Origin: Daucus carota subsp. sativus
Lineage: Eukaryota; Streptophyta; Magnoliopsida; Apiales; Apiaceae
Direction: 5' to 3'
DNA: 64,000 nt
Assembly: GCF_001625215.2 (NCBI RefSeq)
Contig: NC_030385.2
Span: 39,891,598-39,955,597, forward strand
The notes beneath the pieces were generated by a model that saw only the letters and a program-made list of their open reading frames with translations, did not search any database and was not told where the DNA came from. Position 1 is the first letter of the stretch. Each line of letters opens with the position of its first letter. A program made the translations under genes and the position numbers. Below are positions 1 to 64,000 of this stretch, piece after piece.

Positions 1-549
1 GTTTCATGAGTGGTCGAAATATTTACCAGTTATTCCCAAACTGGCCTCTCTGTTTTTTTTAATTCTGCTTTTTTTTAATGGCTAGCAAATGCCTCTTCAA
101 TTATCTGATCTTTTCAGAAAAATATTAATATATATGTGGATGGTTGGTACAAATTATTTAATACGAGTGTACACACTTTGTAATACTTGTGAACAAATTA
201 ATGCCGAAGTTATTGTAATATAACATGTCTCAGCTGTTTTGGGAAAATATTCTTCAGAGATGGTATTGAGTCTATTGACCGGAAAGGCGTATAAATATGA
301 CAAAGAACTCGCTGGAACAGTCACAGAATATGAGTTTCATAAATAAACATATTGAGATGTTAGATTATTTGAATGCCCTGACTTCTTAATTCACAAACTG
401 GGATTTTAAAAGTAACAAAAAATTATTGCTCCGAAAAATTTAAAAGATTTAATCAAATAAAGAGAATATTGCATGACCATCGTAAGTCATAGCTCTTGGT
501 GAATATGTGATTTTGTAATTGTTAATCGGTTTTTCTGGTGTGTGCTTGT
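1..549. other. Gene-free left edge
   Basis: AT-rich sequence with no open frame or splice pattern that I can tie to a protein family. It may hold the 3' end or UTR of a gene lying to the left, but nothing in the window proves this. Confidence 0.4.
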
Positions 550-710
550 GTGCACATGCTAATCGCGGAATTTTATATGTTTGAGTTTGGCTCATTTCTA
601 TTGGTTCTCATAGGTTCTCATATCTTAATAATGGTGTACCCCTTGCCTATACAACCACCACACCAATCAAAACCTCCCAAATATATAAAATTCCGCGCTT
701 AACATGTGCC
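550..710. mobile_element. Small TIR element (MITE)
   Basis: The left arm reads GCACATGCTAATCGCGGAAT and the right arm is its near inverse, ending in TTAACATGTGC. The arms continue inward through AATTTTATAT and a CCAAA/TTTGG block. It is about 160 bp with no coding capacity, so it is a non-autonomous DNA transposon. The superfamily is not clear because I could not settle the target duplication. Confidence 0.6.
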
Positions 711-787
711 AATGGGACAAATCCATTATTAATTTGTTAGTAGCACGGAGGAAAAACCACATGAATTTGAGTTAATGCAACTGCTAC

Positions 788-1327
788 TAGGGGTGAGCAA
801 AACCGAATCGGAACCGAAAAACCGAATCGAACCGTGTAAATATGATTCGGTTCGGTCCTAATTTTCTGGAAATTCGGTCCATTCGGTCTGGACTGAATAG
901 ACCGAAATAAAGTTCGGTCCGATCCGGTCCGTAAAAAAATATTTCAGTCCGGACCGAACAGATCGAATAGTCCAAAATATATATAATTTTAATTTTAATT
1001 TATATTATATATATCTTGTATGTTATAATTATAATATCTAATTTTTAAATTTAATTATATCTATCTTTAATGAATTGGGGGTGATTAATTAATATAAAAA
1101 TTTTAAAATAAATCATGAATTTTAGTTTCATTTATAATAAAAAAATTTATTTGAAAAATAATTTCGGTTCTTTTGGTCTGAACCGGACCGAACTGAATCA
1201 TTTTGGTTCGGTCTGGTCCAGTTCGGTCCATTAAAAAACTTCAGTCCGGAAAAAAATTCAAACTTCGGTTCTCGGTCTATTCGGTTCGGTCTGATTTTGG
1301 ACCGAACTGACCGAATGCTCACCCCTA
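788..1327. mobile_element. hAT-type non-autonomous element
   Basis: The element begins TAGGGGTGAGC and ends GCTCACCCCTA, a perfect 11-bp inverted repeat. Degenerate GGTTCGGTCC-type repeats follow on both inner sides. The flanks ACTGCTAC and GCTGTTAC match at 6 of 8 positions, which fits an aged 8-bp hAT target duplication. Plant hAT MITEs with GGGGTGAGC ends are well known. Short open frames inside are just the repeat read through and are not genes. Confidence 0.7.
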
Positions 1328-2100
1328 GCTGTTACCATTAATTTTGGTTCAATCACAAAAGTAACGTTATTTCAAACTTCAAAATTATATTTTCCCTGAC
1401 AAAACATAAATTAATTATATTTTCAGTTTTAATAAATTTTGAAATAAATTATAATAGAAATGAAAAAAGAATCATGGATGAGGAAAAAAAAATCTAGAAG
1501 AATACGGAAAATGGATTATGAGAGACGTTGGATAAACTTAAAACTTAAAAAAAGGGAAAAGACCACAAAGGGAATGAGACTAATAGGCTGTTTGACTAAG
1601 TTTATAAAAAATTAAAAATGCTTCTTTCTTAAATTAAACAAGCGGATTAGAATTGATGAGTAAATTAAGATTAATAAGTGATTAAATTGTTTTGAGAAAA
1701 AAGTTGAAATCCTGAGACAAAAATTAGTATTCTCAACCTTTTAGAAGTGCTTCTGGCGTTTTACGCAGACGGGCAATTTTTTTTTTGTTTTTTCGAAAAA
1801 AAAAGAGTCGTAAAAGAAGTTGGAGATTCGAGAAAGAAAAATAAAATAATTTGAAGAGTCATTTTCTCCAAACAAACAACTAAACAAGCACGGTTGTTTC
1901 TCTTTTCTCTTTCCTCGTTTTTAAATAAAATTTTAAAAAAATTATGTGTTCCATTTATAAAATTGTGTGCGTGATGTGTAAATATGGTTGTATCGAAAAT
2001 TTTGTATGAGGACAAAAATGAAGATTTTCCATAAAATATAGTCATTACAAGGTATTATACTCATCTCCCATCGATCATTACAATTTTAAACGAAAAATAC
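1328..2100. other. AT-rich spacer
   Basis: No gene seen. About 1588-1765 resembles a repeat family also present near 46875 and 52186: a GGCTGTTTG start, AAGTGCTTCT motifs and TAAGTGATTAAA blocks. This copy is the most degraded of the three. Confidence 0.4.
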
Positions 2101-2109
2101 ACTTAAATT
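2101..2109. repeat. Left target-site duplication of the MULE
   Basis: ACTTAAATT, identical to 10550-10558. Nine base pairs is the usual Mutator-superfamily length. Confidence 0.9.
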
Positions 2110-2187
2110 GAAAAAAGGCCCTGATTAACCATTTTTCTTGGTTTAATGCCCTGTTTAACAAAATCTGAAAAAATGGCCCAAACTAAC
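2110..2187 (+). repeat. MULE left terminal inverted repeat
   Basis: It starts GAAAAAAGGCCCTGATTAAC and ends near GGCCCAAACTAAC. It aligns along its whole length to the inverse of 10471-10549 with scattered mismatches and a 1-2 base length difference. Confidence 0.85.
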
Positions 2188-2196
2188 AAGTTAAGA

Positions 2197-2382
2197 CGTT
2201 TACCAATTAGCGTTTTAGAAAGGATGTAAACGCTATTTCGTGTAGCGTTTACATGTTTATTGCATTTTCAATTTTAATACGCATCATACAAATAAATCTA
2301 TATAAGGAGACGAACGCTACACGAAGTAGCGTCTGTATAATTTATATACATCACCCAAACGCTACGCGAAGTAGCGTCTTTA
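2197..2382. repeat. Left cluster of AACGCTA/TAGCGTT inverted repeats
   Basis: Three short hairpin-like pairs lie just inside the left TIR and before the PMD gene. The best (2224-2254) is a perfect 12-bp stem ATGTAAACGCTA with a 7-base loop. The other two lie near 2308-2333 and 2358-2381. The cluster ends directly before the TATA-like box at 2390. Confidence 0.8.
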
Positions 2383-2389
2383 TGTTTTG

Positions 2390-2397
2390 TATATATA
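2390..2397 (+). promoter_or_regulatory. TATA-like box of the PMD gene
   Basis: TATATATA occurs about 120 bases before the proposed start codon at 2516 and immediately downstream of the left palindrome cluster. This is a position-based inference with no transcript evidence. Confidence 0.4.
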
Positions 2398-2515
2398 GCC
2401 GCTTTTCAAACTTACCAGTCACAGAACATAAGTGAAGTGAAGGGAGTGAAGTGCTGTGACTGAGAAGCTAAGACTGAAGTGACACGGATTTAAATACAAT
2501 TCAAGCTGATACATA

Positions 2516-5500
2516 ATGGATGTTAATGTAAGTTTACATTACTTTGAAGAATTGCAATTCGATTTATAGTCTTTATTTTGTATTTTGAATCTATGTGCTC
2601 TCTATGTGTTTGTTAAAATGTCTATGTGAATTTACATATGAAGCAGTGGTTAGAAAGAGTAGTCTAATATCAGTATAAATTCACTGCACATTTAGCTTCT
2701 TCTTGAGGTACTTTTAGTATTTTAGATTCTTTGGGCATGTAAAAACGGAGGGAGTAATATACGGCCATTTAAATTAATATATTGAGATTTAAATTAATAT
2801 ACGGAGGGAGTATTTTAGATTCCATTGCAAAGGAGAGGCACTGGATCATGCAGTACACAAAAACCAGACAAAAACATGCGAGCACCAGACTAAAACTAGT
2901 TCAGAGTACTTTCGACATATTCATGATGGCAAAAGCTTCCAACAAACTCTGTACACAAAAACCAGACAAACACAAACCTAGTTCAGAGTACTTTCGATGT
3001 ACGGCTGTTGAGGCTTGTATGTCTGCTGATAATTATATTAAGCCTGTAACAACAGCACATGAAACAGTAAGCAACTACGATGATATTGAGGAACAATCTA
3101 TAATAAAACTCTATACGGGAACTAAGGAGTATCTTTCCCATAAAGAAACCTAAAATTTACCTATATTAATATAATAATCACGATTACAAACTTGAACCTA
3201 CAGAATGCACACAAACAGATATAGATTTACATATACAGTTACAAAACGTCCAAATTCTACTTAAATTCTATGACTAGTAGTAAATTAATATGATGATGCA
3301 AGAGGAACTTATCTACCAGCCCCTTACCTCTACATACTTGAAACTATAAGTAGAGATGTTCAGAGAATTATCACGCATATGCCTGCTTGTGTGCACTATA
3401 TAGCGGAAATTTTACTTGTCTCATTCCGTTTGTCACAGAACAGAATTTTCAGCATTGGCAAAAGATTAACTAGTGAAAACTAAAGAATTGTAAAGCTGAA
3501 ATCTTTGTGATGATCCTCATTATTTGTAACTATGCAAGAGTTCTACATCTAGCATATCTCAAGTTCTCTGACTAAATTTAGCGTTCGCTTTCCTATAATT
3601 CTTTAGTTGTTTAGTTGCTTAGTTGTTTTAATATTAAGTGCTTTAATTAGTTTCTCTCCAAAGTTAGTATGATGTGTTGACTTTGTATATTCATTCATTT
3701 TGTTCACAGGCTATTATTAGAGACCAGGGGCCTCGTGATCCTACCCTTCTACACTTACAGGAGACTCATAGGTCTCGAGCTGTTTGGAGAGCTGGTGGTG
3801 CGCCTTTGCAGACGTTCAGGCGTCGTGATGCCAACCAGTCTGATATGAACATGGATGTTCGACTGATCCCCATTATACAGGCAGCTGGTGTTTATGGGTT
3901 GGCTCGGGTATCCAGTCTGCAGCTTGATTGGAGTTTGATTCGTGCTCTGGTAGAGAGATGGCGACCAGAGACACATTCATTCCACTTGCCTATTGGAGAG
4001 TGTACTATCACATTGCAGGATGTAGGTGTTTTGATCGGGTTACCTATTGATGGACATCCCGTGATGTGTCCTTCCTCCCCTCCACCTGGACAGACTTGGA
4101 TGTCCACCATTGGTCAGATTTTTGGACAGGTTCCTCCACCTAACGTTTTCAACAACGCGAGGATACGGCTGACATGGTTTGAGGGTCTCACTCCACCAGT
4201 ATTACGGGATGATGCAGGGGTTGAGGAGGTTAGGCTTCTTGCTAGGTGCTACTTGATCCAGTTGCTTGGGGGGTCCATGTTCACCGATAATTCAGGTGGA
4301 GCTATACACTCGATGTGGGTTCATTTCCTTCGTGACTTGGATGCCTTTGGAGGTTATGCATGGGGTCCAGCTGTTCTGGCCCGTCTTTATAGGGAGTTGG
4401 ACAAAGGTTGCAGAGCAGGTACTACGGGGGTAGCTGGATGCCTTACCTTACTCCAGCTGTGGGCATGGGAGAGGTTGCCCACTCTTGCCCCCGTTCGTAC
4501 CACAGTTCCCTTAGTGGATGTTGCTTTCTGGCAGGATCAGCTCCAGGGACCACATGGAGTCAGGTACGTAGTAGCTTTCTTTTTACTAGTTTGTCTCTTT
4601 CAAGTTTTGACATGTCTTTTCAAATTGAGTAATGTGTTTTTTTTGAATTCCTATGATGTGTGTAGGTGGCTTGTTGGACATTCCTACCTGGAGTGTGATG
4701 GACGCACCGTGGGTACGGCTCGGATGGCATTGGATGGGCTTGCTCCAGGTCAGTTCATTTGGGAGCCTTATGTTGGCATTATTGACACACTCCCAGACTA
4801 CTGTTTAGCCGGCCGTCCACTCTGGCGCTATCGCGGCCCCATGGTATGTGTTTACATAGTCGAGCCGCATCAGCCGGACAGAGTCGCTAGACAGTTTGGC
4901 ATGATCCAGCGTATTCCAGATCAGCCGCACTACTCCGCGGAGCATCATGCTATGACGCTGAAGGGCCAGAAGTTATTGGATTATGCAGTGACACATCAGC
5001 CGAGTATGGCACTCTGGCATCATCGTCTGGAGCATATATTTACTGATGACTTGATCGATGGTCATGATACAGTCCCGGAGTATATGGATTGGTACCTTCC
5101 TAGGACCGTGAGGTTCGTTAGTCACTTGGGTGCATTGCTCATAGGCCTGGTAAGTATCTTTTCACTATTATATTTGCACTTTCCGTGACCTCATTCCTGT
5201 CTTTTCCTTATAAGTAGTTGTGGTATTAGTTGTATTAGTTGTCATGCTTTATTTCATGAATTCTAGTACCTGATATTTGTATTTGTATTCGTTCTATTTC
5301 AGGGAGTCTCGCTGCAGGCTATAGCAGATGGTACTCGACATCTCCCAGATATGCACCAGATAGCCACTCAGAGTCTACAGGCTATCCGAGATCGGCATGC
5401 ATACGTGTTTCATCAACTTCTAGTTGAGGAGCATGAGGCTGTACATGACGAGGACGAGGAGGATGCAGGAGATAGAGGAGGCCGAGCTGGTGGTGAGAGA

Positions 5501-6145
5501 GGCCGTGGTGGTGGGAGGAGAGGCCGTGGTGCTGGCAGGGGAGCCCGTGATGCTGCCAGGGGAGGACGTGCTCGTGGCAGAGGTGGTCGTGCTCGTGGCA
5601 GAGGAGGCCGAGGCGGTGGACGACTAGTTGATGAGCCGGTTGATGATGCTGATCATGCTGATGAGCAGGATCATGTAGATACAGGCGAGGATGGTGGACC
5701 TGAGTCTTCGACTGCTGCTGCTGCCACAGTTGGCGAGTCTTTTGCTGCTGCTGCTGCTGCTGCCACAGCTACTGCTACTCCCCCTGTTGCTGCTGCTGCT
5801 GCCACAGCTACTACTACTGGTGCCGGTGACTGGTGGCCTAGTTTCTCTCTAGGCCTAAGTTTGCCTTCACAGCCAGTACCTGAGCAGCAGACTTCTCTGA
5901 TGCCAGATACCAGTACAGAGCAGCCTCCTCCTGTTGTGCAGCGTCAGCACAGGATTCGGCCTTGGCATGGTACACCAGAGGTACCCCCTTTTGACTTGGG
6001 CAGCTCTTCACAGTCTACACAGTCTACGCAGCCTAGTCAGCCCGCTACGCAGCCTAGTCTAGCCCCTTTTGACGTCTTTTATGTTCGTCGGTCAAAGAGG
6101 GATAGGAAGGCTCCTGATTGTGGTACTGGTTCACATAGGGGATGA
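2516..6145 (+). CDS. Plant mobile domain (PMD, MAIN-like) protein encoded by the MULE
   Basis: Proposed exons are 2516-2527 (MDVN), 3710-4563, 4666-5149 and 5303-6145, all with GT-AG junctions and continuous frame, giving about 730 residues. The body matches the PMD (aminotransferase-like) family: a start like RDQGPRDPTLLHLQETHRS, then IIQAAGVYGLARV, then LQDVGVLIGLPIDG, then WLVGHSYLEC. The C-terminal exon encodes a Gly/Arg-rich tract (about residues 480-530), Asp/Glu-rich and poly-Ala/Thr stretches, and a basic end with CGTGSH, a tail often seen in transposon-borne PMD proteins. Host PMD proteins MAIN and MAIL1 act in the nucleus with PP7-like phosphatases and affect transposon silencing; the role of this copy is unknown. 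The four-codon first exon is the least certain part; the alternative is an unspliced start at 3674. Intron 1 holds old Stowaway scraps. Confidence 0.8.
2744..2815. mobile_element. Stowaway-like scraps in PMD intron 1
   Basis: ACGGAGGGAGTA occurs twice about 57 bp apart, the typical end of Stowaway MITEs. The full element is not present. From 2782 to 3153 an open frame without recognisable domains contains a repeated CTAGTTCAGAGTACTTTCGA, and I do not treat it as a gene. Confidence 0.4.
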
Positions 6146-6280
6146 TGATATTTGTATGTTTTTGATGACATTTCTAGTGATAGGATGCTGAACTTGTGAT
6201 TTATGATAGCACGGATCTTGTAAATATTTTAATTTAATGTCTTAAGTTTCCGTTTTAGTACAGCGTTATTGTTTTAATAA

Positions 6281-6874
6281 TTAAATTCGCCGACGGTTAG
6301 GGTTTAGGATTGAGGGTGTAGGGCCGGTAGGCCCTACTCCCTCGAGCCTAAACCCTAATAAGCGAGGCTGAAGGGCCGAAGGCCCTGAAGCCGAGACGCC
6401 GGCGGAATAAATAAATTTACAACCGTTAACATTTAGGGTTTAGGTTTGGGTTTTAGAAAGATTCATTCATACTGTATATTAAATTGGCCGACGGTTAGGG
6501 TTTAGGATCGAGGGTGTAGGGCCGGTAGGCCCTACTCCCTCGAGCCTAAACCCTAATAAGCGAGGCTGAAGGGCCGAAGGCCCTGAAGCCGAGACGTCGG
6601 CGGAATAAATAAATTTACAACCGTTAACATTTAGGGTTTAGGTTTGGGTTTTAGAAAGATTCATTCATACTGTATATTAAATTGGCCGACGGTTAGGGTT
6701 TAGGATCGAGGGTGTAGGGCCGGTAGGCCCTACTCCCTCGAGCCTAAACCCTAATAAGCGAGGCTGAAGGGCCGAAGGCCCTGAAGCCGAGACGTCGGCG
6801 GAATAAATAAATTTACAACCGTTAACATTTAGGGTTTAGGTTTGGGTTTTAGAAAGATTCATTCATACTGTATA
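6281..6874. repeat. 198-bp tandem repeat, three copies, rich in telobox motifs
   Basis: Units start at 6281, 6479 and 6677, each exactly 198 bp; the last ends near 6874. Copies 2 and 3 are almost identical; copy 1 differs at a few bases. Each unit carries three TTAGGGTTT/AAACCCTAA teloboxes (plant telomere type) and GC-rich palindromes such as AGGGCCGGTAGGCCCT and AGGGCCGAAGGCCCT. The array lies between the end of the PMD gene and the transposase promoter. Confidence 0.9.
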
Positions 6875-7453
6875 AATTTTTTACAATTTAAATAAATAAA
6901 TAAATAAAATATGTGTAAATAATAAATTTACAATTGTTAATTCAACAAATGTGTTTTGTAATTAAAACGAAATTTCATATGCCCTTTAAAATATGAAATG
7001 CAAAGACAAATGGTAAATTATAAAATTAAAACTGAGAAAATTACAAAATTATTCAATATACATCGCAACAAATCATTTTTAATTCAAACAATTAAAAGAA
7101 ATTTAATATGTCCATTCAAAAATCAGTGTGTTAAATATACAAAAATACAAAATATTAATCAACTGAAAACGCTACTGAAAGTAGCGTTTTATCTGATTTA
7201 TATGCCGTAGGCGCTTTGGCGTCTAGCGTTTTAGTTTAAGCTATGAAAACGCTTTTCTCAATAGCGTTTTGTGGATTAATATAAAGCCTAGACGCTAGTG
7301 CGTCTAGCGTTTTGTGGTTTCTCCCCAGTATACACACTGGCAGTATACACACTGCCAGTATACTCCCATTTCCCCCAAATTGCAAACACAGCTGGTTGTG
7401 CCCTAATTCACCCCAAATCTTCCCTAATTCATACTTCAAACATTCTATAGATC
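6875..7453. other. MULE spacer before the transposase, with middle palindrome cluster
   Basis: AT-rich up to 7160. From 7167 to 7313 there are about four AACGCTA...TAGCGTT type pairs, including AAAACGCTACTGAAAGTAGC. A TATA-like TTAATATAAAG follows near 7276. Then comes a short direct repeat of CAGTATACACACTG (about 7326-7366) and the start codon at 7454. This is probably the transposase promoter and leader. Confidence 0.6.
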
Positions 7454-9833
7454 ATGGCTTCCGGTTCGGGTTCGGGTTCGAAAGCTGGGAATACGGTTGT
7501 TGGATGGATATACTATAATGGTAATATTATCGAATCTCAATTAGAAGGTTTTATTTATGATAAACCTGTTTCAAAGCATGTTAGGTTAGATTTATCTATG
7601 AATTATGCCAATTTATGTGCTTTGTTACATTCCAAGTTGAAGATTGATAGTAGTAGTAGGTTGCGGATATTTTATAGGTCTAAAAATCCCGATAATTTGA
7701 AATTCGGGATTATACCTATTGAGGATGATGATGATGTAGAATTAATGTTTGGTGTTGTGGTGTCAAAAGGGATGCCATTTTTTGTTGAACTTTATGTAGA
7801 GAAATTGTCTTGTGATGGAAATTTGGTAAGGAGTAGTTCGAGTGTGGGGGAGAAGAGTAGTGGGCGTGATTCGGGGGGTAGTCATTTTAGACATGATCAG
7901 GATGTGGGTGATAGCTATATGTCTGTTGATACCTCCCATTTAGAGAGGATGATCTCATTCGACGATGTCGAGGTTGAAAATAATGAGGTCCCGTTGGAGT
8001 TGAAGGAGGGAAGATTATTCAGCACGAAAGAGGATTTGATGCATGTGGTGAAGCAATACCACATTCAGAATCACTTAGAGATTGGAGTGATACGATCAGA
8101 TCCGAGTAGTTGGTATGTTGCTTGCAAGTATAGAAATGATGGTTGTATTTGGAAGTTGAAAGCTAGAAAGAGGACTTCACATGGTAAATTTCAAATTATG
8201 GAGAGTGTAGGACCACATACTTGCTTGAGCACTACCATCACACGAGATCATCCCAACTTGACAGCCTCGGAGATTGCTGGAGTGATTAAATCTCAAATTG
8301 TTGCTGATCCGACAATTAAGGAGAAGGTGTTGTTAGCCACTGCTAAAGATAAGTTTGGATATGAGCCGGGCCGAAAGAAGATTAGGAATGCAAAGAAGAT
8401 TGCATTGGAGGATATTCATGGCTCGTGGGAAGGATCATATGAGGACTTGCCACATTTGATGGAAACTCTTCAGTCCTTCAATGTGGGCACGAAGGTGGAC
8501 TGGTGCTTTAAGGAGGATGATGCAGAGCACCTAGAGGTATGTTCTATCACCGTGTAATTTAATTCATTTTCATTAAGTATTTGGATTCCGTTATTCATTT
8601 TCTAATGTAATGTTTGTTATTTATTTGGAACAGGAAGTGACATTTAGGAGATTGTTCTGGGCTTTTAAGCCATGCATTGATGGCTTCGAGTATTGCAGAC
8701 CCGTCATACTGATAGACGGGACTCATTTGTATGGACCATATCCGGGTGTTCTTCTGAGTGCAACAGCTGTAGATGGTTTTAGTCACATTCTACCATTGGC
8801 GTGTGCTATAGTGGAGTCGGAGAACAACTCTAGCTGGGAGTGGTTCATGGATAGGTTGAGGAGCTTGGTGGTTGGTCGGAGGCACGGGATATGTATCATT
8901 TCTGATAAACATTTAGGGATCATGGCAGCTATGCAGAAGGAGGGATGGTGTGAGCCACTTAATCATCATCGGTACTGTGTGAGACATTTTGCCACAAACT
9001 TTGCCACCAAGTTCAAGAAAGCTGGATTGAAGGATAGATTGGTTGAGTTGGCATATCAGGTCCAGCCTAAGAAATTTGAACTACTATGGGGTGAGTTGTT
9101 GGCACTAGAGCCTCGAGCACTTGCATGGTTTGAGGACAAACCAGTAAGGAACTGGTCACTGGCACATGACTACGAGCATCATCGTTTTGGCATCATGACT
9201 ACCAACCATGCTGAGAGTTGGAACAGCGCAATTGTCGATGCTCGGAGGCTCCCGCTTACTTCATTGGTGCGAGTACTATTCCATAAGACGGTTGAGTACT
9301 TTGATCAACGTCGTCTTGAGATTGCAACACAAGTATCGAAAGGTCAAATTTTCACCAAATATGCATCCCATCTCTTGAACCGTGCTGTAAGACGTTCCAC
9401 GGGTCATAGTGTGAAGATATTTGATCGGGGGACTTGGTTATTCCAAGTAGTTACAAGGAAGGATGGGTTGAAAGGGGGAAACACACACACGGTTCGTCTT
9501 ATGGAGTCTAGTTGTACTTGTGGAAAATTTCAAGCTTATAGAATCCCTTGCTCCCATGTAATTGCATGTTGTTCACATGTGAGGATGGACTTCCATGGGT
9601 TTGTTGGTGATTGGTATAAGTTAGAGAACCAGTCGAAGATTTATAATGGTATCTTTGAGCCAATTCCAAACAAGGGTGATCCTCGATATCCTACCGAGCT
9701 TGCTTTCCCGAGAGTTGTGCATGACCCCGATATGGAGAAGAAGAAGGGGCGAAGAAAAGGAACGAGGTACAAGAACGAGATGGATTTCCAAAGCCGGGGA
9801 AAGCATGGAGGGACTTCATCGAGAGATAGTTGA
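7454..9833 (+). CDS. MuDR-type MULE transposase
   Basis: Exons 7454-8536 and 8634-9833 (GT-AG intron, phase 0) give 760 residues. The order is: an N-terminal PB1-like region (about residues 15-120); a MuDR zinc-binding domain (about 190-280) with CKYRNDGC and HTC; the MULE catalytic domain starting near residue 380 with DGTHLYGPYPG holding the first Asp and ISDKHLGI the second; and a C-terminal SWIM finger CTCGKFQAYRIPCSH (CxCx8CxH). The third catalytic acid is likely the Glu in NHAESWN, but I cannot prove this by eye. The domains and length are those of a full-size transposase with no stops. It cuts and joins the element ends, acting in the nucleus. The start was chosen because it is the first ATG and begins a Gly/Ser stretch typical of the family. 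Confidence 0.9.
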
Positions 9834-10000
9834 TTCTCTAGTTGTTTTTATTGTTGTAGTACTATGGTTCAAGTACAATTTGATATGGTTGTTTGAATTT
9901 GGCGAATATTGTATGAATGATTTATGATATGAATTTGGCTTATGTTATTTATGTAATTTACATTGAATTAGTTTATGTTGTTTAATATATTTACACGGGG

Positions 10001-10450
10001 AAAGCGTTTTGGTTTTTAAGTTGAATTTGGTGTGATTTGGTTTTTTAAGGTGGAATGGCAGTAGCTTCTGGCCACTGGCAGTGGCTCATGGAATTGAGGA
10101 AAAACGCTAGTAGGATTAGCGTTTCATGGTTAAAAACGCTAGTAGGAATAGCGTTTGATGGTTAAAAACGCTTCTGTCTGTAGCGTTTTGATTGTTTTGT
10201 TTTTTGAACAATTTTCCTGCATCAAAACACATCTTTATGTAGCGTTTTGTTTACTAAATAATTTCCACGCACTAAAACGCTTCCCTTTGTAGCGTTTTGG
10301 TTTTTAAAGACAAAAAGCTTCTTCGTGTAGCGTTTTAGCTTTTAATTTTTTTTGCAAACAACTGAAACGCTATTACAGGTAGCGTTTTCTTTTATTTTTG
10401 GCTGTGGACGCTACACGATGTAGCGTTTTTGTTTAAAAACAAAAACGCTA
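10001..10450. repeat. Right cluster of AACGCTA/TAGCGTT inverted repeats
   Basis: About nine short inverted pairs lie between the transposase stop and the right TIR, for example AAAAACGCTAGTAGGATTAG followed by CGTTT, and ACGCTACACGATGTAGCG. Spacing is irregular, about 25-60 bp. This is the densest of the three clusters. Confidence 0.8.
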
Positions 10451-10470
10451 CTACGGGATCGTCTCTATTG

Positions 10471-10549
10471 GTTATTTTGGGCCCTGTTTTGGGTATTTTG
10501 TTATTTGGGGCATTTTAACCCTAAATCTGGTTATTTAGGGCCCTCACCC
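10471..10549 (-). repeat. MULE right terminal inverted repeat
   Basis: Read on the minus strand it starts GGGTGAGGGCCCTAAATAAC. The outer six bases differ most from the left end; the blocks GGCCCT, AATGCCC, AACAAAAT and GGCCCAAA are kept. Confidence 0.85.
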
Positions 10550-10558
10550 ACTTAAATT
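10550..10558. repeat. Right target-site duplication of the MULE
   Basis: ACTTAAATT, identical to 2101-2109 and immediately outside the right terminal inverted repeat. Confidence 0.9.
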
Positions 10559-11481
10559 TGATAATAAATTAAAAAACAGTAATATATTTTTTTAGGAAAA
10601 CATCTAACTGTGTAAATTTGATAATCTCTGTTCCAACCGTTTCTATACGGCTTCTTTTTGAACAGTGCCAATTTTTAAGATTTTAAAACTTACCAAAAAT
10701 AGTAAATGAGTCCAGCCGCTTCTAGCACTTTCGTCCTACTTTAGTATTTTTATGATATTATCTCGTTTTTATATGTTAACAATCAGTGATCCCACATTTC
10801 ACCTATTTTTCTTTATTTTTTTCATCACTTTATACATATTTTCTTAACATCAATGTCCAAGTTATATGTAAACAAACGGCTCGAACAAAGTGTGTAAATA
10901 TAATTATCAAATAAAAATATTTATTTTTTTTGAACAGAGTGTGTAAATATTTATTATTATACAAAATTATAAATTTCAATTTTAAATTAATAAACAACAA
11001 ACAAACTCTTTCATAGACGAGGCCTGACATTTTCAGTACTAATCGATTTTATTTTAAATATAAAGATAATGATATGTTGCAGTTTAAAAATATCTAAAAC
11101 ATAAGCATATTTATTAAGCAGTGACATATAAATAATAATTTATCTTTGAATTTATTTATTTTTTGAAATATACATAAATGTGCAGACTCATTCCTTTGAT
11201 AAAAATATAAAAAAATTATTAATTATAAATATTAGAAATTATTAGATAAACTTGAAATTTCGTTTTGGAATACATTCTTGTTTTTCTAAGAAACAACGGG
11301 ATAAAAAAACCTTTAATATAACTTTCTCATGGATAAATAAATAACATAAGCAGTCTTAAAGGTACAGTTGGATTTTCTGGCGAAATTAAACGAATATCTG
11401 GCTGGATTAATCTCTCCTTGATTTGCAATCTCCTGTAGAAATACAGATCGATACATACACATTTCCGGAGGAGAAGAAAAG
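10559..11481. other. AT-rich spacer and enolase promoter region
   Basis: No coding signal. It separates the MULE from the enolase-like gene, so its last few hundred bases should hold that gene's promoter and 5' UTR. No clear TATA box could be assigned. Confidence 0.4.
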
Positions 11482-14400
11482 ATGTTGGTGCAAGAATACC
11501 TGGACAAACACTTGCTCTCCCGCAAAATCGAAGACGCCGTTAATGCTGCCGTTAGGGCTAAATCCTCCGATCCCGTTCTCTTCATCGTCAGTATTTTATT
11601 CCTTTTGTTTTTCAATTTTTTTATTTGATTATTATTATAATAATTATTGATTATTGATACTGCTGTGCGTATACCTAAATTGTTATTGTGAATGTGAATG
11701 AATTGCAGTCTAATCATATGAGGAAATCAGTTCCTTCAGTGATTACCAAAGTGATTGCCAGACAGATTCTGGATAGTAGGGGGATTCCTACTGTGGAGGT
11801 TGATTTGCATACTAATAAAGGCGTTTTTCGCGCTTCCACTCCCAGTGGTGTTTCCTCCGGAATGTATGTTTGTTACGTGTTTTTTAATTATCTGTTGGAG
11901 CTGATTTGTGGTGAATTTTATGATCCGTGTTCTGTTTGCCCAATGTATGAGTAACAATTATTTTTTGATTGTTGTTGCATTGCGTTGAGTGTTGATTAAT
12001 GATTACTATCCATAGGAGCTTACTTCGTTCTTCCCTTGTCAAGAACTATTGCATTACACAAATGTTCAATTAGAACCGCGTAAACTAAAATTAATGCCCC
12101 TGGCTACTTCGATATTATTTTAAATTTTTATTGGGGGCCATTCATAAAATACACGTATATACCATAAATTATCAAAATATTTTTTTCCTTAATATTTGTT
12201 TCTCTGGGGGCACGTGTCCCCATAGTCCCCTACATACATTCGACCCCGTGTATGTGGAACATATAACATACATATAAAGATGTAAAGACTATACTTATAC
12301 TCCCTCGTCTTGATTGCAAATCACTTTTGAAAAATTTCGCATATTATTTTACTTATTATAATTTATAATATATATTATAAGTTTAATAATATAATATACA
12401 TTATAATATATTGCAGTTTATATATTGTTTAATATTCACAAAATATGTTTCAATTTAATAAATAAATCCAAGATATGTCATATTGGATACATAATATTAT
12501 ATATTATAACACATTATAAGTTTATCACTTAAAAATTTGGTACGACTTAGCTGAACAATAAATAAGTCAGTGATAAGCATTCAATTTAAGGTCATGAGAT
12601 GTATGTAACTATTTTTTTGAAATAGTTATTAATGTGTTTTGAATGTTAGTGATCTACACATTAGGGAATGTTAGTGCATATGAAGATTAATGGTTGAATA
12701 TTAATAAATTCAAAATTTCAGGTTTTGATTTCGGGTTTCGGATTCGGGGTATATACATATCCAAATTCGGGTATACCCGTATCCGATCTGAATTTCATCG
12801 GATCGGGTTTTCGTTTTCGGGTACTTTTCGTTTTGGGTTCGGGTCGAGTTTGGGTATGGATAAAAAATTCGAATTCGGATTTGGATTCTAGCATATTCGA
12901 TCTGGTCCGGCTAGATTGTCATCCCTAGTTTTCATCTTTACTCACATTAATTACCTTAATTTAATGAGTAAATAAATAATTTCAATCCAAGATTTGACTA
13001 ATAAGCAATTAATATATGAAAAAAAGTTTACACTTGTTCTTGGGAATAAGGCACTTGTGGGAACTAATTATTAAATTTGTATTGGAAGTAGATATTGACA
13101 AGTATTGTGGGCAAAAAACTTCAAAAATGACTTGTATTATGGGACAGAGGGAGTATAAAGAAATAAAAAGATCACAGTGAATTCTAGCATAAATTTTATA
13201 TTAATTTTAATCTAAATAACTTAGTACTTTAATGCTCAAAAACATAATGCAATGTGAAATTAACAAAAAAAATAGGTTTAACATAACATAATTACATTTA
13301 AATGTAAGAGTAAAGTTCTATGGAGACCTGCTTTTTATCGGAGAACTCAGAGACCATGCATGTTCTGCAAGCAAAACCTTACAAATTATTTATGAAGCTT
13401 GTTATATGAATAGTGTTATTTCCTTGAAAATCCGGAAAAAAAATGCACGTTTTGCATGTTGGACATGTTTCGCAATGGGGTGCTTGCAAAACATATATGA
13501 TTTTTCAAGATTAATAATTAAATAATAATTCTCATAGAATATGATTTGCAAATATATAAGTTTTGCAATGTTTTAATTGCCGGACGTGCACGGTCTCTGA
13601 TGAAAAGCGGTCTCCTTACAACTTTACTCTTAAATGTAATTATTACTTAAACATATACGGATGCTATGCTGTATTTGATTCCAGATCCTGTAACATATGA
13701 TTTTTAAAATTTGAATGAATTTTAATGTTAGAATTCAATATGTTTAACTTAGTTGTTAAACTTTGTCATTCTAATCTTAACTATCAATATTTTTTATTTT
13801 TGTTTTTGTAAAAAATGGTGGGTGATGATGATGTTCTTCCATGTTCTGTTTATAAGGGTCTTTCCCTTATAGTGCTACCCGGAAATTTAAAATGTACACT
13901 TTGATCAAATCTTTGATATTTTGTATCCACTTACAATGAAAACAAGGTCTTGATATTATCAGGGTTCTTATTTTTTAACTGCATAATGTGTTTGTTGAAC
14001 ATAGGTATGAAGCCATTGAAATACGTGATGGAGATGAGGCAACCTATCTTGGTAATGGGGTGACTAAAGCAGTAAAAAATATCAATGAGAAGATATCTGA
14101 GGCTTTGATCGGCATGGATCCAACCCTTCAGTCCCAAATCGATCAAGCCATGATAGACTTAGACAAGACAGAAAAGAAGGTTGATTTTTATCCTTTTAAT
14201 ATATGATTTACTAGACATGGAAGCTTATATAACACATATAAAATGCAAGTACTTATATGAGAAAAACTGCATTGCCTCGATCTGATAAACTCTGTTGTAT
14301 CCTAATAATTTTGGTTATAGGATTTCGAGTGATGGAATTCTTTTTTAGTATTTGCTACCGCTGAGTATTGTGTTTAAACTTTGAACAAAAATAGTCTAGT

Positions 14401-17400
14401 TATGCGAGGTCTAAGTTTAGTGTCTACACTATATGATATGATGAGGATTGAGGCATATGTGGAAAAGCATTATAAGAAAGTACACTTGTGATATATGAAT
14501 TTCCTATCCATCTGAATGAAGTCTTCACTGAGTAGAATATTTGGCTAATTTTTTTTTTTTTTTTATGAATGTACACATTAAATCTTAATTTGAATTTTCC
14601 CTGTACACATTAAATCTGAAATTCACGAACTCAGTGTTTTGTAAATGGAGCAACTGGACTAAGTACCTGGGAGGAGTTATTGAGTTGCAATGTCTTCATC
14701 TGGACATACATCATTAAAGGGTCATTGGATGCGATGTGCATACAAAGCTTCACTATTGAATTCAATTTCAAACGAAAATATACAATTCTTCATGATGCAT
14801 GCAATATCACTGTGCTACATTTCCAGCATATTTAATTGCCTTGGGCTTAATTTATTCAATCTTGGAACACGGAAGTTGGTGTGTACAAAATAGGTTATAC
14901 TATGGTCTAATACTTAAATATTCTCGTAAGGTTTTACATGTTTATTAATAATCATAACAATAATAATAAGTGTTATTATTATTATTATTATTATTACAAT
15001 TATTATAATAATTATTTAATGTTATTATAATGGTAATTAGTATTAGTTATTATTAATGCTCATACTCGAGTAAATTGTGTGGATATTTTTTAGGGGTGGG
15101 GGCTAAGTGACAGACAGCTTCTCGTGATATCTTGTCAAGTAAATGCAAATCATGATTTTCTATTATGTTCGTTTGTCGCCATTAGAATGGTCACATATAT
15201 GCATACCCTGCCTTGGCTAATCTGCAAATACAAGTTTTGATAATCATTGTGCATAATGCCTTTCTGTTATACATTAATAGAATTTGGTTAGACATTTTCC
15301 ATATACATAATTGTAGAGCAAAATAAATCTTGTACAGGGTGAACTTGGAGCAAATGCTATTTTGGCTGTGTCAATTGCTGCTTGCAAAGCTGGAGCGGCA
15401 GAAAAAGAGGCATGCAATATATATCTCGTGACATTATAAGTAGTATTTTATGTTGTTCATTGTTGCACCTTTGGTCTTTTCTCATTTATTGGTACTGTAC
15501 TGTCAGGTCCCTCTTTACAGACACATCGCTGATCTTTCTGGTAGAACCAACTTAATTCTTCCAATACCTGCCTTTACCCTCATAAGTGGGGGAAAACATG
15601 CTGGAAATGATCTGGCTATTCAGGTATGTTTTCGACTTGGAAACTTATGTATATGTTTGTCAGTGTTAGTCTGTGTACTCTCCCTCTCCCTCTCTCCCCC
15701 TCCCTCTCTCCCGCCCTCCCTCCCTCCCCCCCCCTCCCTCCCTCCCCCCCCCCCCCTCTCTCTCTCTCTCTGGGATTGCTTTTACGTGAATACTTGAATA
15801 GTTCTGGATTTGACAACTTTATTGTGGTTTCTCTTTCTTAGCTTAACTAATCCTAATTTTCTTTTTTATTATTCCAAATAATGAATTGTCTTTACGTGAA
15901 TACTTGAATAGTTCTGGATTTGACAACTTTATTGTGGTTTCTCTTTCTTAGCTTATACTAATCCTAATTTTCTTTTTTATTATTCCAAATAATGAATTGT
16001 CAATATGTCATTTGCTGGCCCTGCTTTCTTAGATCTGTCGATGTGTGGCACAGGCAACTCTTGTTGTAGTGATGTCTTATAGTATGTTTTTGGAAAAAAA
16101 ACTAGTGTTGTACTATGTGTTGTGTGTGACCTTTCTACACACACACATTGGTGAAGGGGTTACATTGATGAATTCATATCATAGATTCTTGCATAGGCCA
16201 AAACCTGAACACGTGTCAGAACAAAAATGCCAAAACCTTTTTCTGGTAGTATTGATATGGCAAAAAACCTCTATTTTATTCTCTTAAAAAGCTTTTGGTT
16301 AACATCTCGACCTATTCCATGTTCATACAATTTATTTTCCAGTAAGGTGACTTTCTTGTTTGTGAAATGAAATTAGGAAATTATGATTCTTCCTGTTGGT
16401 GCAAAAAGATTTGAGGAGGCAGTACAAATGGGCGCCGAGACTTATCATCATCTCAAGGTGATTCAAGTTAAGCTATAAAGCACACACATAATGATTTAGC
16501 ACAAGCCATAATCATGTTTATTTCCTGCTGAAACAAATCACAAGCATCGATTATTTGTCCTGTAGGTAGACTGATCTTTCTTTCTTGCTGCAAGTTCACT
16601 TAAATAACATTCTTCATTCTTATTTCCTTTATGTCCGCTGTATATATGGGGGGTTAGTGCACTAGGGAAGGCTTTTAATATGCGACTGTGAGATGCAATA
16701 TGAGCATCCTGATAAATTTATTTGGTGTGTCTAGTGTCTTAAACTGAGGCAACTCACATATCTTCTAGTAAGGCGGTATTTAGATTAGGAATTGATGTAG
16801 TTTTTCTAGCTAATGCTTGATATGGGTGAAAAAAGAAGTCTTCTTATCTTGAAGATGAAGTGCATTCAGTAGTAAAATACTTGAATTTCTATTTAGAAAA
16901 AAATTGTAAAAAAATAATAATTTCTGGTGTTAAAATGGACATGACATTTTTTAATACTTATAATATAGTATAACCGAATAAACTGAACACTGGTAAGTAA
17001 ATATCTGAACATAATTATTATACGATGTATATTAGATATATATTGAAAATAATAATATATGGTAAGAATGTACCCCATAACAACCAATTCTTTACATTTT
17101 TCAATTTGGGGTGTCCCTCACATTTCTAAAGTTTCCAAAAGTAGTACTCCCTCTGTTTTTTTTATATGTCACTTTTGACTTGGGCATGTAACTTTAGGTG
17201 GGTTGACCGGCTAGTAAAAATTATAATTTTTAACTGATTTTTTTTTTGTGAATTAAAATTTTGATTATATATTTTTATTCAGAAAAAGAAAATTTCAAAA
17301 ATAATACTTTTAACTACCCGGTCAAAGCACTTAAAAGTGTGTGCCAAAAAGTCAAACGTCATATATTAAAAAATAGAGGGAGTATTGTTTTAACAATACA

Positions 17401-20400
17401 AAAAGCATTTACACCTACTATTTCTCCACCTTTCACAAATTTCAGTCGCATCTCTTTACCCACTTTTTATTATCTCTTTACGTAATATTTGATTTTGTTT
17501 CTTAATCTCCGTGCCCAACCCATATATGTTTTAAAATAATAATAGATACATTGTAAACTTAAGTTTTAATTGAACAAGTAATATGGTGATTTAAATGTTA
17601 CGTGAATGATAATACAGTGTTGTTGTAATTGAATATGTGATTTTAATAGGCTTTCAATTAATTTTGTAAATATTCTAGGAAAGTAAATTATGATATATAT
17701 TGGTACATATAAAAATAAGAATAGGAACCAAAATATGGTACCACTGCGTATTGCCTACCACTGAAAGGGCCTTTCGGCTTTTAATAAAGAGTAATACTTT
17801 CATCACTTCCCTAAAATCGTACTTTCACGGAGATATTATATTGATGCAGCTGTGTGTGTGTTGGATTCTAGAAGTAGGCTTAAAGACAATCTCAAATACA
17901 ATCTCAAACACGAGCAATCAGTCATTTGTGCTAATCCTTGCAGTGGAATCTAGCCCAGTTGCATCTCCTACTATTTATTATCTCTGGGATATCTAATAAT
18001 TGCAGCGATGCTATTTTTCTTGAATACTAATTATTATCATTGTTTGGCAATTATGAAGGCTATTATTACAGATAAGTATGGTGCTCCTGGATGCAATGTT
18101 GGTGAAGACGGCGGCTTGGCCCCAAATATCTCCAGGCATGTGGTGTTTTTATGAGGTTCTTCCTTATATGGTAATATGTTATCTGACAATATCTGCATTT
18201 GCAGCTTTAGAGAAGGCTTAGATCTTGTTAAGGAGGCAATCAGCCGAACAGAGTATAAAGAAAAATTAAAGATTGCAATTGATGTCGCGGCCACTGAGTT
18301 CTGCATAGGTGATGTACAATTTCTTGATATCTTTCTCTAATACTAATATATCAATATTTTACTTGTAGCTATCTCTAGAAATCCAATTTCTGTCTTAATA
18401 TTGCCAATAAGTAACAAAACATGTCATCTGTAAATGTTGGGCATAAAATTGAGAGAGTAATTCTCTTTTATTTAGCTATCAGTTCTCAATGCATGTACGT
18501 GCAACAGGAGGTCATCATCTTGTTTGTCAGGCTCTGCACAGGCAACTCTTGTTTATAATATTAATTAGCTGTTCTTCTATTATAGGTACAAAGTATGATC
18601 TAGATAATAAAAATCCAAGTAGGTCGGGACAAAATTTTAAGTCTGGAGAAGATATGATTGAGATGTACAAAGAACTCTGCGCAGGTATATGGTATACAGA
18701 TCAAAATGTTGATGGTTTACCTATTATTGTTTTTTTATTAGAGCAATATAAGCAAGTGGCTGACACATCTATTTTTCCTTTTTGATTTTCACTTCCTATT
18801 CAAAATAATTGGTGTCTTAGACTACCCAATTGTATCAATAGAAGATCCATTTGACAAGGAGGACTGGGATCATGGAAGAAACTTCTGCAGTCTTGGACTT
18901 TGCCAGGTATGTCTATTTTCATTCTCCAGTTTTGGGTTTTGGTTATACAAGCGTAAATGGTATACAAATAGTTAACATGGCATATCTGGACTTTCACAAG
19001 GTGATAATTAAAGAACTTTATTTGTTTAGGAGGACCTACTTTGGAAAGCAGGATACAGTGCAGTATTGTTTTAACTCTAGTTTTGAGCTGAAAATTAGAA
19101 TAAACAACTTCCTTGGGTTCCGACTTGGAGGGTGACAGGGGTCTTATAAGCTTTTTGGTAATTATACTGGGACTCAATTACAAGGCAACACAGTACGCAT
19201 AACATGATTTTTTTACGAACAGGGTTAGAAAATTAGCAGTAGCCAGCTTTAGCGTGTACACTTAAATTTTCTGCAGCATTGACAAAACCATGTTGAGTTT
19301 TGAGATGGCAACAAAGATTGATGTAGCTGGACAAAGTTCTAATATCATATGAGTTTTTACCCTTTCACCTTTTGTTCTCATTATAAATATCATGATTTAC
19401 GAACACAATCTCCTGCAGTTTTGAGATTGTGAAATAAATGTGAACAGGAACTCGAACAGTTGCAACTTATCAAATTCAATAAAGAAAAATCAATTTGATT
19501 ACTCAGCTCCATTCATACCACTCACAATCAATAGATTTTAATTCGATTGGGAGATTTTGAAATTCAATGAACAATGGGGATTTGTTAGCTTTCAACAGTG
19601 GAGCTTTTGTATTAATAGTACTTTTGTAAGGTCTCTTGTTAAAAGCCCTGTAATGGAAAATGAAGTTGACATAGGCTGTTGGTGAAAGTAGATTCTGTAA
19701 TAGACTTGTTTACATTATTTGTGATTTCAGTTGCGCAGTTAATAAGAAATAATGAACTGTGATAATGCCACACATGTATATAGGCCGGTCCTTTTGAACT
19801 TATACCCTGTGTTCCATGAATTACTAAATGTTGTGGGAAAGGTTTAAGGATCAGTTGATAAAGGCTGTAATATACATCCCAGCTAGATGTTTATTAGTAA
19901 TTATACATAATATATATTTTAGGATTTAATGGGTCATAAATTTCCTTGCTCTTACAAGTGCAAAAATAAATATAGAAAAGAGTTTTCTTTGCAGGTCGTG
20001 GGAGATGATTTATTGATGTCAACTCCAAAACGCATTGAAAAAGCTATCGGGGAGGCTGCCTGTAATGCATTAGTGCTCAAGGTACCCACTGCATCATAAG
20101 AAAAAGTGTTTGCCTTTTTTGACTTGGGAGTCTATATACTATGGTAAAGTACAGGGGTTATTGTGCAAAACTCTTCAGTTTTATTGCATTTTTGTTGTGA
20201 ATGTGTTACACCGACAATATATATGAGATAGTAAATAGTTTGGGTTGCAGAATTTTCCCTGGAAATTTAGAAATGATCATGCATTAAAAATAACAAATTG
20301 CATATGGTGGTATCGAATTGTGGTAGTTTGGTCAAATTTTGACACGACTACTTTCAAATTTCAGATTAATCAAATCGGGACTGTTACTGAGGTTGTTGAA

Positions 20401-22619
20401 GTAGTGAAGATGGCTAAGGATGCTCACTGGGGTGTGGTAATATCTCAAAGAAGTGGGGAAACTGATGATTCTTTTATAGCAGATTTGTCTGTTGGCCTTG
20501 CAACAGGTCAGATTAAAGCAGGCGCGCCTTGCCGAGGAGAGCGGCTTGCCAAATATAATCAGGTTCTTCTAATTTTTCTTACTTTACAATTTACTTATTG
20601 ATGTCTCGTTCCTTTTGAAATGCAAACTCACTTGTACGCATGCCTATATAATATAACCTAATATAGGTAGCATGTTATAATGATAAAGCTTCCGCTCATA
20701 TACATGAATAATGCGGTGTAACAGCCTTCACTTAACAGTTGCTTGAACGGAGCAAATAGATAATGCATGAATAATATTTTCCTGTATTCAAAATAAATCA
20801 TATTAAAATTAACAACAACAAACATGTCCGATGAACAAAACAAATATTATAAAAGAATAACCAACAAACATACGTCACTAATAGTTAATTTATTGATATC
20901 ATCCATCAATATCATGTCAAGACTTTCTTCTCCCGTGTTTGGATTTGTCGACTCCCACATAGCGGTCTATAACTACCTTTGCTTGCAACAACTTTATTTT
21001 TTTAATACCGTATAAACAGCCTTCACTTATCACCAGAGAGAGGTAGGGTTGTGGTACTGAGAGAGATGAGGTTGTGTTTAGAAGATCCAAAACCCTACAA
21101 CCTATAAGGGTATTTATAGGTGTAGAGAGACTTGTGTGCTACTCTTTCGCATAATTAAATAATCTGAAACAAAATTAGATTACAACTTTCAAGCTGTTAT
21201 ATTCCATATATAATCTGAAACAAAATTAGATTCTGAAACTTGCTTCTAGTATATCCGAAACTAAAAAAGGTAGTTCTAATTTTTGATATTTTTCATCCGA
21301 AAATTCCAGAAAATTAGAAAAATAGACGGAGCGATGTGAGAGGCGCCACCTATACGCCCCTCGCTTCTCCTTTATATAGAAACAGAATCAGATTAAAACT
21401 TTCAAGCTACTATATTCCATAAATAATCTGAAACAAAATCAGATTCTGAAACTTGCTTCTAATATATCCGAAACTAAAAAAGGTAGTTTTAATTTTTGAT
21501 ATTTTTCATCCAAAAATTCCAGAAAATTAGAAAAATAGAAGGAGCGATGTGAGAGGCGCAACCTACACGCCCCTCGTTTCTCCTTTATATAAGTATATTG
21601 ATCATCCGAAAATTCCAGAAAATTAGAAAAATAGAACGGAGATATGTGGGAGGCGCCACCTACACGCCACTCGCTTCTCCTTTATATAGAAACAAAATCA
21701 GATTAAAACTTTCAAACTACCGTATTCCATAAATAATCTGAAACAAAATCGGATTCTGAAACTTGCTTCTAATATATCCGAAACTAAAAAAGGTAGTTCT
21801 AATTTTTGATTTTTCTATCAAAAAATTCCAGAAAATTAGAAAAATAGAACGGAGCGATGTGAGAGGCGCCACCTACACGCCCCTCGCTTCTCCTTTATAT
21901 AAGTATATTGATTGGAGGTAGCCGATGCCTAATCTACCTTTGTGTAATGTATTGAGCAAAGAAAGTTGGGCAAAAGTGAGACAACTTGTTCACAGTAATC
22001 ATACTAATGATTTTTGGAATTTTCCGACATGTAGTGCTTATAGTGAGATTTGGATGTTTTTATTTACCATGATAGGTGCAAATCACTTTCTTTCATTGAG
22101 TTATACCATTCTTCATGTTAAACGGTGAATGAGTTAAATTGATTTCTTGTGACAATGACTAAATGGTTTATCTACTCTAAATAATAGAAGAGCTGCCATT
22201 TGGCCAACTTGAAAATAGGCCAAAGCTATATGTTTGTTCTGTTTCTCTACCTGCATGTTCATGTCGTTTGCTACTAGAATCATTTTCCTTCCTGTTTCTG
22301 GAAAGAGATAGATACTTGTTGTATGAGCTACTGGTAATATATGTATAGTCGTATAGAGCCATTCTATTATTTAGTATTAACTGACATAATATATGCAGGG
22401 AAATACATTTGTAAATCCTACATACCTCTATCCAATTTGTTTACATTGTTGCAATGGAAACAAGGACCTGCTTCAGTTTTCACAATTTTTAAAATAATCT
22501 GATGGTATGTTATATAATACTATATAAAGATTATAAGGTCCTTTGTGCAGTTGCTCAGGATTGAAGAAGAGCTTGGTGATCAGGCAATATATGTTGGCGA
22601 GGACTGGAGGCAATCCTGA
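11482..22619 (+). CDS. ENO3: Enolase 3-like (cytosolic enolase ENO3/ENOC type)
   Basis: Thirteen exons: 11482-11586, 11709-11863, 14005-14179, 15338-15409, 15507-15623, 16377-16457, 18059-18135, 18205-18308, 18586-18684, 18821-18906, 19995-20081, 20365-20562, 22551-22619; 474 residues. The ENO3 N-terminal extension ([18 protein letters not shown]) precedes the enolase fold. Metal ligands are kept (IDVAAT, SIEDPF, VVGDD), as are the lysines in LVLKINQ (K386) and GQIKAGAP (K437). Two catalytic positions differ from classical enolase: NVGDEGG reads NVGEDGG (also so in Arabidopsis ENO3), and the His of SHRSGE is Gln (Q414). The normal reaction is 2-phosphoglycerate to phosphoenolpyruvate; this copy may have little or no activity. 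Introns after 15409 and 18135 start with GC. Several introns hold transposons. Confidence 0.92.
12300..13153. mobile_element. Stowaway-like element with internal insertion, enolase intron 2
   Basis: Left end CTCCCTCGTC after TA at 12298-12299; right end GACAGAGGGAG before TA at 13154-13155. Stowaway MITEs are usually 100-300 bp, but this unit is 854 bp and encloses a separate TCGGGT-rich segment (about 12662-12927). I therefore infer a nested insertion. Confidence 0.55.
12662..12927. mobile_element. Degraded hAT-like TCGGGT-rich element
   Basis: It starts near TAGGGAATG and ends GTCATCCCTA, resembling the TAGGGATGACAA ends of a common plant hAT MITE. The core is rich in TTCGGGTAT/CCCGTATCC. 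No matching target duplication is visible, so the edges are approximate. Confidence 0.45.
13307..13630. mobile_element. MITE with AGAGTAAAG termini, enolase intron 2
   Basis: Perfect 9-bp ends AGAGTAAAG/CTTTACTCT are flanked by TA on both sides. The inverted similarity continues inward through GGAGACC/GGTCTCC and CAGAGACC/GGTCTCTG. It is 324 bp and non-coding. Its TIR resembles the element at 46156-46573. Confidence 0.65.
14947..15060. repeat. TAA/TTA trinucleotide-rich tract
   Basis: An AATAATAAT and TTATTATTA microsatellite in enolase intron 3. It is low complexity and has no coding content. Confidence 0.6.
15678..15772. repeat. CT/CCCT-rich microsatellite in enolase intron 5
   Basis: A compound pyrimidine tract of CCCTCTCT, CCCTCC, a run of C and then (CT)n. 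It yields spurious proline/serine and arginine/glycine frames on the two strands. Confidence 0.85.
15781..16001. repeat. 110-bp tandem duplication in enolase intron 5
   Basis: The segment beginning TTTACGTGAATACTTGAATA occurs at 15781-15890 and again at 15891-16001. The copies are identical except for one extra base (GCTTAAC versus GCTTATAC), so the duplication is recent. Confidence 0.9.
17147..17382. mobile_element. Stowaway MITE, enolase intron 6
   Basis: Starts CTCCCTCTG after TA (17145-17146) and ends AGAGGGAG before TA (17383-17384). It is 236 bp with an inner GTCACTTTTGAC / GTCAAACGTCATATA pair. This is a Tc1/mariner-type non-autonomous element. Confidence 0.75.
21170..21912. repeat. 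Tandem 212-bp repeats in enolase intron 12
   Basis: The marker AGAGGCGCCACCTA-like block recurs at about 21341, 21553, 21651 and 21863, that is, at spacings of 212, 98 and 212. Full units run from a CTGAAACAAAATCAGATT block to CTTCTCCTTTATATA; the third copy is partial. No protein is encoded. The source element is unknown. Confidence 0.75.
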
Positions 22620-23030
22620 TCATTTGCTCAAGTTTTGCACCCTTTGCTTTCCCCCACTCCGCCAAAATCACAACCATCTTTAATGAGGCTTATCAATGTT
22701 GGTCTCCCGCCTTTGACTGATCAAGTACATTGATATGCCTTGGTAGTTGAATCTTCTTAGGTCAGTGTGTTGCAGTGAGATACAAGGAATATGAGATGGA
22801 GCTTCTGTATACAGACTTCAATCTTTTTTGTGAAGTATTCTGTAATGCTCAACTTGTAAAATCATTTTGGCATTGTCAATTTTATAAGCATAAATATAGT
22901 TTGATCAGGACACAGGAGTGCTAAAAGCTTTACTCATTTGTTTACGGTGACAACTGACAAGTATCAAAGTGGCGGACTGAATACTTTTTTTAGGTAGTTT
23001 TGCAGTTTAGAGAATGAAGTGAAAAAAATA
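22620..23030. other. Enolase 3' UTR and spacer
   Basis: Follows the TGA at 22617-22619. No other gene seen. The first 250 bases are probably 3' UTR because they are less AT-rich than the spacer beyond. Confidence 0.4.
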
Positions 23031-23282
23031 CTTCCTCCGTCCCTTTTTAGTTGTCACATTTCTATTTTTATCGGTCAAATTGGTTAATGTTTGACCACAT
23101 ATTATAAGTCACTTTTTCATTATTTTAAAAAAACTGAGGATTACATATTAAATTAGATTAAAACTTATTTCCTGTGATATATTTTTTAAATTTTATTAAT
23201 TTATAAAGTAATAATAAACTTCAGTCAAATTTTGGTCAATTTCACAAAACCAAATGTAATAACTGAAAATGGACGGAGGGAG
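23031..23282. mobile_element. Stowaway MITE between enolase and carrier genes
   Basis: Left end CTTCCTCCGTCCCTTTTTAG after TA (23029-23030); right end GGACGGAGGGAG before TA (23283-23284). It is 252 bp with inverted GGTCAAATTGG / AATTTTGGTCAA-type inner parts. This is a classic Stowaway structure. Confidence 0.85.
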
Positions 23283-23284
23283 TA

Positions 23285-23962
23285 TTATTTACTTTCAAAT
23301 TGTGAAATTAACTAGACAAAAAAAAATTAATAATATTATGACAGTTTTGAGAATTTGGAATCTTAGATTTTGTCAAATGATTTGGTTGGGAGTATGTGTG
23401 TGGATTTATTTGAAATCCAAGACATTTAAATATCAAAGGACAAATCTATCATTTAAAATGAAATGCAAGAGTTTGTTAAAGTGCATATGCTTCGTTCTTT
23501 GTGCACTTCGAGAATGCTGATCTTTATGCTTTCATTTATAAATAAATAATAAAATTAGTTATTGATTATATTATTTAACTAATATAAAAATTTATTATGA
23601 AAACAAAATTTTCAATTGAAAATATATCTAATCGATTAATATAATTTAATAAAATTCTAATTATTAACATTAAAAATTCTGGCTCTCTCCTTGTGATCCA
23701 ATTGGGTCCACCGATGGTGGAGTAAATGAAATGAAAAATTCGAAAACGTGACATCTGGGGAGGAGTGACAGACTGTTATTTGGAAATGTCGGTAACAGTT
23801 GGGTTAAGCAGTGATGACTTGTGATACGTGAGCAATACTAATAGGCACCGCCTTTTTCTCAACTCAACAACTGCACATTTCTATTTCGTTGCCTATTAAC
23901 TAAACAACTATCTCATTGACTACACTGGTGTATATAATATACACATAGATTTTGCAGCACTA
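23285..23962. other. Spacer and promoter of the carrier gene
   Basis: AT-rich up to 23680, then more mixed sequence leading to the start codon at 23963. The TATAATATAC stretch near 23931 is too close to the ATG to be a sure TATA box. No gene seen. Confidence 0.35.
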
Positions 23963-26900
23963 ATGCCGGATCTCAGTCGCCGGACGGGGATCTCCTTCGC
24001 CGGAACCTTCTTTTGCAGTGCCTTCGCCGCTTGTTTCGCTGAGGTCACTACTCTCTTCTACTACTTCAATGTACTTCATTTACAATTTTACATTTCAGAG
24101 AGAGAGGGAGAGAGAGAGAGATGACTGAGGTCATGAATTGATTGAACTAAACTGCGTGCTTTGGATTTCGTAATTCGAGGCGATAGATTGAAAAGTTGTA
24201 ACCTAGCTAGTTACTAATACTTGAAGGAAAATGTGTAGATCTCAGTTTGTTATGTTGCTAACTTTAATTTAGAGCTCAGGCGTCATTTAGAGCTTTGAAG
24301 TGTATGCTACATTGTCCACTTGAAGGCAATTTTCTGTTAGGTATGAGCTTGTGATGTATTTGTAATTGATCGGTGGGTTTGCATTAGCTGTGTTTGAGTT
24401 CTTATTTTTAATAATTCCGGCATGGATCTGTCACATATTATGGTTGTGAAAGACTGGCACTTAAAAAATGTAGGAAGGAGTTTATTAACTACTATTTATC
24501 TTTTATTTAACAGATCACTTTTTACAAGCCTATGTCGCTTTTCAAATTGTTCAAAATATGATTCAAGCCTTTAAGAAATAGTGTCTAATTTTGGGTACGA
24601 ATTGAAAGACAAATGTCGGTGATCTTTGTTTTGTGTAGGTGTGTACCATTCCCCTGGACACTGCTAAAGTAAGGCTTCAGCTTCAAAAACGAACAGTTGT
24701 AGGGGAAGGAACTGGTCCACCTAAGTACAAGGGAGTATTTGGTACAATTTCCACTATTGCCAGGGAAGAAGGCTTACCAGCTCTTTGGAAAGGCATCATT
24801 CCGGGACTTCATCGCCAGTTCATATATGGAGGGCTAAGGATTGGCTTGTATGAGCCTGTATGTACTATACTGCCCAGATAGTTCATTTGTATTACACATT
24901 TCTGGTGTTTACTGCTCATTATTAAATTACGTGTGATACAGGTCAAGGCCTATCTGAGCAGTGATTATTTTGGGAATGTTTCTCTATTCCAGAAGATACT
25001 CGCTGCTCTGATCACTGGTAATTCAATTTGCTGACAATTGTTCTTTTATGAGTAATCAACAAATTGTGTCTGATTGTCCAATCTCAGTCAATAATATGCA
25101 TCAATCTATTTCTCTTTTGTACCAATCAGGCAATCACTATTTCTCTTTTATAAGAAGATGGTAAATTTTTTAATTTGTTTCCCGCTGTCTTTTTCAATGG
25201 GAATTTCGTTTACTGTCCAGGTGCGATAGCAATTTCAGTAGCCAATCCAACTGATCTTGTGAAAGTTCGACTTCAATCAGAAGGTAAATTGCCTGCTGGT
25301 GTTGCTAGACGTTATTCTAGTGCACTGAGTGCATATTACACCATAGTGCAACAGGTAAATCCATTATTGTTTGATGAATCAGGTTTCATGAATATATATT
25401 TAAATTGTTACTGTTTACAGCTAACTGTAATATAATTAGGAAGGACTGTCCGCTTTGTGGACTGGACTGGGTGCCAATATTGCGCGAAATGCAACTATAA
25501 ATGCTGCGGAACTTGCAAGCTATGATCAAGTGAAGCAGGTAGCCATGACGAGCTTATTTCTAAAATAACGTCGAAGTTGTCATGTACAGATATACTTGTT
25601 ATATGCACACATTTCCGTGTCTGTCAATCTTTTAAAAGTATTCTTGTTTTATGCAGACAATTATGCAAATTCTAGGGTTCTCCGACAATATTTTCACTCA
25701 TCTACTAGCAGGATTAGGAGCTGGGTTCTTTGCAGTCTGCATTGGATCTCCTCTTGACGTGGTATATTTGACCTCTCTGTCTGGTTACATATTATCATTG
25801 TATCTGTTAATAGAGAAATCTGAAAATTGATGCTGAGAAATGAATTTGAATATGAAATAAATTCTAGAAATCCTGAAAAGTGGGTAATAGCACATAGTCA
25901 TGAAATTCCAACCTTTTTCTCTTAAAAATCTTTTCTGTTTAGAGTCCTTTGCTACACATTGTGAGCTTGTGTTTAGTTATGACACTGTTAGTTCTGAACT
26001 GCAGATGTCAGTAAGTGTATGAATGTAGAACCACAACAGTCAACAACTCAACCGAAATCTATATTCAGAACGGACCAGAACAGTAATAAACTTAGGACTA
26101 GCAGTAATACGTCATAAGGTGAGAAGCTTTCGCCATCTCCTGTATATCATTTGGATTAACAGATGTTTTGAATGTAATAAGGAAATCTATACATTATCTG
26201 CTGATTCTAATACTTTTATATTTTTGGATAAGCTCAATTATGATACTCTTTTCTGGTAATTTAGAACACGCACGAACACACGCATGTCTCACTAGATTTG
26301 AACACTCAGCCTCGTGTAAAGGGAGTTTAAGGTGGTACCATATATGTTCACAAGCCCGTAACAAGTTCTATTAACACAACGACAGTATAGAATAACAGTA
26401 GGGTTAAAAGAAAACGTACCTTTTGTGGTTAAAACCAGGCTATGGTATATATAAGCTATAACCTATTTGTTACGTAAGAAGTCTTAACAGATGTCATCAA
26501 TTTTGTGTTAAGTCAACTTTTCACTATAAACTCCAATTATATCATACTCCACATACTTTACTATTGCTCTAAATGAGTGGAATTGAATATTATTTAGTAC
26601 TTGGCAAAAAAAAGGGAAATTCAGTTACTAGCCTGTTGCACTTAAGTTTGCTGTCTGGAATGACTCAGTTTCTAGTTCAAAGTTGAGAGACATCAATCCG
26701 TTTTGCAAGGTATCTCTTGTTAGATGTAGTTATGTTAAACCAAAGATGGTAAATTCCTGTTACCGGAGTCCAAGGTTGTGTAATTGTTAACTATACGTAT
26801 ATTGTTAACATTAAATGTCTGATCCATATTAATTCTAAGCATTGTCATTTTCATGTTTAATATCTGAACCTGTCAATGCATGCATCTGTTAAGACTTCTT

Positions 26901-29900
26901 GATATCCTACTGGAACTGGTTCAAATCTGTATCTGTTTCTGGAAATGCATAGAATATTCAGAGTTGTTAAAATATGTATGCACATTTGAATTATGATATC
27001 ATAATTACTGTGCTTTCTGTAAATGTGTGCATTTATTAGCTTTAAAGATAGGCATAGCCTCATATGAACGTTTTTCACTTAGATAAAAAAATGCTTATGG
27101 TTGTCATTGAAACGATTTAAAACAGGTAAAATGCATATGGGCTGTATTTCAGTCATTTTTACTTCAATTCCATGGTATTAATAATACCTAAGTTACCCCG
27201 ACTCGGGTGTGGCTGTCCGACACGGGTGCGGATCCAGGTGTCGGATCCTTGGTTTTTTTGGTAATTAGGATTCTTGGACGCGAGTCTGAAATCAGACTCA
27301 GGTGCGGGGACTTGGCATATAAGCTTGAAAATTTTTTTTGTTCTTAATTCATTTTATATCTGAAAAAGTATGCATGACTAGTGTCTTGTACTAATTAAGC
27401 TTATACACATGACTATATGTGTCATATGCGTGTCATAAAGTCAAAGGGTAACATAGAAAGGTCATAATTGGACCTTACTCTTGACGAGCAAGTTGTTGCA
27501 AAGCGTTTTATATCATTTTGATCTTAGGTTGTTACAATATGAAGTGTCCGGTTTCAAAACGAAGGATCCGACTCAGATCCTGTACTCACACCCATGTCAT
27601 GTCCGGTCGACACGGGTACAAGGCAAAAATCAAAGAGTCCGGGTAACAGAGAATAATACCTTAGGAGGGGGTGGACATGTGGGATTAATATCACATGCCA
27701 GGCCTCAAGGTGACTAGTTTAAGAAATTAAGTATGGTGAAATGTGTGCGTTATTATATGGTGATTATTAAGTTGGATATAATCTCGAGTATTTTGGCACA
27801 ATAAACATGTAATGCTTATTATGCAAAATATGGTATCACAAAATTTCTTTACAAATCAAAGAGCTTTGGCCTTCTTTTCTTTTTATAAATAAACCTAGTT
27901 ATGATGTGTGCTTGTATTAACCTTGTAAATGCTTATATTTCAGGTAAAATCTAGAATGATGGGAGACACAAGCTACAAAGGTGCCTTGGACTGTTTTATA
28001 AAAACTTTAGCAAATGAGGTATAATAATTTCAGCCTATAATAATTTTGGTCTTGTTTTAGTGATGTTCATCATTGTTTGGATCGCAAAGTTTGAAGTGTA
28101 CACGATTATGTTTACAGTGAATGTGGAAATTGTAGCACGTGCATTAGTAATGATTGATTATCTTTGTTCATTTGTTATAGTTTGTTATAAGGCTAGGAAG
28201 TGATCAAGTTCAAATCTCTTAGGAAACTAAAAGTTCTAAATTCAAAAGAAGAAAATGTACTGCTTCTTAACTTATATATCTATCTATATTCTATCCTTGT
28301 ACTATACTCCAGTATTAAAACTAAACTTTAATTTCGGTAGTCGGTCAGTAATTGTGTCAGGTTAAAATAACGACAATATTGATTATTTTGTCTTTTGGAA
28401 CTGATTACAATAATAGAAACATGGGTTTAATCATATATCTTTTTTTTCCCTGAGTTTAATCATATATCTTAATCTATATCATATGTACGAATCATATTGT
28501 TATATTTTATACTTGTTCAATCCAATTTAAGATTTATTCTTTTATATCATATATTTTACTTTTCATTTAAAATTTATTTTTATTATACTAATATATAAGC
28601 CCATGCTTGACACGAGTTCTACAAGATGTTAGTATATTATAGGGTCTATGTTATATTTCCACTACAAATCATTTTAGAATATGAAAAAGATTCATGATAG
28701 AATTTGGATGTAAAATATAGTTTGTAATGCAACAAGGACAGGAAGTCAAGCTCACCCGGGAGAGATAAATGCATGAATCACTGTAAATACAAATCAGTTG
28801 GTTTTTAGTTTTTAGGCTGAAGTTGTTTGTGTTAGAATGCGTGGCTACATTTGAAGGCAAATTTGGCTTACTTTGTAATCAAAGAAATGTGGTTTGATCC
28901 ATTTTTCTTTGTTTCTTATAATGTAATATGTAGAATTTTGTCACTGCTACTCATCACAGGTGCTGCACTCTGTTCATTTGCCTCATTCTTTGTTGTTTAT
29001 ATGGTTCATGGTCTATCTTGAATACAAGTTCCTAGAAACAAGATTTTTTTTTGTTTCATATATATGAAAAATCTTGCAATGGCCCATTAGTTGAGGCCTT
29101 GGATTATGCAATATTTCCAACAAGTATTAACTGCCAGTCAAAATTTTGCAGGGTCCGTATGCTTTTTACAAAGGGTTCCTACTAAATTTTGGTCGTCTAG
29201 GATCTTGGAACGTAATTATGTTCTTGGTGCTTGAGCAAGTAAGTTGTTTTTTTGGGATGCTGCTGAATGTGAAAAAGAGTTATATAATAATCCATTGTTT
29301 TTTACTGGTTATTCAATCTTGGTCTGGAAGTAGATGAAACCAATACTGTTGGGACTTAATAAACTTGTGGATTTTTTTTGGCATAACCTAGGTTTATTAT
29401 TTTACATCTATATATTTTTAAAATCATCCCTACAGGTAGAACATTTCAGTTCTGCCTTCTCCAATAACCTTTATTATAAATAGTTATCTTAAATTGGTAC
29501 AATATATGGCCATGTATCTGTCTTGGCAATATTCACGCTGTGTTTACCATACTTCTGTACTTCATTTATGCATTTCTATAATTTATGATTTTGCGTTAAA
29601 AGTTTATTACTCATTGCAAAATACTTCAGATTTGTACTAAGATTGAAGAAGCAGAATCCCTGCCTGTTATACTCCGTTCTCATAAAGTTCCTCCACTCAT
29701 CCATTTACATGTTGCCCGAATCTTAATATCGCGGTTTTCTGCCGCCATACTCCCCATACCAATAAAGCCAGCCATCTAATATTGTCCCACCACCTGTCAA
29801 CAGATTTTGAAGATAGACAAACTTGGTTAAAAGTTGCTTATGCACTTGTATTTAAAATTCAAAAGCATTATCACAGTAGTTTTTTTTATTCGTAGCTGAA

Positions 29901-29971
29901 TGATAAGGGTACTAAAGAAGCTTGTTATCTGTTCATGTCAGGTCAAGAGTTTTTTCTTCCTTGAAGCTTAG
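23963..29971 (+). CDS. Mitochondrial uncoupling protein (PUMP/UCP-type carrier)
   Basis: Nine exons: 23963-24043, 24639-24857, 24942-25017, 25221-25354, 25440-25538, 25657-25761, 27944-28018, 29152-29238, 29942-29971; 301 residues. It belongs to the mitochondrial carrier family, with three repeats of about 100 residues. Each repeat has the Px[DE]xx[KR] motif: [20 protein letters not shown] and PLDVVKSRMM. Segments such as FACSAFAAC-like [29 protein letters not shown] and [12 protein letters not shown] match plant PUMP1/PUMP2. Family members sit in the inner mitochondrial membrane and move protons and/or dicarboxylates and amino acids. Which PUMP paralogue this is cannot be fixed. The last exon is only ten codons and ends SFFFLEA, shorter than PUMP1. 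Intron 6 (25762-27943) is 2.2 kb. Confidence 0.92.
27190..27625. mobile_element. GACACGGGTGCGG-type repeat in carrier intron 6
   Basis: GC-richer tracts CCGACTCGGGTGTGGC and GACACGGGTGCGGATCC at the left, and CCCATGTCATGTCCGGTCGA with CACGGGTAC at the right, stand out from the AT-rich intron and partly mirror each other. They look like the ends of an aged non-autonomous element; edges and class are uncertain. Confidence 0.35.
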
Positions 29972-31208
29972 TGTACAGCACCAGGAAGTATATATTATCT
30001 TTTTATTGTCAGCATCATGGAAGAGTGCTTGGTATTTATTGGTATTTAGCGAATTTTAATGTACCCTGGGCTCAGTCTTGCTTTTATGAAGTTTTTGAAG
30101 TGCTGATATGGAGGTTGTCAAATCAACTTATGGGGCCGGCTTATTGAAAGAAGGCATTTAGGTTGCAACCCGGGCACTAATTTTGCAATTGGAAATTTGA
30201 GATATCAGCTACGTCTGAGCACACAGTAATTTTTTACATCATATAATACATATACCACAAAATGCTGAGAATATAAGATGTTGTATAAGTTGTACAAGGA
30301 CAGCAATTAGGGCAAAAACACAATTATACTTGTTTGTTCTCAGTTAGCTTGACGGATCAGGCATCATTTGACTTCAATTATGTAACATTATTATTCTACC
30401 TGTTTTAAATAAACATACTAGGATATCCTGGATTCGTATATGAGGATTGTCTGTGTGATAACAGTAAATCTGTTTTCAGTTCTCCCCTTTATAAATATCA
30501 TAAAAATAAAGTAAGCTGGACAGAAAAGTACTACGTCATACCAATTTCTGGCTTTAAGTCGGTTTCAGATTTATTTCTAACTTGCTGACTTGGCTTATTA
30601 TACGACAGATATTTTTCGGTTTAAATTCGATTTAAAACCCGGTCATAAAACCCCCCGGCAAACACGCACTATATATTGAGCTTATACGCACAGTTAATGA
30701 TTTAATAAAATTGAGTACTACATAGATAATTTGACATTTAATATTGTTTATGTTAATTTTAAAAATATACTACTAACAAGATACAGAATTCAGGACCAGG
30801 AATTTACTGTGAGGCGATATAGCCATAAGCCAGTAGCTATTTGTCACTGTCTTTTGTCCAAGACTTTTAACGAGCCAATGAGTATGCACAACTTAAACAA
30901 GGTCACATTTGACACTTCTCAGAAAGTCGTATACCATTGTAAATCTTCGGAGTAGCGCTTTTTTTTTTTTTCCCTAAAAAATTCCATTTACAAGTGCAAA
31001 ATCTTAATTTTATAAACGTTATGATTAACATCTGCAATTCCATTTACAAGTGCAAAATCTTAATATAATTTTTTAAACGTTATGATTAAAATCTGCAAGT
31101 TTATAGCACTAGCCATAGCAAGCTACCACCAACCCATTACACAAACAATACAATTTTAAAAACACTCTACATTAGCTCGTAATAGACATTTATTAGGAAG
31201 TCTCTTGC
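29972..31208. other. Spacer between convergent genes
   Basis: The carrier gene (+) and the DUF641 gene (-) end towards each other here. The region holds their 3' UTRs and a short duplication (30981-31099). No other gene seen. Confidence 0.45.
30981..31099. repeat. Short tandem duplication
   Basis: ATTCCATTTACAAGTGCAAA followed by ATCTTAAT...AAACGTTATGATTAA occurs at 30981-31036 and again at 31037-31099, with a few base and length changes. Confidence 0.8.
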
Positions 31209-33628
31209 CTAAAAATCATTTTTGGGCACAAGGTAAACCCTAGCCTTTATAACAGAACCACTGGCCAGCTTAAACCCAGGGCTAACTGGAAACCCCACTA
31301 CCTGACCACCTACAACTCTTCCACCCGGAAACCTCACCACACTCTCCATGTACTGAGAATGGAAATCTGCACCCTTGCTACCTTCAAAATAACTAGGTGG
31401 TGGCTCCAACGAGAATGCAAGCAAATGCAGCAGCCAAATTGCTTTTGCAAGCCCCAGAAAATCCCCATAGAATCGACTCCTAGGGTGATTTCCAGCCAAA
31501 ACTTGACAGCGCTGTTCCAAATCACCAAACAAAGACTCCTCCATTTTGGGATGGATAATGGAGAGATATTTTTTACAGCAGAATTTGCCAAAGTCACAAG
31601 TGGGAAGAATGCCAAGGAGTTCAATGGGGTCCATTGCTTTCATGTCTCGGTACTGAGTGAAGCAATCTCGGCGGAACTGATCAGGGTGCAGTAGAGATGA
31701 GAGGCTGCCATCCATGTAGAATGTCTCATGGTCAAAACCTTGGAAGAATTTCCGGTTGACATACGATTCCATTGCGTACTTTGCATGATTTGGTCCCACA
31801 ATGGAGTCCATAGTAGCATTGGTAGTTGCCCCTGCAGCAGCTTCAATTGATCTTACAGCAGCTGTAATGTCCCAGTGGGCTGATTTCATGAGTGAGAGAA
31901 GGAGAGCTGTAAATGACTTTGATGCTTCTCTTACCATGCTCATTGTTGCTTCAAATACCTCTGGTGCCGGCGACAGTGATACTGGACATTGGTATATATA
32001 GTTTAGATAGATTGCAACATACCAAAATTTCATGCAAGACAAGCTTTTGGTGTTAAAAAAATACTTTCTCTAACATAAGATAAAGATACCGAATGACAAT
32101 TGTCTTGCCACAATAAAATAAGAATAGCTAGGAACTTGATTAACCTTGAAGATGACACCTTGTTAGCAAAAGATAATCAAGTGTGAAGTTAGAAATTAGA
32201 GTTTAATAGAGGATGTCTTGAACCTGTTTCAATGCTATTACAAAATTGTTTAAGTTCTAATCACTAAAGGACACTTTCTACTCGGGCCTCATTTACACAT
32301 CTTTAATACAACTGTATATATGCTCAAGTTGTAATAAGTAGAGAACACTTTCTACTCACACATCTTCACATTGTGTCCGAAGATTATTGCTTTTAACTTG
32401 TAACTTATAACTGTCTCGAAGTCAGAATCTTAATTCCTAGTTCAAGTAACATCATAATCTAAGAAAAGTATGTGAAGCAATGCTTTATAACTGTCTCGAA
32501 GTCAGAATCTTAATTCCTAGTTCAAATCATATAACATCATAATCTAAGAAAAGTATGTGAAGCAATGCTTATAACATTTTTACAAAGTAATCATCCCTGG
32601 ACTGAGTCAATAAATACAAAAAAGTACAAGCACAAAAGAAATGCATACATTGTATAAAATGATAACCCCTAACAGGATGATGCTTGGACTAGATCTTAAC
32701 ATAATTATAGCACTCTGATTAACTTAACAAAAATATATTCAAAATTTAATTTTGGGTTATCTTTTTCACTCTCAACCCCAACTCCAACTGTTTTCTACAA
32801 AATTAGGCGACAATTTCTCACACAAAAACACAACCCATGACCAAGAACCCAGCTTGATCCACAAAATCTAAACATAGCACCACATGAATTAATTAACTCA
32901 AATGCAATTCCAAATGACTTATTCGATAGAAATTTATATGCAAAATGTATGTAGAAATTACCAGGAGTCTGAGTACTGCACCCAACTCTCCGCTTGGACT
33001 GATGATGGCCCCTCCCATTTTTCTTCCCTCCACTCCCACCAGTCACCACCACCGCATTCTTCAACTTGTCCTTCAAATTCTCCACTTCAACTTCCTTCAC
33101 CTTAAGCTCCCTCTTCAACTCCTCCACCGCGGCCTCATAAGGCGCGACAACCTCCCTCAAAGTAGCTCCCACAACCCTCCTCCCCCTCTCCCCACCCACA
33201 TTCTTCCTCCTAAACCTCTCCCTCAAAACCCCAATTCTCCGCAGCTCAGCCACCACCGCCGCATCGCAAACCCGCATTCTATCAGGATCCCAAGGACAAT
33301 GCGCCTCCTGTAAACTCACATAAGCCTTCTTCACAGCCGAAAACGCCTCAAAAACCTCACCAATCAACACCTCCACATCCCCAAATTCCCCATCACTTCT
33401 CCGTGCCCTGGCAATGCTGCCGTTTTCGGTGTTTTCGATATCTTCTTCTTGCTGGGCTAAGTACTCGGAGATTCTGGGGTTGGGTGGGTAGTCATCAGAG
33501 TCGTCGGAGTCGTCGGAGGGGGAGATTTGGGAGGAGTGGTGGCGGTCGGCGGCGAGAGGGTGGAGGAAACAAGAGGCGGTGACACGGTGGATGAGATCGG
33601 AGAAGTTGGAGACTTTGTTAATGGCCAT
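31209..33628 (-). CDS. DUF641 protein (GIL1 / IRK-interacting protein-like)
   Basis: Two exons on the minus strand, 32962-33628 and 31209-31981, joined in phase 1 (GT-AG), give 479 residues. The first exon has a Ser/Asp-rich stretch (about 38-46) and the DUF641 start VLIGEVFEAFSAVKKAYVSLQEAHCPWDP (about 87-115, quoted only as position), then a Lys/Glu-rich coiled coil ending VEELKRELKVKEVEVENLKD. The second exon begins SLSPAPEVFEATMSMVREAS and ends KARVYLVPKNDF, with the family's FDHETFYMDG-like and PGFKLASGSVIKARVY segments. GIL1 acts in light control of gravitropism and IRKI binds the IRK receptor kinase. The function of this copy is not proven. Confidence 0.85.
32405..32571. repeat. 80-bp duplication in the DUF641 gene intron
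   Basis: TTATAACTGTCTCGAAGTCA starts both copies (32405 and 32485), and both end in AGTATGTGAAGCAATGCT. The second copy has a small insertion after TTCAA. Confidence 0.85.
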
Positions 33629-36447
33629 TTTCTTGATTCCAGTGCTGCTGCTCTTTCTTCAGATGTGGACACATAAAAACACACACATACACACAGTGTG
33701 TTTAGTGAAGACCAAACACAAGTGAAGTGAACTAGTGAACTACTCAAGTCACTGTTAAATTAAGTGAAGTGAATCTACCCAACAGTAATTTAGGATCTCT
33801 ACTTGTGTTTCTTGTGTCTGGAATTTGGAATGAATAACCTTTTATAATTTTATAATGTTTTCCTTTTGTCTTAATCAAGCTGTTACAGTGTTTTTTTTCA
33901 ATTAAATAAAAGTAATCTTAATTGATTTGAAAATCATGTTAAGCTGGAAGTAATGAATCTTATTTTAAGTTGGTTTTTTTTTTTTTACTTTTAAACACTT
34001 CGCCAAGATATAACCAACATAAATGTTAAAAATAAATTTACTATTGTAAAGAACAGATTTAAGTCAAATTTAAAAAACGTGTAACTTAATTTCCACATAA
34101 CTTAATTAAGTACTATTTTTATAGTTAATATATATATACTATATTTATATAACCAATCATTTTATTAATCATATAATTATTCAAATTATTTTTAATTACT
34201 TTTGAGTATTATCAAGCACTTTAAGATAAGATAGAGAGCAATGCTTTCGTCAATTTTAAATTTAGATGGCAAATAATTTTTTAATTTATCATATGAATAA
34301 AATATGTAGACTATTTTAAAGTTTTAAAACAGTATCCACATGAAGATATTTAAAACAATTTGACGGATCTAAAAAATTTTACTCTCATCATTGAAGGACA
34401 ATTTTATTTAAAAATATATTCTAGATAAACGTAGATATAAAAATTATAAAATATTGAATAATGAATATACAATATAATTATTATAAAATATAGTATATAG
34501 TTTGGTATTAATATCAGTTATATTTCAAAATATCCATAACAAACTACATGAGATTATAAAGATTAGCGCATATAATTAATTTACTTATCGAAATTCCTCC
34601 AAAAAAATATATTTTAGTGTTTTCTAACTCAAATATAATAATTTGTTTAAGTGATCAAAATACGTGCTATGCATGATAATTGTAAATTTATTTAGTGACA
34701 CTGTCTTATTTAAATACAACAAAATTTTGTAGAGCAGTTGAGGTGTTTATACAAGTTGTGCACACAGCACATCACTCATTGACTCACACAGTAACATAAT
34801 ACTCAAACATGGTAGAGAGGCGGGAAGGGTAAGGAAAGAAAACCTTGCTACTTGGGATTGTTTTACGACGGGGTCTCTGTAGTAACCACGGTGGTGATGC
34901 TTGTGTGTCGACTCATCCATCTTCAGTACTCCATTTGTCTTCTTCTTTGTTGTTCTGATCATGTATATATGATGATTACACATATACAAAACCCATAACA
35001 AATTAATAACTATTAAACCTGTGTACATACATTAAAATAAGAAATCTATCCGGCATATTTACATACACAACCTGGATCTTATTGCTTCCCGGACATAAAC
35101 AAGCAAGGATTCATCATAAGATTAAAGCCAGAATTCTGGCTGTTTTACTCAAGGAACTATATATATTATTATACTTATTTGATGAAGAATGCTAAAATTC
35201 AGATCATAAAAGGAATAACAAAGAAGTTGAGAAGTTAGGTAAATAAGAAGAAGTTACCCGAAACGATCCTGTTGGTAGGAAGAGAGTAGTATATTTGGCA
35301 TCATAGTGTACAATTCCAAGAATCAGCTTCTATGCGAGTGTGTGTGTGTGAATTGTGCAGAAACAACTAGAAATAAAGCTGTGTAGTGCAGATCAGCGAC
35401 CTCACATTGCTAGTCTTACAGCATATACAGGAAGTGACGCTTCTGTGCTTTACTGTTTTATGAGTTGATGTACATAACATGCTATGTCCAAGTATTTTAT
35501 AGCCGTGCTTATTAGTTCTTATATATATATATATAAAGATACATGGCTGAGACATTATTTTTAATAGTTATTACTGTATTAAGATTCAGCTGTCCCTTAT
35601 TATAATGGAGAGAATTTCTGTCTGCAGTCATGGTCTAAAGTTCAGAGTATCCATGTGTTTAACAGTTGAAGCACCTGATTTGCATAACATAATTTTTTTT
35701 ACATATTTTGATCATTATAAATTTGGCAAAGTTATAGAAAAGTGTCGTAGATCAATACAAGTCCAACAGATATATGCCTTATTTGGTCTTCTAAATCAAA
35801 ATTTAGGGCAATTGACAAAAATAAGTGTCTCTATTTTTAAGACGGATATTTTTAAGACTGCGCAATCTCGTTTTATTAATAATAAGATATTGATATTCCC
35901 TCTTTTTTCGTACTTGGAACGTACAAAAATGATGTTCTAAACTAGTAGGAAACTATATTTTATAATATTTATAAAACAATCACTAAAACACTCTTGAACT
36001 TGCTGTCTTGCTCTAATACGCATATGAATACACATGCAGATGCATGCATGCTGCACACTTATATGAAAATGATTGTGAATTTGTTGGCCTTTGACAGTTA
36101 AGTGTCAATCTCTCCTATTCTTCTATGATCCATAGTCATGTTCGAGTAGTCACTTAATATATTAATATAACGAAATCTATCAAATATGAAAGAATGCATG
36201 TATGTAAAACTTACACAGATCTGTGTGGCGGCGTACTGTCATTGTTTAGGCAGAGGCAAGGAAGCATCTTCTCAGAGTAAAAGAAAGACCTGCAACTCTA
36301 GAATTTGCACTCCTTTTTCCTTTATTTTTTTTTATAAATTTGGAGTTTGCGACAAGGGTATTTGAAGAAACTAAAGCATTGTGCACTTTTACTGTTACTT
36401 ATATTATTTAAGTGTTTTGAGTGAGGTTATTATTGATCATTTGTGGC

Positions 36448-36471
36448 CACGTGTCAAGTTCTGGAAGTTTC
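36448..36471. promoter_or_regulatory. G-box next to a heat-shock-element-like motif
   Basis: CACGTG at 36448-36453 is followed by TTCTGGAAGTTTC at 36459-36471, which fits the alternating TTCnnGAAnnTTC heat shock element. No gene with a start nearby was found, so this may be chance or belong to an unannotated transcript. Confidence 0.25.
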
Positions 36472-37255
36472 ATGGAGTGTCCCCCAGTTTACATGAAATG
36501 CTTCAGCTGGTAAATAATGGAGATATATTCATTGTTGTTTAGTCATTGCCTACATATTATGTTAATGATGATTATAATGCTAATGCGCATCTTTGGCTGC
36601 AGCTTCTTGGAGTATAGCTAATCAAAAGTATCCATCTATACAAATGAATTAAACCCAGAAGTTGATCATTTCTTTCTCCAAATGATACTTTTTTATCGTG
36701 TAATGAACTATATCAGAATTACAATATTTGTGTCGGAAGTTCCTAAATTATCTTCCTTAAACTTATTATACATAAGTATATAATGTGTAACTTAATTGAG
36801 AAGAGGGTTACCGATCGAGCAGATCAATAATATAAAATGATCACTACCGATAAACTTCAGGATAGATCTCGTTTCATAAGTGATTGAAATATATGGACAG
36901 TCAAGAAAAATGAGCAATCAGGCTGAATGCAACTTTCAGGGATAAAGGATCACAAATTGTGATTACTGCCTAATTCAATCCACTTGTATCATATATTTTG
37001 GTCTAGCCATATGTGTATAAATCGGCAAATGAATAAAAAAAAAATGCTGTAATAGAATAGACAAGCAACAAATTTAAGCTAATACATGATCCAGAGGAGA
37101 TCTGAGATGATATTATTGTAAACGATATCAAGGCAGTATACAATGTTTTGACCCGCAATAGTCTCGCCTTGATTTTCATGCTACACCTGCGTTTTTGGCA
37201 CAACCTCTTGGAACCTACAATAACATTTCATTTGTATTATTACAACACATGTACC

Positions 37256-37256
<1 letters not shown>

Positions 37257-37286
<30 letters not shown>

Positions 37287-37298
37287 CACACACACAGT
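37257..37298. repeat. (GT)n(TA)n(CA)n palindromic microsatellite
   Basis: TGTGTGTGTG, then TATATATATATA, then CACACACACA, which together form a self-complementary tract. Confidence 0.85.
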
Positions 37299-38684
37299 CT
37301 TTCACGAGACTGATCGCTCTTGTACCATGTTAAGTGACTCAGGATTATATTATATTATAGCTTCTTGTTAAAATTTAGTTCTTTTGTCGACGATACATAA
37401 TAAAAATGATAATGATAATTGCGTTACAACAATCGTCTGCATAAACATATATTATGTATTTTTAGAATTTGGATACGATTCTCTGAACTTATATATATCT
37501 AGTTTGCAGTATAAAGTAAGTATATAAAAATGATTATTCCGGTGGATATATATGTTGGTCTGTCTATGTCTGAATAATGCACCGTTTATTTGCTGTGCAT
37601 GTCTCCAAGCTGCTAGGTTTTTATACAATGTGGAATCCAACTTTATGATATGCTTGAATACAGGAGCTTGTTTTGGCTATTAGTATAAGTTATTTCGTTA
37701 ATACCATAATATTGTCCCATTTAACTTTTCTGTTTGTACTTAATTTCCCTCATAATGTGTCTGCAGCATGGCCAATTGTCTCAGAAGAGTTGCATTCTTC
37801 TTCAATGGTTAGGGGTCATTTGTTGACTGTTTAAAAAGTGTGCGTTTAAGTTTAAAGTGTCTAATCTTGTGATTAATTGAATGCTAATTCTGAATGTCCT
37901 GCTCATATATGGACACTTGACTGTTGAAGATGTTTACATGTCTGCCTGCAATATACATGACTACATACCAAAACGCTATTCAGTCCTTAACTTATGTACC
38001 CTCAAGTCTTGGGAACATTGTGATTGTGTCTAGCAAAATGAATCCAAAAAAAAAAAAATGAATCAAAAAAGTTTTTACGTACCCTTGTAATATAGCTGGT
38101 GAAACACTCCCAGGAGCTTAAGTTGTGAAAATGCTTAAATGCATGCAAATCTATCTATTGCCGACTCCAAAGCTTCAATTACCTCCTACTCAAGTAATAG
38201 AACGTAGACAGTCGAGTGAAATCCAATTCGATCATTTAATAATTTATTTTTCTGCAAAGTACGAATTATCTAGGAAAAAACAATTTTAATATTCCTTGGA
38301 AGAAAACTGCAGTGTATTTATTCTTTGAAATAGTACCAAGGTTTGTCTATGTTTATTCTGGTGAGTTCAACTGGACCAGTAAATTGTGTCATGTCACTGT
38401 TTCTGCCTTTCTGGTCTTCTCCAATAAACCCTGTGGGTCTTGCATATTTATACACCAACGATTTACTAATATTACCTTTCCAGGGCAGTTTCTTTGCTCT
38501 CCAACATAATTTCCAACAGAAAGTGTATTCAATTTGAAATCTCTAACATTACTCTTTCCGACCTAAACTCTCGACTTCCGGTAAGTCAGGACGAAGGCAA
38601 GCCTTTTTGAATCGGATGACAAATATTATTGGCTTAAATCGGATTATGACATCAAATTGAAAGCCTGAGAGGCTGTTTGTCTTT

Positions 38685-38965
38685 AAGCCCTCTAACTTTA
38701 ATAATCTGAAAAATGTTTGTCAGCCAAAAGCTGACTTAAAATCAGAAATTAGTTTGAAGTACTTTTTTCGGTAACTAATTTTTTTTAACTTTTTTTTGAT
38801 AAAAGTTACTCTTAAATCATAAATTACTCATAAATCATTCTTATTTTTATTATTATATTTTTGATAACTCATAAGTCATTAATAAGTCAAAATTATCCGA
38901 ACAGACATTTTAAGCTCTCAGTTTAGTCATAAGTCATGAACTCAGCCAAACGGGCGGTATGCACA
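38685..38965. mobile_element. Decayed TIR element (AAGTCAT-rich)
   Basis: Left part AGGCTGTTTGTCTTTAAGC and right part TCAGCCAAACGGGCGG are partly inverse to each other. Inside are repeated CATAAGTCAT/AAATCATAAATT motifs. No coding content. Edges are approximate. Confidence 0.4.
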
Positions 38966-39450
38966 TGCGGAATTGGACATGTTCAAGTGGCGAAAAGAAA
39001 GGAGGAAGGCCCATTTTGATTTGAGAAGTAGCAGGTAGAGTATTTGATAGCCAACTCACTTTCTGGTGGCCCAACCTCATCATGTGAATACTTATGATTT
39101 GAAAGAGACTTCGCACCTATCCTGTTCATCTTATCGCTCTTAAGATAAGCCTCAAAGATTTTTTCTTGTCTCTCTGTAATATCTTACTTCACTGTCCTAA
39201 ACACAGCTTATCTCATGCAATCAAAATTTAGATTTCTTGGCTCTTATTTTTTAATAAATTTATCCCGGATATTTGAACTCAAATTCGTTAGGTGACATAA
39301 CTAAATATCGACATCAATGCGAAAAAATATCTGCCAGTAACTGCATCACTGCTATGACAAGTAGTCCGAATTTATTTTGTCTGAATTATAAGAACTGAGC
39401 CAGGGGAAAAAGACTATTATACCAGAGAGTGAAGAAAAACAAGGGTAAAA

Positions 39451-40458
39451 ATGGCGAATTTTGAGAGGCCTAGTCGAAGTGATGCTCGTCTGTCCAGCGA
39501 AGAAGCCTCGAAGATCGAAGGGGAGACGAGGGATTACTTTGATGGCATTGCACCGCAGCGCCATGCTAAGCCTCAGCGCAGTGAGTACTCTGCTAAGTAC
39601 AATGATGCACAGTTTGATGGTCATGAAAATGATGTGATTCCCGAATATCTTGAGTTTCAGCATCTTGAGAAAGACGATCCGCAGGTTTCTTCATGGTCTT
39701 TAGATTATGCTTCCTTTTTATGTTGCAGTTATAAATTTACAGATCAAGAAGTTGACTTGTGTTACAGAAACTGGTGTACAAGGGAAGTGCAGTACCTGAG
39801 GAGTTTGTGGAGACAGAGTACTACAAGGATCTCAGTGGGATTGACAAGCAGCACCACACTGTAAGTTTTTAAATCTTATGCAAGCTTTTTTGGTGTTTGG
39901 GATTCGCGGAAATAACCTCTTTACTCATTCAAGATCTGAAGTAGGATCTACGTGGATCCTGTAAACTAGTTCCGAGTAGGATATGCTGAGTATGTTTCAT
40001 TTGCTTTGGTTGATTCTGATTAATCTTTATATTAAGTTTTAAGAAGTGTTAGAACTTATAAGGTCATCTAGTGACTCAGACTTTTGAGCGTACATTGTTT
40101 TGCTATCTTGATTAAAACATTGTCTACTGTCCGCATACAACAACTAGGCATGGGTTAAGGGTTTGTGTCATTTTTGCAGACAGGAACAGGGTTCATCAAA
40201 ATGGACAACAGCGGGGGCAAGTCCTTCAGCCTCGACTCAGATTCCATAACAGATGAGTTACATGCCTCGTGCAAGGGTAATCCGGCTACTAATGATTGGA
40301 TCCCGGATTCTGGGAAAATGGTAGCAAATCTGAACTCCAAGGATTACCTTTTTTCTTTACTCGTGTTACATAAAAATATTTACGAACAACTCTAATTCTT
40401 TGTCTGCACTTTGCAGGCAGATTTTGTCTCTGACAAGCCTGGCCGGAGTGAAAACTGA
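39451..40458 (+). CDS. MEE59: MEE59-like small plant protein
   Basis: Four exons, 39451-39684, 39768-39860, 40180-40320 and 40417-40458, all phase 0 with GT-AG introns, give 169 residues. The sequence is hydrophilic and has no known catalytic domain. It reads like the Arabidopsis maternal effect embryo arrest 59 family: start MANFERPSRSDARLSSEEAS, then QRHAKPQRSEYSAKY, FVETEYYKDLSGIDKQHHTT and GTGFIKM. The name comes from an Arabidopsis embryo-arrest mutant; the molecular role is unknown. Start is the first ATG after an AG-rich leader. The family match is from memory, so the symbol is tentative. Confidence 0.75.
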
Positions 40459-40964
40459 AGCGGTTACCTGGGGTTTTTATTCGAATCTCTTGAACAATCT
40501 GATCTGATGTTGTATTGGAGATATACTCCTAGCATGTCATTGTACTTGATACTGTTCTGAGCAATAAGATTATGTTCTTCATTCATTCTTTTGCCATTCG
40601 TTGAAAACCCGAGACAGATCTCTAGAAACAAACATAAGAACGAACAATCTTCAATTTGCCATTCGTGCATACTTTTTAACAAGGGCAAATTTAAGATCAT
40701 GCTCATAGAAATCTCTCTGCCTGCAGCTTCACACTGCTTGTTTATTCACTCATTCATCTGTTGCATACCATGATTTAGGGGCAAAAAAGTTAAATGAAAG
40801 AGAGTGTGAAAGAAATAAAGAAAAAGAAATTAAGAGATTCAACTACTTGCAATAGCTTTCTTGTTAGTATCTAAACTTCTTTAACCACCAAAAATTATCT
40901 ATGTTAATTAAAGATTCAACTCACTTTATATGATCAAACCACTCCCCCTTATATACCAAATTAG

Positions 40965-40972
40965 TATATAAA
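40965..40972 (+). promoter_or_regulatory. TATA box of the carboxylesterase gene
   Basis: TATATAAA lies about 44 bases before the ATG at 41016, leaving a very short leader. The call rests on position and sequence only. Confidence 0.45.
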
Positions 40973-41015
40973 CTATCGATAAACGCTACAATTTCATTCA
41001 TCTGATTATTCCGGA

Positions 41016-41942
41016 ATGGCCTTAGTAGCTGAAGCCCCTGGTTACATTCAAGTATTTTCTGATGGATCTGTAAAGCGCTTTGCACCAGATATCATCGCTC
41101 CTTCGGTTAACCCCACACATGGATTTATGTCCAAAGATGTGGTGATTGATTCTTCCAAACCCATAACAGGAAGAGTGTTTGTACCGGAAAACATATCATC
41201 AAAGAATGCAGTACCTGTTCTTGTTTACTTCCATGGCGGTGGCTTCAGCATTGGCTCTACTACGTGGAGCGGATACCATTATTTTCTAGGAGGCTTATCT
41301 GTAACGTGCAAATGCGTTATCCTTTCAGTGGACTACCGTCTGGCTCCTGAGTATAAGCTTCCAATTGCATATGAAGATTGCTACAGCTCTCTGGCTTGGC
41401 TTTGTAATGCAGTGAGCCATGAACCATGGCTTCAAAAAGCAGACCTCTCCCGTGTATTTCTTTCTGGAGATAGTGCTGGAGGGAACATTGCTCATCATGT
41501 CGCGGTTAAAGCAATTAGAGACAAAGCTTGTCCAATTAGGGTCAAAGGTATACTTCCGGTTCATCCTTATTTTGGAAGTGAAAAGAGGACTAAATTAGAG
41601 CAAGAAACTGGCGACGTTGGGGAAGTGGCGATGAATGACTTCTTCTGGGGTTTAAGTCTGCCAGAAGGATCAAACCGGGATTTCTATGGTTGTAACTTTG
41701 AAAATGGTGACCTTTCTAAGGACGAGTGGGCTCGTTTTCCAGCAGTGGTGGTGTATGTAGGTGGATTGGACTTCCTCAAGGAAAGAGGGGTTATGTATGT
41801 GGAGTTTCTTCAGAAGAGGATCAAGGGGGTTAAGCTGGTCGAAGCTGAGGAAGATACACATGTATATCATATCTTTTACCCAGACTCGGATGCTTCTCAT
41901 TTGCTTCAGGGCCTGATGAGTGAGTTTATAAATAGCTTTTGA
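41016..41942 (+). CDS. Carboxylesterase of the plant CXE family (alpha/beta hydrolase 3)
   Basis: A single exon encodes 308 residues, a usual CXE length. The oxyanion hole motif HGGG is at 73-76 and the nucleophile Ser153 is in GDSAGG. The acid is Asp252 in GGLDFL and the His is probably His282 in EEDTHVYHIF. All triad parts are present, so an active esterase is likely; the substrate is unknown. It is not a GID1 gibberellin receptor, because the catalytic His is kept and the GID1 N-terminal lid is absent. Many CXE genes are intronless, as here. No signal peptide is seen, so it is likely cytosolic. Confidence 0.92.
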   Translation: MALVAEAPGYIQVFSDGSVKRFAPDIIAPSVNPTHGFMSKDVVIDSSKPITGRVFVPENISSKNAVPVLVYFHGGGFSIGSTTWSGYHYFLGGLSVTCKCVILSVDYRLAPEYKLPIAYEDCYSSLAWLCNAVSHEPWLQKADLSRVFLSGDSAGGNIAHHVAVKAIRDKACPIRVKGILPVHPYFGSEKRTKLEQETGDVGEVAMNDFFWGLSLPEGSNRDFYGCNFENGDLSKDEWARFPAVVVYVGGLDFLKERGVMYVEFLQKRIKGVKLVEAEEDTHVYHIFYPDSDASHLLQGLMSEFINSF

Positions 41943-42652
41943 TTTGACTCCCCTATGGCTATCTATCTCCGGAACTTATCACAGCTGCAAGCATATTTGC
42001 AGAATGTAAACCTAAATAGGTTGAAATATTTTGAATGTTTTCCCCATTGTCTGCTGCTTAGTTTTCATTTTATAGAAAGAAACTTCATGCGCGCATCAAA
42101 TTTGACTCAGTTTATTAAGCATAAAAATAAAAGAAAATTAAACTGGGGGCAGAGTTTCAATTCCTGATACAGATACAAAGAAACAACACAAGCACAAAAC
42201 AAACAGAGGTGACTACACTACAGCACTGGCTGTTGATTCCACCAATTTGAAGAGACATCGTCTCGGACTCGATATCTATGACTACCAATAAGAACATATT
42301 TGAACTGACTTGTTTCTATTGGGAGCAAGATTTGGATAGCCTAGAGATGTAAAAACCTGCAGGAACTCCTCCTTTTGAATATCTATTCAGTTCTCAAACA
42401 GTCAGACTCATACATGCCTCTACAATATAAAAGTAACAAAACAAAAGAGAGAACAAGCAAGCAGAAGTAACAGGACCTAACAAAGATTTATATTTTATTA
42501 CCAAGATACATCTGTGCATACATGTCCCATGGTTAAACTAAAGTCTATAATCACTACAAAGTACAAACAGACTTCAATTGTTTTCACATAGCTATTATCT
42601 TTTAGGAGAACTTTCTAATGCGATCTATATTAACTTACAACAAGGTTCTACT

Positions 42653-45024
42653 TCAAATTTTGCTCCTATGTTGACCAAACAATGAATGCCTCCCTTCAGC
42701 AATAAGCTCCCCGGTTGCCTTATTTTTAAGAAGAACGATTGTTCCAGAATACCTTCCCTTCTGACCTAAAAGCCTTGAGGTAACCTCCAACTCATCCTGC
42801 CAATTGACCAGTCAGATTTTAAGATGCACAGAACTATAAAATATCACATTCTAAAATCCATAACATAACACAACCACATTTATGACTTTGCACAGAGATA
42901 AAATCTTTAAAGGAACACAAAAAAGCATGCAACTTCAAAATCTACACTTTTGGCCACAGCTGGTGAACAGGTTGCAAAGTTGTGAAGAATGCAAATTGTG
43001 AAAATTAAATTTGTAATTAGGTTACCAAGCAATACATGAAATTATGGATGACATAATGACAATTTAGGTTGAAGCTCTGTAAATGAGAGAAGTTCTCGTA
43101 TTTACAAAGTCGTGCATATCTCTTGGGTGCTGTATCACAAGCCGCCATACAAGGTATATGTAGAAGAAATCTGAACTTGCAAAACAATAATAGAGTACTT
43201 TGGCCGTTCTACTAGCATAATGTTTATTACCACTTCTTGGAGCAAAAGACATAATTTCTACATGGCAATATGCATAAATTTATAAAGATTAACAATTACA
43301 TTTGGATATAATATTTTAGGACTGGCCCTCTGTTTACTGTGTATATATTTTATCAGTGACAATGTCAAATTATCACTATTACAGAGCTTAACAGATAAGT
43401 TAAACGTCAGAACTTAAAAATCCAAAAAATATATTTCGATTATTACAGCGAGATGAAAGGTAAAAGCTTTGCACAGAAAAACTAATCCTCTTAAAATTAA
43501 TATGCATGACTATTTGGACTCTTCTGAAGCTCCTATTTGGTGCTGGGAAATCAAAAGTGTCAGCTAACGGTATGAAACTGCGCCAATTTCCAATACCCAT
43601 ATTCTTGTGTTAAGACACTTTGGCTGAGGTAGTTTTAAGAGCAGCCTGCCTAACAGTAGAGAATTCAGGTCACCAAGCCAACAAGGGACACCGAAGGTGT
43701 TTCTAGAGGAGACCGCATATTATTGGGCAATGAAACATGAAAATGTACTAAGGTAGTAGAAAAAAAAGACAAGCATAAGTCATTTCTAGAGAGAGTCCAT
43801 GCTATTATGCTAACCTAGAGAATTCTCTGTCGAACGTGAATGTAAACATGTATACCTCAGTAGCTTCATAACAAAATAAAATACATACGTCAAGAGTTTT
43901 CACCGTAAAATCCCCATGCTAGTTAAAAATAATCTATAAAAGTGACACAAGTGAATTAATTATGAAAATTCATATATCTTTCTCTATAACACATATAAAT
44001 AAGAGTTTGCGGTAAGTGGAAAGTGGACGCACATAAGGTTATATCCTAACTAGACCAGCGTAAGAATATATTTTAAGCTGTACTGCAAGACATGGGATCT
44101 CACATTTACTTTTGCAGTAGAAAGGAAACAAATGGACATGTCAACCGAGACGTTCATGGGGAGACCAGCAACCTGAACAAGCACAGCACCAACCTCATCA
44201 ACTAAGTTAGCAATTGCACCATTGCACAAATTTCCACTCCTGTCCTGCAGATAACATATTATACAATAAGCACTTGTGGAAGAAAAAACTAAGTACTACT
44301 GAAGTTTAAAACTTCATTGTCACACATCCACAATTCAAGCTTATCCTGTGTTCAATTCTAGTCCTACAACTAAACACATGATAAGTAACTTTCCTCGCCC
44401 AGAATATGAGTGTCCGCTCCAACATAAATTTACTGCTGCTTAATCCCTTAAGTTCGAGACGTTCTAACCTGACCCTAATTTCAGAACAATGGAGAATTTC
44501 ATAATAATTTACCATATACCAACAGTCATCTTTCGCAACAAATTATTCTAGCAAACAAATTTACAAACCAACTACAAATCACCCGTCACAATAATTCAAA
44601 TAACCGCTTTCCACCCGGTACAAATCAGCCCAGTATTACAAATTATCGAGTTTTAGTCACTACCCAAACTAATTACAAAACAAACATTAAACAGCTAAAG
44701 AACATAAATTGCACATACAAAAAAATACATAAAAGCAAATAATACAATAATGATCACACCCAGAATAAATTAAATATACAATTACTAAAAACTCAAATTT
44801 AAATTAAAGGGCTTATATCAGCAAGAGCTTACAGTGAGGCGAGAAGGGACTTTGAAAGTGCAAGAGACGAAACCCGGTTCGACTCGGTCAACTCGGATGC
44901 CTCTAATAGCATAATCTTCGTAAAAGCTGTGTTCGATGTTGACTCGGTGGGGGTGAACTCTGAGTTGTGAAACGAGTTCGGATTCTTCGCGACTTATTTG
45001 TAGAGTTTTTCTGGCTTTCTCCAT
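42653..45024 (-). CDS. Hotdog-fold acyl-CoA thioesterase (ACOT13-like)
   Basis: Three exons on the minus strand, 44833-45024, 44110-44244 and 42653-42796, all phase 0, give 156 residues. The hotdog helix segment reads NLCNGAIANLVDEVGAVL, followed by GLPMNVSVDMSICFLSTAK and DELEVTSRLLGQKGRYSG. In animal ACOT13 the first motif has HGG; plant homologues differ at this point, and this copy has CNG. Family members hydrolyse fatty acyl-CoA or related thioesters, often in peroxisomes. The end SKI resembles a weak C-terminal peroxisomal signal. Start is the first ATG. Confidence 0.88.
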
Positions 45025-45557
45025 TCTGGACTTGCAGTGGCAGCTGTCAGCGTATGTGATGGAGAGGATATATATGCAGTTAAATATTGAATGTAAAATT
45101 TTATTTACTGTAAAGTTTAATTTAAATATTTATTTTGTTAGAAAATATGGTGATGTGGATTTTATAAAGTGTGCATTTATTTATTGATTTAAACCTTGTT
45201 CCTCTAATAGGTTCAAACAAATCAAAATTTTCAACAATTTATCCGAATAAAACTATGGGGAGTGTGTTTAATCTGAATATTAATGAATTAATATAAATGT
45301 GGAACAAGAATAATATGTTCATAAAATTGGTGTTTTTGTGTTAATTGAATCTGTGATAGGTCCATGAAAATGTGTGATTTGTGCATACACAATAACAACA
45401 ACAAAAAGAATAATGTAAAGATAATTTCATCTTTTCATACATTTTCAGCTCTCGATATAAAAATTGCTCTGCATATAACATTTTCCAAATTATTACGGGA
45501 GAGGGAGAGACACCCACGAGGAAAGGATGGCCATATACAAATAAAGAGGATATAGAG

Positions 45558-45834
45558 TAGGAGGGGTGGCAGTTTCGGGTAATGGGTCGTGTTCGTGTCA
45601 GCAATCGGGTTGATTTCGAGTCAATTTCGGATCAAGCTAAAATCACTTAAAATTGAATAAAATTAAAAATTGAAGTTATTAGAAACGAAATTTTAATTTC
45701 GGGTCATGTCGGGTCCATTTTGTGTCAAACGGGTAATATTCGGGTCACTTTCGGGTTTTGTCTCAGCAAATCGGGTTGCGGGTTCGGGTCGAGTTCGAGT
45801 CGGGTTCGGGTCGTGTCTGATATTGCCGGCCCTA
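45558..45834. mobile_element. hAT-type TCGGGT-rich MITE
   Basis: Begins TAGGAGGGGTGGCAGTTTCG and ends ATATTGCCGGCCCTA. The ends match the common plant hAT type TAGGG(G)TGGCAAT, and the core is rich in TCGGGTCGTG/TCGGGTTCGGGTCG. It is 277 bp and non-coding. Confidence 0.6.
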
Positions 45835-46155
45835 AATTAGATGGAGATAGAAGTGTTGGTTGAGAGAGAGTTTGTTTTTAGTATTTAGTTTGTTTTTAGT
45901 TTATTTTGTGGTTGTTTTTGTGATACTTATAACTTTTATTTTATAAGATTGTATTTTTTGTTTATTTTTTAAAATTACAATATTCTTGTAAAAAAAATTC
46001 AGGCTAAGATATTTATAAATCTAATGAAAGTGATACTAGTTGGACTTTCATTTTGTTTTGCAAAATTCGAAACACGAATATTTTTTAAAACTCTTTATAT
46101 ACACACACACGTGTGTGTGTATGTGTATATATGTATGTATGATGTATATGTATGT

Positions 46156-46573
46156 AGAGTTAAGTTTTATGGAGTACACAAAAACATTGGAGTATTGGAG
46201 TACAAGTCATAATTTTTTAATTTAATCAAAAATAATAATTTTGATTATTCAAAATTGTATATAATTTATCATTTATAAGTTGTCTTAATCATAATTATCA
46301 ATTAATCAATAATATCTTTCAACTTTAATAAGTATTAAGATTCTTGTTCTGCTTATTAGTTATATTGCAGAACACGGTGCCTCTGATTTATAAAAATAAT
46401 TGTTCTACGTTTTGATTACAATGTTTATGTTGTAGAACATAATCTGCAAGTTGTGGAATGTTTAAAAATATTCTAAAACAAAAAATATTAAATTTATATG
46501 ACTAAATTATATTTTATCCAATCTTGTACTCCAATACTCCAATGTTTTTGTGTACTTCATAGAACTTAATTCT
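46156..46573. mobile_element. MITE with AGAGTTAAG termini
   Basis: The left arm, AGAGTTAAGTTTTATGGAGT onward, is the inverse of the right arm, which ends AGAACTTAATTCT. The arms run about 50 bp through ACAAAAACATTGGAGTATTG. It is 418 bp. The TIR resembles that of 13307-13630. The target duplication is unclear inside the TG-rich flank. Confidence 0.7.
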
Positions 46574-46874
46574 ATGTGTGTGTGTGTAGTTTTGCGGTAT
46601 TATGAAATATCAATTATAATAAAAATTTTGAAACTAATGTGGCTATAAAATTATCACAATACAGGGTACTTTTTCAAGACCATAAATTATATAACTATAT
46701 TCAAAATGAAATTATTTAATATGTATAGCTGATTAGCGAAGATTTATTCGGATAAATAAATTATCCAAGCCCTTATAACTCTATGGAAAAAAAACACACA
46801 CACATATATCAAAATTGATTTGACTTTTGTCTATAGTAACAAATATATATAAAAAAAAATCAATTTTTATAAAA

Positions 46875-47120
46875 AAAGCGGTCGTTTAGACGAGTTTAAA
46901 GTAAATAAGTCTTTCTTAAAATTAAAAAGTGAAGTAGAAGTTAGAAGCAAATTGAGACTTACAAGTGATTAAAGTGTTTGGGGGAAAAGGTAGAAGTCAT
47001 GAAAAAAAAAACAAGTATTCTTATATTTTTATAAGTATTTATAATTAATTTTTTTATATAAACGGTACGAATAAGTGCTTCTAACTTATAGTTCCAGAAA
47101 CCGGACATAAAAGACGATGC
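46875..47120. mobile_element. CTGTTTGG-family TIR element, copy 2
   Basis: Begins near CGGTCGTTTAGACGAG and ends ATGCCATACACCCAC. It shares AGTGAAGTAGAAGTTAGAAG and AAGTGATTAAAGTGTTTGGG-type blocks with the better-kept copy at 52186-52430. Confidence 0.6.
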
Positions 47121-47203
47121 CATACACCCACTAGATTATTTGGAAGAAAAAAAAAGATATCAAAGTGGTGAAAGTTTCTGGTTCCTTGGCAAGATATCTT
47201 GTT

Positions 47204-47405
47204 TGGGAAAATGCTAGAGATCTCAAAAAATTGTCCCAAATAATTTTCCCAAATGATGTGTCCAAATTTGATTGGCTGAATTCACTCCCATAATAATGAG
47301 AGCCCCTGCAAATTCATCAACCACCCAATCATAACTAGCCACTTGTTTGCCACATCATTTGGTAAGGATTTTTGGGAATTTTTTTTGGGGTCTCTAGCAT
47401 TGTCC
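47204..47405. mobile_element. MITE with AATGCTAGAGA termini
   Basis: Left arm AATGCTAGAGATCTCAAAAA, right arm inverse AATGCTAGAGACCCCAAAAA. The arms extend about 50 bp to CCAAATGATGTG on each side. It is about 200 bp and non-coding. Confidence 0.7.
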
Positions 47406-48978
47406 TTATGTTTGTTTGTGACGTACAACAGGAATAAACTACTATAAGCAACTTTTACACGTATTGACTATTCACCACCTCTCTGACATCTTTATATTTA
47501 TTAAATTAACTCAGACAATTAAATCTAATTTAACCACCCTGTCATTCGCATAAATTAACATCGCACAATTAAATGGACAAGTCGAATTTAGTCTCCCTAC
47601 TAGTACTCCAGTACGAATCTACACTAACATTAAAATGAATTCATGCAGTTAATCCTCATGGAGTATCAGCCATGACTTACTGCATCACAACAACACTCTG
47701 GAACAGTAGCTAAAATAAATAAATAACCATTGACTACATTTTTTGGGTCATTTAAAGAAAGTTCACATTCATTAATTTCAAAACTTATACTACTAGTACA
47801 ATAGTACACACATCTATCTCTAATTTAAAGTAGTGATTTTAATTATCAAGGGGGAATATTGCCTAATTTTTTTCCCCTAACCATCTGATACAATATTTTA
47901 TTTTTTTTGACAGACATCTGATACAATATTAAGATTTAGCAAAAAGGATAAAAAAAAAATAGATAGAATTTTTGGTTATCAATATTTCGAGGTTTACTCG
48001 GTCACCATTGACAAATACACTTAGCGTGGAGTTAATATTTTATTTGTCGGTATCAATAAACACGAGAGCACCACCACGCTAAAATACAAATAAGACCTTA
48101 CAGTCCCTCCACGTGTGGTTTTACTTTATGTTAGAGTGGTGCAATTTACAAACATACCCGTACATAAGATGCTTTCTCGAGGTCTGACTTCTCTTCCCTA
48201 AAATACCTCAGATTTGCAGCAAGAAAAGAAAAATATATTCTAATAATTATAATAATCTTTTATATTATTTGATTTAAATTGAATTTAAGATTTAGACTTT
48301 TTTTCAGTATTAATAATTTTACAAACAATGAAATTCACTAAAAATAACTCTTAATATTTGTTTCTTCTATTATTATATTATTCATCTTTCTCAAATAATA
48401 ATTAATTCAAATAAATACCTTGTCTTCTATCAAAATTGTATTTTAGATTCACTTTTTGGTAAGAGAATTTCATTATTATGTTTTTCCCAAAACATATTCA
48501 TTTATAAAAATACTAATAAAATAACAATTCATGTATAAATAAATAATTATAATATTAGCAATATCAATATAGGCACAAAAGAAATATGACATGTTTTCTG
48601 AAAAATGCTGTAACAATATTCAGCATATGATTCTTCTATTTTTATATTCAAAACACATATTCTGAAATGATTTTTTCACATCAAAAATAATTATATAAAT
48701 TTTTAGAGGGAAAAAATTGTACGAGTAAAAATAAATTAGTCTGGTTGGAGCATCATCTTTCTTAAAACCTGCGAAACAAAAGGGGGTTTACGAGGAAACG
48801 TTGTTTACATCTGGACATAAATCTCCTCCGTTGAGCTTCTTCCACACACACGCACACACTTTACACACACTCCTCTCTCTGATCCCCTTTATCTCTCCCA
48901 CTCTCTCGCGGAGCCCATCTCTCTCTCTCTCTCTCTCTCTCTCATATCTATAATGCTGCAGCTGCACCATCTCACTCA

Positions 48979-50619
48979 ATGACTTCTCCACCTCAACCCA
49001 AGACCCGAACCCGCACCCACAGCCACTCCCGATCCCGCCGCCTCTCCGCCTGTTCGCGCCACCCCTCCCAACCCATCACCGGCTTCTGCCCTCTCTGCCT
49101 CCACGAGCGTCTCTCCGGCCTCGAATCTCCCGCCAAAGCCTCCACCTCCGTTTCCGGACCCTCCACTTCCCAATCGGAGCTCCGACGTACCAAATCAGTC
49201 TCTATCCGCAACTTCGATGCTTCCTCCTCGGAGCCTCGCCGCCATTCTTGTGATGTTAGAGGTAAAAACACTCTCTCCCACCTCTTTGATGTTGATGATG
49301 AATGTAAGTCTTCGTGTCGAGAAATTCGTGTCGAATCGAAAAGTCTAGAGAGAAATGTTATTGATAGTGTCGATGTAGAGAGTAATGTGGGGGGTGTTAG
49401 GGTTTGTAGTGATGAGATTGATGAGGATGTGATGACTATGAAGGAGCATATAGATCTCGAGTTAAGGAGTGGGGGGAAGAGTAAGAAGGATTTTAATAGT
49501 GTTGCGGGGAGTTTTAGGGTTGTTGCGTCTGTGTTTTCGAAGAAATTGATGAAATGGAGGGTGAAGTCGTCGAGTAGGAGTAGGAAGAAGGTTGGTGGTG
49601 GAGAGAGGGAGGTTGGTGGGGGTGATGAAGGTGGAGTGATTGGGAGGGAGACGGTGTCGGAGGTAGGGGAGTATGGATTGGGGAGGAGGTCCTGTGATAC
49701 GGAACCTACTAGGTTTTCGGTGGATGGGAATAGGATATCTGTGGATGATGTGAGGTTTTCGTTTGATGAGCCGAGGGCTTCTTGGGATGGTTATTTGATT
49801 GCAAGGACTATTCCGAGGTTGACGCCGATGTTTTCTGGGGTGGAGAATATGATTTTGGGTAGGCCGGAAGAGCAGATGGGTTCAATAAAGGAAGATGAGA
49901 AGGATGAGATGACTTCTGGTTTGTCGGGCCAGAGTAATTCGGATTCATCGTCTTCGCGTAGGCAGAGTAGTTTTGATCGGACGAGTTCGATCAGAAGTGG
50001 TTCTATGAAAGCGACGGGGTTGCAGGGTGATGAAGCAAAAGTGGCAGTGAATTCGAATGTTTTTGGTGGAAGCAAGTTGGTCATTACAGAGAAAGAGTTG
50101 AAAGATTGGCATATGAATTCTATTAAAGGTGATCAGCCAAGGAGGAGCTTTGATTCTGTACCCAAGGATGGCAGTGTTGATGCTTTGATTGGGTTCAAAA
50201 AGTTGACTAAGTGGAAGATGGCGGGTAACATATGGGGTTTCAAAAGTAAGCTTGGTGACAAAAAGACAGAAACTTTTGTAGAAGACAGAAGTCACGAACG
50301 TGTTGCTGAGCCCGACAAGGAGGAAAACAGGGAGATTGGAATAGAGAATGGGGGCTTCAGTGGCATGCTTGCTCGTAGCAGTAGTTGTGTTGCTGCTAGG
50401 AACCCTTGCAAACCGATTGCATTGGATGATGGTATGGGTGCAAAAGAGCTTGTGCTGGACCGAAATAGAAGTACAAAATATTCTTCCTCCAACTTTGACA
50501 ATGGCCTTTTGAGGTTCTATTTGACTCCATTCAGGAGCTATAGGAAGACTAGATCTGGAAAAGGTAGGTTAAAGAACTCCTCACCTGCTATAGCCGGGGA
50601 GGTTTTAAGGCTGAACTGA
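48979..50619 (+). CDS. OCTOPUS-like protein (DUF740)
   Basis: A single exon encodes 546 residues. The N-terminal segment at 21-46 carries the family's Cys/His pattern (SACSRHPS then FCPLCLHERL). Ser- and Arg-rich linkers follow, then a segment with Asp/Ser repeats (VDGNRISVDDVRFSFDEPR) and the conserved WKMAGNIWGFKSK. OCTOPUS and its paralogues are plasma-membrane-linked polar proteins that promote protophloem differentiation and dampen BIN2 signalling. Which paralogue this is cannot be told. A (CT)n tract precedes the gene at 48918-48942. The high GC content at the start falls off after the first 300 bases. The start was chosen as the only ATG before the conserved motif. Confidence 0.85.
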   Translation: MTSPPQPKTRTRTHSHSRSRRLSACSRHPSQPITGFCPLCLHERLSGLESPAKASTSVSGPSTSQSELRRTKSVSIRNFDASSSEPRRHSCDVRGKNTLSHLFDVDDECKSSCREIRVESKSLERNVIDSVDVESNVGGVRVCSDEIDEDVMTMKEHIDLELRSGGKSKKDFNSVAGSFRVVASVFSKKLMKWRVKSSSRSRKKVGGGEREVGGGDEGGVIGRETVSEVGEYGLGRRSCDTEPTRFSVDGNRISVDDVRFSFDEPRASWDGYLIARTIPRLTPMFSGVENMILGRPEEQMGSIKEDEKDEMTSGLSGQSNSDSSSSRRQSSFDRTSSIRSGSMKATGLQGDEAKVAVNSNVFGGSKLVITEKELKDWHMNSIKGDQPRRSFDSVPKDGSVDALIGFKKLTKWKMAGNIWGFKSKLGDKKTETFVEDRSHERVAEPDKEENREIGIENGGFSGMLARSSSCVAARNPCKPIALDDGMGAKELVLDRNRSTKYSSSNFDNGLLRFYLTPFRSYRKTRSGKGRLKNSSPAIAGEVLRLN

Positions 50620-53488
50620 ATGAAGGTACAAATTTGATCTTAGCCAGCAATATTTAAATTTTATATGTACTTGGACAAAGCACAACATTTTGTTTCGTTT
50701 ATCCTGTGCTCAGATATGTGTTTACATAAGAGCTTTATATAAGAACTTCAAAGCGTTTTACATTTATATGAGGTAATCTCTTTGTCAGAGTGAGAACTGT
50801 TTTAGCACTGAAGCATGCAGAACAAACGGTGACGAAGCTTTTGTAAAATTATCTGTCATGTTTATAAATCTTCTGCAGCTTCTAGGTTTTTGTACTTTGT
50901 ACACTAATTCAAGAACCTCTGCTTGGAATATGATAAAATATGTTATCTGGTAGCTTTAGATTTCTTTAAAGCAGGACCTTCTGGTACAAAACATGGGGAT
51001 TATAGTGTTCTCTTAATGTGTATGGACAAGTAGATGACTTAATCCTGGCATATGTAATATGTAGCAAAAAAAGAAGTATAATTTTAGACTTTTAGTTCAG
51101 GTTTCATAGTTTCATAAGATTATATGCTGAGTCATGGCCATGGGTTGTTCAAGATCCGAAGATCTGCTGGAAGGATGTACAGTCAATGACCATGACATTT
51201 TAATCTTCTTCCTTTAGTATTTGTTAACGTCAATGTCGTATATTAGTTACCATATTCCCTTCTGGTTTTAGTTACTGGTCAAGACTTTTACCCATATCAC
51301 CTGATAAGGTGGACATGGATCTAAATAACCCTGCTCAGACCACCTCTATAGCTACTCTGCTAGTGATGGTAAATCGGAAATGCATTTTTAATTTTTCAAA
51401 TTAGCGATTATTTCCTTTTTGTGGGGACTTGTTTCATGAAAACAATTGATTTCCAAGTTTTATGGTTATTGTTATTCTGTTGTTAACTAAAGTTTGTTTT
51501 ATGGTTATTGTTATTTTGTTGTTAACCAAAGTTTGTTCCCACAACCAAATGCTTACCAATGGATATTGATAAATTTAGATTTTAGAGCCTTATGTTGCTC
51601 ACTTTTTACTTGAGCAAGTTTAAGCCAAATGTCACCGAAACGTAGTTGCTTATTTATATTGATTTTGCAATTTGTCTATTACACCCGGAACGTCCGAGCA
51701 CATAAGCCCAAGGTGCTTGGGTGAGGACCGGTTTCGATCGGAACAGAAATAATTGAGGGCCTAGGAAAATTCAAGAACCAAATTGAAATCATTTTAATGA
51801 AAGAATTGAACTTCAATTGTTATGGGCTCTGATATCATATGTTTGGTTCTGATATCATAGGTTGAATGCTGGAATTAATATATTTAATCTTTTAAAAAGA
51901 AATAATTATTAATTTGTATTAATTGAAAATATTAATAAAATTATTGTTATATATTTTTTACTTCATTTGATTATTCTTGTATTAAACATTAATATCTAAT
52001 TATTTAAATAGAGATAAAAAAATCAAAATAAAATTGATTTTCATATTTTCATCCCTGATTTTAAATTCATGAACCATAACCCCCGATGGTAACGCAGGTA
52101 TTCAAATCTCTCACATGTTGAAGAACAATATCAGCTATGTGATTTCTGTTCGGCAGCATCTATGCTTCTTTCAACATAGAAGCTGTTTGGGTGAGCTTAA
52201 AATAAGTGCTTATTGCTTAAAGTAAAAAAGTGAAGTAGAAGTTAGAAGCAAGTTAAGACTTATAAGTGATAAAAGTGTTTGGGAAATAAGTAGAAGCCGT
52301 GAGACAAAAGCTAGTAATCGTAGCTTTTTTTAAGTACTTCTTGACTTCTTACACAAACGGTACAAATAAGTGTTCTAACTTGTAATTCAGAAGCCAGGCT
52401 TATAAGCCCGTGCCAAACACCCACATAATTACTCGACCATCTTTTAGATGAAAAAGAAAAACATATACATTGACCTTAGATACTGAAACTAATTATTAAT
52501 ATTCGTGAACCTCATTTTTTTTCTACATCAATCGGTCGTAAAAACTCCCAAAAAATTATCAGAGTTGCAACGTCCTCATCTCTGGATAAACCAAACATAT
52601 AAGAATAGCAAACTAACACTAACATCCTCAATAACAACTTTTGAAACTTTCATCATGATTATCATTAATTTTCTCCATATCCTTCTTTCTAACCTTTCAT
52701 GTCACATGATACGGAATAAAGGTATTGTGATTTGTCCAAAACTCATCAGAAATCTCACTCGGTTTCGGTAACGTCTTTCTATGCATTTTCTTCATCTTTT
52801 CAATCAAATTTCAAGCCGCAAATTCATAATTATGCACTTAAATTCCTCCCATAAGGATCTCCAACACAAGTGTGATGGAGGTGACATTTCCTTATACTAC
52901 AAGTTGGCTCCCTGGCCGGGGATTTTTGGTACTAAAACAAACCACGGGCACATAACGGGCTGTCCAAAACCTTGACACAGTCTTAATCCAAACATTGTCA
53001 CCATAATGAAACTTGCATACAATAATTTTCAGCCTGAGCATCATAGATTTGCCGAACTTCAGCCTACCAAATTTTCATGTTCATAGTCTTCTCTTTCCAT
53101 GTTTTGTGTTGAGGTGCAGCACCTTATTTCCTGGAACATTGGTATATAGCTGCTTATACTTTGATTTATGCATTCAGAAGTTTTGCAATAACTCCTAATT
53201 GATAATTTCTTTTTTGCAATCAATATGTATTCAAGTATTCTAGATGATGATTGATAATTATGAAAAACTTAGAAGGCTAATTAAGCAGAGGCATTATAAC
53301 TATAACTTGCTAAACAATCTCTTCAACGACACGTTCTATTGTATAGGATTGACTCTTGTTAAATGTGTTTTACTTGGGAGTTGAGACATAATACATCTCT
53401 GAAAGAAACATAAGAAATGCAAACACCATATTGAAAACCATTACGTCTAAATGTAACAAAATTACACCCCAAAATGGGCCAGGGATTC
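50620..53488. other. Spacer between OCTOPUS-like and eEF1B-beta genes
   Basis: The two genes converge, so both 3' UTRs lie here. A TIR element sits at 52186-52430. A direct repeat of TTTATGGTTATTGTTATT occurs near 51458 and 51498. The stretch 52500-53000 has gene-like base composition, but I could not identify any protein in it on either strand. Confidence 0.4.
52186..52430. mobile_element. CTGTTTGG-family TIR element, best copy
   Basis: Begins AGCTGTTTGGGTGAGCTTAA and ends CGTGCCAAACACCCAC. The ends are inverse to each other, and the core shares AGTGAAGTAGAAGTTAGAAG with copy 2 at 46875. It is about 245 bp. The superfamily is not fixed for lack of a clear target duplication. Confidence 0.65.
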
Positions 53489-56187
53489 TTAAATTTTGTT
53501 GAAGGCCACAATGTCACAGCTCTGCACGTACTCGTTGATCGGCTCAACTGTGAGATGATCCTCTATGATAGTATCAACAGAGACAAGGTCATCTACGATG
53601 GTCATCATGATGGTCAGCTTCTTTATCCCGTAACCAACAGGAACTAGTTTGGCTGCACCAGTAAAAAAAAACATATTAGTTGCAACAAGCTAGCAACAAA
53701 ATGCATAACTCAAAATAGCTGGGTAACATACCAGCTCCCCACAAAAGCCCTGGCATTTCAACGCTGCGAACAGCCTCTTCCAACTTCTTCATGTCTGTCT
53801 CATCATCCCATGGCTTAACATCCAAAAGAACAGATGATTTCCCGCCTATAAAAATAAAGTACTTTCGTCAGCTTATTACACCATAGCAAAAAATAAAACA
53901 TACCAACTTCTGATGAGCAAAAAACAGCACAAGTTGTTCTGGGTCTAGTATCATGAAGAAAGTTAAAACCAAATATCAACAAAGAACCATATATTTCCCA
54001 GGGAAACTCACTCTCTTTCTTCTTTGCAGGTGCTTTAGATGCCTCTCTCGCTTCTGCTGCCTTCTTCTCCTCCTCGGTCTCATCACCAAAGAGATCAAGA
54101 TCGTCGTCATCATCAGCAGGAGCTTCCTAGAGGTCACAAAAATAACTAACATCTTAGTTACCATAGATAAACAAATAGACAAGAGAGTATCTACTGTATA
54201 GCATAAGCATAAACAAGACAATATAATGAGCATTATATAATCAAGTAAGATGCCCTAATTGGGAGAACTAAGGAAGTTGGTGATTTAGGAGGCGTTCGTT
54301 TCATGATTAATGAGTCCGGTTAACGGGAATCGGAACCTCAAACCCATGTGTTGGTGTTTGGATTTGCAATTTTGTGACATGGAATGGGAACCCAATCCCA
54401 CTTGGAGGGTAAATCATTCCTTACACTCCCCTTGGGATACCAATTCCCATATCCCTCATTCCCATACCCTTCATTCTCATTCCCAATTCTCGTTCCAACT
54501 CACAATCCAAACGCCCCCTTAGTAGTGTGCATGTCTCCCTCATCTTTTCAAATTTGTTGGTCTTTAATTTCGGTACATACTTGGCTTGGAAGCCCCTAAA
54601 TTATGATATGATGCATGAAAAAACTACATAAATATCAAATACACACACACAAAATCATTTAGAGCAAATAGACACATTTTATCATTAAAGTCCATGGCGT
54701 TATTGTCAATGACCTTGACAATCTTCACAACTATACCTAAACGCCTTTTCACCTATGTCCACATCATATCAATAATTATGTTGTTTACTTGGAAATCCAG
54801 AGGAGATATACTTGATCTCAAGATGATGACGGGTGGTTGTATAGCTTTTTAGACTTTTGGTGGTACTCAGATAATATGGCATACTTGGCAAAACTAATGA
54901 ACTGTCCAAATTGGTCAGATCAATACGCCGTCAGAAAAGTTTTCTACATGTCTACTTAATTAAAAACTAAAAATGGAAAGCAAGGACTGGAAGTAAGATG
55001 GGAATGGTTGTTAAAAAGTAGCTGCAGCCATGTGAGAACTCAAAATAGCCACATACTAAACCTCAAATGGGGAGCTCCACATATGAAAAGACAACTAATA
55101 ATTTTTAATATTACTGCAGATACATAGGATACCACCTCCACTATTTGTAATGATTTAATGATTATAGATTAGGTTGCAGAACCAAGAATAAAAAATGTAG
55201 CATAGGCTCTCTAAACTACAACATTATGAACAGACATGAAGGTAAAGGTACACACCTTTGCGGCCTCCTTAGCTGGAGTAGTATCAGCAGGAGCAGATTG
55301 ACTAGCAATACTCACACCAACAGCTTTACCAGGGAAGCTACAAATATCAAAAGAAAAAAAAATTAAAAATAAGAAAGACATTCATCTTACCATCCCGCAA
55401 AACTGACTATAAAAATCGAAGTGGAAAAAAAAAATCATAAATTCAAACAAGACTTGGGAATAATGGAAATCACAAATTAACGATCCAGCCAGAAAAGCAC
55501 GCCCTCAACAACAGGTATCAACAGTACATAGATATTACTGGTATCAACATTAGACGCTCTAGTGAAATAAAAGTCGACAACAAAAACAGAGCTGACCTTA
55601 GCCTGCTGAGTATTCCTATTTCAAAATAGTACTCACATTTATTCAACTCGAATATAAATGAACTCAAGTATATAACTGCTAATTACCATTATATAAACAA
55701 AACCTCAATTCATTCAAATCGATGTACATGTACACGTATATACGCATCAATTTCCACAATAACTTACAAATCACGTACGAAACCGGTCACAATAATTCAA
55801 AGCACTAACATATTTTTTCACCTAATCAATTATTTAATTTAAAAATTAGAGACAGAGAGAGAGATGGAGGGAGGGAGAGAGATTAACAAACCTTTTAGCA
55901 AGCAGAGAATCCACACTAGCGTACCACTTACTGGCATTAGGAAACGCATCACCAGGCTTCGCCACAACAGCCGCATACACCTTCACATCATCCTTACTAA
56001 TCTTATCCCTGGATCAATTCAAACATTCTCAGTACAAAACACACAACTACAAATCAACCAAACAAAAACACACACAATTGAGTGGAATTGAAATAACGGA
56101 CCCGGAGATATAGGATTTTCCGGCGAGAAAATCGTTGAGAGACTTGAGTCCGGACTCAGTGTGTAGATCTGTGAATGTGATGGCCAT
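53489..56187 (-). CDS. Elongation factor 1-beta (eEF1B nucleotide exchange subunit)
   Basis: Six exons on the minus strand: 56102-56187, 55892-56008, 55256-55337, 54012-54126, 53732-53845 and 53489-53652; 225 residues, the usual plant length. The N-terminal domain (about 1-66) starts [17 protein letters not shown] and carries [11 protein letters not shown]. An acidic linker ([10 protein letters not shown], about 100-109) and a Lys-rich stretch follow. The C-terminal exchange domain (about 135-225) has [27 protein letters not shown] and the invariant end [11 protein letters not shown]. It reloads eEF1A with GTP in the cytosol during translation. The N-terminus is the EF-1-beta type rather than the EF-1-delta type. 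Intron 3 hosts a MITE. Confidence 0.95.
54288..54518. mobile_element. PIF/Harbinger (Tourist-like) MITE in eEF1B-beta intron 3
   Basis: Ends GGAGGCGTTCG and CCAAACGCCCCC are inverse to each other and are flanked by TTA on both sides (54285-54287, 54519-54521). The 3-bp TTA duplication is the mark of this superfamily. It is 231 bp with AT-rich and CCCAT-rich inner parts. Confidence 0.7.
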
Positions 56188-57661
56188 TTTTAGGGTTTAA
56201 GAGAGGGATTGACGAGTTTTTGTGAGAGAAGCGGAGATGAAGAGAGGCGGCGATGATGAGAGAATGAGGTCGCTTATATGCTAGTGGAGTAGTAGAGTGA
56301 TACCCTAGATTTTGGCATATTCTTTTGCTTTATTATACTTTGCTCCTTCGATTTTACGTTTTTGTGATACAGTCCCTTAACTTGTGTATTTTACGTTAGT
56401 GTTAATATTCTATTCGGGATTCACTTCGACATGACAAAAAACTCAAAGTACACTGGTTTAGTGGTTTATACTTTACAGTGGTGCAAAATATGCTAATGAA
56501 TAGAGTCCTTAATGAATAAAATTCGAGCTGTGATTATTTAGTGTTTCGATTATTTTTGTTTATTAAAACTCAATCTTGAATATTTGTTTATTAAAATTTG
56601 TTCAGTTTGTAAATGACTCAGAACTGAATTCTTATTTTTGACTTAAACTCAACTCATTTATTTCATGATTGGTTTAAAATTGTTTAACTAAACTCAAATC
56701 GGATAGAATTTGTATATCTTTTCAATATTTAAATATATGAATAATTCGAATGTTTTAAAATAAAAAATGTAAACCATTATCATTATAAACTTCACACGAA
56801 AGAATGAATATAAAAGAAGGGTGTACTTTACTTGTGAGTCGAGTTTGTTGTATACTTATGATGGTTGGATATTAAATTATATTACACGAATTACGACTTG
56901 TCGAGTAAAACAATATGAAAATTGTTTGTGAGTCAGGTGTAAGCGTGAATATTTAAGTATTATAATAGTTTGATACTTATATGAATTTAAATTGTAATGT
57001 TGTAAATTAAATTTACAAATGAGGACCGGTTACAATAAAAATTATATATGAATTGTTTGTGGGCAACTTGACTTGAGTTAGACTTGACTCAAATTGCTCG
57101 TCAGCATACTCGTGTTCGACTCGTTTATTAACATTCATTGAACACCACTTTTTGTTCGAGTGGGAAATGCAGATCGCCTCGGCTCATTTAAAAAAAAGAT
57201 GAAGTTAAACTCAACTCGGCTCAACGTCTGTTCGTTTGTAGTCTTATTGATTGATCTGTTATTTTCTCGTTAAAATTTGTTGATTAAATTTATTATATGT
57301 TTTTAAGACTTTCGATTTGGATCGTAAGAAAAAGTTTTCATGATCCATTTGTTGCAATTCATTTAAATTTGCTTGGATAATATGTTATTTTGTGTTTCTT
57401 TCATGTGAATCAAAGTAACAAAAATATTTTTCCGTGGCAGTTGTATCTTTATCATGTTAAGTGTATAATACATATGTATTTTCACTTTTGTTAATTAACA
57501 AATATTACTATGTTTGTTGATAAGTGATGATTTCTTCATCCTCTTAGTGTATATGTTCGAGAGACCATATATTAGAGTTATTTAATATATCGTATTATTA
57601 ACTAATTAGATGAGTTCTAATTGGATTATGAAAAGGGAAAAGAGTCTGTTAGAGGCATTGT
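56188..57661. other. Promoter of eEF1B-beta and spacer
   Basis: The first 100 bases after the start codon edge are GAGAG-rich leader sequence. The rest is AT-rich with no gene or clear repeat. Confidence 0.4.
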
Positions 57662-57671
57662 AATTACACAA

Positions 57672-58261
57672 GGGATAATTAATTTATACGTCCTTGAACT
57701 TTGGCCCATTTTTGATTCGCGTCCTTGAACTAAGTTTGTCAATTTACGCATCCTCGAACTTTGTAAATTTCCAATTCAGGTCCTTCCGTCAGTTTTTGAC
57801 TAACGGAAGTTAGTCAATTAGGGTTTTCAATTTGAGGGTTTTCGATTCGTTCATGGATTGTTGAAATTGATGGTACGGGAAGTTTCGGGAGGTCAAACCG
57901 AAGAGATTCATGTAGGTTTCAATGGCGGAGGATTGCCGGAATGGTGGCAATGTCTCCGCCGGCCGGAAAATGGCCATTGATTCCGGCCATCATTCCGGCA
58001 ATCCTCCGCCATTGAAACCTACATGAATCTCTTCGGTTTGACCTCCCGAAACTTCCCGTACCATCAATTTCAACAATCCATTAACGAGTCGAAAACCCCC
58101 AAATTCATAACCCTAATTACTAACTTCTGTTAGTCAAAAACTGACGGAGGGACCTGAATTGGAAATTTACAAAGTTTGAGGATGTATAAATTGACAAACT
58201 TAGTTCAAGGACGCGAATCAAAAATGGGCCAAAGTTTAAGGACGTATAAATTAATTATCCC
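57672..58261. mobile_element. Fold-back element, 590 bp, 10-bp target duplication
   Basis: The unit is one long inverted repeat from GGGATAATTAATTTATACGT to its mirror ending ATTAATTATCCC, centred near 57966. It is flanked on both sides by AATTACACAA (57662-57671 and 58262-58271). The arms are nearly identical, each about 290 bp. Long arms with a 9-11-bp duplication suggest a non-autonomous Mutator-type fold-back element. A transcript through it would form a long hairpin. Confidence 0.85.
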
Positions 58262-58271
58262 AATTACACAA

Positions 58272-60357
58272 TGAGAAGGGGTTTTAAATAATTATTGACA
58301 CTGAGTGGATTAGTATTGATATTAGTATTGATAATTTTAGATGAACTATTAATCCTAATTTGATTAGTGTTGTGAGTCTTATTATCCGATCTCTATATAT
58401 TTGATAGTCGTCTATGATGAATTCGTTTTAAAAAATCCTAGTCTCTGAGAATTGAGAAATTACTGATAGAAACCGATCTTTTAACGGCTAGTACCGCCCT
58501 CAATGGTCGATTCACTGCAATCACGAGTCAAGCTACACGGTGATTCAAGAATATTGGATCTTTAATTGCCATCCTTTAGCAAAATTTCGATAAGGTAAAT
58601 TATTTATCTTTAAATTAAATTATTTTCCCCATGTTTTCCATAAAGAGTTTCGTGATTTTGTAATTATTTTACGCTCTCCGTAGTGTTTATTAAAGTTACA
58701 TAGTAATGTAAATCTTATATTAACTGAAAGTATAAAGAAATCAAAAATATTCTGTCAAATGCATGTTTTTTAAATAAAAACTAGTATTAAATGAAGTACA
58801 AAAATAATATTGTAATATTTTCATAATGTATTTACAAAAAATAATATATTACTAATAAAATAAATATATGATAATATATTAATAAATAAAATTTATATTA
58901 AAAAAAATTAAATCAAAAATTAACTGCACTAACAGAATTTAAGAACTCAAGGAGGTGCAAAACTTTTCGTTCTAAAACGAGACCAATTCAGCGAGCTCCG
59001 CCCACATATTTCACTAAACTATCGACTTTTGCACTTCACGAGAGAATGCATCCAGGGTTGTCACACAAACATATAAATAAATATTTTAAATTAAAACGGA
59101 GTCGATAGTAGATGGATAAATATCATCCGTTCTCAATACTTATCTAACAGCAACACAAGGGTTGAGTATCCATGACTTAAACAAACAGTACCACTACCAA
59201 CTAACAAAACTACGTCGTTTGACAAATACTAACAAAAAATTGTGCACACAACTAGTAAAAGTCAAGATAGGTTCATCTTTTCTCTGGTAACATCACCGGC
59301 CATCAATCTCTATCTCTCCGGCGGTATATATTTTCTCTCTCTAAAAATTATTTAATTTTTTTTACATAGAAGTTGCATGCAGATCTGTTGATTATCATTA
59401 AAATTAAATTCAAATCAGGATTAAATAAAGAGATAAAAATATTGTAAAAAGTATTGTAGATCTGGTTATTTTCGTGTGATTTTGTCTGATTATCTGAGAT
59501 CTGATTTTAGGTGTATTTTTTGTGTTTTAATTTATGTCAGTTTGTTTTGATGATTATTTTTTTTGTGTTATCTAATATTCTAGGGTTTTAGATGAAGTTG
59601 TATGTATATTTCTGTATATACGGATTCATATGTATGTTTTGTGTATTTACGTGTGTAATTAGTTTTTTTATCGAATTATCTGGAATTTTTTGTGATATTT
59701 TAGGTGTGAGTTTAATCCGTGTGTTATGTGTGCATGTGGATCTGTATTTTTAATTAATTGTGTATTTGTGATTTTATCGGATTTATTTGAATTTTATGTT
59801 GCCTATGGAGCTGAATGAATGCTGTGAATTTGTTGTGAGCTGGATTGGTTTATGTCAAATGTATTGCGTTTGATTTTGAGATGTTAAGTTGTGTGATTGC
59901 TGTGATTTGTACTTGTTAATTGATTTATGTTGTTATTAACAACGGATTTGCAGCTCTTGGAGGATGTTCCTTAAGCATGATTGCAGACATTTGTGTTTGT
60001 GTACTGTAACTGTGTAAAGTGCATGTATAAATTGAAAATTTAATGATCTATGTGCTATGTTCTTTTTAGTTTTCGCTTATTGGCCAGATCTTTTGATGCA
60101 GGACACTTGTTGGTAGCTGGTTAAGTACGTACTTGAGGCATACGATCTCAGGAGTATTGGGTTTCAGACAGGACGACGCCAATGTTAAATAGTCACAGTT
60201 GGAATAGAGGGCTTGGATGGTTAGCAAGCTTGTTATATAGTTGTTTCTTCTGTAAAATCATGTTCTGGTGGTCTGTTTCGTCATTCGGTTGACAAGTTGA
60301 ATTTTGAGCATCCTATCTGATTTTCATTTATTAACTAATTTTGAGCTGGTTTTGCAG
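58272..60357. other. Spacer, promoter and 5' UTR region of the JMJ gene
   Basis: AT-rich up to about 59250. From 59270 a CTCTCT-rich leader and AG acceptors (for example TTTGCAG near 59954 and GATGCAG near 60102) suggest one or more 5' UTR introns before the coding exon that begins after TTTGCAG at 60357. No separate gene seen. Confidence 0.5.
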
Positions 60358-60363
60358 TAACTG

Positions 60364-64000
<3,637 letters not shown>

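Follow-up and report, generated by a model that had tools for sequence, protein, structure and literature searches.

The locus examined here raises the question of whether a PMD gene lying beside a transposase gene within one carrot transposon belongs to the element as a standing component, and if so what its product could do. In the window, meaning the whole 64,000-nucleotide stretch that was analysed, positions 2110–10549 constitute a MULE bounded by a perfect 9-bp target site duplication, ACTTAAATT, at 2101–2109 on the left and 10550–10558 on the right, as the initial annotation had claimed from the sequence letters. Terminal inverted repeats are present in most MULEs, and here the repeat listing and the alignment of the ends place them at 2110–2216 (5' end, forward strand, imperfect) and 10442–10549 (3' end, reverse strand). 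The ends had been described as matching; they are indeed inverted repeats, the outer 100 nt of both aligning as such when gaps are allowed, but the match is imperfect, with the longest ungapped arm pair joining both ends (among the best 25 of 91 inverted pairs) measuring 49 nt at 73% (2168–2216 and 10442–10490). Used as a query, 2110–2200 gave 24 matches in the carrot genome. MULE target duplications span 8–11 bp (PMC6446971); the 9-bp duplication, the MULE transposase domain and the imperfect terminal inverted repeats place the element among MULEs, and the enclosure of a PMD gene and a transposase by the same ends places it among the PMD-carrying ones.

The transposase gene (exons 7454–8536 and 8634–9833, forward strand) gives an open frame of 760 amino acids on the strand of the PMD gene, with DBD_Tnp_Mut, MULE, Transposase_mut and SWIM all above the Pfam cut-off, and the earlier description of a full-length MuDR-type transposase therefore stands. 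Its first exon carries DBD_Tnp_Mut together with a PB1 match below cut-off, and the second carries SWIM and the MULE domain (PF10551, 65.8 bits against a cut-off of 27.6). Candidate catalytic DDE motifs were picked out in the translation by eye, without alignment to a reference of known catalytic sites, and a PDB sequence search with the exon-2 frame gave no match up to E 1. The PMD gene matches PF10536 at E 2.5e-75 (254 bits against 34.9), and its exons at 2516–2527, 3710–4563, 4666–5149 and 5303–6145, all on the forward strand, join into an open 730-amino-acid protein. Exons 2 and 3 combine the PF10536 match with open frames and splice signals, and exon 4 is an open frame encoding an arginine/glycine-rich tail. 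The four-exon structure in the orientation of the transposase was thereby borne out, the four-codon exon 1 (MDVN) being a prediction from a start-and-donor pattern seen in three of the 11 full copies, namely the type-1 copies. An EccD match in exon 4 (19.3 bits, below the cut-off of 30) and the single PDB sequence match of PMD (E 1.6) were taken as chance, and AlphaFold, given PMD as a single sequence reading through intron 2, returned no usable fold (mean pLDDT 38.6). The make-up is that of an autonomous Mutator-like transposon with two genes, which would presumably be active.

The standing of the PMD gene can be judged from the rest of the carrot genome, where further copies with both genes were found: PMD lies upstream on the same strand at 22 of the 24 related transposase loci examined, and 23 of the 27 PMD loci examined are paired with a transposase on the same strand, again with PMD upstream. 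Because numerous genome places show this gene pair in one and the same order, the pairing is not due to chance. A perfect 9-bp duplication stands at the expected ends in seven of 12 copies tested, and a MULE transposase occurs within 12 kb of 76 of the 157 PMD places in the genome (2.2 expected; largest value 8 in 300 trials). A one-off capture of PMD is excluded by the pairing, the duplications and this genome-wide proximity; the few copies and the absence of constraint on the carried gene that would characterise a Pack-MULE or such a capture were not what we found. Nor did separate terminal repeats surround the PMD part among the best 20 of 41 direct families and the best 25 of 91 inverted pairs, as a nested insertion would have left. 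No stop or frame shift was seen in the transposase of any of the 11 copies, nor in PMD exons 2–4 of nine of the 11 (two copies including an unread stretch). These results support PMD as a regular component of an element family, its second gene, and not a capture.

MULEs often carry pieces of host genes (PMC6446971) and some family copies have broken PMD frames, both of which would suit a reading of PMD as a passenger host gene devoid of a role. This reading was already disfavoured and is barely credible in view of the PMD core, whose dN/dS is far below 1 with intervals that exclude 1, at 0.37 (0.28–0.51) between the window copy and C6a and 0.20 (0.12–0.31) against the distant pair D1; the proximity counts given above also speak against it, as does the retention of the same PMD-transposase gene order in a distant relative at dS about 1.6. 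The PMD core is under purifying selection, and no positive selection on PMD was seen in the dN/dS comparisons. The transposase gave 0.14 (0.09–0.19) against D1, and PMD exon 4 gave 0.67 with an interval that includes 1 (0.40–1.18).

Two types of PMD occur in the family, their cores separated by a dS of about 0.33. Faster evolution of PMD as the source of the type-2 divergence was rejected because introns diverge about as much as core exons in the young type-2 copies (83.8–85.8% and 84.4–85.1% identical, respectively) and because in L014 a PMD dS of 0.33 stands against a transposase dS of 0.03. In the window copy a PMD of type 1 stands with a transposase resembling type 2; its two genes have different histories, through shuffling between family members, and the one that was exchanged is the transposase gene, the PMD lineage agreeing with the noncoding DNA. 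PMD type is not strictly linked to all noncoding parts, as shown by C2a, L062 and L056; in C2a the PMD is of type 2 and the 3' end closer to type 1. Dissimilar noncoding parts accompany the partners of L012 and L032, two PMDs that resemble type 1. Across 20 pairs, PMD and transposase identities to the window copy were not correlated (Spearman -0.27, p 0.24).

A recurrent feature of the noncoding DNA is a 21-bp dyad, AACGCT-N9-AGCGTT, which occurs 553 times genome-wide against eight for the control. The 5' cluster (2229–2378) holds an exact dyad at 2229–2249 and two with one mismatch (2313–2333, 2358–2378); the middle cluster (7168–7311), directly upstream of the transposase gene, holds exact dyads at 7168 and 7248, one with one mismatch at 7291 and one with two at 7210; and the 3' cluster (10103–10427) holds exact dyads at 10103, 10135, 10167, 10276 and 10366, two with one mismatch at 10314 and 10407 and one with two at 10226. 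None of the clusters has a strand. All 136 relaxed dyads of 11 copies lie within these three noncoding clusters, at both ends and upstream of the transposase, and each cluster is present in all 11 copies. Twelve relaxed dyads fall in 1,676 noncoding bases that were picked because the clusters lie there (shuffle mean 0.01, largest 1 of 1000); the relaxed search fixes ACGC and GCGT, so that conservation of those letters follows by construction. Base frequencies indicate that the dyad could pair through arms of roughly 9 bp flanking a centre of five bases, and the dyads might accordingly act by forming hairpins, in RNA or in single-stranded DNA, instead of as protein sites. That possibility is very unlikely given the spacing, as the same half-sites at N0–8 (nine spacings together, 43 against a control of 36) and at N10–30 (21 together, 152 against 150) remain at control level, and a single fixed N9 length is more readily explained by a dimer on the helix than by a loop. 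The dyads most likely serve as sites for an element-encoded protein that would bind them as a dimer. Given that they lie at the two ends and also ahead of the transposase gene, one such protein could mark the ends and at the same time regulate expression of the transposase. In maize En/Spm, the second protein TNPA acts as a dimer on repeated sites in the subterminal and promoter regions and relieves methylation; En/Spm belongs to the CACTA superfamily and its proteins are unrelated, so the analogy is one of mechanism only. The dyad is apparently new; the cited parts of Dupeyron 2019 on PMD-MULE groups (PMC6446971) do not mention dyad arrays.

As to which protein reads the dyads, we give the transposase, through its N-terminal DNA-binding domain, an even chance, and regard PMD on the one hand, and a host factor or nothing at all on the other, as rather unlikely readers to an equal degree. 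A reading in which the dyads are subterminal and promoter sites for the transposase, and PMD does something else, for example serving as a non-DNA-binding decoy in the host PMD silencing pathway, is a serious possibility falling somewhat short of even. It draws on the DBD_Tnp_Mut match and on the exchange of transposases between types that have one common dyad half-site. It also draws on a copy of 1,164 bp, flanked by a duplication of its own, in which neither gene was matched and which retains three exact dyads along with the ends and the 198-bp repeat described below; this copy may be a simple deletion product with its ends kept, and the parts retained are those that a cis requirement would be expected to leave. 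Moreover, no MULE transposase was detected close to the PMD clusters with top Pfam scores, which are possible host genes; C8:28907164 (L087) was dropped as a host example because a convergent MULE transposase lies 7.9 kb away. Speaking against a transposase reader, dyads are lacking in convergent relatives whose transposase is 56% identical to that of the window copy. In these PMD-MULE copies, of which the right ends lie outside the letters read, AGCGTT was absent from all three (S1–S3) and the relaxed dyad from both S1 and S3, indicating that PMD does not need the dyads.

The alternative, that PMD is a sequence-specific anti-silencing factor and a counterpart of VANC, one that would read the noncoding dyads and strip silencing marks from its own family, appears unlikely. 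In its favour, the dyads sit in noncoding element regions, as VANC targets do (PMC5735166), each dyad arm contains one CpG, the PMD lineage of the window copy tracks the noncoding DNA, and the speculation is already in print (PMC5418596, PMC8616336). Against it, one half-site is common to type-1 and type-2 copies despite the divergence of their PMD cores, the mismatched partners in C2a, L012 and L032 break the association with noncoding parts, and S1 and S3 lack dyads. To our knowledge DNA binding has not been demonstrated for any PMD, which also weighs against this reading.

Neither MULEs that carry PMD nor the anti-silencing idea is new, both having been published: Dupeyron 2019 (PMC6446971) tabulates PMD inside plant MULEs in sense or antisense, and the idea is put forward in the cited parts of Ikeda 2017 (PMC5418596) and of a 2021 review (PMC8616336). 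In our search of the literature on carrot MULEs no matching paper was found. According to the relevant parts of these sources, the MULE-Monocots, MDR, MUDRAVI2, MUDR, VANDAL, MULE-Solanaceae_1 and MuDR-9_OS groups have, like the carrot element, a SWIM-finger MULE transposase, a 9-bp duplication and PMD within the element (PMC6446971); the grass and Amborella MULE-PMD proteins similarly join PMD to a MULE transposase, although as described fusion proteins (PMC5418596), whereas the carrot element has two separate genes. Maize MuDR (mudrA, mudrB) is likewise a two-gene MULE (PMC6446971), the second gene in carrot being PMD. VANDAL21 / Hi of Arabidopsis, with VANC, is also a MULE that possesses an additional gene and repeats a short motif in its noncoding DNA (PMC5735166, PMC10398659); the carrot element differs in its recognisable inverted ends and in having a fixed-spacing dyad as its motif. 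In the VANC system the protein clears DNA methylation from copies of its own family. VANC-type domains are DUF1985 and DUF287 (PMC5735166), and neither was found by Pfam up to E 1 in four open frames (PMD exons 2–4 and the transposase). The analogy with VANC could be said to gain some support from the dyad arrays, which provide a short repeated noncoding motif in a form unlike VANC motifs, but the scanned frames gave no VANC domain match.

Overall, we consider it probable that this is a two-gene element in which the transposase would mobilise the element through its ends, the PMD protein would be an element-encoded accessory factor selected within the family and shuffled between its members, and the dyads would be bound by an element-encoded dimer. 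Whatever the route, an action of PMD against host silencing is a tentative proposition that we hold to be less than even. Its most specific form, in which PMD is a self-specific anti-silencing dimer reading CpG dyads, a second counterpart of VANC that arose independently and passes between elements as a module, is decidedly unlikely; if true, a VANC counterpart would have been built from a protein family used by the host for silencing transposons. The role of PMD matters for transposons and for the host silencing proteins MAIN and MAIL1 (PMC8616336, PMC5418596, in the parts cited), and it is directly testable in the carrot family, which offers unbroken two-gene copies, a gene-less derivative, two types of PMD whose transposases are almost the same, and a candidate binding site. 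Between the two genes of the window copy, at 6280–6874, repeat and genome searches placed three copies of a 198-bp repeat containing self-complementary arms (no strand), which is found too at genome places outside the two-gene copies.

The element occupies positions 2110-10549 of the window (C5:39891598-39955597 of the host genome), measures 8,440 bp and carries an exact ACTTAAATT duplication on both sides, in agreement with the perfect 9-bp duplication described in the initial annotation. The matching ends proposed there were recovered as inverted repeats but proved imperfect, the longest ungapped end-joining arm pair being 49 nt at 73% among the 25 of 91 pairs shown. The proposed combination of a PMD gene with a MuDR-type transposase gene was borne out by Pfam domains over cut-off in both and by frames without stops. 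The PMD domain of the first gene scored 254 bits against a cut-off of 34.9, while the second gene exceeded the cut-offs for DBD_Tnp_Mut, MULE, Transposase_mut and SWIM, and splice sites present in the sequence permit stop-free readings of 730 aa (PMD) and 760 aa (transposase). PMD exon 1 (four codons) is predicted, its pattern being present in 3 of 11 full copies, all of them of type 1, one of two PMD lineages in the family. PMD intron 1 is scarcely alignable among copies; within its predicted extent, window 2740-2820 holds repeats with GGAGGGAGTA, which we take to be MITE-end-like.

A search of the host genome (441,086,747 bases, 11 contigs) demonstrated that the element belongs to a family. 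Pairing was assessed for 27 of 30 PMD loci (excluding L035, L037 and L038, which are distant or partial) and 24 of 30 transposase loci (the six more distant, L063-L068, were excluded). A same-strand downstream transposase was found within 30 kb for 23 of the 27 PMD loci and a PMD partner for 22 of the 24 transposases, so that the other two-gene copies, which the initial annotation set against a one-off capture of PMD, do exist. The two genes lie 4.0-5.8 kb apart in 21 of the 23 pairs; the others span 19 kb and 9.3 kb, the latter being a second PMD ahead of one and the same transposase. One copy has a duplicated PMD segment: L019 and L020 (C7:6834766 and C7:6838730), which lie 4 kb from each other, both precede a single transposase. 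Among 12 copies checked for target duplications, seven had the 9-bp duplication in perfect form where the ends were expected, two matched over 9 bp once the ends were moved by a total of two bases, two had an absent or poor duplication, and in one the 3' end lay beyond the sequence read. The transposase was without stop or frame shift in all 11 copies read whole or nearly so (about 1 kb is unread in each of C4a and C7a, in C4a covering the end of PMD exon 4). PMD exons 2-4 were likewise uninterrupted in nine of the 11; PMD is broken by a single stop in C9a and by a shift of frame in C1b.

Selection was gauged by pairwise Nei-Gojobori values, which are not tree-based. Between the window element and the two-gene copy C6a, the PMD core gave dN 0.122 and dS 0.332 (ratio 0.37, 0.28-0.51), and PMD exon 4 a ratio of 0.67 (0.40-1.18). 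Against the distant relative D1 (C5:15722360), which has the same gene order, dN/dS was 0.20 (0.12-0.31; 276 codons) for PMD and 0.14 (0.09-0.19; 713 codons) for the transposase, saturated bootstrap samples (2.5% and 0.4%) being left out. As dS is about 1.6 for both, these low ratios indicate long-standing constraint on both genes, with their order kept.

The two genes of the window copy differ in their affinities. Its PMD is of type 1, together with L010, L011, L012 and L032, and most other PMDs are about 15% different from this type, in core exons and introns alike; the transposase DNA of young type-2 copies is 98-99% identical to that of the window. At positions distinguishing the type-1 copy C1a from five type-2 copies, the PMD gene of the window copy (3642-6146) follows type 1 at 318 of the 345 that it contains, and the transposase gene follows type 2 at 45 of its 52. 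Type 1 prevails in the noncoding parts 6147-7287 (56/63), 7288-7453 (21/25) and 9834-10549 (112/129), and is found at 147 of 233 sites in the poorly alignable leader. With 22 paired copies including the outgroup, a type-1 clade was rejected by the transposase data (AU p 2e-5), as was the transposase tree by the PMD data, both trees having low support on many inner branches. These conflicts of sites and trees indicate that the window copy is a mosaic. Linkage of PMD type with noncoding parts is loose: in C2a a type-2 PMD goes with a 3' end closer to type 1, and the type-1-like PMDs L012 and L032 are paired with L062 and L056, whose noncoding parts are dissimilar.

The noncoding parts hold a dyad of fixed length. 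Exact AACGCT-N9-AGCGTT occurs eight times in the window, always within the element, and in none of 100 shuffles; at two mismatches there are 16 occurrences, one outside the element, with 1.35 expected. Across the 11 copies, every convergent AACGCT/AGCGTT pair with a start distance of 7-24 has a distance of 15, and 136 of 195 convergent ACGC/GCGT pairs 8-44 bp long are of length 19 (ACGC-N11-GCGT), 38 being of length 12. The 136 form three clusters, each present in all 11 copies (the 5' cluster holds 24 dyads, the one upstream of the transposase 48 and the 3' one 64), and none was seen in exons, introns or a 198-bp repeat in the parts read. The extended dyad approximates AAACGCTAC-N5-GTAGCGTTT, its inner ACGC/GCGT letters being set by the search itself. 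Exact dyads number 553 genome-wide, against 8 for the reversed pattern, 60 of the 553 lying in the 11 copies, while other spacings were not enriched (N10-30, 152 against 150; N0-8, 43 against 36). D1 shares the length, 10 of its 11 AACGC pairs being 21 bp long (five precede the transposase and five lie towards the 3' end, the 5' end having none); the base after ACGC is C in 12, T in six and A in two of 20 cases there, and T in 168 of 172 in the window family. AGCGTT is absent from three copies (S1-S3) of a convergent PMD-MULE family, and the relaxed dyad from S1 and S3. Searches of the open-licence literature, mostly aimed at PMD or carrot MULEs, turned up no description of dyad arrays with fixed spacing in MULEs.

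Dyads are also retained without the genes. A copy of 1,164 bp at C5:25925286, with duplication CAATTTTTT, is without a match to either gene and retains, besides the ends, the 198-bp repeat and three exact dyads; among 24 matches to the 5' end in the genome, 15 adjoin a PMD hit and nine do not. Genome matches to the 198-bp repeat number 281, and many of those listed lie outside two-gene copies. In the window, three near-identical units with self-complementary arms occupy 6280-6874. A unit near D1 (L034) is 86-88% alike despite the coding dS of about 1.6, indicating that it is conserved or exchanged between elements.

The fixed length of the dyad suggests that a dimer binds there on the helix. 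Dyads stand at either end and ahead of the transposase gene, so that one such putative protein could mark the ends and control expression. The transposase would be the first candidate reader, given its DNA-binding domain hit, its movement between types with a common half-site and the retention of sites in a gene-less copy; PMD is a possible candidate.

PMD and MULE sequences are associated beyond this family. Pooled searches, with same-strand hits within 2.5 kb dropped, gave at least 157 PMD and at least 250 MULE places, which are lower bounds because only the best 145 of 290, 102 of 787, 117 of 515 and 150 of 813 candidates were scored, the third list being partly shown; second-fragment rows (nine from PMD and two from transposase searches) and overlapping rows of another PMD search (18 places kept) were dropped. 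A MULE transposase lies no more than 12 kb from at least 76 of the 157 PMD places, against a mean of 2.2 and a maximum of 8 in 300 random placements, which were uniform and ignored transposon clustering. Of these pairs 52 are convergent, 23 tandem with PMD upstream and one divergent, and all 23 tandem pairs are loci of the window element's family or D1. The convergent copies S1 (C1:31391500-31400812) and S2 (C5:14404666-14413500) are identical over 7,282 bases compared and so are probably recent. The top Pfam scores belong to PMD-hit clusters at C4:30571752-30593029 and C1:46978968-47001737, possibly host PMD genes, within 12 kb of which no MULE transposase was detected.

PMD is described in plant MULEs, often antisense (Dupeyron 2019, PMC6446971), PMD-MULE fusions are reported and the first description is placed in a rice MULE (Ikeda 2017, PMC5418596); the PMD-transposase arrangement is therefore of a known kind. 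Anti-silencing by PMD is likewise a proposal published in PMC5418596 and PMC8616336, and a 2022 article in EMBO J about eudicot anti-silencing, cited in PMC13317346, could be relevant here.

Elsewhere in the window, DUF641 and GIL1/IRKI C-terminal matches on the minus strand (31209-33628), an Abhydrolase_3 gene (41016-41942) and a DUF740 gene (48979-50619) are ordinary plant gene parts that place the element in a gene-holding region. Positions 21166-21912 hold a tandem repeat whose periods are 213, 97 and 310 bp.
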